Source: an uncultured Pseudomonadota bacterium
Lineage (GTDB): Bacteria; Pseudomonadota; Gammaproteobacteria; Burkholderiales; SG8-39
NCBI GenBank assembly: GCA_903921325.1
Contig: CAIXPL010000019.1
Location: 124,001-188,000 of the forward strand
Length of the DNA stretch: 64,000 nucleotides
Direction of reading: 5' to 3'
The notes beneath the pieces were generated by a model. The model saw only the letters and a list, made by a program, of their open reading frames with translations. It did no database searches and was not told the origin of the DNA. The position numbers were made by a program, and so were the translations under genes. Position 1 is the first letter of the stretch. The number at the start of each line of letters is the position of its first letter. Positions 1 through 64,000 of the stretch are shown here, piece after piece.

Positions 1-308
1 TACACCTCCTGCCCGCCGCCCCGACCGGTGTTGATGATGGTGCGGAATCCGTCGGCGAGACCCTGGCCGCTCGCCAGTTCACCGGCTTTTGCCAGCATTT
101 TCCCAAGCAGCGGCGCTTGTGCCGGACCGCACTGCGCGAGGGATTCGACATGCAGCTTGGGCGCGATCATGAAATGAACCGGCGCGATCGGGTGAATGTC
201 ATGAAAAGCGAACAGGTCGTCATCTTCATACACCCGGCGCGAGGGCAGCTCGCCGCGAATGATTCGACAAAAAATACAGGCTGGATCGTGCGCTGGTGGC
301 GTCGTCAT
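1..308 (-). CDS. hinT: HIT-family nucleotide hydrolase, 3' end cut by window edge
   Basis: Histidine-triad (HIT) protein of the HinT type, a cytosolic nucleoside phosphoramidase/AMP-lysine hydrolase family. The 102 visible residues begin MTTPPAHDPACIFCRIIRGE, with the CxxC pair (C11, C14) and the CIFCRI block typical of bacterial HIT proteins. HDIHPIAPVHFMIAPK and NTGRGGGQEVY follow. The catalytic HxHxH segment should come straight after the last visible residue and lies outside the window. It sits 9 bp after hisE on the same strand, as in many Burkholderiales his loci. Family assignment is firm; the physiological substrate is unknown. Confidence 0.9.
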   Translation of the reverse strand, partial: MTTPPAHDPACIFCRIIRGELPSRRVYEDDDLFAFHDIHPIAPVHFMIAPKLHVESLAQCGPAQAPLLGKMLAKAGELASGQGLADGFRTIINTGRGGGQEV

Positions 309-317
309 CGAAGGGCC

Positions 318-662
318 TCAATCGGTGGACGGGCGAGCCGCTTTCTCCGCGATACCAGACAGGCCTTCGCGTCGCGCGAGCTCATCGAGCACCGCCTGCG
401 GATGCAAGTCATGCGCGGCAAGCATGACCAGACAGTGGAACCACAGGTCGGCGGTCTCGGCGACAATGCGCGACGGCTCGCCATCCTTGGCCGCCATGAC
501 CGTTTCGGTCGCTTCCTCGCCAATTTTTTTCAGTACCGCATCCTTGCCCTTGGAGAGCAAGCGCGCCACATAGGAGCTTTGCGGATCGGCCCCTTTGCGC
601 GACTCGATCACCTGGGCGATTCGTGCCAGAACATCTTCAGGCCGCTCGTTCGGTTCGGTCAT
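318..662 (-). CDS. hisE: Phosphoribosyl-ATP pyrophosphatase HisE
   Basis: Catalyses the second step of histidine synthesis, hydrolysing phosphoribosyl-ATP to phosphoribosyl-AMP and pyrophosphate in the cytosol. The 114 residues match the all-alpha MazG-like HisE fold: [20 protein letters not shown], then [13 protein letters not shown] with its acidic metal ligands, then [13 protein letters not shown]. Length is normal for a stand-alone HisE, so HisE and HisI are separate here rather than fused as in enteric bacteria. The start overlaps the hisI stop by 4 bp (ATGA), implying translational coupling within the his operon. Confidence 0.95.
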
Positions 663-1357
663 GATCGATTTGCCTTGGATTCGGTCGCGGGCGCTGACTG
701 AGCACCGGTCGATTGGTTAGCCGCCGCATCGCCACCGGTCGCGTGGCGGCCCGCTGCATGGCTGGCCGCCGCATTGCCACCCGCCGCATTGCCACCCGCC
801 GCAGGATGACCCACTGATTGACCGGCCTCATCAACATAGATCAGGGTCGGGTCTTTCAGGACCGGGTCGGTGGGCACCCATTGCCCTGCACGCAACAGTC
901 GGTAAAAGCATCGCTCGCGTCCGGTATGGCAGGCAATACCGCCTTCCTGTTCGATGGCCAGCAAGACGACATCGGCATCGCAGTCAAGCCGCATCTCGCG
1001 AACGCGCTGGACGTGTCCGGACTCCTCGCCCTTTTGCCAGCGTCGCCGACGCGAGCGTGACCAGTACACCGCCAGCCCGGTTTGCGCAGTCTCGCGCAGA
1101 GCATCGCGATTGGCCCAGGCACACATAAGCACCCGACCGCTCGCCGCGTCCTGCGCGATCACCGGCACCAGGCCATCAGCACCCCAGACAATCTCATCGA
1201 GCCAGGCATCACTATGCACATCGGGCGCAGCGGGTTCGCCTTGCGTCCCCGCCGCGGCGGGCGCGCCGGACACCTTGGATACGCTGACCGCGGCGGGCAC
1301 GCTGGATACCTTGGATGCGCGCACTGCGCCGGGCAGATCGGGTTGCTGCGCGCTCAC
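659..1357 (-). CDS. hisI: Phosphoribosyl-AMP cyclohydrolase HisI with low-complexity extensions
   Basis: Third step of histidine synthesis, a zinc-dependent opening of the adenine ring of PR-AMP. The catalytic core is roughly residues 50-175 and includes [34 protein letters not shown] and [11 protein letters not shown], which carry the expected Cys/Asp metal ligands. The protein is 232 residues against about 130 for the family. The excess is an N-terminal Ala/Ser/Val-rich tract ([22 protein letters not shown]) and a C-terminal tail of about 50 residues rich in Ala, Gly, Asn and His ([18 protein letters not shown]). Start and stop both overlap neighbours by 4 bp. A shorter internal start is possible for the N-terminal part; the C-terminal tail is unambiguous. 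Confidence 0.92.
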
Positions 1358-2118
1358 CAGCGCACCTCGATACCACGCTGCTCCATATACAGCTTGGCGT
1401 CCCGTACCGTGATGTCACCGAAGTGAAACACGCTGGCGGCAAGAACGGCATCGGCGTGACCTTCGAGCACACCGGCCGCCAGATCCTGCACCGAACCGAC
1501 ACCACCGCTGGCAATTACCGGCACAGTGACTGCGTCAGATACCGCGCGGGTGAGCGGCAGATCAAAGCCATTCCGCGTGCCATCGCTATCCATGCTGGTC
1601 AAGAGAATCTCGCCGGCCCCGAGTTGCTGCATGCGTTGCGCCCATTCGACCACGTCCAGCCCGGTTGCGCGGCGACCGCCATGGGTGAACACCTCCCAAC
1701 CGCTGCGGGTACCCGATCGTTTGGCATCGATCGCGACCACGATGCACTGATTGCCGTAGCGGCCGGCGGCTTCGGCAACGAGCTCGGGGTTCGTGACTGC
1801 CGATGTATTGATTGACACCTTGTCAGCCCCCGCATTGAGCAAGCGGCGCACATCCTCAACCTTGCGCACACCGCCGCCAACGGTGAGCGGAATGAATACC
1901 TGCGATGCCACCGCCTCGATGATATGCACGATGATGTCACGGTCATCGGAGGTCGCGGTGATATCGAGAAAGGTGAGTTCATCGGCACCTTGCTCATCGT
2001 AGCGACGGGCGATTTCCACCGGATCGCCCGCGTCGCGCAGATTGACAAAATTGACGCCTTTGACAACCCGCCCGTGGGTCACATCGAGGCAGGGGATGAT
2101 GCGTTTGGCGAGTCCCAT
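1354..2118 (-). CDS. hisF: Imidazole glycerol phosphate synthase subunit HisF
   Basis: Cyclase subunit of IGP synthase. It uses ammonia from HisH to convert PRFAR to imidazole glycerol phosphate and AICAR. The 254-residue (beta/alpha)8 barrel shows both catalytic aspartates in context ([19 protein letters not shown] and [10 protein letters not shown]) and the phosphate-binding loops [11 protein letters not shown] and [13 protein letters not shown]. Length is standard. It lies between hisA, 9 bp upstream, and hisI, with which it overlaps by 4 bp. Confidence 0.97.
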
Positions 2119-2127
2119 GCCGGTGCG

Positions 2128-2874
2128 CTAAGGCGCTGAGGGCGGTGCGGCCACCATGGCAAGCGCCGCCTTGAAATCGAGCGTACCTTGGTAAATTGCG
2201 CGACCGGTGATCACGCCCGCCACACCATCGGGTTCGAGCGCGCGGACATCGCTGATGTCTTGCAAATTATTGATGCCCCCTGAAGCAATCACCGGTGTGC
2301 GCAATTGCGCTGCCAGATGCCGGGTGGCCTCCAGATTGACCCCGGTGAGCATGCCATCGCGACCGATATCGGTGTAGATGATGGCCTCGACCCCGTAGTC
2401 TTCAAACTTGTGCGCCAGATCGATCACATCGTGGCGCGTCAGCTTCGACCAGCCTTCGACCGCCACCTTGCCGTCGCGGGCGTCCAGGCCCACCATGATG
2501 TGGCCTTGAAACGCCGAGCAGGCATCCTGCAGAAAGCCAGGATTCTTGACTGCCGCCGTACCCACGACGACGTAACGCACGCCATGATCGAGATAGCGCT
2601 CGATCGTATCCATGTCCCGAATGCCACCGCCCAGCTGGATCGGCAGGTCATCGCCCAGCGCATCGGCAATCTCGCGCACCAGATCCTCATTGCGAGGTCG
2701 CCCGTCGCGCGCGCCGTCGAGATCGACAATGTGCAGGCGCTTGGCGCCCTGGCTTAGCCAGTGCCTGGCCACGGCCACCGGATCTTCGGAAAAGATCGTC
2801 GCTTCCTCCATGTCGCCCTGACGAAGCCGGACACAGTGGCCGTTCTTGATGTCTATTGCCGGAATGATCAGCAT
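2128..2874 (-). CDS. hisA: ProFAR isomerase HisA
   Basis: Isomerises ProFAR to PRFAR (step four), a (beta/alpha)8 barrel paralogous to HisF. The 248 residues start [20 protein letters not shown], with the catalytic Asp of AIDIKNG, and contain [26 protein letters not shown] with the second catalytic Asp, and [10 protein letters not shown]. The ATG at 2874 is chosen because family homology begins there. The frame stays open further upstream but that extension would overlap hisH and has no family counterpart. Confidence 0.96.
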
Positions 2875-2899
2875 GATGCGCAGTGAAATGACGAGTGGA

Positions 2900-3532
2900 T
2901 CAGGGGTTCCAGCGGATGAAATTGGCGAGTAAAGCAAGTCCGCTCGCCTGACTTTTTTCCGGATGAAATTGGACTGCAAAGATGTTATCCCGCCGCACTG
3001 CCGCGGTAAAGGGGATGCCGTAGTGCGAACGGCCAACAATCACCTGATCGTCCTCGGGCACCACATGGTAGCTGTGAACAAAATAAAAGCGCGCGCCATC
3101 GGCAATGCCATGCCACATCGGATGCGCTGACTGTGCCACGGTGTTCCAGCCCATGTGAGGCACTTTGAGCCTCACGCCGTGTTCGTCGACCAGGGGCTCG
3201 GGAAATCGCTTCACCGTGCCGCGCAGCAACCCCAGTCCGGCCACATGCCCTTCGTCGCTGGAATCAAACAGCATTTGAACACCGATGCAGATGCCCAACA
3301 CCGGACGGCTTGCGGTTGCCCGCAGCAAGGGTTCGCGCAGGCCGCGCGCATCGAGTTCGCGCATGCAATCAGGCATCGCGCCCTGCCCTGGCACCACCAC
3401 CCGATCAGCCGCATCGATCTCCGCTGCGGTCGAGCTGATGCGCACATTGGCCTGCGGCGCGACGTGCTCGATCGCCTTCGCTACCGAGCGCAGATTGCCC
3501 ATACCGTAATCAATTACCGCAATGTTGATCAC
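2900..3532 (-). CDS. hisH: Imidazole glycerol phosphate synthase glutaminase HisH
   Basis: Class I glutamine amidotransferase that feeds ammonia to HisF. The 210 residues show the N-terminal [16 protein letters not shown], the oxyanion strand [12 protein letters not shown], the nucleophilic elbow [11 protein letters not shown] with the catalytic Cys, and the His-Glu pair in [11 protein letters not shown]. The usual KVPHMGWN segment at the HisF interface is present. It sits between hisB (10 bp) and hisA (25 bp) in the his operon. Confidence 0.97.
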
Positions 3533-3542
3533 GATAAACCTG

Positions 3543-4139
3543 TCAGAGCGCGCCCTTGGTTGAAGGAATCACCCCAGCGGCGCGCGGATCGGACTCCACT
3601 GCCATTCGCAAGGCCCGGCCGAACGCCTTGAACACGGTTTCGCACTGATGATGGGCGTTGCTACCGCGCAGATTGTCCACGTGGAGAGTCACCTGGGCGT
3701 GATTGACAAAGCCGTGGAAAAATTCATGCACCAGATCGACATCGAATTCACCGATCCAGGCGCGCGAGAATTTCACATGGAACTCAAGCCCGGGCCGACC
3801 GGACAGGTCGATCACCACCCGCGACAGCGCCTCATCGAGCGGAACATACGCGTGACCATAGCGTCGCACGCCCTTCTTGTCGCCAATGGCCTGGGCAAAC
3901 GCCTGACCGAGCGTGATACCGATGTCCTCAACGGTGTGGTGGCCATCGATATGCAGATCGCCCTGCGCGCGCACATCCAGATCGATCAAACCATGGCGTG
4001 CCACCTGATCGAGCATGTGATCGAGAAAGGGCACACCGGTGGCAAGCCGCGCGACGCCCGTGCCGTCGAGCTCCAGGCTCACCGCAATCTTGGTTTCAGC
4101 CGTATCCCGGCTAAGGCTGGCATTTCGCATGGTCGTCAC
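3543..4139 (-). CDS. hisB: Imidazoleglycerol-phosphate dehydratase HisB (monofunctional)
   Basis: Mn-dependent dehydratase of step six. The 198-residue protein lacks the N-terminal phosphatase domain of enteric HisB, so histidinol-phosphate phosphatase must be encoded elsewhere. Both metal-binding motifs are visible: [13 protein letters not shown] near residue 67 and [16 protein letters not shown] near residue 165, along with VPFLDHML and VPLDEALSR. Homology to the family begins at about the second Met (MRNAS), so the start may be three codons later. It is separated from hisC by 7 bp. Confidence 0.96.
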
Positions 4140-4146
4140 TATAACG

Positions 4147-5223
4147 CTATAGCGCGTCGATCAGCGCAGCGAGCAGCAACTCATTCTCACTCGGCGTGCC
4201 GACAGTGAACCGCAGACACTGGCTCAACAGCGGGTGCGCGCCATGCAGATTCTTGACGAGGATTTTGCGCGCAAGCAAAGCATTCATCACTCGCGGCGCA
4301 TCGGGCAGCCGCGCCAGAACAAAGTTGGCATCACTCGGGAACACCGTCACCCCAGGCAATTCAGAGAGTCTGCCTGACAGTTCGCTGCGTTGCGCACAGA
4401 TCTGCTCGGCCTGGCGCTCGAATACCGCCATATGCAACAGCAGTTCTTCGGCGGCTGCCTGAGTAAGGATATTGACGTTGTAGGGCGGGCGCAGCTTGTC
4501 AAACTGCTCGATCCATAGCGGGCTCGCCGCCGCATAGCCAAGCCGGATCCCGGCCAGCCCTACCTTGGACAAGGTGCGCATCACCATGAGGTTGGGATAG
4601 TCAACCAGCCGCGGCAACCACGAACGACCTGCAAAGATGTTGTAAGCCTCGTCGACCACCACCAGGCCGGGGGCGGCTGCAAGGATGGCCGCAATATCCT
4701 CATCAGGGTACAGATTGCCGGTCGGATTGTTCGGATAGGAAATCCACACGATCGCCGGCTGATGCTGAACGATGGCCGCCAGGATCGCATCGAGATCGAG
4801 CGAAAAATCCGGCCGCAGGCTGACCGCGACATGCCGGACCTGGGCGATCTGGGCACTCATCCGGTACATCACGAACGAGGGCTCAATACTCAATACGCTG
4901 GCCCCGGGGCGTGCCACTGCCTGGGTGACAATCGAGATGATTTCATCGGACCCGTTGCCCAGGATCAGACCGGCCTCGGCCGGAATCTGCATCACCTCGC
5001 GCAATCGCCGGGACAGTTCGCCGGCGCGTGGATCAGGATAACGATTGAGCGCTGCACTGGCGACCGCCCGCGATACCTTTGTGCGTAGTTCAGCATCGAG
5101 CTGGAATGGGTTTTCCATCGCATCGAGCTTCACCATGCCCAACGAAGGCGGCACTGCATAGGCCGACAGCGCGCGCACGTCCTCGCGCAGCACCGCCGCA
5201 ATCCGATGAGTCAAGTCAGTCAT
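4147..5223 (-). CDS. hisC: Histidinol-phosphate aminotransferase HisC
   Basis: PLP-dependent class I/II aminotransferase of step seven (imidazole acetol phosphate plus Glu to histidinol phosphate). The 358 residues include LDAMENPF near the N-terminus, the cofactor-loop sequence [30 protein letters not shown], and the PLP lysine in [16 protein letters not shown]. Length is normal. The gene is 91 bp downstream of hisD, the largest gap inside this his operon; the gap holds a partial duplicate of the hisC start region. Confidence 0.96.
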
Positions 5224-5270
5224 TGCACCGTACCGCCAGAATCATGTTCGTCAACTCAGTCATTGCGCAC
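5211..5270 (-). repeat. Partial duplication of the hisC translation start (overlapping short ORF)
   Basis: The minus-strand sequence GCAATGACTGACTTGAC at the hisC start recurs 40 bp upstream as GCAATGACTGAGTTGAC. The upstream copy supplies an ATG at 5263 opening a 15-codon frame ([15 protein letters not shown]) that stops inside the first codons of hisC, in a different frame. It may be a duplication scar, or a short upstream ORF that affects hisC translation. Only the duplication is seen; any regulatory effect is inference. Confidence 0.5.
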
Positions 5271-5314
5271 CCTCGCAATCCGTGTGATCACGTCAATCAT
5301 CGCCGGCGCCCGCC

Positions 5315-6721
5315 CTACTCCTGGTGCCGGCCAAGCCGCAATTCAGCCGAGCGGGCGTGGGCCGGCAAGCCCTCACCCTGCGCGAGCACCGCGGCGATCG
5401 CCCCAAGGGTCTGTGCGCCTGCGTGCGAAATTTCGATCATGCTGGTGCGCTTCTGAAAGTCATACACGCCCAGCGGAGAGGAAAAGCGGGCCGTGCCAGC
5501 AGTGGGCAGCACATGATTAGGCCCGGCGCAGTAATCGCCCAGTGATTCCGAGCTGTACGGGCCCATGAAAATCGCACCTGCATGGCGAATGTGCGGCAGC
5601 CAGGCATCGGGGTCAGCCACCGCCAACTCCAGGTGCTCAGGCGCAATGCGATTGACAATATCGCACGCCTGCTCGCGACTGAGCGCGGTGATCAGCGCGC
5701 CGCGCGCCGTGAGCGAGGCTGCAATGATCGCGCGACGTGGCATTTCGACAATCGCTTGTTCGATGGCGCGCACCACGCGCTCTGCGTACGCCGCATCGGT
5801 GGTCACCAGGATGGCCTGCGCCGCCTCGTCGTGCTCGGCTTGCGAGAAGAGATCCATCGCCACCCAGTCCGGTGACACCGAACCATCGCACACCACCACG
5901 ATCTCCGAGGGTCCGGCGATCATGTCAATGCCGACTGCACCAAACACACGGCGTTTGGCCGCGGCCACATAGGCATTGCCCGGCCCTACGATCTTGTCCA
6001 CCCGCGGCACCGTCGCTGTGCCGTAGGCCAGTGCGGCCACCGCCTGCGCCCCGCCGATGGTGAAAAGCCGATCCACCTGGGCGATCGCCGCCGCTGCGAG
6101 CACCATGTCATTGCGAACGCCTCCGGGCGTGGGCACCACCATGACGATTTCGCCAACACCGGCCACTTTCGCCGGCAGCGCGTTCATCAATAACGACGAG
6201 GGGTAGGACGCCTTGCCACCAGGCACGTACAAGCCGACCCGATCGAGGGCCGTGACGCGCTGACCGAGCCGGTTGCCATCGGCATCTTCAATGCCCCAGG
6301 AAGTCGCACGCTGATGCTCGTGATAGCTGCGGATGCGCTCGGCAGCAGCCTCCAGAGCACTGCGTTGAACGGGATCGAGCCGAGCCAGAGCACGATGCGT
6401 CTCGCTCGGATCGAGCTCGAGCGCCGCCGCATCGTCAATCTGCAGACCATCAAAGCGCGCGGTGTACTCAAGCAAGGCGGCATCGCCGCGCGCGCGCACA
6501 TCGGCAATGATGGCCGCCACCGTGCGATCAACCGATTCGTCCTGCGCCGAGTCGTAGCTCACCAGCGCGTCAAGCGCCGCAGAAAATCCCGGTGCCGCGG
6601 CATTCAGGCGACGAATCGTCAGGCTGGGCGTCGCACCACCCTTCACGTCGCGGTCACTGCGGGTCGAGCTGCCGGTCACACCGCCGCCGGTCTCGGCGTC
6701 GCTGCGCGTCACGGTGCTCAT
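5315..6721 (-). CDS. hisD: Histidinol dehydrogenase HisD
   Basis: Zinc- and NAD-dependent two-step oxidation of histidinol to histidine, the last pathway step. The 468 residues carry [20 protein letters not shown], the [14 protein letters not shown] and [13 protein letters not shown] segments, the zinc/catalytic [14 protein letters not shown] and, near the C-terminus, [18 protein letters not shown] with GPNHVLPT. About 30 N-terminal residues (rich in Thr, Ser, Gly and Arg) precede the conserved region and look like an extension. The start overlaps the hisG stop by 4 bp. Confidence 0.97.
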
Positions 6722-7374
6722 CGCGCCAACCCGCGCTGGCTTTCCACCGCCGCGCGAAAGGCAGCGATCATCGGCTGCACCTCGGCATGCTTCATCTTGA
6801 GCGCAGCCGGGTTGACGATCAGCCGCGAACTGATGTCCATGATGTCCTCGACCGCACGCAGCCGATTGGCGCGCAGCGTATTGCCGCTACTCACAAGATC
6901 GACAATCACATCGGCCAGACCCGCCAATGGCGCCAGTTCCATCGAGCCATAGAGCTTGATCAGATCGACCTGTACCGCACGCGCACCGAAATGGTCGCGG
7001 GCGGCCCGAATGTATTTGGTGGCAACGCGCAGGCGCGAGCGGCGTGCAAGCGCACCTTCGTAGTCAAACGCCTCAGGCACGGCCACCATCATGCGACAAC
7101 GACCGATCTCCAGATCTACCGGCTGATACAGACCCTCACCGCCATGCTCATGCAGGACATCAAGACCTGCCACGCCCAGATCGGCCGCGCCGTATTGCAC
7201 ATAGGTCGGTGCGTCAGACGCGCGCACCAGAACGATTCTGACATCGGGACGGTTGGTTTCGATCACCAGCTTGCGTGACCGGTCAGGATCCTCGGCCAGC
7301 GTGACCCCTGCCGCCGTGAGCAGTGGCAGCGCTTCCTCAAGAATGCGTCCTTTGGATAAAGCGATGGTGATCAC
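6718..7374 (-). CDS. hisG: ATP phosphoribosyltransferase, short form HisG
   Basis: First committed step of histidine synthesis (ATP plus PRPP). At 218 residues it is the short HisG_S form, without the C-terminal ACT-like regulatory domain, and by family precedent needs HisZ for activity and feedback inhibition. No hisZ is visible in the window. Visible signatures are [32 protein letters not shown] and the PRPP-binding stretch [18 protein letters not shown]. The start is GTG at 7374; no purine-rich Shine-Dalgarno is evident because a 16-bp palindrome lies just upstream. Confidence 0.95.
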
Positions 7375-7382
7375 GGCCGGAG

Positions 7383-7398
7383 GCCGACCCGGGTCGGC
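7383..7398. promoter_or_regulatory. 16-bp perfect palindrome at the hisG 5' end
   Basis: GCCGACCCGGGTCGGC reads identically on both strands and ends 9 bp before the hisG GTG, where a ribosome binding site would be expected. It could be an operator, or the RNA could form a strong self-complementary stem limiting hisG translation. Function is inferred from position only. Confidence 0.4.
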
Positions 7399-7531
7399 AT
7401 GTGCATGGGAACCCGCCAGTTTACCGACAGATTGGGTTTACAGCCACGCAAAAGCGCAGTTCACCCGCGTGCCTCACCGGGGCCACTGAACCGCGCACGC
7501 CATGGGCCGCCCGATGTCAGTCATCCATAAC

Positions 7532-7547
7532 ACGCACCCGGGTGCGT
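7532..7547. promoter_or_regulatory. Second CCCGGG-centred 16-bp palindrome between murA and hisG
   Basis: ACGCACCCGGGTGCGT is a perfect palindrome 21 bp past the murA stop. It shares the ACCCGGGT centre with the palindrome at 7383. No T-run follows on the minus strand, so it does not look like a standard intrinsic terminator. Confidence 0.35.
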
Positions 7548-7568
7548 CACCGGCCGACCAACTACCGG

Positions 7569-9081
<1,513 letters not shown>

Positions 9082-9160
9082 CCCGCTTGACCTCCAGACG
9101 TCGATTCATCATCTTGGCACGCAACGCCCGCTAAGACCGTGCTGCCAGCGCATATACCCC

Positions 9161-9931
9161 TCAGTTGCGCAGTTTGTAGCCACTGCGCAACATCGCCAGG
9201 GTTATCGCCGCGAGCGCTGCCAGGGCAACCAGCAGTACCGCGACACTCACCCATGGATTCACATCGGACACCGCAAAAAAGCCGTAGCGGAATCCATCAA
9301 TCAGATAGAAGAACGGATTGGCGCGGGACACCGACTGCCACGCCGGACTGAGTGAATGGGTGGAATAGAACACCCCGGACAGAAAGGTGAAAGGCAGGAT
9401 CACAAAATTCTGGAACGCCGCCAGCTGATCCACCTTGTCTGCCCAGATGCCGGCGAGTAATCCCATCGCACCGAGAATGGCCGCGCCCCCCAGGCTGAAC
9501 ACAGCGATCCAGAGCGGATGCGCAAATGGCACCGGGACGAAGATCAGGGTCACGAGCAGCACCCCGGCCCCGACCACCAGACCGCGCACGGCGGCCGCCA
9601 GCACGTAGGCGAGAAACATCTCGATGTGGGAGAGCGGTGGCAACAGGATGAAAATGATGTTGCCCGTCATCTTGGACTGAATCAGACTCGATGAGCTGTT
9701 GGCAAACGCGTTCTGCAAAATGGCCATCATCACCAGACCGGGCACGAGAAAAGTCTGGTAGGGCACTTGGTCATACACTTGCACGCGATCGGCGAGCACA
9801 TGCGCGAATACCAGCAAGTAGAGCAGCGCCGTCACCATGGGTGCCAGGATGGTCTGGAAGCTCACCTTCCAGAACCGCATCAGCTCCTTGGCAAACAGGG
9901 TGCGAAATCCGGCGCTGATCGATGCTCCCAT
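9161..9931 (-). CDS. ABC-2 type transporter permease (YadH-like)
   Basis: Inner-membrane permease of 256 residues with six likely transmembrane stretches, for example TILAPMVTALLYLLVFAHVL, GAGVLLVTLIFVPVPFAHPL and VAVLLVALAALAAITLAML. The ABC-2 signature region lies around FILLPPLSHIEMFLAYVL and PFTFLSGVFYSTHSLSP. It pairs with the ATPase 2 bp upstream, the YadG/YadH arrangement. The pair lies between mlaB and bolA-murA, a conserved betaproteobacterial order, which hints at an envelope substrate, but the substrate is unknown. Confidence 0.88.
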   Translation of the reverse strand: MGASISAGFRTLFAKELMRFWKVSFQTILAPMVTALLYLLVFAHVLADRVQVYDQVPYQTFLVPGLVMMAILQNAFANSSSSLIQSKMTGNIIFILLPPLSHIEMFLAYVLAAAVRGLVVGAGVLLVTLIFVPVPFAHPLWIAVFSLGGAAILGAMGLLAGIWADKVDQLAAFQNFVILPFTFLSGVFYSTHSLSPAWQSVSRANPFFYLIDGFRYGFFAVSDVNPWVSVAVLLVALAALAAITLAMLRSGYKLRN

Positions 9932-9933
9932 GA

Positions 9934-10857
9934 TCAGATCTCGATCGAGGCTGTCAGCGAGCCGCGCATCGTCTGCACAAACACCTCTTCCAAGTCCGGC
10001 TGCTGGATGGTGATCTCGGCAATGGTCGCACCGGCTGAGCGAATCTGCGCGAGCAGCGGCTCCAGTTCACCCGGATCGCTCAGCCGCACCGTGTGGCACA
10101 ACCCATCACTTTCACTGAGTCGGTCGACCAGCGCAGCCGGCCATGTGCCGCGCGCCAGTGTGATGCGCACATGGATGCGGTCATGCAGGCTGCGCACCAG
10201 ATTGGCGGTGGTATCGAGGGCCACCACGCGTCCGCCCTGCAGCATGGCAATGCGGCCGCACAAGGCTTCGGCCTCCTCCAGATAGTGCGTGGTGAGCACA
10301 ATCGTGTGTCCATCCTGATTCAGTCGTCGAATGAAGGTCCACAAACTGCGACGCAATTCGACATCGACGCCGGCCGTGGGCTCATCCAGAATGATCACCG
10401 GGGGCTTGTGCACCAGAGCCTGCGCCACCAGCACCCGCCGCTTCATGCCCCCTGAGAGCGAGCGCATATTGGCATTGGCCTTACTTGCCAGGCCCAGATG
10501 CTCGAGAATCTCATCGATCCATGCACCATTGTTGCGCAATCCAAAATAGCCGGATTGAATTCGCAGCGTCTCGCGCACGCTAAAAAACGGATCGAACACC
10601 AGTTCCTGCGGCACGACGCCAAGCAGTTGCCGGGCACGCCGATAATCGGCGCGCACATCATGACCCATGATCCAGGCCTGCCCGCTGTCCATCCGGCAAA
10701 GGCCGGCGAGGATGCTGATCAGGGTCGTCTTGCCCGCGCCATTGGGCCCCAGCAGTCCAAAGAATTCGCCTTGCTCGACCGCCAGATCAACCCCGTCAAG
10801 GGCGCGCAAGGCGCCAAAGCGCTTTGCCAGAGCTTGTACCCGAATCGCTGCTTGCAT
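9934..10857 (-). CDS. ABC transporter ATP-binding protein (YadG-like)
   Basis: Cytosolic ATPase partner of the following permease, 307 residues. Walker A is [19 protein letters not shown], the signature is LSGGMKRRVLVAQALV and Walker B is VIILDEPTAGVD, followed by the switch histidine in VLTTHYLEEAE. The C-terminal 80 residues (QPDLEEVFVQ near the end) are the usual tail of ABC-2 exporters. It probably belongs to the mla transcription unit, although a 129-bp gap separates it from mlaB. Confidence 0.9.
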   Translation of the reverse strand: MQAAIRVQALAKRFGALRALDGVDLAVEQGEFFGLLGPNGAGKTTLISILAGLCRMDSGQAWIMGHDVRADYRRARQLLGVVPQELVFDPFFSVRETLRIQSGYFGLRNNGAWIDEILEHLGLASKANANMRSLSGGMKRRVLVAQALVHKPPVIILDEPTAGVDVELRRSLWTFIRRLNQDGHTIVLTTHYLEEAEALCGRIAMLQGGRVVALDTTANLVRSLHDRIHVRITLARGTWPAALVDRLSESDGLCHTVRLSDPGELEPLLAQIRSAGATIAEITIQQPDLEEVFVQTMRGSLTASIEI

Positions 10858-10986
10858 CGACTATGAATCCACCTGGCCGGTTGGTGCGCCGGCCGCGCTT
10901 GGTCTGGATCGCCCCACCCGGGGCGATTGGACGCCTTCACCCGAAAAGCGACCATTGAACGTTCACAACGGAACATCGCCGTCGGA

Positions 10987-11295
10987 TCAGACGGCAGGCG
11001 TCGGTCTTGGCTGAAGCAACAGAATGTCCGACACCGAGTATAACCGGGCCAGCTCCACCAGCCCGATCGGCGCACCGCTCACCTTCAGGGCCTCGCCCGC
11101 GGTCCGCCACCACTCAAGCAGCAACGCGATCGCGGCCGAATCGACCTTTTGCACGCCGCTCAGATCAATTGTGCGCGCCCCCTGCCGCACCAGATCGCTC
11201 CCGGCTGCGCTCAGCGCGGTCACCGTCTGCATGGTCAGATCGCCACCGATGCGCAGCGCCGAGCCGACCTGTTCGATAGTGGCCGGAATACTCAT
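10987..11295 (-). CDS. mlaB: STAS-domain protein MlaB
   Basis: Cytosolic STAS subunit of the MlaFEDB lipid transporter, binding the MlaF ATPase. The 102 residues show the anti-sigma-antagonist fold: GGDLTMQTVTAL, then TIDLSGVQKVDSAAIALLLE with the conserved Asp-Ser-Ala loop. Homology is weak, as usual for MlaB, but the 4-bp overlap with mlaC and its place at the end of mlaFEDAC support the call. Confidence 0.87.
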   Translation of the reverse strand: MSIPATIEQVGSALRIGGDLTMQTVTALSAAGSDLVRQGARTIDLSGVQKVDSAAIALLLEWWRTAGEALKVSGAPIGLVELARLYSVSDILLLQPRPTPAV

Positions 11296-11945
11296 TTGCG
11301 CGCCGCTTGCTCCAGCGTCCGGTTCTTGTCACTGAGCATTTTCACCAACCCGTCGATGCCGTTCTGGCGCACTTCCTGCACAAACGTGTCGCGATAAGTG
11401 GTCACCAGGCTCACCCCGCCAATGATCACGTCATAGATTCTCCAGCCGGCATCGGACTTGCCCATTCTGTAGTCAATCGAGATGGGCTGCGTTCCGGGTT
11501 GCTTGATCTCGGAGCGCACCAGCACGTCGGTATCGGTTGGTTTGCTGCGCAGGGGTTTGAACTCAAGTACCTGATCGCGATAGGAAGAGAGCCCGGAGGA
11601 ATACGTTCTGACGAGCAAGGTGCGAAATTGTTCGACCAGTTGCTTCTTCTGCTCAGCGCTCGCCTTGCGCCAATCGACACCCACCGCGAGCGCAGTCATC
11701 CGGTTGAAGTCAAATTGCGGAAGGATTTTCGTCTCGATGAGGTCGTGCAGTTTTTGGGTGTTGCCAGCCTGCAGATCCTTGTCATTGCGCAGAAGCGTCA
11801 GGACCTCGCCCGATACCTTCTGCACGATCGCATCGGGGGCATCGACGGCTGACTGATCATCCGCGCGCGCCGCCGTCGACAAACAAAGACCTGCCAGGAG
11901 CGTCGCCGCCATCACGGTGCGCAAGCACTTGAATGCGTTCATCAC
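11292..11945 (-). CDS. mlaC: Periplasmic phospholipid-binding protein MlaC
   Basis: Soluble lipid shuttle between the outer-membrane MlaA complex and inner-membrane MlaFEDB. The 217 residues begin with a Sec signal (VMAATLLAGLCLSTAARADD, cleavage likely after ARA). A Ttg2D-like domain follows, including ILPQFDFNRMTALAVGVDWR, SSYRDQVLEF and DYRMGKSDAGWRIYDVIIGG, with GVSLVTTYRDTF late in the protein. Overlaps of 4 bp on both sides indicate tight coupling with mlaA and mlaB. Confidence 0.95.
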   Translation of the reverse strand: MMNAFKCLRTVMAATLLAGLCLSTAARADDQSAVDAPDAIVQKVSGEVLTLLRNDKDLQAGNTQKLHDLIETKILPQFDFNRMTALAVGVDWRKASAEQKKQLVEQFRTLLVRTYSSGLSSYRDQVLEFKPLRSKPTDTDVLVRSEIKQPGTQPISIDYRMGKSDAGWRIYDVIIGGVSLVTTYRDTFVQEVRQNGIDGLVKMLSDKNRTLEQAARK

Positions 11946-12694
11946 TTTTTTTCCACATCCGTTGAAGTCTGATCGTCAACCTCGTCCTCTGGTTCCAGCG
12001 GCGGCTGACCATCGTAGACCAGGTTGCGCCGGCGCTGCGTGTAGGCATCGCGCACAAAGCGATAACGATCGAGCGCCGCGTCATCGAGCAGATTGGTGGT
12101 CTGCAACAGGTTGGCTCGCACGTCGATCAGCGAGACTGTGCGTACCCCGTTGAGGGTGGCCACCCAGTGACCCGGGTAGGCCTCTTTGGCGGCTGGTGTC
12201 AGCGGATAAGTCTTGTAGGTAACGATCAAGGCCGGCCCGTCGCGGAAGTTGCTCGGCCCCCAGAATGGAATGACCACATACGGCCCGCTTGGCACGCCCC
12301 ACCAGCCAAGCGTCTGGCCAAAATCCTCGTTATGCTTTTCCAGCCGGGCCTCGCTCGCGACATCAATGAGGCCGCCCAGGCCGAAGGTGGAGTTGATGAC
12401 AAACCGCATGAAATCGGACGCTGCCTCGGGCACTTTGCCTTGCAGCACATTGTTCAGGCAGATCACCAGGTCATCAATATTGGCCAGCACATTGTGAATG
12501 CCGGTTCTGATCGGCGAGGGTACGACTGCGACATAGCCCTTGGCGACCGGTTTATAAAGATTTTCGTCAAAAAAATCGTTAAAGCGGAAGACCGCCCGGT
12601 TCATGGGTTCGAGCGGATCGCGCGAGTTACCACCGGTGCTTGCGCAGCCGGCAAGCAAGGCAACCAGCACGACGGCGAATATCCGGCGCGTCAT
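11942..12694 (-). CDS. mlaA: Outer-membrane lipoprotein MlaA (VacJ)
   Basis: Ring-shaped outer-membrane lipoprotein that removes phospholipid from the outer leaflet, passing it to MlaC. The lipobox LLAGC places the lipidated Cys at residue 17. Then come DPLEPMNRAVFRFND, YVAVVPSPIRTGIHNVLANI, the hydrophobic STFGLGGLIDVA and FGQTLGWWGVPSGPYVVIPF, all hallmark VacJ segments. At 250 residues it is full length. In enteric bacteria mlaA is unlinked; here it lies inside the mla operon, as in other betaproteobacteria. Confidence 0.96.
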   Translation of the reverse strand: MTRRIFAVVLVALLAGCASTGGNSRDPLEPMNRAVFRFNDFFDENLYKPVAKGYVAVVPSPIRTGIHNVLANIDDLVICLNNVLQGKVPEAASDFMRFVINSTFGLGGLIDVASEARLEKHNEDFGQTLGWWGVPSGPYVVIPFWGPSNFRDGPALIVTYKTYPLTPAAKEAYPGHWVATLNGVRTVSLIDVRANLLQTTNLLDDAALDRYRFVRDAYTQRRRNLVYDGQPPLEPEDEVDDQTSTDVEKK

Positions 12695-13218
12695 TTGCTG
12701 CTCGCCGCGCCCTTGGCATCGCCACCCTCGGCTGGCTTGCTCTCGGCTGGCTTGCCTTCGGCTGCTTTGTTATAGAGGAACTGACCGATCAGGGTCTCCA
12801 GCACGACCGCACTCTGTGTCAGATGCAGTACATCGCCTTCTTTCAGCATCACGGTGTCACCACCTGCCGACAACCCGATGTACTGCTCACCGAGCAGTCC
12901 GGCAGTCAGGATTTTCGCCGCAGTGTCCTTCGGAAACTGGTAGGCGGTAGCCACAGTGAACTGGACGACCGCTTCATAGGTTTCAGGATCAAAACTGATC
13001 GAGCTGACCCGGCCGACCATCACTCCGGCGCTGCGCACCGGTGCGCGCACTTTGAGACTGCCAACATTATCGAAGCGGGCCTGGACGGTGTAGGTCACGC
13101 CGGACGAAAAAGTCGATGCGTTGGCCGCCCGGAGCGCAAGAAATGCCAGCGCCAGAATGCCCAGCATCACGAAGATACCCACCCAGAGATCGAGCAGCCG
13201 ATTGCGATTCATCTTCAA
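12691..13218 (-). CDS. mlaD: MCE-domain lipid-binding subunit MlaD
   Basis: Periplasmic MCE ring anchored by one N-terminal membrane helix ([19 protein letters not shown]), part of MlaFEDB. The MCE domain runs from about residue 38 ([20 protein letters not shown]) to 120 ([16 protein letters not shown]). The hydrophobic pore motif region follows at [14 protein letters not shown]. The last 25 residues form a Lys/Pro/Ala/Glu tail with short repeats ([14 protein letters not shown]) that is not part of the domain. Neighbour overlaps are 4 bp. Confidence 0.95.
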
Positions 13219-14063
13219 ATCCCCCGGAACATCAAGGCCGTCATGACAACATCCAATGCGAGAATGACAAGTGCCGAAGTGACCACCGTGCGTGTGGTGG
13301 CGCCAGACACGCCTTCGGCGGTTGGCGCCGCATCGTACCCCTCAAATACGGCAATCAAGGTCACTGCAACACCAAAGACAAAGCTCTTGATGACGCCGTT
13401 CAGCAGATCATCGCGCAAGTCGACCGCTGATTGCATTTGCGACCAGAACGAGCCTGAGTCAAGGCCCACAATCAACACACCGACCACATAGCCGCCGAAT
13501 ATACCAACAGCCGAGAAAATGGCTGCCAGCAAAGGCATTGAAATCACGCCACCCCAGAACCGCGGGGCCACCACCCGGGCGATCGGCTCGACCGCCATCA
13601 TTTCCATTGCCGCGAGCTGCTCGGTGGCTTTCATGAGCCCGATTTCGGCGGTGATTGCCGAGCCGGCACGGCTGGCAAAGAGCAGCGCGGCGACCACCGG
13701 CCCCAGCTCGCGCAAGAGCGACAGTGCGACCAGCGTGCCAAGCGCATTGGCCGATCCATATCGCACCAGGGTGTCATACCCTTGCAGCCCCAGAACCATG
13801 CCGACAAACAGTCCGGACACGCTGATGATTACGAGGGACAGCACGCCGGCAAAGTAAATCTCACGCATGACCAGGCCGAATCGGGCAAAACTGGGACCCG
13901 AAAATCGAACGACCGCAACGGCAAAGCGCCCGATATAGCCCAATCGGATGAGCACTCGCAGCACCCAGCCCCCCAGATGCTCAAGCGCCGCGCGCAGCGT
14001 GCCGAGGACCCCGGGGCGGTCAGCTTTTGGTTCGATTGCGGTTTGTGGTTCAGTTGCCATCAA
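13215..14063 (-). CDS. mlaE: Lipid transporter permease MlaE
   Basis: Inner-membrane permease subunit of MlaFEDB, 282 residues with about five hydrophobic helices. The conserved MlaE stretch [20 protein letters not shown], then [20 protein letters not shown], is diagnostic, followed by [19 protein letters not shown]. The first roughly 30 residues are a polar extension before the conserved domain. It overlaps mlaF and mlaD by 4 bp each. Confidence 0.96.
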
Positions 14064-14869
14064 CGGTCCGCCGCGAGTAAATCAGACCGATAGTCGTTGG
14101 CCGGCTGGTGGAAGGGAACCACGCCTTCGACTTCACCACGCACAAATTGCCGCACGAATGGCTCCTCGGAGGCGCGCACCTCGTCCGGGGTGCCTTGAGC
14201 CACCACCCGTCCCGCGGCAATGAAATAGAGGTAGTCCACGATATTCAGGGATTCCTGCACGTCATGGGTGACGATGATCGAACTGGCCCCGAGCGCGTCA
14301 TTGAGCTCACGGACCAGCGTTCCGATGGTGGCAAGCGAAATCGGGTCCAGACCCGTAAAGGGTTCATCGAACAGCATGAGCTGCGGGTCGAGCGCAATGC
14401 CACGCGCCAGCGCAACCCGCCGTGACATACCCCCGGAGAGCTGATGGGGCATCAACTGGCTGGCACCGCGCAGGCCGACCGCCTGCAATTTCATCAGCAC
14501 CAGATCGCGAATCATCCGCTCGCCCAGATTGGTGCGTTCGCGCAGCGGAAAGGCGACGTTGTCAAAAACGGTGAGATCGGTAAACAGCGCTCCGAACTGA
14601 AACAACATGCCCAGTCGTTCCCGCATCCGATACAGCTCGGCCTGATCCATCGCGGCAACATCGTCGCCGAACACCCGTACCTCTCCGGCCGTGGCGCGCA
14701 CCACCCCGCCGATCAGCCGCAGGACCGTGGTCTTGCCGCATCCTGAGCCGCCCATCAGCGCAACAATCTGGCCGGCCCGCACCGACATGTTGATCTGAGC
14801 AAGCACTGGCCGATCGCGTTCATAGCCGAAGGCAAGATCAGTCAGTTGAACAACGGTCTGTCCGGTCAC
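14060..14869 (-). CDS. mlaF: Lipid transporter ATPase MlaF
   Basis: ATPase of the MlaFEDB complex that maintains outer-membrane lipid asymmetry. The 269 residues contain Walker [20 protein letters not shown], signature [16 protein letters not shown], Walker [14 protein letters not shown] and the switch [13 protein letters not shown]. It is the first gene of the mla operon, so the promoter should lie in 14870-15141. No convincing -35/-10 pair was recognised there. Confidence 0.95.
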
Positions 14870-15036
14870 GGGGCGCGAGATGAGAGGTAATTAAAGGGCC
14901 GCAGGCGGGGGGGCAGGTGTCCAGGGCACGGAAACGGTTTGCCGCACAGGACGCTCGGAGTGGGGCGGCGTCGAGTTTAATTGATATCCGGCACTACAGC
15001 CACCAATGCCGGCTCGTCCAACATCGAATAACCTGC

Positions 15037-15060
15037 ATCGGGTATCGGGTATCGGGTATC
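15037..15060. repeat. Heptamer tandem repeat ATCGGGT x3.4
   Basis: Three perfect head-to-tail copies of ATCGGGT plus ATC lie in the 272-bp gap between the mlaF start and the 3' end of the kinase-like gene. A degenerate extension, GATATCGGGTGTC, lies about 15 bp further on. The period of seven makes it non-coding in character and prone to slippage. Confidence 0.7.
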
Positions 15061-15141
15061 AGATAGTGCGCCCGGGATATCGGGTGTCGAGTGCCAGCGG
15101 CTGGGCGCGCGTGACACTGGCCGCACCACCCAGCCTGGGGT

Positions 15142-16260
15142 TCAAGAATCGCCCACCACCTCTGCGGGTTGGATCAGCGGTGCCCCGGTGAGTGCGAACA
15201 TCACGGCGCCGGGTTGATTGACGGCCAAAGTCAGATCAAATCCGTCCCGTGCCGCCAATCGATGCAATTGAAAAAGACCCATTCCGTGACCGCGCTCCGA
15301 TTGCACCGGTCCGCGGAACAGATCCTGCACCAGATTCGGTTCAATGCTGCAGCCATCGTCGCTCACCTGCAGCCGCATCTGCGGTCCGATCACAAGGGCA
15401 ACTTCGATTTTTAATTCGCCTTGCCGTTTACGCTTCTGCAGAGCATTGTTGATCAGGTTGTCAGCCGCCTCGTCGAACAGATCGCGCGGGATGAGCTCCT
15501 TGCCTGAACCCTGTGGCAACGGCGCGAACATGATCCGCGAATTCGTATGACTGTGCTGCAAATTGCTCCACCACTGCTCTGGCGATACCCAATCAATAAT
15601 CCTCTGGGCTCCACTGGCACCCGCCAGCCGGTGTGGTCCGGTAATTTCCGACAATCGCTGCGGGCCGGTTAAGCGGGCCAATCGATTGGGCCCGGTCATG
15701 CCTGCCCGCCGTTGCGGTCCGGTGATGCCTGCCAACTGGTGTGGTCCGGTGATGCCTGCCAACTGGTGTGGTCCGGTAATTTCTGACAATCGCTGCGGGC
15801 CGGTTATGCGGCCCAATCGATTGGGCCCGGTCACCAGCGGCTGCACGGCCTGCTGCGCATGAGGCAGCTCACCCTGGTCCGGTTCAGGGTCAAACGCAAT
15901 CATCTGCGCATCGAGCGCGGCCAGTTTGATGTCCAGGTACTCTGCCACCTTGCCCGCCAGCACGTGAAACTGCCAGGCCTCCTGCGGAGTGGGCTTGCGT
16001 GCTGAAAACCCAATGAGTGCGCAAAAGCCGGAACGAAACTCGAGGGAATGATGAGCAAATTCACCAAATTCGCCATGCAACTCACCGACTTCCCAGCAAC
16101 CGCCGGCGACCCAGGGGATAGTGATCAGCTGCTCGCCGACCCGCTCAATGAATTCAATCGGGTCGGTGGCGAATTGCGCCTGCTGCGCCAGAGTGTCGAG
16201 CCAGCCCACCGTTGGATCGCCGCCCTCGGCGGCCGGTGATGGTCCCGCGATTGTGTCCAT
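15142..16260 (-). CDS. Histidine-kinase-like GHKL ATPase with nonapeptide repeat linker
   Basis: Protein of 372 residues from the ATG at 16260. The frame stays open upstream, but that part is over the divergent kdsD promoter region. Residues about 15-140 form an unrecognised, possibly sensory domain (PIEFIERVGEQLITIPWVAG, EAWQFHVLAGKVAEYLDIKL). Residues 144-215 are eight tandem nine-residue repeats of the form TGPxRLxxI. The C-terminal 120 residues are a HATPase_c domain: N box DEAADNLINNALQKR, G1 box VSDDGCSIEP, G2 box RGHGMGLFQLHRLA. No clear dimerisation/H-box with a phosphoacceptor His is seen, and no adjacent response regulator. No transmembrane segment is seen, so it is probably cytosolic. 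Confidence 0.75.
   Translation of the reverse strand: MDTIAGPSPAAEGGDPTVGWLDTLAQQAQFATDPIEFIERVGEQLITIPWVAGGCWEVGELHGEFGEFAHHSLEFRSGFCALIGFSARKPTPQEAWQFHVLAGKVAEYLDIKLAALDAQMIAFDPEPDQGELPHAQQAVQPLVTGPNRLGRITGPQRLSEITGPHQLAGITGPHQLAGITGPQRRAGMTGPNRLARLTGPQRLSEITGPHRLAGASGAQRIIDWVSPEQWWSNLQHSHTNSRIMFAPLPQGSGKELIPRDLFDEAADNLINNALQKRKRQGELKIEVALVIGPQMRLQVSDDGCSIEPNLVQDLFRGPVQSERGHGMGLFQLHRLAARDGFDLTLAVNQPGAVMFALTGAPLIQPAEVVGDS
15616..15831 (-). repeat. 27-bp in-frame tandem repeat, eight units
   Basis: Each 27-bp unit encodes nine residues: TGPNRLGRI, TGPQRLSEI, TGPHQLAGI (twice, nearly identical at DNA level), TGPQRRAGM, TGPNRLARL, TGPQRLSEI, TGPHRLAGA. A degenerate ninth (SGAQRI) follows. The Thr-Gly-Pro start and Leu at position six are nearly invariant while other positions vary, which suggests both duplication and selection. 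It separates the putative sensor region from the ATPase domain. Confidence 0.92.
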
Positions 16261-16501
16261 TGCGTTTGCCTGCGAATCGATGTTGCCGTATGAAAAGTGG
16301 TCGATCAAAGGAACCCGGGAGAGCGCACTTTTAGCAGCCCGGTGCGCACAACGTGCGGCAATTCTCCTCAGTCGAGGGGCTGATCCGCTCCAAGCGCGGC
16401 ATTCCTTCTCACTTGGGAATTGCGCGTCACACGGCCCCCGGCTATCGGCTTCGCCTGCCGCCTGTCTGGTTGCACCGGAAGCGGGCGGATATACTGCGCC
16501 C

Positions 16502-17488
16502 ATGAGTATGAGTCCGCCATCTTCCGCACACGCAATCGAATGCGCGCGAGAAGTTTTCAAAATCGAATCCGAAGCGGTTGCGGCACTGGCCGCGCGCCTG
16601 GATGGGGCCTTTCGTGCAGCAGTTGAACTGATTCTGGAATGCCGCGGCCGGGTAGTCGTGAGCGGAATCGGAAAGTCGGGTCATGTGGCCGGCAAGATTG
16701 CTGCCACCCTTGCAAGCACCGGCACCGCGGCTTTTTTCGTGCATCCGGCCGAGGCACGCCATGGCGATCTGGGCATGATACGCAGCGAGGACATCATGAT
16801 CGCGGTGTCTTATTCCGGCGAATCCGATGAACTTGCCATCATCGTGCCGCCCGCAAAACGCCAGGGCACCCGCCTGATTGCGATCTGCGGCAATCGCAAT
16901 TCCACGCTAGGGCGCCATGCCGACATCTACCTCGATGCCCAGGTTGAGCGTGAAGCCTGTCCGATGAATCTGGCACCCACTGCGAGCACGACAGCGGCGC
17001 TTGCGATGGGTGACGCGCTGGCAGTGTCCCTGTTAGAGGCACGTGGCTTCAATCGCGATGATTTCGCCCGCTCACATCCGGGCGGCGCGCTTGGCCGGCA
17101 ACTTCTCACCCTGGTCGCCGATGTCATGCGCAGTGGCCCTGCGGTGCCACGGGTGGGCCGCTCCGCGCTGATCTCCGACGCGTTGCTGGAAATGACTCGC
17201 AGTGCAATGGGCATGACTGCCGTGCTCGATGATGAGCAGCGTGTGGTGGGAATTTTCACCGACGGCGACCTGCGCCGGGCAATTGAGCGTCGGGTCGATA
17301 TACACACCGCACCGATATCGAGCGTAATGGGCACGCAACCGCGCACCATACAAGCGCATGAGCTGGCAACCGCGGCCGCACATTTGATGGAGCAGCACCG
17401 CATCAGCCAGTTGCTGGTGGTCGACCCGGCCGGCAAGCTCGAAGGCGCGCTCAATCACCATGACCTTATGCTTGCCCGAGTGATCTGA
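16502..17488 (+). CDS. kdsD: Arabinose-5-phosphate isomerase KdsD
   Basis: Makes D-arabinose 5-phosphate from ribulose 5-phosphate for Kdo in lipopolysaccharide. The 328 residues comprise a SIS domain (GRVVVSGIGKSGHVAGKIAA, SYSGESDELAIIVP) and two C-terminal CBS domains (VMRSGPAVPRV, GIFTDGDLRRAI, LMEQHRISQLLVVD). FARSHPGGALGRQLL links the parts. ATG at 16502 is preferred; a second ATG lies two codons on. In related genomes kdsC follows, but here lptC follows after 23 bp. Confidence 0.95.
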   Translation: MSMSPPSSAHAIECAREVFKIESEAVAALAARLDGAFRAAVELILECRGRVVVSGIGKSGHVAGKIAATLASTGTAAFFVHPAEARHGDLGMIRSEDIMIAVSYSGESDELAIIVPPAKRQGTRLIAICGNRNSTLGRHADIYLDAQVEREACPMNLAPTASTTAALAMGDALAVSLLEARGFNRDDFARSHPGGALGRQLLTLVADVMRSGPAVPRVGRSALISDALLEMTRSAMGMTAVLDDEQRVVGIFTDGDLRRAIERRVDIHTAPISSVMGTQPRTIQAHELATAAAHLMEQHRISQLLVVDPAGKLEGALNHHDLMLARVI

Positions 17489-17511
17489 ATGTCTTCGCCC
17501 GTGCCGCCCGC

Positions 17512-18105
17512 ATGAAAAATCGCCTCGCCCGCCTGTTCCCGGTGCTGCTGATGTTCGCCTTGGCGGCGGGCACGCTGTGGCTGTCGGGAATCGTGCAACC
17601 TGCCAAAGTCGATACGCAGCCCGTTGCGCGGCATATTCCGGAGCACATGGCTGAGAATTTCACCTTGACTCAGTTCAACAAGGAAGGCGTGGCTGATACG
17701 GTGCTGACCGCCGAGCGCGCAATTTACTATCTGGATGACCAGACCACCGTCATGAAGAAGCCGCATTTGCGCCAGCAGCGCGGTGCTGCCCCCGCGGTTC
17801 AGGCAGAGGCCCTGTCAGGTTGGGTCGACCGCGAAGGCGAACTGGTTGAACTCAAGGACGATGTGCACGTCGTGCGCGAAGATGCACCCGGACAGCCCAT
17901 GGTTCAGCTCGACACCAGTTACCTTAAAGTGCATGTCAGCGAGGAATTTGGCGAGACCCCTGAGCATGTGACCATTACGCGCGACGGCTCCCGGTTGGAA
18001 GGCGTCGGAATGACGATTGACAACAAGAGCCACCATTTCGAGTTGCTCTCGCGGGTGACCGGCACCTACCTGAACAAACCTCGCTCCTTGCGCCCGCGAT
18101 CATGA
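17512..18105 (+). CDS. lptC: LPS export membrane-anchored protein LptC
   Basis: Bitopic component of the Lpt bridge, passing LPS from LptB2FG to LptA. The 197 residues start with one membrane helix (LFPVLLMFALAAGTLWLSGI) followed by a periplasmic beta-jellyroll with ENFTLTQFNKEG, TAERAIYYLDDQTTVMKKPH and the SYLKVHVSEEFGETPEHVTI region typical of betaproteobacterial LptC. It overlaps lptA by 4 bp. Confidence 0.92.
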   Translation: MKNRLARLFPVLLMFALAAGTLWLSGIVQPAKVDTQPVARHIPEHMAENFTLTQFNKEGVADTVLTAERAIYYLDDQTTVMKKPHLRQQRGAAPAVQAEALSGWVDREGELVELKDDVHVVREDAPGQPMVQLDTSYLKVHVSEEFGETPEHVTITRDGSRLEGVGMTIDNKSHHFELLSRVTGTYLNKPRSLRPRS

Positions 18106-18800
18106 TGCCATCGGTATACAACTGCCAATTTCACTCCGCGACCGCCCGCACGCGGGCATTTATCGCACTCTTGATTGTGGTCGCGCTGATGGGCGCGTCA
18201 CCGCGTGCACTGGCTGAGCGGGCCGACCGGCAAAAACCCATCAATGTCGAATCGGATCGCATGAGCGGGGATGATCTGAAGCAAACAGCCGTTTTCACCG
18301 GCCGGGTGGTCGTGACCCAGGGCACATTTCTGCTGTGTGCGGACAAGGTGACCCTGCGTCAGGACAAAGAGGGCAATCAAAGCGCCACGGCAGTCGGGGC
18401 GCCGACAACATTTCGCGAAAAGCGCGATGGCGTGGACGAATGGATTGAAGGCCAGGCCCTGCGCATCGAATATGACAATCACAGCGAAACGCTTGAGCTG
18501 TTCGACAAGGCGCTGGTCAATCGCAACAAAGACCAGGTGCGTGGCAATTACATTTTTTATGATTCGAAGACTGAAATTGTGCGCGTTCAGGACAAGCAAG
18601 GTTCGCGCGACACCCCGGGCACTCGCGAAGGTCGAGTAAGTGCGGTCTTCCAGCCCAAGCCCAAAGCGAACGCGGGCGGCGACACGCAGCCCGCCGGGCC
18701 GCTCACCACAGGCCCCGGACTCAAGATGCAGGACGATATCGCGGCGCGCGGCAATCCGGCACCGGCTGCGGCGCCCATTCGACCCGCAACCTGCCACTAA
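18102..18800 (+). CDS. lptA: Periplasmic LPS transport protein LptA
   Basis: Beta-jellyroll oligomer bridging LptC to LptD across the periplasm. The 232 residues have an N-terminal signal (FIALLIVVALMGASPRALAE), then the OstA-type domain: PINVESDRMSGDDLKQTAVF, TGRVVVTQGTFLLCADKVTL, EWIEGQALRIEYDNHSETLE and ALVNRNKDQVRGNYIFYDS. The C-terminal 60 residues are Pro/Ala/Gly-rich and not part of the fold. Confidence 0.95.
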   Translation: MMPSVYNCQFHSATARTRAFIALLIVVALMGASPRALAERADRQKPINVESDRMSGDDLKQTAVFTGRVVVTQGTFLLCADKVTLRQDKEGNQSATAVGAPTTFREKRDGVDEWIEGQALRIEYDNHSETLELFDKALVNRNKDQVRGNYIFYDSKTEIVRVQDKQGSRDTPGTREGRVSAVFQPKPKANAGGDTQPAGPLTTGPGLKMQDDIAARGNPAPAAAPIRPATCH

Positions 18801-18821
18801 GCTCCTGCCCATCTTTCAATC

Positions 18822-19565
18822 ATGAGTCTGCTTACTGCATCCCGACTGCAAAAGCGCTATGGCAAGCGCCAGGTCGTCAAGGATGTCAGCATTGAAGTCG
18901 GTAGCGGCGAGGTGGTTGGTCTGTTGGGCCCCAACGGCGCGGGCAAGACCACCTGCTTTTATATGATCGTCGGACTGGTCGCTGCGGACGGTGGCGAGAT
19001 TGCCATCGACAAGACCAAGATCACGCACTTCCCGATCCACCGGCGTGCTCGCATCGGCCTGTCGTATCTGCCTCAGGAGGCTTCGGTATTTCGCAAGCTG
19101 ACGGTTGAGGAAAATATTCGTGCTGTCCTTGAATTGAATGAACGCTGGCCACGCGATCAGAAAACGCCGGTGCACCCCATTGAGGAAGAACTCAATCGAT
19201 TACTCGACGATTTGCACATCGCGCACCTGCGCAACGCGCCCGCCCTGTCCCTGTCCGGGGGCGAGCGACGCCGGGTCGAGATTGCACGCGCGCTGGCAAC
19301 CTTTCCCCACTTCATACTGCTCGATGAACCCTTTGCAGGCGTCGATCCGATTGCCGTGGTGGAAATCCAGCGCATCATCGGATTCCTCAAAGACCGCTCG
19401 ATTGGGGTGCTGATCACCGACCACAATGTGCGCGAAACCTTGGGTATCTGCGATCGCGCCTATATCATCAATGAAGGCAGCGTATTGCGCGGCGGCGATC
19501 CCGATGACATCGTCGCCGATGAGTCCGTTCGCCGCATTTATCTGGGCGAGAACTTCCGCCTCTAA
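18822..19565 (+). CDS. lptB: LPS export ATPase LptB
   Basis: Cytosolic ATPase powering LPS extraction with LptF/LptG, which are not in this window. The 247 residues carry Walker [21 protein letters not shown]-loop [18 protein letters not shown], signature [16 protein letters not shown], Walker [14 protein letters not shown] and switch [10 protein letters not shown]. The [12 protein letters not shown] segment distinguishes LptB from LivF-type ATPases. It lies 21 bp after lptA. Confidence 0.97.
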
Positions 19566-19705
19566 AGTCTCTGCAAATACGCAATTTCCATGACGCATGG
19601 CAAAATTCATAGCATTGGTCAGGGTGCCTGGCGCGAATGTCCGGCCCCACTGCCCCTTATGGGCATCCTGCTAATCGCCCCGCTTTACTTCACTCGCACC
19701 CCGTC

Positions 19706-21124
19706 ATGAGACAGAGCTTGCAGATTCGTGTTGCGCAGCAGCTCGCGCTCACACCGCAACTGCAGCAGTCACTGAAGATTCTGCAACTGTCAGCGCAGGA
19801 ACTTGACCAGGAGGTCGAGCGGGCGCTGGCCGACAACCCGCTGCTGGAGCGCGAAGATGTGCGCGAACCGAGCTTCGTTGCAAGCCAGGCGCAGCCGACC
19901 GTAACAGAAGTCCCGGCTGAACCGAGTCCCGCCGATGAGCGCACGGTCACGCAGGATTGGGCCGATGCAGCCTGGACGCCATCGAGCCGCGGCCCCGACG
20001 ATGATGATGATCGGGATGGCGGCGGGCAGTTTTCATCCGAATCGCCTGATCTTCGCGAGCACCTGCTCGCGCAGCTTGTGCTACTGCGCCTGTCACGGCG
20101 CGCTCGCGCATTGGTCGAAATTCTGATTGATGACTTGAACGACGAAGGCTTGATGACACAAGGCCTCGATGAAATTGCCGCCATGTTGCCCGCAGAGCTG
20201 GGGGTCGATGCCGCCGAACTGACCGCAGCGCTTACCCTGGTGCAATCGCTCGATCCGACCGGGGTTGGTGCACGCACGCTGCCCGAATGCCTTGAACTGC
20301 AACTGCGTGCCCTTGCGCCGAGCACACCAGCACGTGACCTTGCCATTCTGACCGTACGCGATCACCTGCCATTACTCGCCGGACGTGACTTCGCGCGGCT
20401 GCGCCGTGCGCTTGGCTGCAGCGAGGACGCCTTACGCGAGACCCAGGCATTGATCCGCACACTCGATCCCCGACCGGGCGCGGCGTACGCACGCAGTGAG
20501 ACCCGCTACGTGGTTCCGGATATTTTCGTGCGCAAGGTTCGCGGTGAATGGGTCGCGGGGCTCAACCCCGATGCCATGCCCCGGCTGCGCATCAACCAGA
20601 TGTATTCAGCCATGCTGCAGGGCATGCGCGGATCGGCCCGCGGCGGTCTGTCGGCGCAACTGCAAGAAGCGCGCGCCCTGATCAAGAATGTTCAGCAGCG
20701 ATACGACACGATCCAGCGCATCGCGCAGGCCATCGTAGACCGGCAGCGGCATTTTCTGGAGCACGGCGACGTCGGCATGCGCCCGCTGGTGCTGCGCGAA
20801 ATCGCGGATGTGCTGGGATGTGTCGAGTCAACCGTTTCCCGCGGCACCAACGGCAAGTACATGGCAACGCCGCGCGGCATTTTTGAATTGAAATATTTTT
20901 TCAGCAGCCACGTCTCTACCGATACCGGTGGCGCGTGCTCTGCGACCGCGATCAGGGCATTGATCCGGCAACTGGTGGGCGCAGAAGATGCCCATGAGCC
21001 GTTGTCAGACAGCCGGATTGCCGAACTGCTCGGCCAGCAGGGTATCGTCGTGGCGCGACGCACCATTGCGAAATATCGTGAATCATTGCAGATTCCACCA
21101 GTCAATTTGCGCAAGGCACTTTGA
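19706..21124 (+). CDS. rpoN: RNA polymerase sigma-54 factor RpoN
   Basis: Alternative sigma factor for -24/-12 promoters that depend on enhancer-binding ATPases. Start at 19706 gives 472 residues beginning MRQSLQIRVAQQLALTPQLQ. Region I is Gln-rich (LQQSLKILQLSAQELDQEV), region II is acidic (DDDDRDGGGQ), the core-binding region lies in the middle, and the RpoN box ARRTIAKYRE lies near residues 450-459. The HTH region includes GCVESTVSRGTNGKYMATPR. The frame is open further upstream, but family homology starts at this ATG. Confidence 0.97.
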   Translation: MRQSLQIRVAQQLALTPQLQQSLKILQLSAQELDQEVERALADNPLLEREDVREPSFVASQAQPTVTEVPAEPSPADERTVTQDWADAAWTPSSRGPDDDDDRDGGGQFSSESPDLREHLLAQLVLLRLSRRARALVEILIDDLNDEGLMTQGLDEIAAMLPAELGVDAAELTAALTLVQSLDPTGVGARTLPECLELQLRALAPSTPARDLAILTVRDHLPLLAGRDFARLRRALGCSEDALRETQALIRTLDPRPGAAYARSETRYVVPDIFVRKVRGEWVAGLNPDAMPRLRINQMYSAMLQGMRGSARGGLSAQLQEARALIKNVQQRYDTIQRIAQAIVDRQRHFLEHGDVGMRPLVLREIADVLGCVESTVSRGTNGKYMATPRGIFELKYFFSSHVSTDTGGACSATAIRALIRQLVGAEDAHEPLSDSRIAELLGQQGIVVARRTIAKYRESLQIPPVNLRKAL

Positions 21125-21229
21125 TCAGGAGTCAGACAAGACCGTCCTGATCGGTCCATACTTGCATCGACGGCTGGCAGGTGAAGTACAGGTGGTGCTG
21201 ACTGCCGTCATCAACCGGAGGAGTGCAAA

Positions 21230-21559
21230 ATGAATCTGAGCGTCAGCGGACATCATCTCGTCGTCACACCGGCCATTCGTGCGTATGTCGGTGAGAAGCT
21301 GGAACGAGTGCTGCGACATTTCGACCATATCATCGATGTGCACGTGATTCTGTCCGTCGAGAAGCTCAGACAGTGCGCCGAGGTGACGCTGCACACCCGT
21401 GGCAAGGATATTTTTGTGCAATCAGAGCATGAGAACCTGTATAGCGCGATCGATGAACTGATCGACAAACTGGATCGCGCAGTGATGAAGCACAAGGATC
21501 GTGCGTTTGGTCATCCGCACAGTGCACTCAAACACCAGGATTCTGGCGAACCGGCCTGA
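21230..21559 (+). CDS. hpf: Ribosome hibernation promoting factor (short HPF)
   Basis: Binds the 30S decoding region in stationary phase and promotes 70S/100S inactive ribosomes. The 109 residues start MNLSVSGHHLVVTPAIRAYV and contain RVLRHFDHIIDVHVILSVEK and SAIDELIDKLDRAVMKHKDR. There is no C-terminal dimerisation domain, so this is the short form. A strong Shine-Dalgarno (GGAGGAG) precedes the ATG. Its place after rpoN is conserved. Confidence 0.95.
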   Translation: MNLSVSGHHLVVTPAIRAYVGEKLERVLRHFDHIIDVHVILSVEKLRQCAEVTLHTRGKDIFVQSEHENLYSAIDELIDKLDRAVMKHKDRAFGHPHSALKHQDSGEPA

Positions 21560-21574
21560 GCGCGAGCGCAGCCC

Positions 21575-22546
21575 ATGCACCACACCAGTGTCGCCAGACT
21601 CGTCGAGGACAACCACGAGAAGCTCGGCCTGCAATGGCTGTTTCGCAGCGGCCACGGCATGATCGAACGGGACCCCTCGGAGTCCGCGGCCACCGTCGGC
21701 CATCTGAATCTGATCCATCCGAATCGGATTCAGGTGCTCGGCCCGCATGAGGACAGGCATCTACGCGGGTTGACCCCGCTCGAACTGGCTGACCTCATTG
21801 CGCGACTGACCGCAGGCGGGCCGGCGGCAGTCATCGTTGCAGATGGTCTTGAGCTGGATGCCGGACTGCTGGCGGCACTCAAGGTGGCGGGCATCGACAC
21901 GCTGTCGAGCGCGCAACCGGCGCCGTGGATCATTGACAAGCTGCGCCGCTATCTGGCCCGTGCCCTTGCCGAGACGACCGAGCGGCACGGGGTGTTTGTT
22001 GACGTGCTCGGGGTTGGGGTGCTGCTCACCGGAGATTCTGGTGTGGGCAAGAGCGAGCTGGGACTGGAGTTGATCAGCCGCGGTCACGGCCTGGTGGCTG
22101 ACGATGTGGTTGAAGTCTCGCGCATTGCGGCCAGTACCCTCGAGGGGCGCTGTCCGCCGTTATTGAAAGATTTTCTTGAAGTGCGCGGCTTGGGCGTACT
22201 CAACATCCGCACGGTGTTTGGTGAGACTGCCGTGCGTCCGAAAATGATTCTGCGACTGATCGTTCATCTCGATCGCCCATCCAACCAGCGGGTGCTGGCC
22301 GAGCGCCTGCCGCTGCATGAATTGTCAGAGGAAGTGCTCGGGGTAACGATCCCTAAGGTGGTGATTCCAGTTGCTGCCGGTCGCAACCTCGCGGTGCTGC
22401 TCGAGGCCGCGGTGCGCAACTGGGTGCTCAAGAACCGTGGCATGGACAGCACCGCCGAATTCGTCAGGCGGCAGCAAGCCGCGATGGCCGAGGACGCCGC
22501 AGATCAAGCCGGTGACGCTGCATTACCCCCGGCTGCCCCCCACTAA
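21575..22546 (+). CDS. hprK: HPr kinase/phosphorylase HprK
   Basis: Phosphorylates and dephosphorylates the regulatory serine of HPr in the PTS-Ntr type system. The 323 residues have the N-terminal domain (about 1-130), Walker A GDSGVGKS at 153-160, ELGLELISRGHGLVADDVVE, and the HprK signature LEVRGLGVLNIRTVFGETAV. It follows hpf by 15 bp. The ptsN gene that often lies between them is absent. The C-terminal 20 residues are Ala/Pro-rich. Confidence 0.95.
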   Translation: MHHTSVARLVEDNHEKLGLQWLFRSGHGMIERDPSESAATVGHLNLIHPNRIQVLGPHEDRHLRGLTPLELADLIARLTAGGPAAVIVADGLELDAGLLAALKVAGIDTLSSAQPAPWIIDKLRRYLARALAETTERHGVFVDVLGVGVLLTGDSGVGKSELGLELISRGHGLVADDVVEVSRIAASTLEGRCPPLLKDFLEVRGLGVLNIRTVFGETAVRPKMILRLIVHLDRPSNQRVLAERLPLHELSEEVLGVTIPKVVIPVAAGRNLAVLLEAAVRNWVLKNRGMDSTAEFVRRQQAAMAEDAADQAGDAALPPAAPH

Positions 22547-22595
22547 TCCTGTCGAGAGCTGCGATGTCGCTGCCCGCCCAGCATTGGAATGGTTC

Positions 22596-23459
22596 ATGCA
22601 GTTGGTGATCATCACCGGGCTGTCAGGTTCCGGAAAAAGCGTCGCCCTCAATGTGCTTGAGGATGCTGACTATTACTGCGTCGACAATCTGCCGGTGAGC
22701 CTGATTGCTGACACAGTCCGATTTCTACGCACCAATCAATGGACGCGCGTCGCCATCACGGTGGACGCGCGCAGCGGGTCGGACTTGAGCGCCCTCACTG
22801 ATATTCTGGCCGATCTGCGTAGCGAATCAATTGACGTGCGGCTGGTCTATTTGAATGCCCGTAGCGAATCGCTGGTGCGGCGTTTCAAGGAGACTCGGCG
22901 CAAACACCCCTTGAGCGATGGTACGCGCACGATTGATGAGTGCATCGCGCGTGAAGCAACGCTGGTGGGGCCGCTGGCTGAGTCGGCCCATGTGATCGAT
23001 ACGAGCGAGCTCTCACCGAACGCACTGCGCGCCTGGATCCGAGATCTGGTGGAGGTCAAGAGCGACACGCTCACCCTCGTCTTTGAATCCTTTGGATTCA
23101 AAAACGGACTACCGCTGAATGCCGACTTTGTGTTCGATGTGCGCCATCTGCCCAATCCGTTCTACGATCCTCGATTGCGTGCGTTTACTGGCCTGCAAGA
23201 CCCCATCATCGGGTTCATGCAGTCCCAACCCGATGCACAGGCCCTGATCGCAGACATCGGTGATTTCATTGCGCGCTGGCTGCCCGGGTATCAGCGCGAT
23301 AACCGCGCCTATCTCACAGTCGCAATTGGTTGCACCGGTGGCCAGCATCGTTCGGTATTCATCGCCGAGCAACTGGCCAGCCGATTCCGTGGCAGCAAGC
23401 CGGTACTGGTCCGCCATCGACAGCTCGAATTGCCAGCGCTGGCGATCGCGTACGATTGA
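22596..23459 (+). CDS. rapZ: RNase adapter / nucleotide-binding protein RapZ
   Basis: P-loop protein that in enteric bacteria presents GlmZ sRNA to RNase E; in betaproteobacteria its target is less clear. The 287 residues start MQLVIITGLSGSGKSVALNV with the Walker A GLSGSGKS. VDNLPVSLI and RRFKETRRKHPL follow. The C-terminal domain has DPIIGFMQ and the signature IGCTGGQHRSVFIAEQLA. Start at 22596 is set by homology; the open frame upstream overlaps hprK. Confidence 0.95.
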   Translation: MQLVIITGLSGSGKSVALNVLEDADYYCVDNLPVSLIADTVRFLRTNQWTRVAITVDARSGSDLSALTDILADLRSESIDVRLVYLNARSESLVRRFKETRRKHPLSDGTRTIDECIAREATLVGPLAESAHVIDTSELSPNALRAWIRDLVEVKSDTLTLVFESFGFKNGLPLNADFVFDVRHLPNPFYDPRLRAFTGLQDPIIGFMQSQPDAQALIADIGDFIARWLPGYQRDNRAYLTVAIGCTGGQHRSVFIAEQLASRFRGSKPVLVRHRQLELPALAIAYD

Positions 23460-23510
23460 GCCGCCGCGCAACTTGCTGTCCGTTCTTACTTTCAGAGGCT
23501 CAGTGCTGAC

Positions 23511-24188
23511 ATGACCCCCGCACGCAGTGTGACAATCGCCCTCACCGGTGCTTCCGGCATGGCCTATGGCTTGCGTCTGCTCGAATGTCTGGTCGACAGC
23601 GGCGTGCGCGTATCCCTGCTGTATACGCAGGCAGCGCATATCGTGGCAAAGCAGGAGCTTGATCTGGTTCTGCCCTCCCGTGCGACCGACGCCGAACGGT
23701 ATTTCACCGAGCGCTACAAGGCCGCCCCCGGCCAGCTGCGCGCCTATTCGCGCGAAGACTGGTTTTCACCCGTAGCGTCAGGCTCCAATCCCAGTGACGC
23801 GATGGTGATATGCCCGTGCACCATGGGCACGCTGGCCGCGCTCGCTGCCGGGATGTCGGACAACCTGATCGAGCGCGCCGCCGATGTCACACTGAAAGAA
23901 AAGCGCACCCTGGTGATCGTGCCCCGCGAAGCGCCGTTCTCTGTAGTGCACCTCGAGAACATGCTGCGGCTGGCCCGGGCAGGCGCGGTCATCCTGCCAG
24001 CCAATCCGGGTTTTTATCATCGACCGACCAGCATCGAGGCGGTCATTGATTTCATCGTCGCGCGCGTGCTCGATCACATCGGCGTACCCAACACACTGAT
24101 GGCGCGCTGGGGGCGAGGGGAAGCCGCCGCGGTGACGCCGGCGGTCGATCCGACCACACCGACCACACCGACCGATCGCCGGCCATGA
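23511..24188 (+). CDS. ubiX: Flavin prenyltransferase UbiX
   Basis: Attaches a dimethylallyl group to FMN to make the prenyl-FMN cofactor of UbiD-type decarboxylases. The 225 residues contain VTIALTGASGMAYGLRLLE, VICPCTMGTLAALAAGMSDN, LIERAADVTLKEKRTLVIVP and REAPFSVVHLENML, plus PANPGFYHRP. A Thr/Pro-rich tail (VDPTTPTTPTDRRP) ends the protein. The cofactor could serve ubiquinone synthesis or aromatic decarboxylation; no ubiD is visible. The stop overlaps the next start by 4 bp. Confidence 0.93.
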   Translation: MTPARSVTIALTGASGMAYGLRLLECLVDSGVRVSLLYTQAAHIVAKQELDLVLPSRATDAERYFTERYKAAPGQLRAYSREDWFSPVASGSNPSDAMVICPCTMGTLAALAAGMSDNLIERAADVTLKEKRTLVIVPREAPFSVVHLENMLRLARAGAVILPANPGFYHRPTSIEAVIDFIVARVLDHIGVPNTLMARWGRGEAAAVTPAVDPTTPTTPTDRRP

Positions 24189-24799
24189 GCGAACCTGCCA
24201 TGGCGGACTCGATCGACGAACTTCCGATCTTTCCGCTCAACACCGTGCTGTTTCCCGATGGCCTGCTGCCATTGCGAGTCTTTGAAGCGCGCTATATGGA
24301 CATGGCTCGCAAGGCGCTCAAAGAGGGATCCGGATTCGGCGTATGCCGCATCGCTGCGGGCAGTGAGGTGGGCGCACCCGCACAACCGGAATCGATTGGC
24401 ACAATTGCCACGATCACCGATTGCGATATGGAGCAACTGGGCGTCCTGCTGCTGAAGACCCGCGGCAGCGAGCGCTTTCGCATCGTGTCGCAGCAAGCCA
24501 ACTCGCAGGGGCTGATCATTGCGCGCATACAGCGCCTGGAGGCTGATTCAGATGCGCCCGTACCCGAGCGCTATCTTCCCTGTGTGCGCATATTGCAGGC
24601 GATCGTCACGCAACAGGGTGAGGCAGTGTTCCATCCACCCCTTGCCTATGACTCCGCACGCTGGGTTGGGCATCGGCTGAGCGAAATTCTGCCGCTGCCG
24701 GGCAAGGTGAAGCAACACATGCTTGAGCTCGATGACAGCCTGCTGCGATTGCAGACGCTGCTTGATTTTCTGCAGCAGCATGGTCTGACTATCCGCTGA
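24185..24799 (+). CDS. LON substrate-binding-domain protein
   Basis: Stand-alone Lon N-terminal (LON_substr_bdg/PUA-like) protein, 204 residues, without the AAA or protease parts of Lon. It has LPIFPLNTVLFPDGLLPLRV, FEARYMDMARKAL, GFGVCRIAAGSEVG, and the late segment LDDSLLRLQTLLDFLQQHGL. The role of such proteins is not established; a substrate-recognition or adaptor role is inferred from the domain. It is translationally coupled to ubiX and overlaps mutY tail to tail by 11 bp. Confidence 0.85.
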   Translation: MSEPAMADSIDELPIFPLNTVLFPDGLLPLRVFEARYMDMARKALKEGSGFGVCRIAAGSEVGAPAQPESIGTIATITDCDMEQLGVLLLKTRGSERFRIVSQQANSQGLIIARIQRLEADSDAPVPERYLPCVRILQAIVTQQGEAVFHPPLAYDSARWVGHRLSEILPLPGKVKQHMLELDDSLLRLQTLLDFLQQHGLTIR

Positions 24800-26045
24800 G
24801 CTGCAGCGATTCAAGCACCTGACGCACTGGCACCGGCAGCCCGAGGGCAAGCGCATCGTGCAATGGCCACCAGCGCGCGTCGGGCTCGGCGCAGTGCAGA
24901 TCGGTGGCCCGCTCCGATAGCGTCACCGACGAGCCTGCCGGCAGTTGTGAGCCCTGCGGCAGTCCCGAGCCCTGCGGCAATTGCGAGCCCTGTGCCAATT
25001 GCGAGCCCTGTGCCAATTGCGAGCCCTGTGGTAACTGCGAGCCCTGTGGTAACTGCGAGCTGTGTTGCAATTGCGCGCCCACATCCAGGCTGTCGAATTC
25101 ACAGCGCAAGACCGCGATCTCAAGTGTGAAATGTGTAAATCCGTGGCGCAGATTGCCAAAGGGCTGCAGGTGCGCCTTTCCCACCGGGTGCCACCGGTTC
25201 ACGATCTGCTCGGGCGGTGCGTGCAGCTCGCCCGACTCGATATTTGGCAGGCACCATAGTCCGCCCCAGATGCCGGCGGGCGGACGACGCTCGAGCAGAA
25301 CCCGATCCTTGCTCGTGAGCAGCAGCATGATGGACTGGCGCACTGGTCGTACGCGCGCCGGCCGGGGGCTTGGATAGGCATGCACCTGTTGCGTGGCGAG
25401 CGCAAGGCAATCATCGCGCACCGGACAGCGACCACAGGCACTGTTACTACGGGTACACAGCGTGGCGCCCAGATCCATCAGGCCCTGGGTGTAGGCCGCA
25501 ATGTCCTGCGCGGGCAACAAGTCCTCGGCGAGCGACCACAGGCGTGCCTGGACGGACGCCGAGCCCGTGTATCCGCTCACGGCACGATGACGTGCCAGCA
25601 CCCGCTTCACATTGCCATCCAGAATCGCCTCGCGCGCACCATGGGCAAATACCGCTATCGCTGCTGCGCTCGATCGGCCGATCCCCGGCAAGGCTTCAAT
25701 GTCCGCGCGATTGCCTGGCATGCAGCCGCCATATTCTGACTGGATGATGCGGGCCGCCTTATGCAGATTGCGCGCGCGCGAGTAATACCCGAGTCCGCTC
25801 CACAGGCTCATCACGGCGTCCAGATCGGCGCGCGCAAGGCTTGCAATGTCGGGGAATCGGGCCAGAAATCGTTCGTAGTAGCCAATCACCGTGCCGACCT
25901 GAGTCTGCTGCAGCATGATCTCGGAGAGCCAGATGCGGTACGGGTCGGTCGTGTTTTGCCAGGGCAGATCGTGGCGCCCCGCGCTTTTTTGCCAGGCGAT
26001 CAGGCGTGCAGAAAACGATTCGGCAACCGGCGGCGAATCGTTCAA
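24789..26045 (-). CDS. mutY: Adenine DNA glycosylase MutY with hexapeptide repeat insert
   Basis: Removes adenine opposite 8-oxoguanine in base-excision repair. The 418 residues show the catalytic Glu (E42 in WLSEIMLQQTQV), the HhH motif ALPGIGRSSAAAIAVFAHG, the catalytic Asp (D143 in LDGNVKRVLARH) and a 4Fe-4S loop C197-x6-C204-x2-C207-x5-C213. A NUDIX-like 8-oxoG recognition domain starts near residue 235. Inside that domain, residues 331-372 are seven tandem hexapeptides (QLPQGS type), making the protein longer than the usual 350-380 residues. Confidence 0.95.
   Translation of the reverse strand: MNDSPPVAESFSARLIAWQKSAGRHDLPWQNTTDPYRIWLSEIMLQQTQVGTVIGYYERFLARFPDIASLARADLDAVMSLWSGLGYYSRARNLHKAARIIQSEYGGCMPGNRADIEALPGIGRSSAAAIAVFAHGAREAILDGNVKRVLARHRAVSGYTGSASVQARLWSLAEDLLPAQDIAAYTQGLMDLGATLCTRSNSACGRCPVRDDCLALATQQVHAYPSPRPARVRPVRQSIMLLLTSKDRVLLERRPPAGIWGGLWCLPNIESGELHAPPEQIVNRWHPVGKAHLQPFGNLRHGFTHFTLEIAVLRCEFDSLDVGAQLQHSSQLPQGSQLPQGSQLAQGSQLAQGSQLPQGSGLPQGSQLPAGSSVTLSERATDLHCAEPDARWWPLHDALALGLPVPVRQVLESLQLSG
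24930..25055 (-). repeat. 18-bp in-frame tandem repeat in mutY, seven units
   Basis: Seven 18-bp units encode QLPQGS, QLPQGS, QLAQGS, QLAQGS, QLPQGS, GLPQGS, QLPAGS. Units differ by only a few bases, so the array looks young and copy number may vary between isolates. It lies in the C-terminal domain in a position where a loop is expected, leaving the following segment (WWPLHDALALGLP) intact. Confidence 0.92.
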
Positions 26046-26947
26046 TGATTGGCCACACCAAAGGGCACGTGGCCGGCGGCGACGTGCTGCTGGGCTGAAC
26101 GCACATGCGATTGCTGATCGTCGAAGTAGATATCAGCCCCGAAAGTCTTGAGGAATTCGCCCTTCTCAAGGCCGCCGAGAAACAGCGCTTCGTCGATACG
26201 GATATCCCAGGCGCGCAGAGTGCGGATCACGCGCTCGTGCGCCGGTGCGCCACGTGCAGTGACCAGTGCGGTGCGAATGGGCGAATGTTCCATCGGGTAC
26301 TCGGACTGGATCCGATGCAGTGCTGCCAGAAAGTTCTTGAACGGCCCGCCCGACAACGGTTCATGGGCGGCGCTCGATTCGCTGGAATGGAACGCATCCA
26401 GACCATCGCGCTTGTACACCTGCTCGGCCTCATCGGAGAACAGCACCGCGTCACCGTCAAAGGCGATGCGCAACTGGTCGGTTTTCTGTCCGGCGCGGCC
26501 CACTTGCGAGGGCACGATGGTGGCCGCGGCATAGCCTTCGGCGAGCACTTTGCTCACGTCCTGCGGATTGGTCGACAGAAACAGGTGGGCGCCGAAGGTG
26601 GGCACATACGGATACGTGCTCTCGCCGCCGGTGAAGGCGGCGCGGGTGATATCGAGACCGTAATGCCTGATTGAATGAAATACCCGCAGGCCGGTGTCGG
26701 CGGTATTGCGCGACAACAGGATAACCTCGACCCGGTGGCGCTGGGGTTCACGGCGATTCAGCGCGAGAAGCTTTTGTACCAGAGTGAAAGCGACGCCAGG
26801 TTGCAGCACTTCCTCTTCGTGGTCGCGCTGGTAGGCATGATAGGCCGCCACCCCCTGTTCCTCGAACACCCGGTTGGATGCTTCGAGGTCAAACAGGGCA
26901 CGCGATGAAATCGCGACGATCAGCACCCCATCAAAGTTGGCCGGCAT
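26042..26947 (-). CDS. Cytosolic 5'-nucleotidase (NT5C1-type)
   Basis: The 301-residue protein resembles the 5'-nucleotidase family related to eukaryotic cN-I, hydrolysing nucleoside monophosphates. Visible segments: VLIVAISSRALFDLEASNRV (with Asp and Ser/Arg of the N-terminal motif), LLALNRREPQRHRVEVILLS, RNTADTGLRVFHSIRHYGLD, RIAFDGDAVLFSDEAEQVYK with HAD-like DGDAVLFSDE, and EALFLGGLEKGEFLKTFGAD. The gene starts 27 bp downstream of tRNA-Gly on the same strand and overlaps mutY by 4 bp. Substrate preference cannot be told. Confidence 0.82.
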   Translation of the reverse strand: MPANFDGVLIVAISSRALFDLEASNRVFEEQGVAAYHAYQRDHEEEVLQPGVAFTLVQKLLALNRREPQRHRVEVILLSRNTADTGLRVFHSIRHYGLDITRAAFTGGESTYPYVPTFGAHLFLSTNPQDVSKVLAEGYAAATIVPSQVGRAGQKTDQLRIAFDGDAVLFSDEAEQVYKRDGLDAFHSSESSAAHEPLSGGPFKNFLAALHRIQSEYPMEHSPIRTALVTARGAPAHERVIRTLRAWDIRIDEALFLGGLEKGEFLKTFGADIYFDDQQSHVRSAQQHVAAGHVPFGVANH

Positions 26948-26973
26948 TCGGGCGGAATCATCCAGGCAGGGGT

Positions 26974-27047
26974 TGGAGCGGGTGAAGGGAATCGAACCCT
27001 CGTATGCAGCTTGGGAAGCTGCCGTTCTGCCATTGAACTACACCCGC
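26974..27047 (-). tRNA. tRNA-Gly (anticodon CCC)
   Basis: Complete 74-nt cloverleaf with encoded CCA. The acceptor pairs GCGGGTG with CACCCGC, the anticodon stem is GCAGC/GCTGC with loop TTCCCAA giving anticodon CCC (reads GGG), and the T-arm is GGGTTCGATTCCC. The discriminator base is U, as expected for bacterial tRNA-Gly. The 5'-nucleotidase gene follows on the same strand, so it may be co-transcribed. Confidence 0.97.
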
Positions 27048-27086
27048 GCTGCAATCCTTTGCGTTTGAAGCGCTCATACAAGCAAG

Positions 27087-27107
27087 CGCTTGCGCCATGC
27101 GCAAGCG
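27087..27107. other. Strong 9-bp hairpin upstream of tRNA-Gly / thiS
   Basis: CGCTTGCGC-CAT-GCGCAAGCG forms a nine-base-pair stem with a three-base loop. It lies in the gap between the tRNA promoter side and thiS. A loose TTTT occurs about 20 bp further on the plus strand, too distant for a normal intrinsic terminator. No TPP riboswitch sequence was recognised between it and thiS. Confidence 0.45.
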
Positions 27108-27266
27108 GCATGAGGCAGCGATTTTACTCCACCGCGGCGCCTAATTCGCGCGATCTGTAGTGCGGTCGCGGTGCTAACATCAGGCCCGGCTGAGCGTCGT
27201 CCTGTGCCTCGTAGTGTGACGGGCGGCACCATGTTGGGCGGCACCTTTAAGGGCAAAAGCAGATTG

Positions 27267-27467
27267 ATGCAGATCAGTGTTAACGGCGAGACACAACACT
27301 GCCGGCTCGGGGCCACGGTGGTCGAATTGCTGCAGCAGTTGGGCATTGCGGGCAAGAAGCTCGCGGTCGAGCGTAATGGCGAGATCGTGCCGCGCAGCGC
27401 GCACGGCAGTACGGTACTGGCAGCGGGCGACCGACTGGAAATCGTCGTGGCGGTGGGCGGCGGCTGA
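27267..27467 (+). CDS. thiS: Thiamine sulfur carrier ThiS
   Basis: Ubiquitin-like sulfur carrier for thiazole synthesis; its C-terminal Gly-Gly is thiocarboxylated. Start at the ATG of MQISVNGETQH gives 66 residues ending VAVGGG, the normal size. LGIAGKKLAVERNGEIVPRS matches the family core. An earlier ATG in frame would add 32 residues unlike ThiS. It pairs with thiG 125 bp downstream; no thiO, thiE or thiF is present. Confidence 0.93.
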   Translation: MQISVNGETQHCRLGATVVELLQQLGIAGKKLAVERNGEIVPRSAHGSTVLAAGDRLEIVVAVGGG

Positions 27468-27592
27468 TAAACTCGCGGCGCACCCCGACGGATTTCTCGT
27501 CGGCGCGCGCTGAGGCAAATTGCCGCCGGGCTTGATCGGACCAAGCGCCCCTCCACTTTCCAAGGTCAATTGACCCGCACGGGTATTTCAAC

Positions 27593-28384
27593 ATGGATCC
27601 ACTGATTATCGCTGGCAGGACGTTTCAATCACGTCTGCTCATTGGCACCGGCAAGTATCGCGACTTCCAGCAGACCCGCGAAGCCATCGATGAAAGCGGT
27701 GCGCAGATTGTGACCGTAGCCATTCGTCGCACCAACATTGGCCAGAACGCGGGCGAACCGTCGCTCCTCGATGCCCTGCCTCCGTCACAGTTCACCTACC
27801 TGCCCAATACTGCCGGGTGCTACACCGCCGATGATGCGGTCCGAACCTTGCGCCTGGCGCGCGAACTGCTCGATGGCCATGATCTGGTCAAACTCGAAGT
27901 CCTGGGCGACCCGCAAACGCTGTTTCCGAACATGATCGAAACCCTGGCAGCTGCCCGTACCCTGGTGGCTGACGGATTCAAAGTCATGGTCTATTGCAGC
28001 GACGATCCGATCATGGCGCGCGAATTGGAAGCCATCGGCTGCGTGGCCATCATGCCGCTGGCCTCACTCATTGGATCAGGCATGGGCATCCTCAACCCGT
28101 GGAATCTGCAACTGATCATCGAGAAGGCGACTGTGCCGGTGGTGGTCGATGCCGGCGTAGGCACCGCATCGGATGCCGCAATTGCCATGGAACTGGGCTG
28201 TGATGCGGTGTTAATGAACACCGCCGTGGCAGCTGCGCGCGACCCGATTCTGATGGCCCGCGCAATGCGCAAGGCTGTCGAGGCAGGCCGTGAAGCTTTT
28301 CTGGCCGGTCGCATGCCGAAAAAGCTCTATTCGGCGAGCCCCAGTTCGCCCTCAAGTGGCCTGATGACGCCGAAAACGGCATGA
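27593..28384 (+). CDS. thiG: Thiazole synthase ThiG
   Basis: Condenses DXP, dehydroglycine and ThiS-bound sulfur into thiazole phosphate. The 263-residue TIM barrel shows [40 protein letters not shown], the Schiff-base lysine in [10 protein letters not shown], and [20 protein letters not shown] with [11 protein letters not shown]. The C-terminus has a short Ser/Pro-rich tail. Length is typical. Confidence 0.96.
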
Positions 28385-28393
28385 AGCCTCCCT

Positions 28394-28453
28394 GTCGCTG
28401 CAGCGCCAATCTAAGAGCCATCTGTGCACTGGCAAGCACAGGCGTGCAGCGAC
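28394..28453. other. Nested inverted repeat between thiG and trmB
   Basis: Outer arms GTCGCTGCA (28394-28402) and TGCAGCGAC (28445-28453) are perfectly complementary. Inside them CTGTGC (28422-28427) and GCACAG (28436-28441) form a second hairpin. Most of the 82-bp thiG-trmB gap is therefore structured. No T-run follows, so it is not an obvious rho-independent terminator; an RNA element or operator is possible. Confidence 0.5.
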
Positions 28454-28466
28454 CTGAATCCGACTC

Positions 28467-29171
28467 TTGCCAACCCATCCCGTGACAGACCAGGCAACAA
28501 CCGCGCGTCCAATCCGCAGCTTTGTACTGCGCCAAGGGCGATTATCGAACGCCCAGGCGCGCGCCTGCGACGATCTGCTGCCGACCTTTGGCATTGATTA
28601 CTGCGCGCAGTCGATTGAGCTCGCGCTCGCCTTTGGCCGTCGCGCACCGTGTACTCTGGAAATCGGCTTTGGCATGGGTGACACGTTGGCGGCAACCGCC
28701 CTCGCACGGCCTGAGTGCAATTTCATCGGTATCGAAGTGCACCTGCCTGGCGTCGGTGCCCTGTTACGCCTGGTCGAGGCCCATGGTCTGACGAACGTCC
28801 GGGTGATCCGCCATGACGCGGTTGAAGTGCTGCAGCACATGATTGCACCGGACAGCCTGAACGAGATCAATCTGTTCTTTCCTGACCCTTGGCCCAAAAA
28901 GCGGCATCACAAGCGGCGCATCGTGACGGCGGAATTTGCCGCGCTCATGGCCTCGCGTCTTGTCCCCGGCGGTCTGCTGCATATGGCCACCGACTGGGAG
29001 CCCTACGCGGCGCAGATGCTGGAAGTCGTGAGCGCCGAGCCAACCCTCGCCAATACCGCAGACGGTTTTGCACCACGGCCGGACGCCCGGCCGCAGACAC
29101 GTTTTGAACGGCGCGGTCTGGCCCTGGGCCATGTGGTGCACGATCTGGTCTTCAGGCGGCGCGCTCAGTGA
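28467..29171 (+). CDS. trmB: tRNA (guanine-N7)-methyltransferase TrmB
   Basis: SAM-dependent methylation of G46 in tRNA variable loops. The 234 residues contain [20 protein letters not shown] (SAM motif I), [38 protein letters not shown] (the TrmB signature) and [15 protein letters not shown]. There is no ATG near the N-terminus; the start is either TTG at 28467 or GTG at 28482. It converges on hemW with a 7-bp overlap. Confidence 0.95.
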
Positions 29172-30385
29172 CTCTTGGCTGGTAAAAACATCTGCAACAG
29201 GTCGTTTAAAAATCGCTGCCCGAGCGGCGTCGGCCGTACGCTATGCAGGTCACGCACCAAAAGGCCGCGTGCCTGCGCCCGTTCCAGCGTTGACCCAATG
29301 GCACTCAAGGCAAGTCCGGTGCGCTCGGTGAACCGTGCCAGTTCAAATCCGTCGTTCAAGCGCAGCGCATTCATCATGAATTCAAAAGCCAGATCGGATC
29401 GCGCCACCTGATGCTGAGACTGCACGGCTGACTCACCTCCGGTCGCCGCCCGCGCACGGCGCATGTAATCGCGCGGCAGCTTGACCCGCGCCGAACGGGT
29501 AATGCGGTCTGGAAAGGAAATCTTCGAATGGGCGCCAGCGCCGATTCCGAGGTAGTCGCCAAACTGCCAGTAATTGAGATTGTGCCGGCAGCGCGCGCCC
29601 GGGCGCGCGTGTGCCGAGGTCTCGTAGTGCTCAAAGCCCGCACCGCCCAGCCGTTCGGCCACCATCTCCTGGATGTCGGCAGATTGCTCTTCATCGGGCA
29701 GCACCGGTGGGTGGCGATAAAAATACGTGTTCGGCTCAAGGGTCAGATGGTAGGCCGACAGGTGCGGCACGCCGGTTGCCAGCGCAACACCGATATCAGC
29801 CTGCGCCTCGTCCAGGCTCTGTCCGGGCAGGGCGTACATCAAATCGATATTGACGTTACCAATGCTCTTGAGCGCACTGTCAATGGCCCGGCGCGCCTCG
29901 AGCGCATCGTGAATACGCCCGAGCGCTTTCAGTTTGTCATTGTCAAAACTCTGCACGCCTATCGACAGGCGATTGACCCCGGCCTGAGCAAAGTCTGCAT
30001 ATTTCTGCGCCTCGAACGTGCCGGGATTCGCCTCCAGCGTGACTTCCACTTCAGGAGAGACGTTGAGCCGTGCGCGAAACGCCGACAGCAGCCGGTCTAT
30101 GGTTGCCGCGCCAAGCAGACTGGGCGTGCCACCGCCAAAAAATATGGTCTCTATTCGCCGCCCCCACACCTCGCCGAGCGAGGCATCCAGATCGGCAATC
30201 AGTGCCGCTTCATAGTCGGCCTCGGGCAGCCCTGCCCCGCCACTATCGCGCCATTCATGGGAATTGAAATCGCAGTACGGACACTTGCGCACGCACCAGG
30301 GCACGTGCACATACAACGCCAGCGGTGGGAGCGCGGCGAGGCGCGTTCCGGTCAGATCCTGCGGATCGAATTGCACCAGAGCCAT
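29165..30385 (-). CDS. hemW: Radical SAM protein HemW
   Basis: HemN-like radical SAM protein thought to act as a heme chaperone rather than coproporphyrinogen oxidase. The 406 residues carry the cluster motif [17 protein letters not shown] (CX3CX2C with aromatic context), the SAM-binding [25 protein letters not shown] and [13 protein letters not shown]. The extra Cys of true HemN (CxC) is absent. Followed upstream by rdgB and rph, a conserved order. Confidence 0.94.
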
Positions 30386-30388
30386 CGC

Positions 30389-31036
30389 CTAGCGGCTCGG
30401 TTCCTGCCGCAGCGCTTCCATCAACCGGGCCAGGGCCTGCGCCCGATGACTGATTTGATTCTTGTGCGCAGGCGCCAGTTCGGCCGCGGTACACCCCAAC
30501 TCAGGCAGGTAAAAGTACGGGTCGTAACCGAAGCCACCCTCACCACGCGCCCCATCGACCCATTGACCAAACCAGCGACCATCGGCAATCAAGGGCTCGG
30601 GATCCTCACCGTGGCGCATCAATACGATGACGCAGTAGTAGTGGGCTCGACGATCAGTGTGATCACGCAAAGCGGCGCTCAGTTTCTCGTTGTTGCGCTG
30701 GTCAGAGCGAGGCTCTCCAGCGTAACGTGCCGAGTGGACACCGGGCGCACCACCCAGGATCGGGACGCAGATGCCCGAGTCATCGGCCAGCGCCGGCAGC
30801 CCGCCGGCACGCGCAGCGTGACGCGCCTTAACCAAAGCATTGCCGACAAAACTCGGATGCGGCTCCTCGGCATCGGCAATGCCGAGCTCACCCTGGGTGA
30901 CCAGTTCGATGCCAAGCGGCGCCAGCAGTGCGCGGAATTCACGCACCTTGCCTGGGTTGGACGATGCAAGAATCACGCGCTTCAACGGACTCTCCTGCGC
31001 CACTCGAGGAGTCTCTCCCTCACCGCGCAGAATCAA
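30389..31036 (-). CDS. rdgB: dITP/XTP pyrophosphatase RdgB
   Basis: House-cleaning enzyme hydrolysing inosine and xanthosine triphosphates. The 215 residues include [77 protein letters not shown] and [17 protein letters not shown]. The ATG overlaps the rph 3' end by 17 bp. Family homology begins about 18 residues in, so a GTG at 31003 is a plausible alternative start. Confidence 0.95.
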
Positions 31037-31763
31037 GCCCGGCCAGCGGTAGCGCCAGTGCCTGCCGCTGCGCCGCGGCCAATTGCGCGATGCCGCTACG
31101 TGCGAGCGCGAGCAGACGCGTCAGCTGCGCATCGCTGAAACTGCCCTGCTCGGCGGTGCCCTGGATCTCCACGAAACCGCCCGCGCCGGTCATCACCACG
31201 TTCATGTCGGTATCGCACTGCGAATCCTCGGAATAATCCAGATCGAGTCGCGGTTCGCCCTCAACGATACCCACTGAGACAGCGGCTACTTGATCAAGCA
31301 GCGGCGAGCGCGCCAACGTGCCCGCACGGCACAGTCCGTCGAGCGCATCGCGCAAGGCCACCCAGGCACCCGTAATCGCTGCGGTGCGCGTGCCCCCATC
31401 GGCCTGCAACACGTCGCAATCGAGGGTGATGGTACGCGGACCGAGCGCTTCACGATCAACGACCGCACGCAGCGAGCGCCCGATCAGCCGCTGGATTTCC
31501 TGAGTACGGCCCGATTGCTTGCCGCGCGCCGCCTCGCGATCCATCCGGGTGTGGGTCGAGCGCGGCAGCATGCCGTACTCGGCCGTCACCCAGCCCTGCG
31601 AACCACCGCGCAGATGCGGCGGCTGCCGCTCCTCGATCGACGCGGTGCATAGCACCTGGGTATGACCGAATGCCACCAGCACCGAGCCTTCGGCATGGCG
31701 GGTGAATTGACGGGTGAACTGGATCGGTCGCAGCTCATCGGCGCGACGCTCATTAAAACGCAT
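31020..31763 (-). CDS. rph: Ribonuclease PH
   Basis: Phosphorolytic 3' exoribonuclease that trims tRNA 3' ends. Start at ATG 31763 gives 247 residues beginning [20 protein letters not shown]. Characteristic segments are [57 protein letters not shown] and [20 protein letters not shown]. Its 3' end runs into rdgB by 17 bp. Confidence 0.96.
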
Positions 31764-31849
31764 GGATGATCCTTGTGGATGACTAGATGACTGGATGGCT
31801 TCGCGACGTCGCGACACTTGGACTTTGCAGCACGCCGACGACGCGAATT

Positions 31850-31878
31850 GCCGCCTGAGTGCTCAGACGGCCTTTTTT
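31850..31878 (+). terminator. Hairpin plus T6 overlapping the phosphatase stop codon
   Basis: GCCG-C-CTGAG and CTCAG-A-CGGC pair around a two-base TG loop with one internal mismatch, then TTTTTT follows at 31873-31878. The U-tract is on the plus strand, yet both flanking genes are on the minus strand, so it would end antisense transcription. The minus-strand stop of the PP2C gene lies within the stem. Confidence 0.4.
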
Positions 31879-32777
31879 ATTGCGCCACGGATCTCCTCGA
31901 TGGCGCGCTCGATCTCGTCATCGCTCAAGAACTCGCGCGGTGTGCCATCGCCAAACCCGGCCGTCTGGGTCGCGGTGTCACTCATCTGCATGGTCTTGGT
32001 CGAGATGCTGTTGCCATGATCGAGCGGGTCCATCATATCCTCGCTCAGCCAGGTCATGCCGATGGCACTTACATTGTCCCCATCGATACCGGCGCGCGCT
32101 TCGGCCGCATTGAGCAACTCGGGCATCGCCTTGAGGATTTCATCGCGCAACACCGCCTCGACAATCATGCGGGTGCTGAGCGCCCCCCACAATCCATCGG
32201 TACACAGCAGCAGGGTGTCGGCACTGCGCAGGGGCGTGCGCCGCGAAATATCGATACGAGGCAGTGTCCCCTGACCGAGGCAATTGAAGACCTTATTGCG
32301 ATCGGGATGGTTGGCAACCGCCTCTTCACGCACCCGACCGATGTCGACCAGCTGCTGCACCCGCGAATGATCCTTGGTCGCCACTTCGACTCGTCCATCG
32401 CGAATCAGATACAGGCGCGAATCGCCCGCATGGGCCCAATAGGCCATGCCGTCCTGCACGATACAGGCGACGATGGTGGTGCGTGGGGTCTCAGGCAGAT
32501 TCTCGCCCTCGGCGTAGCCCAGTATGGCCAGATGCGCATTGGTAATGGAGTCGATAAGGAATCGATGCGGATCGGCCAGTCGGGGCCGAGCCTGACTCTG
32601 AAACGCCTCGACGACAAATTTGACGGCCACATGCGCCGCCACTTCACCATGCAGGTGCCCGCCCATGCCATCGGCGACAACCATGATGAGCGCATCGCGG
32701 CTGTAACTGTAGGCGATTCGATCCTGATTCGACTTGCGCGGTCCCTGCCTGCTTTCCTGATAAATAAGAAAACGCAT
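31863..32777 (-). CDS. PP2C-family serine/threonine protein phosphatase
   Basis: Metal-dependent phosphatase of 304 residues, probably reversing the adjacent kinase. PP2C motifs are visible: QGPRKSNQDRI (D19), VVADGMGGH (D36, G37), AYWAHAGDSRLYLIRDGRVE, CTDGLWGAL and the late GDNVSAIGM. About 60 residues after the catalytic domain are acidic and end in DDEIERAIEEIRGAIKKAV, possibly a docking tail. It follows the kinase gene by 14 bp on the same strand. Confidence 0.92.
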   Translation of the reverse strand: MRFLIYQESRQGPRKSNQDRIAYSYSRDALIMVVADGMGGHLHGEVAAHVAVKFVVEAFQSQARPRLADPHRFLIDSITNAHLAILGYAEGENLPETPRTTIVACIVQDGMAYWAHAGDSRLYLIRDGRVEVATKDHSRVQQLVDIGRVREEAVANHPDRNKVFNCLGQGTLPRIDISRRTPLRSADTLLLCTDGLWGALSTRMIVEAVLRDEILKAMPELLNAAEARAGIDGDNVSAIGMTWLSEDMMDPLDHGNSISTKTMQMSDTATQTAGFGDGTPREFLSDDEIERAIEEIRGAIKKAV

Positions 32778-32791
32778 GTAGCCCCTCGGTT

Positions 32792-33739
32792 TTACTCGCC
32801 GGCCAGACGACTTAAGGCGGAATGCAAGCTGACGATAAACGTCCGCCGGCCGGTCACTTCTGGATCACGTTCACGCAACAGCACTTTTTGCAGTGCAAGG
32901 GCACTTTGCGGGCGCAACAGGTGGTCAAGGTTCAGGCACCAGTCGATGGTCTCGAGCAACTGAACCGAGTAGCGCCCCGCGAACTGGTCAACGGCCCGCA
33001 CATAGCGGTCCTGCTCAACGCGCTGATCAGCCGGCTGTGGTGGTTGCCCGGAAATACACGCATACATCGCCGCGCCCACGCTATATAGATCACTCCAGGG
33101 GCCGAGCATGTCCCGCTGCTTGTACTGCTCGGGGGGAGCATAGCCCGGGGTGTACATCGGACTGAGCTTGTATTGCTGCTCGATCAAAGTCTGCCGTGCA
33201 GCGCCGAAATCGAGCAGCACTGGCGTTTCATCATTACGCACGTAAATGTTGGCCGGCTTGAGATCAAGGTGCAACAGCTTGTTGGTGTGCACCTCGCGCA
33301 AACCATTGAGCGACAGCGTCATGATCCGGCGGATGAAATTTTCGCGCATGGTGCCGCGATTGAGCGCCAGATGCTCTTGCAGCGTGCGACCCAGTTCGTA
33401 GCGCATCACCAGGTAGACCGTTTCGTTGGCGCGAAAGAAATTCAGCACTCGCACAACATTCGGGTGCGACAGGCGCGCGAGCGAGCGCCCTTCTTCGAAG
33501 AAGCATTTCATGCCATAGCGAAAGACCGCCAGATTTTCTTTCGGAATGGCGGGAATGACGTCGCCTTCGGTGCGCAGCGCAAGTGAGCTGGGAAGATATT
33601 CCTTGATGGCGACCCGATTGCCGGTCTCATCCAGTGCAAGGTATACCAGCGAAAACCCACCGCACGTGAGCATGCGCTCGATCGTGTAACCTTGGAGCTT
33701 GTAGCCCTCGGGCAGCGGTTGATTGCTCTGTGAGCTCAT
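32792..33739 (-). CDS. Hanks-type serine/threonine protein kinase
   Basis: Soluble eukaryotic-like kinase of 315 residues. It has the glycine loop CGGFSLVYLA, the catalytic lysine K46 in VAIKEYLP, the catalytic loop HLDLKPANIYV (D159), DFGAARQ (177-183) and MYTPGYAPPEQYK as activation/P+1 segment. HxD is HLD rather than HRD, so it is a non-RD kinase. There is no transmembrane helix or PASTA/sensor domain. The kinase-phosphatase pair lies next to yicC-gmk-rpoZ-spoT. Targets are unknown. Confidence 0.93.
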   Translation of the reverse strand: MSSQSNQPLPEGYKLQGYTIERMLTCGGFSLVYLALDETGNRVAIKEYLPSSLALRTEGDVIPAIPKENLAVFRYGMKCFFEEGRSLARLSHPNVVRVLNFFRANETVYLVMRYELGRTLQEHLALNRGTMRENFIRRIMTLSLNGLREVHTNKLLHLDLKPANIYVRNDETPVLLDFGAARQTLIEQQYKLSPMYTPGYAPPEQYKQRDMLGPWSDLYSVGAAMYACISGQPPQPADQRVEQDRYVRAVDQFAGRYSVQLLETIDWCLNLDHLLRPQSALALQKVLLRERDPEVTGRRTFIVSLHSALSRLAGE

Positions 33740-33914
33740 GGTACTGCGTCGTCCTGAAGCGAAAAGCCGCTATCATGCCAGCGCCGCACTGTAGACCAGT
33801 AGATGCCGCCCGGCTGCTTGCGATCCCCAGCGCTAATTCTCGACTTTGCATGGATCAATGTAAAGGCGAATCATCCGGCCTTTTGAATTATTCAACTATC
33901 CTTGGCTTAATCCG

Positions 33915-34793
33915 ATGATCCAGAGTATGACCGGGTATGCCGCGATCAGCCGGGATATCCCCGGTGGCAGCGTGAGCGTTGAGCTGCGCAGCATCAACAG
34001 CCGCTTTCTCGACCTGTCGTTTCGCCTTCCCGATGATCTGCGCTCGATCGAGCCTGCGCTGCGCGAGCTGATCGTCGGCACGTTCGCCCGCGGCAAGGTG
34101 GAGTGTCGGGTGCATTACCAGCTTGCCTCCGGCGTGGCGGCACCCTCGCGCATCCACCCGGAAGCGCTCAGCCGGCTGGCGCAGCTCGCCGCAGAAGTGA
34201 ACGCACACGTGCCGCAGGCACGCCCGCTGAGCGTCGCCGAAATCCTCGACTGGCCTGGTGTGATCGCCGATCGAGGCGAATTCTTCGAGCAGGCGCGGCA
34301 GGCCGCACTTGTGTTGATGCCTGCGGTCGCGGCGGAGCTGGTCGCCGCGCGCACCCGTGAGGGCGGCAAATTGGCAACGTTGATTCATGAGCGCACCGCG
34401 CAGATCCGCCAGGGTTTGCGCCTGCTGGAACCGAGTCTTCCGCTGATGATCGCCCAATGGCAGGAGCGGATTACAACCCGGCTGCGCGACGCTGTAGCCG
34501 GTCTGGACGAGGATCGCATTCGCCAGGAAGTCGCTCTGTTTGGCATCAAAGTCGATATCGCCGAGGAAATCGGCCGGCTCGGCACCCACCTGGACGAAGT
34601 CGATCGCCTGTGCGCCGATCGCCCGGGCGCGACGCAACCGGTTGGCAAGCGGCTCGATTTTTTGATGCAGGAACTGAACCGCGAGGCCAATACGCTCGGT
34701 TCCAAATCCGTCTCGCGCGAGATGTCCGATGCGGCCATCGACTTCAAGGTTCTGATCGAGCAGATGCGCGAGCAGGTGCAGAACCTGGAATAG
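33915..34793 (+). CDS. yicC: YicC-family endoribonuclease
   Basis: The 292-residue YicC protein family has endoribonuclease activity in E. coli. It starts MIQSMTGYAAISRDIPGG and contains VELRSINSRFLDLSFRLPDD, RGKVECRVHY and the C-terminal DUF1732 block EEIGRLGTHLDEVDRLC, VGKRLDFLMQELNREANTLG and FKVLIEQMREQVQNLE. It precedes gmk, as in many proteobacteria. The 175-bp gap to the divergent kinase gene should hold promoters for both; none was convincing. Confidence 0.94.
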   Translation: MIQSMTGYAAISRDIPGGSVSVELRSINSRFLDLSFRLPDDLRSIEPALRELIVGTFARGKVECRVHYQLASGVAAPSRIHPEALSRLAQLAAEVNAHVPQARPLSVAEILDWPGVIADRGEFFEQARQAALVLMPAVAAELVAARTREGGKLATLIHERTAQIRQGLRLLEPSLPLMIAQWQERITTRLRDAVAGLDEDRIRQEVALFGIKVDIAEEIGRLGTHLDEVDRLCADRPGATQPVGKRLDFLMQELNREANTLGSKSVSREMSDAAIDFKVLIEQMREQVQNLE

Positions 34794-34939
34794 GGAAGCA
34801 GCAGGTATTCAATCAAGTCCCAGACGAGCACAATCAGAACCGGAGGTACGCACGCGCGGTGATATCCGCGACGCCTTGGGTAGAATATGGGGCTCGCTCC
34901 GCTGGCCGGAGCAGCTGCAACACCTGGAGTAGAACCGGC

Positions 34940-35545
34940 GTGCCCAACCGTCAAGGCATCTTGTTTATCGTCTGTGCGCCCTCAGGCGCCGGCAAGTCCT
35001 CCCTGGTAGCCGCGCTGCTGCGCGCCGATACGCTGATCGACCTGTCCGTGTCATACACCACCCGCTCACCACGTCCGTCAGAGACAAATGGGCGCGAATA
35101 TCATTTTGTCGAGCGCAGCGAGTTTGAGGACATGATCGCCAGGGGCGAATTTCTCGAACACGCGGAGGTGTATGGCAATCTGTATGGCACCTCGCGCACC
35201 CAGATTGAACGGTTGCTGGCCACCGGCCGCGACGTGCTGCTCGAAATTGACTGGCAGGGCGCCGCGCAGGTGCGCTCCCTGTTCCCGCACGCAGTGGGCA
35301 TTTTCATCCTGCCCCCCTCGATCACTGAACTCGAGCGGCGCCTGCGCGCTCGTGGCGAGGACACCGAGGCGGTCATCACCCGCCGGCTCGCTGCCGCCCA
35401 GAGCGAAATCAGACACGCAAGCGAGTTTGAATATGCAATAATAAACAACGACTTCAGTGAGGCACTGGCAGATATTTCTGCGGTCGTGCGAGCAGTTCGG
35501 GTGGCATCCAGGTATCAGCAGGCACAGCACCCTGAACTGTTTTGA
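34940..35545 (+). CDS. gmk: Guanylate kinase
   Basis: Phosphorylates GMP to GDP. The start is GTG at 34940 (VPNRQGILFIVCAPSGAGKS), giving 201 residues. It contains the P-loop APSGAGKSS, SVSYTTRSPRPSETNGREYH with GMP-binding residues, EFLEHAEVYGNLYGT, VLLEIDWQGAAQV and FEYAIINNDFSEA. No ATG in frame fits family length. Linked to rpoZ and spoT, a link between GTP pool and (p)ppGpp seen in many proteobacteria. Confidence 0.96.
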   Translation: MPNRQGILFIVCAPSGAGKSSLVAALLRADTLIDLSVSYTTRSPRPSETNGREYHFVERSEFEDMIARGEFLEHAEVYGNLYGTSRTQIERLLATGRDVLLEIDWQGAAQVRSLFPHAVGIFILPPSITELERRLRARGEDTEAVITRRLAAAQSEIRHASEFEYAIINNDFSEALADISAVVRAVRVASRYQQAQHPELF

Positions 35546-35587
35546 TAGCCAGCCGCCTCACTTCATCGAATACACCTGAGGTTGACC

Positions 35588-35800
35588 ATGGCTCGCATCA
35601 CCGTTGAAGACTGCCTGCAGCGCATCCCGAACCGATTCCAGCTCACGCTGGCCGCCACCTACCGTGCGCGGCAACTCGCTATGGGCGCGCAACCTCATGT
35701 CGACCCAGGTCGCGATAAGGTCACCGTAACCGCTTTGCGCGAACTCGCGGCTGGTTTCATCGGCCTGGAAATGCTGGCGAAGGTGCACACACAGAGTTGA
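35588..35800 (+). CDS. rpoZ: RNA polymerase omega subunit
   Basis: Small core RNA polymerase subunit that also forms part of a ppGpp binding site. ATG at 35588 gives 70 residues: [55 protein letters not shown] two codons earlier is possible. Its TGA overlaps the TTG start of spoT by 3 bp. Confidence 0.96.
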
Positions 35801-37938
35801 GCAGCTTCGCCGTTCCTCAGGAGCGGCTGATGGGTTATCTCGGCGAACTCGCACAGGCCCTGGCCTACCTGAAGCCGGGCGACCTGAGCTGCGTCGAGGA
35901 CGCCTACCGCCTCGCTGACCAGGCTCACGCCGGACAGTTCCGCAGTAGCGGTGACCCCTACATCTCACATCCGGTCGCCGTCGCCGAGATCCTGTCGCAC
36001 TGGCAGCTCGATGCCCAGGCGGTGACCGCAGCGCTGCTGCACGACGTCGTCGAGGACACCCAGGTCTCGACCGACGAGATCTTCAGGCGATTCGGCAAAT
36101 CGGTGGCCGATCTGGTCGAGGGGGTCTCCAAGCTCGACCGGCTGGAGTTTCAAAGCGCGGCCGACGCCCAGGCCGAAAATTTTCGCAAGATGCTGATCGC
36201 CATGGCGCGCGATGTGCGCGTCATGCTGATCAAGCTCGCCGACCGTCTGCACAACATGCGCACACTGGACGCGGTGCCACCGGCCAAGCGCCGACGGATC
36301 GCCCGCGAAACCATGGAAATCTACGCGCCGATTGCCAATCGACTGGGCCTCGATGCGCTGTATCGCGAGTTGGAAGAGCTTTCGTTTCGCTATATCTATC
36401 CGCTGCGTCACGCGGTGCTCGCCAAGACACTGAAGACGGCACGCAGCACGCGGCGCGAGCTGGTCGCCCGTGTCACTGAAAGCGTGCGGCAGCAAATGGA
36501 CTCGGCCAAAATAAAGACGCAAATCGTTGGCCGCGAACGCCACCTGTTCAGCATCTACCGGCAGATGTTGGGGCAGCGCAAGGGTTTTGCTCAAGTGCTC
36601 GATGTCTATGCCATCCACCTGGTGGTTGACTCGATCCCTGACTGTTATCTGGCGCTTGGTGCAATGCACGGCCTGTTCAAGCCCGTGCCCGGTAAATTCA
36701 AAGACTACATCGCCATCCCGAAATCCAACGGCTACCAGTCACTCCACACCACGCTGATCGGACCGCAGGGAATGCCCGTAGAGATCCAGATCCGCACCCG
36801 CGATATGGATCGGATCGCGCAGACCGGGGTGGCCTCGCACTGGCTCTACAAGGAAGGGTTCGGTGAGCTCACCGAGGTCCAGGCGCGCACCACCAAATGG
36901 CTGCAATCCCTGCTTGAAATTCAGCGCACGACCGGCAATCCGGCCGAATTTCTCGAACACATCAAAATCGACCTGTTCTCTGAGGATATTTATCTTTTTA
37001 CGCCGAAAGGGCGGATTCTGTCGTTGCCGCGTGCCGCCACACCGGTTGATTTCGCGTATGCGATTCATACCGACATCGGCAACCGCTGCGTGGCCGCCAA
37101 GGTGAACAATGAACTCGCGCCACTCCGCAGCGAGCTTAAAAACGGTGACCGCGTAGAGATCGTCACGGCGGCACACGCGCACCCCAATCCGATCTGGCTG
37201 TCCTATGTAAAGACCGGCAAGGCGCGCTCGCAAATCCGACATTTTCTTAAATCCATGCACGACGAGGAATCGGTGGCCCTGGGCGAGCGGCTCCTTGGAC
37301 AGGCACTGCGCGCGCACAAGAGCTCGGTCGATCTGATCCCGGAAGAGCAATGGGCAAAAGTACTGCGCGCCACTGGCGTGCCCTCACGTACCGCGCTCTA
37401 CGCCGACATCGGTCTGGGCACACGCCTGGCAGCCATCGTGGCGCGCGAACTGGCCGCACAGTCTCCGCTGCCGGGCACTGATGAACAACCACTGAGCGTG
37501 GTAACCATCGACGGTTCAGAGGGCCGCGCGGTGCAGTTTGCGCGCTGTTGCGGGCCGATCCCGGGGGACCCGATCATCGGGTTCATCCAGAAGGGCCAGG
37601 GCTTGATCGTGCACACACACGACTGTCGGACGGCGCGGCGCACGCGAACCTCGCCCGGCCGCTGGGTCGACGTGGAATGGGGCGTGCACGAGGAGCGGCT
37701 GTTCGAAGTACAACTGCGTCTTGTGGCTGCCAATCAACCGGGTGTGCTGGCAAAAGTGGCGGCCGGCATCGCCGATAGTGGTTCGAACATTGTCGATATC
37801 AAGATGGACGATGAGCGCGGCATCTACACCGGCATGCTGTTTACCTTGCAGGTGAGCAACCGGATGCACCTGGCGCGGGTCATGAAAGCACTGCGTCGCA
37901 TCCAGGCCGTCGTGCGTATCAGCCGGGTGCGCGAATGA
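35797..37938 (+). CDS. spoT: Bifunctional (p)ppGpp synthetase/hydrolase SpoT
   Basis: RSH enzyme controlling the stringent response. The 713 residues comprise an HD hydrolase domain ([29 protein letters not shown]), a synthetase domain ([39 protein letters not shown]), TGS ([15 protein letters not shown] and [14 protein letters not shown]) and a C-terminal ACT domain. Hydrolase motifs are intact. In the synthetase strand the residue that is usually Arg (YAFRV) is His. The start is probably TTG at 35797, overlapping rpoZ; an ATG lies 11 codons later. Confidence 0.95.
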
Positions 37939-38498
37939 GCCGCGGACTGCGCCTGATCACGATGCTGGTCTGCAGTCTTGCCCTTGGCGGCTGTGCGAGC
38001 AAGTCGCCACCAGCGCCCAAACCCACTCAGGAGAGCGTGCGCGAGGGTTTCACCGACGCACAAACAGCCAAGGCGCTCGCCGCGGTGGCCGACACCCGCA
38101 CGCGGGCAGGGATCAGTCGCTGGTTTGAACGCCGTGTGAGCAATGCCGCCAAGCGTGAGCAGTCAGCGACCATTGCGCGTGTGGCCATTGGTGAATCGAT
38201 CAATATCGGCGGTGGCATGAGTCTCGAGCGCGTCTTTGTGCTCTGGAATGAGCATGATCAATCGCAGTTTGTGACTCGTTTGAGCGCAATGGAATTGATC
38301 GCAGGTTCGCTACGTAGCGATTTCAGCCGTGTCGTCGGCGGCACCGGCAAGGCGATTGCAGAGATCGATTTTGCCGAACTCAATCGCATTATCTTGAAGC
38401 TGTACACTTTTAAAGAAGATGACATGCCCTGCTGCCCGACCAACGAAGGGCGCACCGGCTTTCAGCTCAATCCAGCGGGTCTGGAACAATTGCAGTGA
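37935..38498 (+). CDS. Putative lipoprotein of unknown function
   Basis: The 187-residue protein has a lipoprotein signal (ITMLVCSLALGGC, lipidated Cys20) followed by SKSPPAPKPTQ. The mature part has ISRWFERRVSNAAKREQSAT, SINIGGGMSLERVFVLWNEH and FAELNRIILKLYTFKEDDMP. No family was recognised. It overlaps the spoT stop by 4 bp, so it is likely the last gene of the gmk-spoT unit, where some relatives have other genes such as greB. Its TGA lies in the first unit of a 14-bp tandem repeat. Confidence 0.75.
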   Translation: MSRGLRLITMLVCSLALGGCASKSPPAPKPTQESVREGFTDAQTAKALAAVADTRTRAGISRWFERRVSNAAKREQSATIARVAIGESINIGGGMSLERVFVLWNEHDQSQFVTRLSAMELIAGSLRSDFSRVVGGTGKAIAEIDFAELNRIILKLYTFKEDDMPCCPTNEGRTGFQLNPAGLEQLQ

Positions 38499-38573
38499 CA
38501 CTGCTGCAGTGACACGATTGCAGTGACACGATTGCAGTGACAACATTGCGGTGACAACATTGCGGTGACATTT
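38492..38573. repeat. 14-bp tandem repeat, six units
   Basis: Units: GCAGTGACACTGCT, GCAGTGACACGATT (twice), GCAGTGACAACATT, GCGGTGACAACATT, then a final partial GCGGTGACATTT. Period 14 is not divisible by three, so it is not a coding repeat. It lies directly upstream of the catabolic genes that start at 38635 and begins over the stop codon of the lipoprotein gene. It may be a slippage-generated minisatellite or an array of protein-binding sites. Confidence 0.88.
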
Positions 38574-38634
38574 GACCTGCACGGCATGACAATCGATCGC
38601 GACCCGATACGACCGGCCAACTTGATGGTGATCC

Positions 38635-39429
38635 ATGTTTGCGCGAATAAACGACATTGATGTGTACTACGAAATTCACGGCACTGAAGGGCCCTGGCTG
38701 ACCTTCAGCCATTCGCTCGCGGCGCATAGCGGCATGTGGGCGCCCCAGGTTGAGGCGTTTTCGCACCGCTTTCGCGTGCTCAACTACGATACCCGCGGTC
38801 ACGGCAAGACCACCGCCACGGACGGTGCCTACAGCCTTGATCAACTGGCCGATGATCTGAAAGGACTGCTCGATCATCTGGACATCCAGCAGACCCATTA
38901 CTGCGGTCTGTCGATGGGCGGCATGATCGGTCAGACATTTGCGCTTAAATACCCCGGTCGCTTGCAATCGCTGGTGCTGGCAGACACCACGAGTCGTTAC
39001 GAACCTGAGACAAAGGCACTGTGGGACGCGCGCGTGGCAGCGGCGCGCAGCGGCGGCATGGCGGCGCTGGTTGCGCCCACGCTCGGGCGCTGGTTTACCG
39101 AGCCTTTTCATAAGGATCCTGCCGCGGCCAGCACACTTGAGACGATCGGCGCCATGATCCGCGACACCCCTTTGGCGGGCTATGCGGGATGTTGTGCCGC
39201 ACTGCCAACGATCAACGTCACGCATCGATTGCATGAAATCACCGTGCCCATCCTGGTGCTGTGCGGCGCGCATGACCATGCAAGCCCGGTCGCGATGGCA
39301 AGGCAGATCGTCGAGCACGCCAGGGATGGCGAACTGGAAGTGATTGAGGAGGCGGCGCATATTTCAAATCTCGAGCAGCCGCAGATCTTCAATCGGGCAC
39401 TGACCCGGTTCTTTGATCGGGTGTGTTAG
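38635..39429 (+). CDS. Alpha/beta hydrolase, 3-oxoadipate enol-lactonase-like
   Basis: 264-residue alpha/beta-fold hydrolase with the nucleophile elbow CGLSMGGMIG (S93), an Asp in LVLCGAHDHASP and the His in EEAAHISNLEQP. The sequence LNYDTRGHGKT and overall pattern resemble PcaD, the enol-lactonase of the beta-ketoadipate pathway. Related sequences can also be esterases or C-C hydrolases, so the substrate is open. First gene of a plus-strand catabolic cluster; it lies 6 bp before the SDR gene. Confidence 0.8.
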   Translation: MFARINDIDVYYEIHGTEGPWLTFSHSLAAHSGMWAPQVEAFSHRFRVLNYDTRGHGKTTATDGAYSLDQLADDLKGLLDHLDIQQTHYCGLSMGGMIGQTFALKYPGRLQSLVLADTTSRYEPETKALWDARVAAARSGGMAALVAPTLGRWFTEPFHKDPAAASTLETIGAMIRDTPLAGYAGCCAALPTINVTHRLHEITVPILVLCGAHDHASPVAMARQIVEHARDGELEVIEEAAHISNLEQPQIFNRALTRFFDRVC

Positions 39430-39435
39430 CACGCC

Positions 39436-40230
39436 ATGGCCGATGACGCGTCATTGCGTGGTCGTACCGCACTGATCACCGGGGGCTCGCGCGGCATCGG
39501 GCTGGCGATTGCCAATGCGCTGGCCGGCTGCGGTGCCACACTGGTGATCACCGGACGCGACACTGCGCGACTGGCCAGCGCCGCCGCTGAGATCGAACGG
39601 ACGCACGGCGGCAAGGTCCATACCGTCTCGCTTGATCTGGCCGATGGGTCGAGCGTCGCACCGGCCTTCCAGAGCATGCGCGCAGCGGCGGGGCCGATCG
39701 ATATTCTGGTGAACAACGCCGGTGAGGCTGCCAGCGCGCCATTGCTGCGCACCGATACGGCACTATGGCAGCGCATGCTCGATGTCAATCTGACCGGTGC
39801 ATGGCTGTGCATCCGCGAAACCCTGCCAGCGATGATGAGCGCTGACTATGCGCGAATCATCAACATCGCCAGTACTGCCGGGCTGGTCGGCTATGCCTAC
39901 GTGACTGCCTACGTAGCGGCCAAGCATGGCCTGGTCGGACTCACGCGCTCGCTCGCACTGGAGACCGCGCGCAGCAAGCTCACGGTGAACGCGATCTGCC
40001 CCGGATACACCGATACTGACCTGGTGCGCGATGCGGTCGCCAATATCGCCAGCAAGACCGGCAAAAGCACCGAGGCGGCACGCGCGAGCTTGAGTGCCGT
40101 CAACCCGCAGGGGCGCCTGGTGCAGCCCGAAGAAATCGCGCAATGCGTGCTGTGGCTGTGTTCAACGGCCGCCAGTTCGGTCACCGGCCAGTCCATACCG
40201 ATCGCCGGTGGCGAGGTGATGAGCCGATGA
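39436..40230 (+). CDS. Short-chain dehydrogenase/reductase
   Basis: Classical SDR of 264 residues. The cofactor site ALITGGSRGIGLAIANALAG is NAD(P)-type, NNAG follows (DILVNNAGEAAS), and the catalytic Ser-Tyr-x3-Lys is in NIASTAGLVGYAYVTAYVAA then KHGLVG. The C-terminal PEEIAQCVLWLCSTAASSVT is typical. Between an enol-lactonase-like hydrolase and an enoyl-CoA hydratase, it probably acts as a 3-hydroxyacyl-CoA or cyclic alcohol dehydrogenase; this is inference. Confidence 0.85.
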   Translation: MADDASLRGRTALITGGSRGIGLAIANALAGCGATLVITGRDTARLASAAAEIERTHGGKVHTVSLDLADGSSVAPAFQSMRAAAGPIDILVNNAGEAASAPLLRTDTALWQRMLDVNLTGAWLCIRETLPAMMSADYARIINIASTAGLVGYAYVTAYVAAKHGLVGLTRSLALETARSKLTVNAICPGYTDTDLVRDAVANIASKTGKSTEAARASLSAVNPQGRLVQPEEIAQCVLWLCSTAASSVTGQSIPIAGGEVMSR

Positions 40231-40260
40231 TTTTTCTCTTTTGCTTTTAAGGCAGCAACC

Positions 40261-41097
40261 ATGACCAGCCCCCTCGAGCACCACCGTACCTCTTTTGCAG
40301 ACTACCGGCCCGAGCATTTCCTGTTTGCACTTGACCAGGGCGTGGCCACGATCACCCTGAATCGGCCCGAGCGCAAGAACCCGCTCACCTTCCAGTCCTA
40401 TGCCGAGTTGCGCGACCTGTTCCGCGCACTGCAAGGGGCAAGCGATGTCGATGTGGTGGTCATCACCGGCGCTGGCGGTAACTTCTGTTCCGGTGGTGAC
40501 GTGCACGAAATCATCGGTCCGCTCACCAAAATGAGCATGCCCGAATTGCTCGAATTCACCCAGATGACCGGCGATCTGGTGAAAGCCATGCGTGCCTGCC
40601 CGCAACCGCTGGTCGCGGCCATCGATGGCGTGTGCGCTGGGGCCGGCGCCATCCTCGCCATGGCCAGTGACCTGCGCTACGGCACCTCGGGTTCGAAGAC
40701 GGCATTCTTGTTTACCCGAGTTGGACTGGCCGGTTGCGATATGGGCGCCTGCGCCATCCTGCCGCGCATCATCGGTCAGGGCAGAGCCGCGGAGCTGCTC
40801 TACACGGGCCGTTCGATGAGTGGCGAGGAAGCATTTGCCTGGGGCTTTTTCAACCGCCTGTGCGCGCCTGATGCGCTGGGCAGTGATACCGCCACCCTGG
40901 CGCGCCAGATTGCCTCCGGCCCCACCTTTGCCCATGGCGTGACCAAGAAGATGTTGCACCAGGAATGGTCGATGTCGGTGGACGAGGCCATTGATGCCGA
41001 GGCCCAGGCGCAGGCCATTTGCATGCAGACTCGCGATTTCACCCGCGCCTACGAAGCATTTGCCGCGCGCCGCGCGCCGGTGTTTGAAGGTGACTAG
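40261..41097 (+). CDS. Enoyl-CoA hydratase/isomerase family protein
   Basis: Crotonase-fold protein, 278 residues. It contains [20 protein letters not shown], the oxyanion loop [15 protein letters not shown], and [20 protein letters not shown]. The stretch [20 protein letters not shown] aligns with the position of the second catalytic acid, where Asp (GCDMGA) is seen. The C-terminal trimerisation part is present. Its neighbours point to beta-oxidation-like processing of a cyclic or aromatic-derived CoA ester. Confidence 0.87.
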
Positions 41098-41161
41098 GGA
41101 AGGACAATGCAGCATGAGCAATAACGACAACCGGGAAAGCGACGAGTAAGGACACGGCGGC

Positions 41162-42322
41162 ATGAGCGACACCGACTATCTGCAGTGGCCGTTCTTCGCG
41201 GATGCGCACCGCGCGCTGGCGGTCGCCCTCGAGCAGTGGGCTGGTGACACCCTGCCCCGAACGCATGCCGCGACCACCGATGACACCTGCCGCGCCCTGG
41301 TCCGCGCATTGGGCGAAGGCGGGTGGCTGCGCCATGCGGTGCCCCATGCCTTTGGTGGCATGAGCGAACAGCTCGATTCACGCTCGCTATGCCTGATTCG
41401 CGAAACCCTTGCGCGTCACGAAGGCCTTGCCGACTTTGCCTTTGCCATGCAGGGCCTGGGTTCGGGTGCCCTGTCGATCGCCGGGTCGCCGCAACAAAAA
41501 GCGCGCTATTTGCCGGCAGTGGCGCGCGGTGAGTCAATCGCCGCCTTCGCATTGTCTGAGCCACAGGCCGGGTCGGACGTAGCCGCCCTTGCGCTGGACG
41601 CGCACAAGGAGGGCTCAAGCTACGTTCTGAACGGCAGCAAGACCTGGATATCCAATGGCGGCATTGCCGATTTCTACACGGTCTTTGCACGCACGGGCGA
41701 GGCGCCTGGGGCACGCGGCATCAGCGCCTTTGTCATCGATGCCGATACCCCTGGGCTGCAGATTGCCGAGCGCATCGATCTGATCGCCCCGCATCCGCTG
41801 GCCACCCTGCGGTTCGAGAACTGCGAGGTTGCCGAATCACAGCGCATCGGTGAACCCGGTCGGGGCTTCAAGATCGCCATGATGACGCTCGATATTTTTC
41901 GTGCCTCGGTGGCTGCTGCTGCCCTGGGGTTTGCCCGACGCGCGCTTGATGAGGCGATTGCGCAAGCCACCGGGCGGCGCATGTTCGGTCACACGCTGGC
42001 CGATTTTCAGCTCACCCAGGCGGCGCTCGCTGACATGGCGACATCGATTGATTCGGCGGCCCTGCTCACTTATCGTGCTGCCTGGCTGCGTGATGCAAAA
42101 GGTGTGCGCACCACGCGCGAAGCGGCCATGGCCAAAATGGTCGCCACTGAAGAGGCACAGAAAGTCATTGATCGTGCGTTGCAGATGTTTGGTGGCAGCG
42201 GCGTGGTAAGCGGGATGCCGGTGGAAAAGCTCTATCGTGAAATCCGCGCGCTGCGTATCTATGAGGGGGCCACAGAAGTGCAAAAAATGATCATCGCCCG
42301 CGAATTGCTCAAGTCATCATGA
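41162..42322 (+). CDS. Acyl-CoA dehydrogenase
   Basis: FAD-dependent acyl-CoA dehydrogenase, 386 residues. Visible are [60 protein letters not shown] and the catalytic Glu region [20 protein letters not shown], with Glu in the short-chain-type position. Its ATG overlaps nothing upstream, where a 12-codon frame (41114-41149) precedes it. The stop overlaps the ligase start by 4 bp, so the two are coupled. Confidence 0.9.
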
Positions 42323-43971
42323 GCAGAACAAGACAATCCTATTCGGCGCACCAGGACAGCTTCGCACGCGACCATCTGCCCTCGCCCGATCAATGGCCTC
42401 ACTTCAATTTCGATCGACCTGAGCTGCGCTACCCGGCGCGCATGAATTGCGCCACCGAACTGCTTGACCGGGTGGTGGCCGAAGGCGATGGCGATCGCGC
42501 TGCGATTCACGCAAGCATCGCCGAGGGCGAGGGTGCCACTGCCACCTATCGGCAGGTACTGCACCGCGCGAACCAGATCGCCCAGGTATTGCGCGATGAC
42601 CTGGGCCTGGTACCCGGTACCCGCGTCCTGTTGCGCGCCCCTAACAATCCGATGATGGCGGCGTGCTGGTTTGGGGTGATGAAGGCGGGCTGTATTGCAG
42701 TGGCCACCATGCCCTTGCTGCGCGCCAAGGAATTGCAACCGGTGATTGATCTGGCAAAGGTCCAGGTCGCGCTGTGCGATGTCCGTCTGCGCGAAGAAAT
42801 GGAAAAAGCACAAAGCGCGTGTCCACATTTGCAGACCGTGCTGTATTTCAACGACGGCGGCGCGGGCTCGCTGGAGGCCCTGCTCGCTGCAAAATCCGGT
42901 CAATTCAAGAACGTCGAGACCGCGGCCGATGATGTGGCGCTGATTGCGTTTACCTCGGGCACCACCGGTCAGCCCAAGGGCACGATGCATTTCCATCGCG
43001 ATGTGATGGCCATGTGCGACCTGTTCCCGCGCTCATGCCTGATGTCCACAGCGGACGACATCTTCTGCGGCACGCCACCGCTTGCGTTCACCTTCGGTTT
43101 GGGCGGGATGCTGTGTTTTCCGTTTCGTGCTCGCGCCTCGACCGTGCTGAGCGAGCGTCTGACACCGGAGTCGCTGCTTGCCACGGTGGAACAGTTCCGC
43201 GCCACGGTGTTATTCACCGCGCCCACCTTTTTTCGCATGATGGCGCCGCTGGCGGCCAAATACGACCTGTCCTCTCTGCGCCGCTGTGTGTCAGCCGGTG
43301 AAGCGCTGCCCGATGCCACGCGGCAACTGTTCAAGCAAGCCACTGGCATCGAGATCATCGATGGTCTCGGATCGACCGAGATGATTCACATTTTCGTGTC
43401 GCACCGGGTAGACGATGTACGCCCGGGCGCCACCGGCTATGCCATTCCTGGTTATGAAGTCGCGGTACTTGACGCGCAGGGTAAACCGTGCCCGCCTGGC
43501 ACGGTCGGGCGTCTCGCGGTCAAAGGACCCACCGGCTGTCGCTACCTGTCTGACCCGCGACAGGCTGACTACGTGCAAAACGGCTGGAATCTGACCGGCG
43601 ATGCCTACCGCATGGATGCCGATGGCTATCTGTACTATCAGGCACGCACCGATGACATGATCATCTCGGCGGGCTACAACATTGCCGGCCCTGAGGTTGA
43701 ATCGACGCTACTCACCCACCCGGCAGTCTCCGAATGCGGCGTGGTGGGCAAACCCGATTCGGAGCGCGGGCAGATCGTGAAAGCCTATGTGGTGCTGAAC
43801 GCAGGCCATGTGGCCGGGCCAGAGCTCACGAAGACCTTGCAAGAATATGTCAAGGCCACCGTCGCCCCCTACAAATACCCGCGCGAAATCGAGTTCGTTG
43901 CATCGTTGCCGCGCACCGGCACCGGCAAGCTGCAACGCTTCACGCTGCGCGAGATGGCCGCAGCGGGTTGA
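42319..43971 (+). CDS. Aromatic acid-CoA ligase (benzoate/2-aminobenzoate type)
   Basis: Adenylate-forming ligase of 550 residues. P-loop [19 protein letters not shown], then [56 protein letters not shown] and the C-terminal lysine in [16 protein letters not shown]. The KGTMHFHRD and GSTEMIHIF segments resemble the benzoate/2-aminobenzoate-CoA ligase group rather than fatty acyl ligases. It presumably activates the pathway substrate. The true substrate cannot be read from sequence. Confidence 0.87.
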
Positions 43972-43980
43972 GGGGTTCTG

Positions 43981-45156
43981 TCAGACCGCGATGCCGTCGT
44001 ACAACCAGGCCATCCCGTTGATGGCCTGCTCTTCAGTACGGCCACTGAGCATTGCGTTGCGAAGATCGCGGGTGGCGTCCGCCGCATGGTAGATATCGCC
44101 ATAGACTCGCGCGGTGAGTTGCACGCGGGTGGTCCGTAGATAACGTTGCCGCTGATAGGCGACGAAGGCTGCCGGCAGGTCATTGGGCCGTGCCGCGACT
44201 TCGCGGGCGAGCACCACCGCGTCTTCTGTGGCCATGCAGGCACCCTGCGCCAGATATTGCAGCATCGGATGGGCGGCATCGCCCAAGAGCACGGCGCGGC
44301 CCTCGGTCCAGCGGCTGATCGGCTCTCGATCGCACAGCACCCACATTTTCCACTCGTTCACCATGCCCAGAAACTCAAGCACGTTGGGCTGCTGATCGCG
44401 AAAGTGCTCGCGCAATTCCTGCGGATCGCCGTAGGAATCCCAGCCTTCCTCATAGCGGCGCGAATGAAACACCGCCACCAGGTTGTATTGCTCGCCGCGA
44501 TGCAGCGGATATTGCACCAGATGCGACTTGGGGCCGGCCCACAAAATGACATCGTTACTCTGCAAGTGCTGCGGCACATCCGGTGTGGCCAGCACGCCGC
44601 GATAGGCGATATGCCCGGAGACCCGCGGCTTGCCATCGCCGACCAACTGAGCGCGCACCTTTGACCACAGACCATCGGCCCCGATGACTGCCTGGCCACG
44701 CACCGTCGGACCTTGTTCGCACAGCACGATGACGTGGTCGCCGTGGTCTTCATAGCCGATCACTTTGCGCCCGGCACTCAACTCCACCCGGCCCGATTGC
44801 CGGCAGGCATCGAGCAGCACACCATGAATGTCGGCTCGGTGAATGACACCATAGGGGTAGCCATAACGGTTACGAAAGGTCTTATTGAGCGGCACCCGGG
44901 TTACCAGCTCTCCGCTCAAGGCATCGCGCATCACCAGGTTCTCTGGAAATACCGCGACATCGTTCACCGCCTCGGTAACACCGAGCTTTTCGAACATTTT
45001 GAACACGTTCGGGCCGAGTTGAATCCCGGCTCCGATCTCACGAAAATCGCTGCCTGCCTCGAGCACGTGCGAGGCAATACCCTGCTGCGCCAGCGCGAGG
45101 GCCGCGGCCAGTCCGCCAATACCACCACCAACGATGACGAACGGTTCATTTGTCAT
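43981..45156 (-). CDS. FAD-dependent aromatic hydroxylase, 3-hydroxybenzoate 6-hydroxylase-like
   Basis: Class A flavin monooxygenase, 391 residues. Dinucleotide motif IVGGGIGGLAAALALAQQG, GAGIQLGPNVFKMFEKLGV, the DG motif VIGADGLWSKVRAQLVGD and the GD motif VLLGDAAHPMLQYLAQGACM. Family signatures such as YGYPYGVIHRADIHGVLLDA and WVLCDREPISRW match 3-hydroxybenzoate 6-hydroxylases. It converges on the ligase gene with a 9-bp gap. Gentisate 1,2-dioxygenase, the usual next enzyme, is absent, so the product may be processed otherwise or elsewhere. Confidence 0.85.
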   Translation of the reverse strand: MTNEPFVIVGGGIGGLAAALALAQQGIASHVLEAGSDFREIGAGIQLGPNVFKMFEKLGVTEAVNDVAVFPENLVMRDALSGELVTRVPLNKTFRNRYGYPYGVIHRADIHGVLLDACRQSGRVELSAGRKVIGYEDHGDHVIVLCEQGPTVRGQAVIGADGLWSKVRAQLVGDGKPRVSGHIAYRGVLATPDVPQHLQSNDVILWAGPKSHLVQYPLHRGEQYNLVAVFHSRRYEEGWDSYGDPQELREHFRDQQPNVLEFLGMVNEWKMWVLCDREPISRWTEGRAVLLGDAAHPMLQYLAQGACMATEDAVVLAREVAARPNDLPAAFVAYQRQRYLRTTRVQLTARVYGDIYHAADATRDLRNAMLSGRTEEQAINGMAWLYDGIAV

Positions 45157-45392
45157 GGCGCACCACCTAATCGTTCAGTTTGATTGACGCCCATTTTATC
45201 GCCGACGCTTCAGTTGCGGTAACACCCGCACGCCCGCGCTCGGCCCGCAGCCCCATCGCCGTTACCGTCGCGCACACGCTCAAGGTCCGGGCTGATGCAG
45301 TCCGGCACCCTATCGCTCCTGCACCATCACCCCCTGGCAAGTCGGCCCCGCGGCAGCTGCAAGCTGTCTCTGGCTGCAGTCACGCTTGACCA

Positions 45393-46214
45393 TCAAATCG
45401 CCACCAGCGTGAAGCGTTGAACTTCCGCGGGCTGCGCCTGCAGGCGCTCGCTCCACTGCTGCGGACCTGCGTCCGGTTGCGGCTCAAGACGCTGGCCGGT
45501 GAAGGAACATTCAAGCCGGGTCCCGGCAAACGGATAGGGATCAACGCGATAGCAGTCCGGCCCGATCGGAGTCACGGTCACCGTGCAATCTTCCGTGGCG
45601 CTGAGCGGCACATGCTCGAAGCGCGCTTCGGATCGAGCACCGTGCGGGCTGCGATTGAAATACAACGCCAGCGTGTCAAAGAACTGCAGCTGCTTGTAGT
45701 TCTGCATCAAATGAGCCGGCTCGATCCATGGCGCTGTCTGCGGATCGGTCGCCAACTGCGACTTGAGCCGCGCCTGGCGCGCAAGCTCACCTGCGAGCAT
45801 GCGCTCGGCCAGATGCCGAGACTGCGCCGGGATGGTGTTGATCAGCACCATGCTCGACATGCCGTAACGACCGTTGTAGAGGCCCCAACTATGCATGCTC
45901 GAGAGCAATCCCGCGTAGGGGTGATGGCGCTCATTGAAATCCGGCGATGCCGTACTGGTGCGTGTGATCTGTTCGGCCGGCGTGTCGACCAGGTTGTAGG
46001 GCAGCCCGCTCGCCGGATCGGTGAGCGGTGCCTGATCAAAATCGCGCCAACCGCTGTCATGGTGCTCGATCATGTAGAGCATCACCTCGCGGGGCTCGAC
46101 CGCCGCAAATCGATCATTGCCAAACGCCCGCGCGAACTGGCCGGCGAGACCGGTGTGCTCATCCATCCGTATCGCGAGGCGGGCAACGCCTTCGCGCGCA
46201 CTTTGCAGAATCAT
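45393..46214 (-). CDS. DUF3891-family protein
   Basis: The 273 residues start MILQSAREGVARLAIRMDEH. The segment MLYMIEHHDSGWRDFDQAPL and the later LLSSMHSWGLYNGRYGM match the DUF3891 pattern, with His-His-Asp and His residues that could bind metal. C-terminal WSERLQAQPAEVQRFTLVAI ends the protein. Function unknown. The frame is open further upstream, but the divergent gene lies there. It is divergent from the opine-dehydrogenase-like gene across 219 bp and 236 bp from the hydroxylase gene. Confidence 0.75.
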   Translation of the reverse strand: MILQSAREGVARLAIRMDEHTGLAGQFARAFGNDRFAAVEPREVMLYMIEHHDSGWRDFDQAPLTDPASGLPYNLVDTPAEQITRTSTASPDFNERHHPYAGLLSSMHSWGLYNGRYGMSSMVLINTIPAQSRHLAERMLAGELARQARLKSQLATDPQTAPWIEPAHLMQNYKQLQFFDTLALYFNRSPHGARSEARFEHVPLSATEDCTVTVTPIGPDCYRVDPYPFAGTRLECSFTGQRLEPQPDAGPQQWSERLQAQPAEVQRFTLVAI

Positions 46215-46433
46215 GCCTGGTCTCCCTGGCCCAGCGGGCCGTCGCGCAACGAACAAATGATTTACGGACTTACCGAGCTGCACCGCGACCACCTCATCGA
46301 CTGATTGACCGAAACACAGGCTTACCGATTCAGCGTCAAATCGCCCCGCCGCACGCCTCGCGCCCTCATCGACATCGGTGTTGCGCACCCATGATATCGT
46401 GTGCCGCGACACACGGCACGATGGGGCAGTCAG

Positions 46434-47516
46434 ATGAAAGTTGCAGTTCTCGGTGGTGGACACGGCTGCTATGCAGCGGCGGCCGATCTGTCGGAGCAGG
46501 GCCATGAGGTCAGGCTTTGGCGGCGCGATCGTGCCGCGCTTGAACCGGTGCTGCGCGACAAGGCCATCACACTTGTCGATCAGCACGGACGCCGCGCGGT
46601 GCCGATCGCCCTGGTTACCGGTGAAATAGGTGATGCGGTGCGCGGTGCCGATCTGCTGTTCGTACCCGGCCCCGCGTTCGCCCAGTGTGATATCGCACGT
46701 GCCGCTGGCCCGTTTTTGCATGACGGCCAGGTGGTATTCCTCGCCCCCGGCAGCCTGGGGAGCATCGCCATGGCGCGCACCCTGCGCGAGGGCGGAGTGC
46801 GTGCTCAAGTGCGTTTCGCTGAAACTGGCACCCTGCCCTGGTTATGCCGCAAGCACGGACCGGCCGAAGTGGCCATCACCATGCGCGCCACCCGGCTACC
46901 GACCGGCGTGTTTCCGGCGCGTCACCGCGACAGCGCCATCGCCGTGATCCGAGCCATTTGGCCGTCCGTCGAGCCGATTGAAGATGCGCTGTCCGGTGCC
47001 TTGATGAATGCCGGGCCCATCATCCATCCGCCGCTCATTCTGATGAATGCGGGTCCCCTGGAACATTCGCGCAATTACGACATTCATAATGAGGGTACCC
47101 AACCGGCGGTACGACGCGTGACCGACCGGCTGGACGCCGAACGGATCGCGCTGCGCGTCGCGCTGGGCTACGGACCAGAGCATTTTCCGCTGAGCGATCA
47201 CTACAACAACGATCGCTGGATGTATGGCGATTCGCACCAACGCCTGGTCGAATCGGGGGATTGGCGCGAACCGATCGATCTGCTCAGTCATCGTTATATG
47301 CGTGAGGACGTCGAATACGGCCTCGCCCTGCTGGTCTCGATCGCCAGAAAGTTCGCCATCGAAAGCCCCATCGCCAGTGGCCTGCTCGCCATCGCCGGGG
47401 CCATCTGCAGCAGTGACTTTCTGCAAACCAGTCCGCGCACCCTGGTGCGACTCGGCCTGGCCGCACTTGATGAACAGCGACTGCGCGCGCTGCTGCACGA
47501 TGGATGGTCGGCATGA
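46434..47516 (+). CDS. Octopine/opine dehydrogenase-like NAD(P)-binding protein
   Basis: 360 residues from ATG 46434. The N-terminus MKVAVLGGGHGCYAAAADLS is a Rossmann GxGxxxxxxA site, and LMNAGPIIHPPLILMNAGPL with the following DIHNEGTQPAVRRVTDRLDA resembles the octopine/nopaline dehydrogenase helical domain. Late FPLSDHYNNDRWMYGDSH is also typical. Such proteins reductively join amino acids to keto acids or act on related secondary amines. Here it is followed by a 3-hydroxyacyl-CoA dehydrogenase. Substrate unknown. Confidence 0.8.
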   Translation: MKVAVLGGGHGCYAAAADLSEQGHEVRLWRRDRAALEPVLRDKAITLVDQHGRRAVPIALVTGEIGDAVRGADLLFVPGPAFAQCDIARAAGPFLHDGQVVFLAPGSLGSIAMARTLREGGVRAQVRFAETGTLPWLCRKHGPAEVAITMRATRLPTGVFPARHRDSAIAVIRAIWPSVEPIEDALSGALMNAGPIIHPPLILMNAGPLEHSRNYDIHNEGTQPAVRRVTDRLDAERIALRVALGYGPEHFPLSDHYNNDRWMYGDSHQRLVESGDWREPIDLLSHRYMREDVEYGLALLVSIARKFAIESPIASGLLAIAGAICSSDFLQTSPRTLVRLGLAALDEQRLRALLHDGWSA

Positions 47517-47601
47517 GCAAGGCGCGTCGATCACCGCGGCGCCCGGCGCCTGGCGACATGAGTGAATGCCACGGACCGTGGGTGCGCTGCGGAAGCAGCG
47601 C

Positions 47602-48591
47602 ATGAGCGCGACACCGGCCACCATCATTGCGCTTGGTGCCGGCCGCATGGGCCGTGGCATTGCCCACGCGTTTGCCTATGCCGGGCATCCGGTGTGGTTG
47701 CTCGATATCAAGCCCCGCGCGAGCGAGGCCTTTGCCGCCCTGCGTGAAGAAGCCCTCGCTGAAATCGACGCCAGCCTGCACGCACTTGCCGACTGGGGCA
47801 TGTTTGAGCGGGTGGAATGCGCCGGTGTGATCCGTCGAATCCAGGTCGCCGGACTGGCCGATGCCCCCGCTGTGCTGGCCGCCGCCGACATCGTGTTCGA
47901 AGGCGTACCCGAACTCATCGAGGCAAAGCGTACGGCGCTTGATCTGGCCAGCCAGTACATGCGTCCCGATGCGATTCTTGCGTCCACCACATCGACCCAC
48001 CGCGTGACCGAGCTGGCCGCGCTGTGCCGTCAGCCGGCACAGTTTCTCAATGCGCATTGGCTCAACCCGGCCCCCATCATTCCGCTGGTTGAATTGTCCG
48101 TGCATGCCGGCACCGATCCGGCGGTGATCGCACGCATGCGCACCCTGCTCGAGCGCATGGGCAAAGTTCCGGTGCTGTGCTCAGCCAGCGCCGGTTATCT
48201 GGTGCCGCGCTTGCAGACCCTGGTGATGAACGAAGCCGCGCGCATGATCGAGGAAGGCGTGGCAACCGCCGAGGACATCGATCGGGCCACCCGCTACGGT
48301 TTTGGATTTCGCTACGCCGCCATGGGTCTGGTGGAATTCATGGACTACGGTGGCAACGACATCCTCTACCATGCCAGCCGCTACCTGGTGCGCGAACTGG
48401 GGCCACGCTACGAGGCCCCCGAGATCATCAACCGGTTCATGCACGAAGGCCGTCTGGGCTTGAAGACCGGGTCAGGGTTCTTTGACTACAGCACGATCGA
48501 TGAGCCGGCCTACCGCAAGGAAGCCCTGGGCCGGATTCTTGCCATGCTGCGCCACCAGGGACTGGTGCGCCCGCCCGGTTCAGCACTGTGA
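47602..48591 (+). CDS. 3-hydroxyacyl-CoA dehydrogenase
   Basis: The 329 residues from ATG 47602 (an ATG 12 codons earlier is possible) show the NAD site TIIALGAGRMGRGIAHAFAY, STTSTHRVTELAAL, the catalytic His in FLNAHWLNPAPIIPLVELSV and RYGFGFRYAAMGLVEFMDYG in the C-terminal dimer domain. The segment SASAGYLVPRLQ has Pro where most family members have Asn (GFVVNRL). It is an L-3-hydroxybutyryl-CoA dehydrogenase-type enzyme, probably part of the same catabolic route. Confidence 0.88.
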   Translation: MSATPATIIALGAGRMGRGIAHAFAYAGHPVWLLDIKPRASEAFAALREEALAEIDASLHALADWGMFERVECAGVIRRIQVAGLADAPAVLAAADIVFEGVPELIEAKRTALDLASQYMRPDAILASTTSTHRVTELAALCRQPAQFLNAHWLNPAPIIPLVELSVHAGTDPAVIARMRTLLERMGKVPVLCSASAGYLVPRLQTLVMNEAARMIEEGVATAEDIDRATRYGFGFRYAAMGLVEFMDYGGNDILYHASRYLVRELGPRYEAPEIINRFMHEGRLGLKTGSGFFDYSTIDEPAYRKEALGRILAMLRHQGLVRPPGSAL

Positions 48592-48593
48592 CC

Positions 48594-48611
48594 GGCCCTC
48601 GCGGCCTTTTT
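48594..48611 (+). terminator. Weak GGCC hairpin with T5
   Basis: GGCC-CTCGC-GGCC is followed by TTTTT just after the 3-hydroxyacyl-CoA dehydrogenase stop. The stem is only four pairs, so termination would be partial at most. The next gene on the same strand begins 29 bp later with its own Shine-Dalgarno. Confidence 0.3.
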
Positions 48612-48639
48612 CCAATCAACCCTCTCAGGGAGTACCGTG

Positions 48640-49488
48640 ATGTCGATGTGGCTTGAAATGCTTGGATGCGAGTACCGCATGGGCTATGTGAATGCCGGTG
48701 GTATACGCACCCGCTACCTGGAGGCGGGCAGCGGCCATCGCGACACGCTCATATTCCTGCATGGCAGTGGCGGCTATCTTGAGGCCTATCTGCGTAACAT
48801 TCCTGAGCATGCCAAGCATTACCGGGTGTTTGCGATCGACATGATCGGCCACGGCTTCAGCGACAAGCCCGATCACCCCTACGAGCCCAGACACTATGCC
48901 ACTCATGTATGCGCATTTCTCGATGCGATGGGCATCGAACGGGCCCACCTGTCGGGGGAATCTCTTGGCGGCTGGGTAGCGGAATACACTGCGGCCCATC
49001 ACCCTGACCGGGTCAACAAGATCATTCTCAACACCGCTGCGGGCGTTCACTACGACCCGGCCGTGAGCGCACGCATTCATTCGATGTCGATCGCCGCGGC
49101 AGGCACGCCCAATCGCGAGAACATTCGCAAACGTCTGGAGTGGTTGATGCTCGACCCCAGCATCGTCACCGAAGAGATGGTCGATATGCGCTACCGGGTG
49201 TACACGCAACCCGGGTTTGCCCGCGCGATGGAAAACATCATGTGCCTGCACACACCCGAATACCGTTTACCGAATCTGATGACCGAGCAGGAATGGTCAC
49301 TCATCGAAGCCCCCACGCTGGTGATGTGGACGAGCCATGATCCGGGCAGCACGATCGAGGTGGGGCAGAAGCTTGCACGGGGCATCCGCGGTGCGCGCTT
49401 TGAGGTGATGAGCAACTGCGGTCACTGGCCGCAATTTGAAGACCCGGCCACGTTCAACCGCCTGCAACTGGAATTCCTGGCAGCGTGA
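48640..49488 (+). CDS. Alpha/beta hydrolase, MhpC-like
   Basis: 282 residues from ATG 48640; a GTG one codon upstream is less likely and CAGGGAG precedes. Nucleophile elbow LSGESLGGWVAEY (S108), oxyanion HGSGGYLEAY, Asp in VMWTSHDPGS and His in NCGHWPQFEDP. The pattern is close to meta-cleavage-product C-C hydrolases such as MhpC. No extradiol dioxygenase is present nearby, so a different ring-opened substrate or an ester is possible. Overlaps the next gene by 4 bp. Confidence 0.83.
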   Translation: MSMWLEMLGCEYRMGYVNAGGIRTRYLEAGSGHRDTLIFLHGSGGYLEAYLRNIPEHAKHYRVFAIDMIGHGFSDKPDHPYEPRHYATHVCAFLDAMGIERAHLSGESLGGWVAEYTAAHHPDRVNKIILNTAAGVHYDPAVSARIHSMSIAAAGTPNRENIRKRLEWLMLDPSIVTEEMVDMRYRVYTQPGFARAMENIMCLHTPEYRLPNLMTEQEWSLIEAPTLVMWTSHDPGSTIEVGQKLARGIRGARFEVMSNCGHWPQFEDPATFNRLQLEFLAA

Positions 49489-50480
49489 ACTGGATGAGCG
49501 CGCTGCGGCTGATCGCGACAGCCTTGATGGCAGGCCTGGCCCTGATTCCCCTCTGGCCGGGACAGGGCGAGGCGCTCGCGCAGGGCTATCCGAATCATCC
49601 GATCCGGCTGGTGGTGCCCTTTCCGCCGGGCGGACCGGCCGACATCCTGGCACGCAACATCACCACCCGCTTGTCCGAGGTCTTGGCACAACAGATCGTG
49701 ATCGAGAATCGCGGTGGTGGCAACGGCAATATCGGTACCGATCTGGTGGCGCATGCGCTGCCCGATGGATACACGCTTCTGTTGCTGCCCTCGGCGGTGA
49801 TTGCCAACCAAAGTCTGTACGCGAAGCTGCCATTCAACATTCAGCGCGACTTCGCGCCGGTCGCACCGATCGCATCCTTTGCGCTGATGCTGGTCACTCA
49901 CCCCAGCGTGCCTGCGCGTAGCGTGGCTGAACTGATCGCGCTTGCCAAAGCGCGTCCTGGCACGCTCAATTACGGCTCGGCCGGGTCAGGCGGCGGCGCG
50001 CATCTGGCTGCTGCCTCGTTTGCTACCGCGGCCGGTCTTGAACTGGTGCACATCCCCTATAAAGGCACCGGCCCTGCGGTGGCCGATCTGCTGGGCGGGC
50101 AGGTGGCCTTCATGTTCGCGAGCATCCCCTCGGTCATTCAGCATGTGAAGGCAGGCAAGCTGCGCGCGCTGGCGGTCTCCAGCGCGCGGCGCAGCGCGCT
50201 TGCGCCCGATCTACCGACCATTGCCGAATCGGGCATGCCCGGTTATGACATTGCCTCGTGGTTTGGACTGGTGGCACCGGCCGGTCTGCCGGGCGAACTC
50301 GCCAGTCGCCTCAACGCGGCGGTCGGTCGCATCGTTCGATCGGCCGAATTCAAAGAACAATTGCAGGCCGAAGGCGGTGACGCCATGGACCTGTCGGTGG
50401 AGGCTTTTGGTGAGTTCATTCGCGCCGAGTCAGTGCGCTGGGCGCGCGTGGTTCGTGATGCCGGTGCCCACCTGGACTAA
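49485..50480 (+). CDS. Bug/TTT-family periplasmic solute-binding protein
   Basis: The 331 residues from GTG 49485 (ATG at 49494 is an alternative) have a signal peptide (LIATALMAGLALIPLWPGQG, then EALAQG). The Bug fold follows: IRLVVPFPPGGPADILARNI, NRGGGNGNIGTDLVAHALPD, HIPYKGTGPAVADLLGGQV and PDLPTIAESGMPGYDIASW. Bug proteins bind carboxylates, often for tripartite tricarboxylate transporters or as sensors. No tctA/tctB is nearby. It probably captures the acid degraded by this cluster. Confidence 0.92.
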   Translation: MNWMSALRLIATALMAGLALIPLWPGQGEALAQGYPNHPIRLVVPFPPGGPADILARNITTRLSEVLAQQIVIENRGGGNGNIGTDLVAHALPDGYTLLLLPSAVIANQSLYAKLPFNIQRDFAPVAPIASFALMLVTHPSVPARSVAELIALAKARPGTLNYGSAGSGGGAHLAAASFATAAGLELVHIPYKGTGPAVADLLGGQVAFMFASIPSVIQHVKAGKLRALAVSSARRSALAPDLPTIAESGMPGYDIASWFGLVAPAGLPGELASRLNAAVGRIVRSAEFKEQLQAEGGDAMDLSVEAFGEFIRAESVRWARVVRDAGAHLD

Positions 50481-50589
50481 CGGTGTGACCGTCGCAGGCT
50501 CGCACTGAGGGTGATTGAGTGAGCAGACCGAAACAGCGCGCGGCGAGCGAAATGGCAATGACTGAACGGACACAGTAGGGGAGAGGCCA

Positions 50590-52776
50590 ATGAGCACGGC
50601 GACAGTGACGGAGGCGGCCAGCCAAGGGGCGCAGCCCGGACCGATGCGATGGCTGGTGGCGACGCTACTGCGGCTCGTGTTTCGCGTGCAGGTGAGTGGC
50701 GATCCGGGGTCGTTTCGTAATCCACGTACCCTGATCGTGGCCAATCATGAATCACTGCTCGACGGGCTGCTGCTCGGACTGGTCCTGCCGCCTGAGGCGA
50801 TCTTTGTGGTGCACTCGACGGTACTCAACAGTCGCATCTCGCGCTGGGTGCTCAGTCACGTGCGTCATTTCGCCGTTGATTCGGCTAACCCCCTCGCCAT
50901 GAAAATGATCGTCAAACTGGTCGAATCAGGCACTCCGGTGGTGATTTTTCCAGAGGGGCGGCTGACCGTCACCGGGTCGCTCATGAAAGTCTATGACGGT
51001 GCGGCATTTACCGCCGCCAAGACAGGTGCCACCATTGTGCCGGTACATATCGATGGGGCATCGCGCAGCTACTTCGGGCGCCTGGCCGGTATCTACCCGC
51101 TGCAGTTCTTCCCGCGGATCCGGATTTCGATCCAACCCCGGCGCAGCATCCCCATGCCGGCCTTGCCTTCGGCCAAGCAACGGCGCCGGCGTGCCGGTGA
51201 AATAATGCGCGCCATCCTGCTCGACATGCTGGTGGCCACGCGGCCGCAGCGCACTCTCTATGACGCGTTTCTGGATGCCCGGCGCACCTTTGGCAATGGC
51301 TATCGGCTGGTCGAGGACGTACGCTTGCAAGAGGAGTCCTACGGCACCCTGCTGCGCATGGCGCTTGGTCTGTCGAGGGCATTGCGCCGCTTGACCCAAC
51401 CCGACGAAGTGGTCGGAGTGATGACCCCCAACGCGGCCCCGACGCTCGGGTTGATTCTCGCCTTGTCGCTCAGCCGGCGCGTGCCGGCCATGATCAACTA
51501 CACCGCGGGTGCTGAAGGGGTGGCCGCCGCCTGCACCGCAGCCTGTGTGCGCCAGATCATCACGTCGCGCAGCTTTGTCGAGAAGGCCCATCTGGGGCCT
51601 CTGATCGCGGGCCTCGATGGCATCACCGTGCACTATCTGGAGGACTTTCGCGCCCAGCTCGGCTGGCTCGACTTCTTGTGGATACGCTGGCATCAATGGT
51701 GGCCCGCCTCGGCGGCCCGCGCACAAGGCCCGCAGTCACCGGCAGTGGTGCTGTTCACCTCGGGCTCCGAGGGCCGTCCCAAGGGTGTGGTGCATTCGCA
51801 TGCCTCACTCCTGTCCAATGTCGCGCAGGTGCGTGCGGTGGCCGATTTCACGCCGCTTGACCGCTTCATGATCGCGCTACCGATGTTTCATTCCTTCGGG
51901 CTCACCTGCGGCACCATCCTGCCACTGGTATCAGGTTGCAAGGTGTTTCTGTATCCAAGTCCGCTGCACTACCGCATCATTCCCGAGCTGGTGTATGACC
52001 GCGATTGCACGGTGTTGTTTGGCACCTCGAGCTTTCTGGGCAACTATGGCAAGTTTGCCCACCCCTATGACTTTGGTCGCCTGCGCTATGTGGTGGCCGG
52101 TGCCGAGCGGCTCTCGGAGGACGTGCGCACGCAATGGATTACCAAGTTTGGCATTCGCATCCTGGAAGGCTATGGCGTGACCGAGTGTGCCCCGGTGGTT
52201 GCGGTCAATGTGCCCATGGCCTGCCGTATCGGTAGCGTCGGCCAGTTGGTACCGGGCATGCGTCACGAGATTGAACCCTTGCCTGGCATTGAGAGTGGTG
52301 GCGTACTCCATGTCAGCGGCCCGAATGTCATGTTGGGCTACTACCTCTATGACCAGCCTGGCGTGCTGCAACCACCGGCCTCGCGTGGCGCAGGGTGGTA
52401 TTCAACCGGCGACATCGTGCAGATCGACGACGAGGGTTTTGTGCATATCCGCGGGCGGGTCAAACGCTTTGCCAAGATCGCCGGCGAGATGATCTCGCTG
52501 GAACTCGTCGAGAGTATTGCGAGTCACGCCTGCCCGGGCATCACGCACGCGGCAACCACGCGCAGTGACCCCGCGCGCGGCGAGGCACTGGTGCTCTACA
52601 CCACATCAGTCACCTTGAGTCGCGACCAGCTGCTTACCGCAGCACGCAGCCTGGGCGCGCCCGAGCTGGCCGTGCCACGCCAGATCGTGCCGGTCGATGC
52701 CATTCCGTTACTGGGCACCGGCAAGGTGGATCATGTCACCCTGCGCCGCTGGGCCGAGACGCTGGGGGCGCCATGA
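50590..52776 (+). CDS. aas: Bifunctional acyl-ACP synthetase / lysophospholipid acyltransferase Aas
   Basis: 728 residues in two domains. The N-terminal PlsC-like acyltransferase has NHESLLD (N52-D58) and FPEGRLTVTG (120-). The C-terminal AMP-forming ligase has VVLFTSGSEGRPKGVVHSH, LEGYGVTECAPVVAVNVPMA, YSTGDIVQIDDEGFVHIRGR and LLGTGKVDHVTLRRW. This matches E. coli Aas (719 residues), which re-acylates lysophosphatidylethanolamine at the inner membrane. The downstream LplT flippase gene confirms the assignment. A strong GGGGAGAGG Shine-Dalgarno precedes the ATG. Confidence 0.92.
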   Translation: MSTATVTEAASQGAQPGPMRWLVATLLRLVFRVQVSGDPGSFRNPRTLIVANHESLLDGLLLGLVLPPEAIFVVHSTVLNSRISRWVLSHVRHFAVDSANPLAMKMIVKLVESGTPVVIFPEGRLTVTGSLMKVYDGAAFTAAKTGATIVPVHIDGASRSYFGRLAGIYPLQFFPRIRISIQPRRSIPMPALPSAKQRRRRAGEIMRAILLDMLVATRPQRTLYDAFLDARRTFGNGYRLVEDVRLQEESYGTLLRMALGLSRALRRLTQPDEVVGVMTPNAAPTLGLILALSLSRRVPAMINYTAGAEGVAAACTAACVRQIITSRSFVEKAHLGPLIAGLDGITVHYLEDFRAQLGWLDFLWIRWHQWWPASAARAQGPQSPAVVLFTSGSEGRPKGVVHSHASLLSNVAQVRAVADFTPLDRFMIALPMFHSFGLTCGTILPLVSGCKVFLYPSPLHYRIIPELVYDRDCTVLFGTSSFLGNYGKFAHPYDFGRLRYVVAGAERLSEDVRTQWITKFGIRILEGYGVTECAPVVAVNVPMACRIGSVGQLVPGMRHEIEPLPGIESGGVLHVSGPNVMLGYYLYDQPGVLQPPASRGAGWYSTGDIVQIDDEGFVHIRGRVKRFAKIAGEMISLELVESIASHACPGITHAATTRSDPARGEALVLYTTSVTLSRDQLLTAARSLGAPELAVPRQIVPVDAIPLLGTGKVDHVTLRRWAETLGAP

Positions 52777-53942
52777 GCCGTGCCTTGGCCGCGGTCCTCG
52801 CCGCACAGTTTCTATCCGCCCTGGCCGACAACGCCTTGCTTTTTGGCGCTCTGGCGCTCTTGCGCGCGCAACACTTTCCCGATTGGAGCGCGCCGCTGCT
52901 GCAAGAATTCTTTGTGATCGGATTCATCGTGCTCGCGCCTTTTGTCGGCGGCATTGCCGACGCGTACCCCAAGGGTCGCGTGATGTTGATTGCCAATGCG
53001 GTGAAGCTCTTTGGCGCGTTGTCGATGTGGGCGGGGGTCAATCCGTTTCTCGCCTATAGCCTGGTCGGCATTGGAGCGACCACCTATTCACCCGCCAAGT
53101 ACGGCATCCTGAGTGAGATCGTTCCACCCGCGCAGTTGGTCATGGCCAACGGTCTGCTCGAGGGTTCGACGATCGCGGCCATCCTGGCGGGCGCCATCGC
53201 GGGCGGGGCCCTGGCTGACTGGGATGTCAACGGCGCGCTCCTGTGCATAGCGCTGTGTTATGCGCTCGCCGCAGCGGCCAATCTGCTCATTCCGCGCCTG
53301 CCCGCCGCGCATCCCCAGCGCCTGGCAGCCGGCCCAATGATTAAAGAGTTCGCACTCAGTGTAGGACAGTTATTACGCCTGCCCGATGCGCGCTTTTCGT
53401 TGGCGGGCACCAGTCTTTTCTGGGGAACCGGTGCCACGATGCGCTTCCTGGTGATCGCCTGGGTACCGGTCGCCCTGGGCATCGTCAATAACAAGATGCC
53501 TGCGTATTTGAACGCGGTGGTCGCTGTGGGGATCGTGATCGGTGCAGGGTGCGCCGGACGTTGGGTGAAACTGAGCAACGTCAATCGCGTGCTACCGGCC
53601 GGCGTGCTGCTTGGGGTAGCCGTCATGCTGCTCGCGATCACACGCGATTTATATCCCGCGTTCGCAGTCATGGTGACGGTGGGGGTCTGCGGCGGCTTTT
53701 TCATCGTGCCGCTGAACGCTCTGCTACAAGAAAAAGGGCATGAAACCATCGGCGCAGGGCACGCCATTGCAGTGCAGAATCTGCTTGAAAATATGACCAT
53801 GCTGTTGATGATCGGGCTGTACACGCTCGCGCTTCGCGCCGGGTTCGGCGTGACCACCGTGGCGCTGGGGTTTGGTCTGTTCCTGGTGGTTTCGATGAGT
53901 ATTTTGTGGCGAGCCCGACTGCGCCAGCACCCGCTGGGCTGA
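52773..53942 (+). CDS. lplT: Lysophospholipid transporter LplT (MFS)
   Basis: 389-residue MFS protein with about twelve helices, flipping lysophospholipids to the cytosolic leaflet for Aas. It contains LAAQFLSALADNALLFGALA, FVGGIADAYPKGRVMLIANA, TYSPAKYGILSEIVPPAQLV and MANGLLEGSTIAAILAG, all LplT-like, and PLNALLQEKGHETIGAGHAI later. The stop of aas overlaps its start by 4 bp. In E. coli the two genes are also an operon. Confidence 0.92.
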   Translation: MSRALAAVLAAQFLSALADNALLFGALALLRAQHFPDWSAPLLQEFFVIGFIVLAPFVGGIADAYPKGRVMLIANAVKLFGALSMWAGVNPFLAYSLVGIGATTYSPAKYGILSEIVPPAQLVMANGLLEGSTIAAILAGAIAGGALADWDVNGALLCIALCYALAAAANLLIPRLPAAHPQRLAAGPMIKEFALSVGQLLRLPDARFSLAGTSLFWGTGATMRFLVIAWVPVALGIVNNKMPAYLNAVVAVGIVIGAGCAGRWVKLSNVNRVLPAGVLLGVAVMLLAITRDLYPAFAVMVTVGVCGGFFIVPLNALLQEKGHETIGAGHAIAVQNLLENMTMLLMIGLYTLALRAGFGVTTVALGFGLFLVVSMSILWRARLRQHPLG

Positions 53943-53995
53943 GGTGTACCGATCATCAATGACAATCAACCCGCAGAACCCCGGAGACCTGGATC

Positions 53996-55474
53996 ATGAC
54001 CTACGAGCTGCCCGTCGATCGGTTGTTCATTGCAGGTGCGTGGCGGCAAGGACGCGGTGCACCAATCAACTCGCATTTTCCCGCCGATGGCACGCTTAAC
54101 CGCGTCGTGCATGGCGCTTCAATTGAAGATGTCGATCTGGCCATTGAACGCGCCCAGACGGCCGTGAGCGATCCCGCCTGGCGCTCACTGCGCCCACATG
54201 AGCGTGCTCGTTTCCTCTACAAAATCGCCGACGGCATCGCACAGACCGCTGAGCGTATCGCCTACGTTCAATCACGCGACACCGGCAAGACGATCACTGA
54301 GACCACGGCATTGGCGCTGAGCGCCGCGGGCACGTTCCGATACATGGGGGCGGCCCTGGAGACCCTGGAGGACGCACTCACCCCCTCACGTGGCGACTAC
54401 CTCACCTTCTCCGTCTATGAAGCTCTGGGGGTGACCGCTGGCATCACACCCTGGAATTCGCCAATTGCCTCGGACGCACAGAAGGTTGCCCCGGCACTTG
54501 CCGCGGGCAACGCCATATTGCTCAAGCCCGCCTCATGGAGTCCACTGGTTTGCCTTGAACTGGCGCGAGTCATCGAGGCTTCGGGTCTGCCCGCTGGATT
54601 GTTCTCGGTACTGCCGGGCAGCGGCAGTCTGGTTGGCGAACGGCTAGTGACTGATCGGGCCATTCGCAAGGTGTCCTTTACTGGCGGTACCGAAGTCGGA
54701 CGAGGTATCGCGCGCAAGGCAGCCGAGAAGCTGATGCCGGTGTCGCTCGAACTGGGCGGCAAGTCGCCCACCATCGTGTTCGCCGATGCCGATCTGGATG
54801 TGGCGGTTGCCGGGGTGCTCTTCGGCGTGTTTTCGTCGACCGGACAGTCGTGCATTGCCGGATCGCGGCTTTTCGTACAGCGCGCTATCTATGACACATT
54901 CGTCAGCAAGCTGGTGGCGGCCACCCAGGCGCTGCGCATCGGCCACTCGTTTGATCGCACGACACAGGTCGCGCCCCTCATCCATCCGGATCATCGCAGC
55001 GACGTGGAAGCGCATGTCCGACGCGCCCTGGCCGAGGGTGCCGAGCTCTTGACGGGCGGTGAGCGCCCGCAGGGGGCGACCTATGAGGGCGGCGTGTACT
55101 ACCGCCCCACCATCCTCGCTGGTGTAGACAATGCGGCTGCCATTTGCCGCGAGGAGATCTTCGGACCCGTTCTGGTGGTACTGCCCTTTGATGATGAGGG
55201 CGATGTCATCGCGCAGGGCAATGACAACGAATACGGTCTTGCCTGTGGCATTTACACCGCTGATTTCGCCAAAGCCTGGCGCGTCGCGCGCGGCATTGAG
55301 GCGGGCACCGTATGGATCAACACCTACAAGCAGTTTTCCATCTCCACCCCGTTTGGTGGCGTGAAAGACAGTGGTGTGGGACGGGAAAAAGGACGCGAAG
55401 GAATCCGCGCCTGGATGGCGCAAAAGTCGATCTATTTTGATTTGAGCGGCAAACCGCATCCGTGGGCGCGCTAG
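53996..55474 (+). CDS. Aldehyde dehydrogenase
   Basis: NAD(P)-dependent ALDH of 492 residues. N154 (TPWNSP), E252 in SLELGGKSPTIVF and C286 in STGQSCIAGSRLFV are the catalytic trio; GSGSLVGERLV and FTGGTEVGRGI form the cofactor site. FGGVKDSGVGREKGREGI ends the C-terminal part. Overall pattern suggests betaine aldehyde/semialdehyde type enzymes. It follows lplT by 53 bp with its own GGAGA. It could oxidise an aldehyde formed in the catabolic cluster; substrate unknown. Confidence 0.9.
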   Translation: MTYELPVDRLFIAGAWRQGRGAPINSHFPADGTLNRVVHGASIEDVDLAIERAQTAVSDPAWRSLRPHERARFLYKIADGIAQTAERIAYVQSRDTGKTITETTALALSAAGTFRYMGAALETLEDALTPSRGDYLTFSVYEALGVTAGITPWNSPIASDAQKVAPALAAGNAILLKPASWSPLVCLELARVIEASGLPAGLFSVLPGSGSLVGERLVTDRAIRKVSFTGGTEVGRGIARKAAEKLMPVSLELGGKSPTIVFADADLDVAVAGVLFGVFSSTGQSCIAGSRLFVQRAIYDTFVSKLVAATQALRIGHSFDRTTQVAPLIHPDHRSDVEAHVRRALAEGAELLTGGERPQGATYEGGVYYRPTILAGVDNAAAICREEIFGPVLVVLPFDDEGDVIAQGNDNEYGLACGIYTADFAKAWRVARGIEAGTVWINTYKQFSISTPFGGVKDSGVGREKGREGIRAWMAQKSIYFDLSGKPHPWAR

Positions 55475-55509
55475 GCGGGGAGCATTCGCCTCCCGTCATT
55501 GAGTGGCGC

Positions 55510-55575
55510 GATGGGCACCACAGCACCACGGTACCAGGGCACCAGGGAATCAGAGCATCAAGGCATCACGGCATC
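55510..55575. repeat. Degenerate short-period repeat tract
   Basis: The ALDH-FmdE gap contains irregular CACCA/GGCATCA-type units (for example GGCATCACGGCATCAAGCA). The period is about 10 bp and the copies are poor. No promoter was recognised in it. Confidence 0.45.
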
Positions 55576-55594
55576 AAGCAAGGATTGGGGCGCA

Positions 55595-56095
55595 ATGAAG
55601 TTGACGATGAGGATCGCTGTGGCAGCGATGGTAATGAGCCTGGCTGGCGGCGTACGTGCCGAAACGGTGGAAGAATGGATCGCGCTCGGTGCGCGTGTGC
55701 ATGGCGCTTTTGGTGCATTCCTGCCGGTGGGAATCCGCATCGGTCTGGACGCCATCGACCGCCTCAAGGCGGAGCGGCGGGATCTTACGATCACCTACTG
55801 GAACGGCGATCGAGCGCCCTGCCCATGCATTGTCGATGGCGTCATGTTGGCGGCGGGTGCAAGCCCCGGCCAGGGCACAGTCATCATCGCTCCGGGGCAC
55901 GCGGCGAGCGGCGCGCTCGCCTCGGTCGTCATCACGCAGCGCCGGACCGGGGCATCGCTGCGCTACACCATCGACGACGCCTGGCTGCCAAAGATCCTCG
56001 CCTGGAACAAGGAAGTGCCCAGTGTGCGTTTTGATAATGCAATGAAAGCAGAAGGTCTGTTTACGGTCGAATCGGCGATGGACGTTAGCAAGTGA
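55595..56095 (+). CDS. Exported FmdE-like protein
   Basis: The 166 residues from ATG 55595 begin with a likely signal peptide (IAVAAMVMSLAGGVRAE). The rest resembles the FmdE domain first seen in formylmethanofuran dehydrogenase subunit E: VHGAFGAFLPVGIRIGLDAI and PCPCIVDGVMLAAGASPGQG then TVII. The usual N-terminal HGHxCPG Cys is missing (VHGAFGAF), although Cys-Pro-Cys in the second motif remains. That argues against the canonical metal site. Function unknown; it may be a periplasmic metal- or cofactor-binding protein. Confidence 0.7.
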   Translation: MKLTMRIAVAAMVMSLAGGVRAETVEEWIALGARVHGAFGAFLPVGIRIGLDAIDRLKAERRDLTITYWNGDRAPCPCIVDGVMLAAGASPGQGTVIIAPGHAASGALASVVITQRRTGASLRYTIDDAWLPKILAWNKEVPSVRFDNAMKAEGLFTVESAMDVSK

Positions 56096-56126
56096 CCAAT
56101 TTTCTGATTCACAAACTTTCCCAGAA

Positions 56127-56180
56127 TTAACTACCCACTGCGGGGTCGAATTCGACCCACCCAACGTCACCGCGCTTCAT
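56127..56180 (-). pseudogene. mazF/pemK toxin 5' fragment
   Basis: From ATG 56180 the minus strand encodes MKRGDVGWVEFDPAVGS and then TAA. This is the conserved start of MazF/PemK endoribonucleases (KRGDVWWVxFDPxxGSE). Similarity stops at the Ser, where IRKTRP and the rest of the toxin should follow, so the gene is broken after 17 codons. A short overlapping frame on the same strand (56167-56301) could be the end of the antitoxin gene but was not recognised. The fragment contains the palindrome GGGTCGAATTCGACCC. Confidence 0.7.
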
Positions 56181-56337
56181 TGGCCATGAAACCTGCTGCA
56201 CCGGGTTTGCTGCGCTTGCCAACAATCGCCCGCTCCGCCGCTTTATGTCGTGCCTTGAAGCTGGCGATTGCGGGAAATAGATTGTCGTGCTGGCGAGCCA
56301 CGCGGTGCTCTCCGTCGGCTCCTGCAAACGTGCTGGG

Positions 56338-56568
56338 TCAGGCCGCCAGTTCAATTTCCTGGCGTTTGTTACCTGTTTCGACGATCAGCCGACCATGATC
56401 TTCCGAAAGTTGCTGGTTCGCATTCAAGAGTTCGATGCCATAAATCGATCCGTCGGCCGCCAAGTCGATGTTGACCTCGTCGCTGATCTTCAGGGTCGTC
56501 ACGGTTCCGCTCTTTTCGTGGAAGCGCATATAGGCGATGTTGGCCTTCGGGTCGTAGCTCAGTTTCAT
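56338..56568 (-). CDS. DUF2283 family protein
   Basis: 76 residues from ATG 56568, preceded by GAAGGA. The sequence MKLSYDPKANIAYMRFHEKS and VNIDLAADGSIYGIELLNAN is the DUF2283 signature (short beta-rich protein, function unknown). It is the last gene of a three-gene minus-strand operon, 22 bp after the DUF4258 gene. DUF2283 and DUF4258 genes are often adjacent in bacteria, which hints at a partner pair, possibly toxin-antitoxin-like; that is inference. Confidence 0.85.
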   Translation of the reverse strand: MKLSYDPKANIAYMRFHEKSGTVTTLKISDEVNIDLAADGSIYGIELLNANQQLSEDHGRLIVETGNKRQEIELAA

Positions 56569-56590
56569 GGCCTGTCCTTCAAACAATGCT

Positions 56591-56839
56591 TCAGAAATAT
56601 TTGACGATTACCGTGATCACCAGCCAGCCGTCTTCTTCGACAGCATACGCTTCGATTTGCTTGGTGGCATAGCGTTTGCCGTTCCATTCACCACCGAACG
56701 GAGCGTTGTGCCTGAAACCCGAGCGGCCGAACTTGGCTGGAAATCGTTCGCCGTTCTCAACGGCAGCAATGACTTCGATTTCGGTCGCTCCCCTTTCTGC
56801 AAGACGCGCCAACGCGTGGGGATGCAGGCGAACGCTCAT
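56591..56839 (-). CDS. DUF4258 family protein
   Basis: 82 residues from ATG 56839 (an earlier start would overlap avd by 34 bp). The sequence MSVRLHPHALARLAERGATE and the later TKQIEAYAVEEDGWLVITVI match DUF4258, a small alpha/beta fold reminiscent of RelE-like or BrnT-like toxins. R12 and R16 with H6 and H8 are candidate functional residues. The ATG overlaps the avd stop (ATGA), so avd and this gene are coupled. No activity is known. Confidence 0.83.
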   Translation of the reverse strand: MSVRLHPHALARLAERGATEIEVIAAVENGERFPAKFGRSGFRHNAPFGGEWNGKRYATKQIEAYAVEEDGWLVITVIVKYF

Positions 56840-57132
56840 GCCGGCGCGGCCCGGTTCGCCTTCAGCCATCCACCCACCAGGCGGCCGGTTTCATCGATGG
56901 CACGGGCAGCGAACTCATAACGGGTCAGATCGAGATAACGCAGGTCCATCGCCAACCGGAACAAAAAGCGCAGCTTCTCCAATCGCAGGTTGCATGTCAG
57001 CAGATGCGATGCTGGATTCTTTGAGTAGGTCGCCTCGATCAAGCTCTCCTGCACGTCCAGCGCCAGGGTTTGCATACGATCACCGAGCAGGAACTTCTGG
57101 CTCCTTGGGAATTTTTCCACGGCGGGGATCAA
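56836..57132 (-). CDS. Avd-like four-helix-bundle protein, probably 5'-truncated
   Basis: The 98 residues (L)IPAVEKFPRSQKFLLGD, TLALDVQESLIEATYS, NLRLEKLRFLFRLAMDLRYL and YEFAARAIDETGRLVGGWLK match the bAvd family, the accessory protein of diversity-generating retroelements, where Avd binds the reverse transcriptase. No reverse transcriptase, template repeat or variable repeat is in the window. Homology starts at Leu-Ile-Pro; the first 15 or so family residues are missing and the 47-bp repeat abuts the break. A TTG start at 57132 sits 7 bp after AGGAGG (57140-57145), so the shortened gene could still be translated. Confidence 0.72.
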   Translation of the reverse strand: MIPAVEKFPRSQKFLLGDRMQTLALDVQESLIEATYSKNPASHLLTCNLRLEKLRFLFRLAMDLRYLDLTRYEFAARAIDETGRLVGGWLKANRAAPA

Positions 57133-57133
57133 C

Positions 57134-57180
57134 GGTAATCCTCCTCTCATACCGAGGGAATGAGAAGTTGAAGTTTCTCC
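57134..57180. repeat. 47-bp direct repeat, copy B
   Basis: 40 of 47 bases match copy A at 57203-57249, with a 22-bp spacer. On the plus strand it runs from GGTAATCCTCCTCTCATACC to GAGAAGTTGAAGTTTCTCC. The minus strand supplies AGGAGG for the avd-like gene. The pair may be terminal fragments of an insertion sequence, given the orfA remnant that follows copy A. Confidence 0.8.
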
Positions 57181-57202
57181 ACGGGCCATCAAACAGGTGT
57201 AT

Positions 57203-57249
57203 GGTAATCCTCCCCTTGAACCGTGGGGATGAGAAGTTGAATTTTCTCC
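57203..57249. repeat. 47-bp direct repeat, copy A
   Basis: Plus-strand sequence runs from GGTAATCCTCCCCTTGAACC to GAGAAGTTGAATTTTCTCC. It can pair with itself (CCCC/GGGG and GAGAA/TTCTC). It is followed by a purine-rich AGGGGGGAGG and the start of an IS3-type orfA remnant, as at the left end of an insertion sequence. Confidence 0.8.
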
Positions 57250-57266
57250 AAGGGGGGAGGTTCCAC

Positions 57267-57353
57267 ATGAGGACATCGAAGTTCAAGGGCAGTCGGATCA
57301 CGAACGCGCCCAAGCGCTTGAGACCGGCGCAGAGCCTTGACTGGGCCGTCTAG
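57267..57353 (+). pseudogene. IS3-type orfA transposase fragment
   Basis: Plus-strand ATG at 57267 opens MRTSKFKGSRITNAPKRLRP and stops after 28 codons. The SKF...ITNAxKR pattern resembles the start of IS3-family OrfA (MRxSKFxExQIxxALKxxEAG), and restoring one base near 57321 would continue it as KRLETG. AGGGGGGAGG lies 6 bp upstream. It appears to be a frameshifted remnant; the rest of the element is missing. Confidence 0.5.
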
Positions 57354-57359
57354 CGGCCA

Positions 57360-57425
57360 CGTAACTCATTGATTCCAAAGATCCTCCATTCTTCGAGATT
57401 CGTACATTCTCGTAACCCATTGATT
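57360..57425. repeat. 15-bp direct repeat CGTAACYCATTGATT, two copies
   Basis: Copies at 57360-57374 and 57411-57425 differ at one base and are 51 bp apart. They lie between the orfA fragment and the rpoH promoter. They may be recombinase or transposase sites at an element end; no element was identified. Confidence 0.6.
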
Positions 57426-57439
57426 TTCTTGGCACCCCA

Positions 57440-57475
57440 GTCGACGACTCTAATGGCATGTCGACGACTTTAATG
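57440..57475. repeat. 20-bp-period repeat GTCGACGACTYTAATG, two copies
   Basis: Copies at 57440-57455 and 57460-57475 share 15 of 16 bases at a period of 20. Closely spaced repeats of this sort are common at termini of IS21-like and similar elements. That assignment is a guess; only the repeat is seen. Confidence 0.6.
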
Positions 57476-57514
57476 TCACGGAACAACTAGTCCGCATACC
57501 TCCCTCGACACCAC

Positions 57515-57541
57515 TTAGCACTCCCGCATTCTGAGTGCTAA
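57515..57541. promoter_or_regulatory. CIRCE operator at the rpoH promoter
   Basis: TTAGCACTC-N9-GAGTGCTAA is a perfect match to the CIRCE inverted repeat, the binding site of the HrcA heat-shock repressor. The overlapping TAAAAT at 57539-57544 could be a -10 element, with TTAGCA at 57515 as a weak -35 at 18-bp spacing, so HrcA binding would block RNA polymerase. It lies 106 bp before the rpoH ATG. Confidence 0.92.
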
Positions 57542-57647
57542 AATTGCGCGCACTGAGGGAACCACCGGTTCTTGGACCGGTCAAAGCTTCAGACAGTGAC
57601 TGAACTGCGCTTCCTGGCTGGTTCAGCCACCTCATGGAGAACTGAAC

Positions 57648-58494
<847 letters not shown>

Positions 58495-58496
<2 letters not shown>

Positions 58497-58529
58497 TCGT
58501 CGCGGCAGTGGCAGCGCCACGCGGCGATC
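58495..58529. terminator. Long hairpin between rpoH and sco1
   Basis: GATCGTCGC pairs with GCGGCGATC (one G-U) and GTGGC pairs with GCCAC around AGC, with a four-base bulge (GGCA) on one side. It overlaps the rpoH stop codon and separates converging genes. No U-tract follows on either strand, so it may be a bidirectional roadblock rather than a classical terminator. Confidence 0.4.
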
Positions 58530-58533
58530 GCAC

Positions 58534-59160
58534 TCAGCGCCCGTCGATCAACTGATGTAGGTCAGACACGATAGTATCGGTGCCCTGCCCATGGCGCAGA
58601 AACAGTCGCAGTCGCCCCTGCAGATCGAACACATAACTGCCCGCCGTGTGGTTCATCGAGTAATTGTGCGGGTCCTTGCCCGGCACCTTCTCGTAGAACA
58701 CCTTGAATTCCTTGGCAACCGCGGCGATCTGTTCGGTTGATCCAGTCAGCGCGATGAATGAGGCATCAAAGGCGCGCGCATAGTTACCCAGGATCTCGGG
58801 CGTATCACGCTCCGGATCAACCGTCACAAAAATCACCTGCAGCTTGGCACCATCCGCACCCAGCGCACGCTTGATCTCGCTCATCTCGGCGAGCGTCGTC
58901 GGACAGACATCCGGGCAGTGCGTGTAGCCAAAGAACATGGTGACCACCTTGCCGCGGAAATCGGCCAAGGTGCGCGGCGCACCCGCCGCATCGGTCAGCT
59001 TGAAATCGCGCGCATAACTGGCGCCAGTCAGGTCAGTGTTCTTGAAGCTCGCCCGCTCATTGCCACAGCCATACAAGGCCAGCAGCGCGACGAGCACAGT
59101 CACGGCATGAACACCCCAACGCACCCCACCCGATCGCACACTGCGTGTGGCGGCCATCAT
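58534..59160 (-). CDS. SCO1/SenC copper chaperone
   Basis: Membrane-anchored thioredoxin-fold protein delivering copper to the CuA site of cytochrome oxidase. From ATG 59160 it has 208 residues. A hydrophobic segment (VTVLVALLALYGC) ends in a lipobox-like Cys32, then come the copper-binding HCPDVCP (C82, C86) and the His of NYSMNHTAGSY (H171). It is last in the ctaA-ctaB-sco1 unit. Confidence 0.94.
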   Translation of the reverse strand: MMAATRSVRSGGVRWGVHAVTVLVALLALYGCGNERASFKNTDLTGASYARDFKLTDAAGAPRTLADFRGKVVTMFFGYTHCPDVCPTTLAEMSEIKRALGADGAKLQVIFVTVDPERDTPEILGNYARAFDASFIALTGSTEQIAAVAKEFKVFYEKVPGKDPHNYSMNHTAGSYVFDLQGRLRLFLRHGQGTDTIVSDLHQLIDGR

Positions 59161-59167
59161 GCGTGCC

Positions 59168-60073
59168 TCAAAGGGCAATGACGTAATGATCAATCAGCAG
59201 GCCAGCGAACAGCAGCGCCAGATACATGATCGAATAGCGGAAAGTCTTGCGCGCCAGGGTGTCGCTGTAGTTGCGGTACAGGGCGAGCGCATAGCCAATG
59301 AAGATGGCACCCAGCACTACGGCGCTGACCAGATAGACCCAGCCACTCATCGCATAGGCAAAAGGCATCATCGAAACGGCCACCAGTGCGAGCGTGTAGA
59401 GCAAGACCTGCAACTGCGTAAACCGACGGCCATGGGTCACCGGCAACATCGGCACACCGGCTTTGGCGTACTCCTCGCTGCGATACAGGGCCAATGCCCA
59501 GAAGTGCGGCGGCGTCCATACAAAAATGATCAATACCAGGATCAATGCCTCAGGGCTCACCTGTCCGGTCATGGCAGTCCACCCGAGCAGCGGTGGCATC
59601 GCACCCGACGCCCCGCCGATCACGATGTTCTGTGGCGTGCTGGGTTTGAGCAAGACGGTATAGATCACCGCATAACCAACGAAGGTCGCCAGCGTGAGCC
59701 ACATCGTGAGCGTATTGACCTGGGTGCCAAGCAGCCACAGGCCTGCACCACCCACGGTAATACTGAAGGCCAATGCTTGCGGTGCATTCAGATCACCGCG
59801 CGCGAGCGGGCGGCCACGCGTGCGCGCCATCACCGCATCGATGCGCCGTTCCACCAGACAGTTGATCACCGCGGCAGCACCTGCCACCAGGCCAATGCCG
59901 ATCGTGGCAGCGATCAACACCCAGGGCGAAGGCCAGCGACCAGCGGGTGTGGCGAGAAACATGCCGATCACCGCACAAAACACAATCAGCATCACCACGC
60001 GCGGCTTGGCCAGCTCGTAGTACTGGCGCAATCGCGCCCTGATCCCGGAGTCCAGCGTCATCTGCTGCTGCAT
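59168..60073 (-). CDS. ctaB: Protoheme IX farnesyltransferase CtaB
   Basis: UbiA-superfamily prenyltransferase making heme O. From ATG 60073, right after the ctaA stop, it has 301 residues and about nine helices. The first Asp-rich motif is [20 protein letters not shown], and the loop [20 protein letters not shown] is conserved. [20 protein letters not shown] begins the domain. The frame stays open over the end of ctaA, but the family start matches 60073. Confidence 0.95.
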
Positions 60074-60075
60074 TC

Positions 60076-61170
60076 TTAAGCCTCGCCATCCTGAGCGGAC
60101 GCGCAAGCCTCGAAGTTTATCACGATGACCCAAACCAGCAGCGCGGCGGCCCCGGCGTTATGCGCTGCGGCGACCGCCAGTGGCAGGCTGAGCAGGACAT
60201 TGGCCACACCCAGGCTCACCTGTACACAAGCCAATGCAATGAGCCCCCAACCATACTCGGCCATTCGTGGCGTGCGTGCAAGCTTGAAACCAAATCCCAG
60301 GCAGTACAGGAAGACCACAATCGCCCAGATTCGATGCGTCCAGTGAATGGCCGTGAGCGCCTCAAGGCTCAACAGTTGCCCGTCGCCCGCGCGACCCAGT
60401 TCGCGCACGATCTCAAAGGCCTGCGCAAAGTGCATGGTCGGCATCCAGTCGCCGCGGCACAGAGGCAGATCGGGACAGGCAAGCGCGGCATAGTTGCTGC
60501 TCACCCACCCGCCGAGAATGATTTGCACTGCGACCAGCACCAGGGCAATCATGGCAAGCAGGCGCCAGGGAACCGTTCGGACCGGCGTGCGGCCCGCGCT
60601 GCGTGCCGCCCCTTGCGCAAACGCACGCAAGGTCAACCAGGTCAGCAGGCCCAGGGTAGTCATGCCACCCACCAGATGCAGAGTGACGATCGCCGGCTTG
60701 AGTAACAAGGTCACTGTCCAGCGGCCCAATGCCGCTTGCGCAATAACAACGGCCACGAGCACCCATGCAATGCGCGGCGAAGACCGTAAGCGCCGTCGCC
60801 CGATCAGCGCAGCGATTGCAATCGACGCAATCAGCAACCCGACGAACGAGGCCAGATAGCGGTGGCCCATTTCCTTCCAGCCTTTGGCAGCATCAAAGCC
60901 GCCGGCGGACACGGCCGCATGGCCTTCAGGCAATGCCTGCGGTACCTGAGGTTGACCATAGCAACCGGGCCAGTCCGGACAGCCAAGTCCCGCATCAGAT
61001 AGACGCACGTAAGCACCCACCACGACGAGAATGAAGGTTAGCACTGTCGTGATGAGCAGCAGCCGGCGGTAGTGACTGCGCTCGCGCGCCGCCCAACGCG
61101 ACAACACAAACACCAGTACAAGACCAAGCGCCCCGACGAGCAGTAAGGCAGCAGCCAGTAATGAGCTCAT
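60076..61170 (-). CDS. ctaA: Heme A synthase CtaA
   Basis: Oxidises heme O to heme A in the inner membrane. The 364 residues have about eight helices and conserved His contexts: [20 protein letters not shown] near the N-terminus, [40 protein letters not shown] and [20 protein letters not shown]. Cys pairs [12 protein letters not shown] and [10 protein letters not shown] match the COX15/CtaA family. Three bases separate it from ctaB. Confidence 0.95.
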
Positions 61171-61175
61171 AAGCG

Positions 61176-61802
61176 CTACTCCTTGCTCCAGGTATTGATA
61201 CGCAACAGCTTTTCGATGTCGCGCAACATGCGCTTTTCTTCTGGTGGCCAGGGAAAGCTCATCATCAGATTGCCCAACGGGTCGATCAGATACAAATGCC
61301 GAGTCGGGTCCTCACCACCGAACGCCTCGCGCAATTGCGCAGCACTGGCCGCATGCGCCACGCGCACACCGACCGTTACGCCCTCGGGGGCGGATGGTGC
61401 GCTCGCCGAACTGACAATCCACAAGCGTTCGATGCGCGACTGCTTGGCCCCTTGGGCCAGTTTCATCTGGCGCATGAGCAGGAGTTTTGCGCGGCAGTCG
61501 TCTTCGCAGGTGGTCTCATCGACCGAGACCAGCCACCAGCGCCGATCATAGGTTGCGGCATTCAGTGCACTGCCATCGTCCATGCGCGCCTGCAAGGCAA
61601 AGGGCGCTGGCGTGAGCAAGTGGCCGTAATTGGTGCGCCCCGCGGGCGGCATCAGATAAAACGCGATGGTGCCGAGCACCAGCGGTGCCGCGCACACGAG
61701 CATGATCAAAAGCATCTGCTTGCGACCACGCGACACGCCCGCGTTCGGGCCTGCGGTCTTGCCTTGAGTGCCACTCGATGCTGATTCGTTCGCTTGCTTC
61801 AC
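61176..61802 (-). CDS. Membrane-anchored thioredoxin-like protein of the cox cluster
   Basis: 208 residues with one N-terminal helix (MLLIMLVCAAPLVLGTIAFY). It contains RRWWLVSVDETTCEDDCRAK, where a CxxxC motif (CEDDC) resembles the SCO/thioredoxin copper site, then LLLMRQMKLAQG and HLYLIDPLGNLMMSFPW. Its position between SURF1 and ctaA is conserved in Burkholderiales, so a cytochrome oxidase assembly role is likely. No precise function is known. It overlaps SURF1 by 4 bp. Confidence 0.82.
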   Translation of the reverse strand: MKQANESASSGTQGKTAGPNAGVSRGRKQMLLIMLVCAAPLVLGTIAFYLMPPAGRTNYGHLLTPAPFALQARMDDGSALNAATYDRRWWLVSVDETTCEDDCRAKLLLMRQMKLAQGAKQSRIERLWIVSSASAPSAPEGVTVGVRVAHAASAAQLREAFGGEDPTRHLYLIDPLGNLMMSFPWPPEEKRMLRDIEKLLRINTWSKE

Positions 61803-62692
61803 TGTCTGTCCTGTCCCTTGGTATGCCCCGACTGACTCAGCGCTGCGTCGGAACCGGGCGCAACGGCGTCCGCCGAACCCATCGCAGCTTGCGATGTCAC
61901 CTCATCTGCCAATGCCGCGTGTGCGGCCGACTGGCGAGCGCGCGTACGCCAGCGGTACGCGTAGATCCCTGCGGCGATCAACCCGAAACAGTACCACTGC
62001 AAGGCATAGGCCCGGTGCCTGTCTGCATCATCCGGGGGGCCTGGCCAGTTGCGCGCAAGACCATCGGCTTCCCCTTCGGTTTGTTCGATCGCGAGGGGCA
62101 ATACGCTCAGGCCTGTCAGGCTGTGGAAACGCGTAATGCTGAGACTGGGCCATTGCGTGAGCGCACCGTGCGGTGCGGGATACTCCGGCGTGCCAAGCGA
62201 GAACCGATGTTCGTCGGGCACCATCAGGCGCCCCACCACGCTCACCACACCGGGTGTCAGTGCAGGAACATTCACCTGACTGCGATCGGGTTTGGCTGCA
62301 ATCCAGCCGCGATTGATCAACACCATCGATTGACCATCGACGAGCCGCATCAAGCTGATGAGGTCATAGCCTGGACGGTGCGCTTGAATGCGATTGTCGA
62401 TCAGCAGCGTATAGCCATCGACCCACTGACCTTCGATGCGGATCAAGCGCCCGGCGCGCTCCTCAGGTGCCAATCGCATGATCACATCCAGCGATTGCGC
62501 GGGCTGCCCGCTGCGCTCGGCCACCGCCTGCCAAAGCGCGGATTTTTCTGCTGCACGGTGCGTCTGCCATTGGCCCAGCGCCACCGTGAGTGCAATGAAC
62601 GCGACGGTGATGAGGGTCAGCCAAACACCGGGCCGGGCACGGTTTTGCCCTGCCTCTGCGGAATGCTCGGACCGCGGGATCTCTGGCATCAT
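61799..62692 (-). CDS. SURF1-family cytochrome oxidase assembly protein
   Basis: 297 residues from ATG 62692; a GTG ten codons upstream is possible. Two membrane helices flank a periplasmic domain: VWLTLITVAFIALTVALGQW near the start and YALQWYCFGLIAAGIYAYRW near the end. The SURF1 hallmarks are ALGQWQTHRAAEK, YTLLIDNRIQAHRPGYDLIS and VLINRGWIAAKPDRS. A polar C-terminal tail of about 55 residues extends past the last helix. It acts in heme A insertion into oxidase. Confidence 0.93.
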   Translation of the reverse strand: MMPEIPRSEHSAEAGQNRARPGVWLTLITVAFIALTVALGQWQTHRAAEKSALWQAVAERSGQPAQSLDVIMRLAPEERAGRLIRIEGQWVDGYTLLIDNRIQAHRPGYDLISLMRLVDGQSMVLINRGWIAAKPDRSQVNVPALTPGVVSVVGRLMVPDEHRFSLGTPEYPAPHGALTQWPSLSITRFHSLTGLSVLPLAIEQTEGEADGLARNWPGPPDDADRHRAYALQWYCFGLIAAGIYAYRWRTRARQSAAHAALADEVTSQAAMGSADAVAPGSDAALSQSGHTKGQDRQ

Positions 62693-62799
62693 GGAGCGGC
62701 GGTTCACGCGAATGTCATGCACTGCACGGTGGGTGACGACAGGGTCGACACGGCGCCACCCAATGAGGCGCCGGTTACCCGGACTAAAGGAACGCTCGC

Positions 62800-62991
62800 A
62801 TGCGCATTGTGGTCATTGCCATTCTCATTCTGATCATGGCATCGCTGGGATCGGCCCTGTATTACATGATGACCGATCGCAGCGGCTCCAATCGCACCGT
62901 CAATGCGTTGACGGTGCGCGTCGGTCTATCCGTTGCACTGTTTCTGTTTCTGGTGCTGGGCCGCCACTACGGGTGGCTTCCGGCCCAGTGA
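62800..62991 (+). CDS. Small twin-transmembrane protein (DUF2909-like)
   Basis: 63 residues made up of two hydrophobic helices (VVIAILILIMASLGSALYYM and VGLSVALFLFLVLGRHYGW) joined by the polar DRSGSNRTVNALTVR. The pattern matches the small DUF2909/twin TM proteins found between cox subunit III and SURF1. Opposite in direction to both neighbours. Function unknown. Confidence 0.85.
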   Translation: MRIVVIAILILIMASLGSALYYMMTDRSGSNRTVNALTVRVGLSVALFLFLVLGRHYGWLPAQ

Positions 62992-63053
62992 CCCGACGCT
63001 ATCGTCCCGGGCTGTCACCTTGGATGGTTGCCAGCCCGGTCAGCGCCAGTCGA

Positions 63054-63899
63054 TCAGAGATAGTAGACCAGCACGAACAGCAGCAGCCAGACCACATCGA
63101 CAAAGTGCCAGTACCAGGCCACGGCCTCAAACCCGAAGTGGTGATCAGGCTTGAAATGCCCCTTGGCACAGCGGAACCACATGACCGTCAACATGATCGC
63201 ACCGAGGGTCACGTGGAAACCGTGGAAACCAGTGAGCATGAAAAACGTCGTGCCGTAGATGCCTGATGTGAGTTTGAGATTCAACTCGCTGTAGGCGTGC
63301 ATGTATTCGGTGGCTTGCAGGAACAGAAACAGTGCCCCCAGACCCACGGTCGCACCGAGCCAGATCAACAGCGAGCGCCGATGATTGGCGCGCAGCGCAT
63401 GGTGCGCAATCGTGAGGGTTACACCCGAGGTCAGCAGGATCGCCGTGTTCCAGGCCGGAATGCCGCCGGCTGACATCGGCGCGAACTTTTCGCCCATCGG
63501 GCCGGCGGTGGGCCAGGTGGCAGAAAAATCCGGCCACAGCAACTTGTGGTCAATGTCACCCAGCCACGGCACCGCCAGATTGCGCGCATAGAACAGCGCA
63601 CCGAAGAACGCCGCGAAGAACATGACCTCAGAGAAAATGAACCAGCTCATTCCCCAGCGAAAACCGATGTCCACCTGGTGGTTGTAGCTGCCGCCTTCGG
63701 ATTCAGCGATCACATCGCTGAACCAGCCGACCAGCATCACCAGCAGGAACGCAAACCCCACCAGCACGACCCAGCGTCCGCTGCTCGCGCCATTCATCCA
63801 CGAGGCCGCGCCAAAGGCTAGACACAGCAGCGCGATGGACCCCCAGAACATCCGCGTCGACGGAGCAGGAACGTAGTATTTGGTGCTAGTGCTGAGCAT
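63054..63899 (-). CDS. ctaE: Cytochrome c oxidase subunit III
   Basis: aa3-type oxidase subunit III, 281 residues with about seven helices. Conserved: YYVPAPSTRMFWGSIALLCL at the start, WFIFSEVMFFAAFFGALFYA with the conserved Glu, TAILLTSGVTLTIAHHALRA, LTGFHGFHVTLGAIMLTVMW and WHFVDVVWLLLFVLVYYL at the end. Subunits I and II are outside the window, to the right. Belongs to the terminal oxidase operon. Confidence 0.96.
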   Translation of the reverse strand: MLSTSTKYYVPAPSTRMFWGSIALLCLAFGAASWMNGASSGRWVVLVGFAFLLVMLVGWFSDVIAESEGGSYNHQVDIGFRWGMSWFIFSEVMFFAAFFGALFYARNLAVPWLGDIDHKLLWPDFSATWPTAGPMGEKFAPMSAGGIPAWNTAILLTSGVTLTIAHHALRANHRRSLLIWLGATVGLGALFLFLQATEYMHAYSELNLKLTSGIYGTTFFMLTGFHGFHVTLGAIMLTVMWFRCAKGHFKPDHHFGFEAVAWYWHFVDVVWLLLFVLVYYL

Positions 63900-63962
63900 G
63901 TTGAGTCGACTCCCTGTTTTCAGACCGCAGATTCGGTGACACCGCGCATTGCGCTGTCAATG

Positions 63963-64000
63963 TTAGGTAGTGGCACGGGTAATGACAAGATGCACCACAA
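63963..64000 (-). CDS. Possible 3' end of a gene at the window edge
   Basis: Reading the minus strand from the window end gives VVHLVITRATT then TAA, compatible with the end of a small membrane protein such as the DUF2970 protein often next to subunit III in related genomes. Only 11 codons are visible, so the call is weak. Confidence 0.25.
   Translation of the reverse strand, partial: VVHLVITRATT

What the first reader, a model, noticed from the sequence alone, without database searches (positions are those of the whole stretch)
56338..57132. Coupled avd-like / DUF4258 / DUF2283 operon without a reverse transcriptase
Three short genes overlap or lie within 22 bp on the minus strand: an Avd-like four-helix bundle, a DUF4258 protein (stop/start ATGA overlap) and a DUF2283 protein. 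Avd is known as a partner of the DGR reverse transcriptase; here it is tied to two domains of unknown function often found as a pair. It could be a standalone defence or toxin-antitoxin-like module, or a DGR satellite. Best candidate in this window for an undescribed system.
Basis: partly seen in the sequence, partly recalled or inferred. Interest (0 to 1): 0.75.

Follow-up and report, generated by a model that had tools for sequence, protein, structure and literature searches.

The report
Toxin-antitoxin pair inside dead DGR
The three small genes are what is left of a decayed mutation-making retroelement (DGR) with a toxin-antitoxin-like gene pair lodged between its helper gene and its now-deleted reverse transcriptase, and several intact DGRs elsewhere carry other toxin-antitoxin pairs at exactly that spot, which seems not to have been reported.

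Summary
The genes are real, but 'without a reverse transcriptase' is not. Behind the DUF2283 gene lies a 44-codon stub of a DGR reverse transcriptase (56167-56301, minus), 80% identical over 35 residues to the RT start of an intact DGR in Candidatus Accumulibacter aalborgensis, whose avd is 90% identical. The window's avd has lost its first helix to two 52-nt repeats; RT catalytic domain, template repeat and target are gone. This is a DGR relic.

DUF4258-DUF2283 is a separate toxin-antitoxin-like pair: it occurs alone elsewhere, is under purifying selection, and the DUF4258 model best matches RelE/BrnT/YoeB/MqsR toxins. In the relic it sits between avd and RT.

Of 132 other avd-RT junctions, six hold recognisable genes, all toxin-antitoxin: HicAB, DUF2281-PemK, UPF0175-PIN relic, DUF4258-YgiT, DUF4160-DUF2442 and a PIN pair. 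Five of these DGRs keep an intact RT and template. All seven cases are co-directional with avd and RT; three different ones share one site in Avds about 86% identical. So toxin-antitoxin genes recurrently occupy the avd-RT junction of bacterial DGRs. Their function there (probably retention) is inferred.

The parts
56836..57132 (-). avd remnant: DGR accessory protein, lacking the first ~25-30 residues (first helix)
   Evidence: NCBIfam NF033474 1.3e-26, profile 14-104 only; 90% aa identity to the intact avd of L028, Ka 0.06 with saturated Ks
56591..56839 (-). DUF4258 protein, predicted RelE/ParE (BECR)-fold toxin; start ATG overlaps avd stop (ATGA)
   Evidence: Pfam 9.3e-5; 72% identity to a stand-alone pair in L025; AlphaFold2 pLDDT 96.6; best structural matches are RelE, colicin E5 RNase, BrnT, YoeB, ParE, MqsR, Z up to 7.2
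56338..56568 (-). DUF2283 protein, presumed antitoxin of the DUF4258 protein (all-beta model)
   Evidence: Pfam 1.1e-12; pair conserved in L025 (63%) and Thermus plasmids; no PDB match
56167..56301 (-). N-terminal stub of the DGR reverse transcriptase (GTG start, 44 codons), fused to unrelated sequence after ...GFMAN
   Evidence: 80% identity over 35 aa to the RT start in L028, 2e-13; RT profile positions 1-34, 2e-6
56127..56180 (-). start of a PemK/MazF-like gene (MKRGDVGWVEFDPAVGS*), relic joined to the RT stub
   Evidence: 58-bp DNA match at 84.5% to PemK/MazF genes on Azotobacter plasmids, 4e-7; reading by eye; the fragment alone has no Pfam hit
57134..57254 (.). two direct 52-nt repeats (57134-57185 and 57203-57254, 85% identical) replacing the avd 5' end; MITE-like
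   Evidence: no other full copy in the genome, none in the other avd loci held
57267..57353 (+). short ORF MRTSKFKGSRITNAPKRLRPAQSLDWAV, possibly the start of an IS3-type OrfA (remnant)
   Evidence: by eye only; no database support

Best explanation
The locus is a dead diversity-generating retroelement in a bacterium related to Candidatus Accumulibacter. While the DGR was intact, a two-gene toxin-antitoxin-like module (DUF4258 toxin, DUF2283 antitoxin) sat inside its operon exactly between avd and RT. Later the RT was deleted to a 44-codon stub and the avd start was destroyed by MITE-like repeats; the TA-like pair stayed intact. This is one case of a recurrent arrangement: in other bacterial DGRs the avd-RT junction carries other TA pairs, co-directional with and closely packed against avd and RT. 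Most likely mechanism: the DUF4258 protein is a RelE/ParE-type ribonuclease held in check by DUF2283, and the module is a retention device. A cell that loses the DGR operon also loses the short-lived antitoxin and is poisoned, so the stretch holding the TA resists deletion. Shown here: the DGR relic, the RT stub, the truncated avd, the independence of the pair, the recurrence at the junction. Supported by models and family knowledge: DUF4258 as toxin. Inferred: that the pair was already in place before the RT was lost, DUF2283 as its antitoxin, toxicity, retention.
For: DGR relic: intact relative L028 (target, avd, RT, TR) with 90% avd and 80% RT-stub identity. No DGR-type RT, TR or target is left: the only RT in the genome is a LINE-like ORF, the only FGE-type protein reads as EgtB, and the window has no TR or RT YxDD motif in place. 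TA pair: stand-alone copies in L025 and on Thermus plasmids, Ka 0.23-0.31 against Ks above 1.6, RelE/BrnT/YoeB/MqsR as top structural matches, DUF4258 listed among BECR toxins in PMC11980606. Recurrence: among 132 other avd-RT junctions, recognisable genes in the gap occur in six, all TA-type: L189 HicA 6.6e-6 + HicB 2.5e-8, L190 DUF2281 8.8e-5 + PemK 8e-11, L191 UPF0175 5.3e-11; L049 DUF4258 + YgiT finger 1e-10, L047 DUF4160 + DUF2442; L193 PIN_2 1.2e-13. RT with YxDD and TR present in L049, L189, L190, L191, L193. Same strand in 7 of 7; close packing, some with stop/start overlaps.
Against: No toxicity or neutralisation is shown. DUF2283 has no known antitoxin function and its model matches nothing; no paper in the library holds the word. 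The DUF4258 fold match is moderate: Z 7.2, below the 8 that the tool's note treats as safe, and Foldseek alone gave none. In the window and in L047 the RT was lost although the TA-like pair stayed, so the pair does not protect RT itself. TA frequency in flanking positions of DGRs was not surveyed, so enrichment at the junction over the flanks is unmeasured. Most compact bacterial DGRs (43 of 48 in the genome set) carry no TA at the junction.
Confidence: 0.62

Rival explanations
1. Plain hitchhiking: TA pairs are selfish, mobile and common, and survive wherever an insertion does no harm. The avd-RT junction of a dispensable element is such a place; neither DGR nor TA benefits.
For: TA pairs are widespread and mobile. 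The DGR here is dead. In L191 the TA itself is decaying: a PIN-like start is fused to RT (by eye).
Against: All recognisable gene-bearing junctions seen hold TA genes and none hold other genes. 7 of 7 are co-directional and closely packed. Five lie in DGRs with intact RT and TR. Three different modules sit at the same site in Avds 86-87% identical to that of L190.
Confidence: 0.25
2. Regulatory insert: the TA operon, by antitoxin autorepression and translational coupling, sets the level of RT relative to avd or ties DGR activity to stress.
For: Stop/start overlaps on both sides in L190 and at the avd side in the window, L047 and L189.
Against: Different, unrelated TA families at the same site; most DGRs of the same clade do without. 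No promoter or expression evidence.
Confidence: 0.08
3. One reading: Avd, DUF4258 and DUF2283 form one RT-free defence or TA-like module.
For: Tight spacing and ATGA overlap.
Against: Trio found only here. Avd truncated. RT stub present. Pair found alone elsewhere. No PADLOC hit.
Confidence: 0.03

Closest known systems
Diversity-generating retroelements (avd-RT-TR-VR cassettes with FGE/C-type-lectin targets), e.g. L028 in Ca. Accumulibacter aalborgensis
   Same: avd 90% identical; RT stub 80% identical over 35 residues and starting at the corresponding GTG; same gene order
   Different: RT catalytic domain, TR and target lost, avd start lost; extra gene pair between avd and RT
Type II toxin-antitoxin modules of the RelE/ParE (BECR) superfamily, DUF4258 branch (PMC11980606)
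   Same: DUF4258 family, predicted fold, bicistronic small-gene layout
   Different: The published table gives the order antitoxin-toxin and names MqsA fusions; here the partner is DUF2283 and the order toxin-antitoxin; no activity shown
DGR loci degraded by MITE-like tandem repeats in Thiohalocapsa PB-PSB1 (PMC10907252)
   Same: Tandem repeats replace parts of DGR components
   Different: That paper's text contains no mention of antitoxins; the repeats here match no IS end that could be found

Membership tests
Diversity-generating retroelement (functional) | Reverse transcriptase with YxDD motif | tested here: not met
   Only an N-terminal stub remains; no RT YxDD at the locus
Diversity-generating retroelement (functional) | Avd accessory protein | tested here: inconclusive
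   Present but without its first helix
Diversity-generating retroelement (functional) | Template repeat and variable repeat in a target gene | tested here: not met
   No TR/VR signature in the window; only FGE-type protein in the genome reads as EgtB
Diversity-generating retroelement (relic of) | Homology and gene order avd-RT to intact DGRs | tested here: met
   L028 and the other avd-RT junctions
Type II toxin-antitoxin system (DUF4258 branch) | Toxin of BECR/RelE-ParE fold | tested here: inconclusive
   Best matches are almost all RelE/ParE-type toxins, Z up to 7.2 over 66 residues
Type II toxin-antitoxin system (DUF4258 branch) | Two small adjacent genes conserved as a pair in unrelated contexts | tested here: met
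   L025 and Thermus plasmids
Type II toxin-antitoxin system (DUF4258 branch) | Toxicity neutralised by the partner protein | not testable with these tools
   Needs expression experiments
Known anti-phage defence system | Match to a PADLOC model | tested here: not met
   No hit for any of the three proteins

The most novel reading that the evidence does not exclude
The avd-RT junction of bacterial DGRs is a general docking site for exchangeable toxin-antitoxin modules that act as addiction devices, keeping a costly, occasionally useful mutagenic element in the genome; DUF4258-DUF2283 is an undescribed TA pair of this kind.
Probability: 0.35. Interest if true: 0.78.

Novelty: new variant of a known kind. 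Interest (0 to 1): 0.6.

Why it matters
DGRs are patchily spread and often decay, and how hosts keep them is an open question. A recurrent nested TA module would give a testable answer. It would also explain 'RT-free' avd operons as what is left when the RT goes and the addiction module stays. It adds DUF2283 as a candidate antitoxin for a DUF4258 toxin.

Tried and rejected
Standalone trio: rejected after order-wide searches found no second trio and an RT stub was found. Phage origin: the window proteins have no relatives in viral contigs, and none of the 61 viral avd-RT junctions carries an identified TA gene; their gaps mostly hold the TR; L187, with a 608-bp gap, stayed unexplained. Search of plasmids with the whole region gave only the PemK fragment. 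Identity of the 52-nt repeats: no full second copy in the genome, none in other avd loci, Rfam nothing credible. Foldseek alone gave no match for either model; the RelE-type matches came from the second aligner only. Sequence search of the PDB gave nothing. Literature: no paper in the library holds both DUF4258 and DUF2283 or DUF2283 at all; of 27 papers with DGR and toxin-antitoxin only PMC8867640 was opened, and its toxin-antitoxin mention concerns retrons; other DGR papers opened gave no TA at the junction. Subscription papers and supplements could not be read. One query (YgiT finger) had its first residues mistyped; the match starts behind them.

Full report
Observation. The three minus-strand genes are present at the stated coordinates. 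Avd matches NCBIfam DivGenRetAVD at 1.3e-26, DUF2283 matches Pfam at 1.1e-12, and DUF4258 at 9.3e-5, just under its cut-off. The Avd match begins only at profile position 14; aligned with intact relatives, about 25-30 N-terminal residues (the first helix) are missing. Directly upstream lie two 52-nt direct repeats, 85% identical. The reading frame runs on into them, so the 146-codon ORF that a gene finder would call is not a normal Avd.

The missing RT is not quite missing. An Avd search of 399 genomes of the order gave relatives 60-67% identical that are followed by full DGR reverse transcriptases. A scan of bacterial genomes gave an avd 90% identical in Candidatus Accumulibacter aalborgensis (L028). 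There a target of the FGE type, avd, RT and a template repeat form a complete DGR, and the RT starts inside the end of avd. The window carries, 36 bp behind the DUF2283 gene, the first 44 codons of the same RT (80% identity over 35 residues, 2e-13; RT profile 2e-6). After ...GFMAN it runs into a PemK/MazF-like gene start, itself a fragment. The genome has no other avd. Its only RT match is a LINE-like frame on a 6.7-kb contig, and its only FGE-type protein reads as EgtB. The window has no template repeat. The locus is therefore a DGR relic. Its decay is probably not old: avd against L028 has Ka 0.06 with Ks near saturation, though part of that is the L028 branch.

The pair is a separate module. 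The closest DUF4258 (72%) sits with a DUF2283 (63%) next to argininosuccinate synthase in another genome of the order, with no avd or RT in the 3.2 kb held around it. Thermus plasmids carry a more distant pair. Ka is 0.23 and 0.31 with Ks above 1.6, so both genes are kept as proteins. AlphaFold2 gives the DUF4258 protein a confident model (pLDDT 96.6). Re-aligned to Foldseek's candidates, its best matches are RelE1, colicin E5 RNase, RelE3, BrnT, PrpT, YoeB, ParE and MqsR, Z 6.0 to 7.2. That is a middling score, but the agreement of the list is telling, and a 2025 survey places DUF4258 among BECR-fold toxins and reports fusions with MqsA (PMC11980606). DUF2283 is all beta and matches nothing; its role as antitoxin is inferred from gene order.

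Recurrence. Measuring the gap between avd and RT in 132 other loci (68 genome, 61 viral, 3 plasmid) gave two normal layouts: compact junctions under 250 bp (43 of 68 genome loci) and 250-449 bp gaps, most of which hold the template repeat (55 of 61 viral loci). Six loci hold recognisable genes in the gap, and all are toxin-antitoxin genes: L189 HicA-HicB, L190 DUF2281-PemK, L191 UPF0175 with a PIN-like start fused to RT (the latter by eye), L049 DUF4258-YgiT finger, L047 DUF4160-DUF2442 (the RT of L047 is also only a stub), and L193, a finished Microcystis plasmid, with a 79-residue protein plus a PIN_2 fragment and an IS5. With the window that makes seven. All seven lie on the strand of avd and RT and most are packed tightly against both, with stop/start overlaps in L190, L047, L189 and the window; in L193 the IS5 separates the pair from the RT. 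L049, L189, L190, L191 and L193 have an RT with YxDD and a template repeat, so the TA genes are not merely colonisers of dead elements. L189 and L191 have Avds 86-87% identical to that of L190, yet the three carry different modules at the same site; L192, 80% identical, has none and an RT stub.

Mechanism. The simplest account is that TA pairs are retained in, and help retain, the DGR operon. Placing the pair between avd and RT means most deletions of the operon would remove the antitoxin source. In the window and in L047 the RT is gone and the TA-like pair is intact, as expected if the pair can hold itself but not its neighbour. Neutral hitchhiking is the main rival and cannot be excluded, because other gaps of the same genomes were not surveyed. 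A regulatory role is possible but unsupported.

Known or new. DGR decay through transposons and MITE-like repeats is described (PMC10907252), and truncated DGR RTs too (PMC3521204). DUF4258 as a toxin family is described. No paper found here describes TA modules at the avd-RT junction, but only open papers could be searched and few of the candidates were opened. I rate this a new variant of known kinds.

Noticed in passing
G000:C23:1574-5419 (locus L002): The genome's only RVT_1 match lies in a 1814-aa open frame on a 6.7-kb contig that resembles a eukaryotic LINE-type retrotransposon; probably a contaminant contig.
   Followed up: partly
window 57134-57254: Two 52-nt direct repeats with a stem-like core (GAGAAGTTGAA..TTCTCC) exactly where avd is cut; no full second copy elsewhere in the genome.
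   Followed up: partly
window 57440-57478: Two near-identical 19-nt tandem repeats (GTCGACGACTYTAATGKCA) upstream of rpoH, possibly an IS end.
   Followed up: no
L191:3562-4629: The RT frame appears to begin with the start of a PIN-type toxin (AETAIINASPLI..), as if a UPF0175-PIN pair had collapsed onto the RT.
   Followed up: partly
L040, L043, L047, L050, L057, L058, L192: RT cut short or broken after about 27 to 118 residues in several other DGRs of these clades; early RT truncation seems common.
   Followed up: partly
L227 (Ideonella dechloratans plasmid, NZ_CP088082.1): Two avd-RT pairs in tandem beside phage tail genes and an integrase.
   Followed up: no
L187 (viral contig) avd-RT gap: 608-bp gap with no recognised gene; the template repeat, if any, was not recognised by the simple signature used.
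   Followed up: partly
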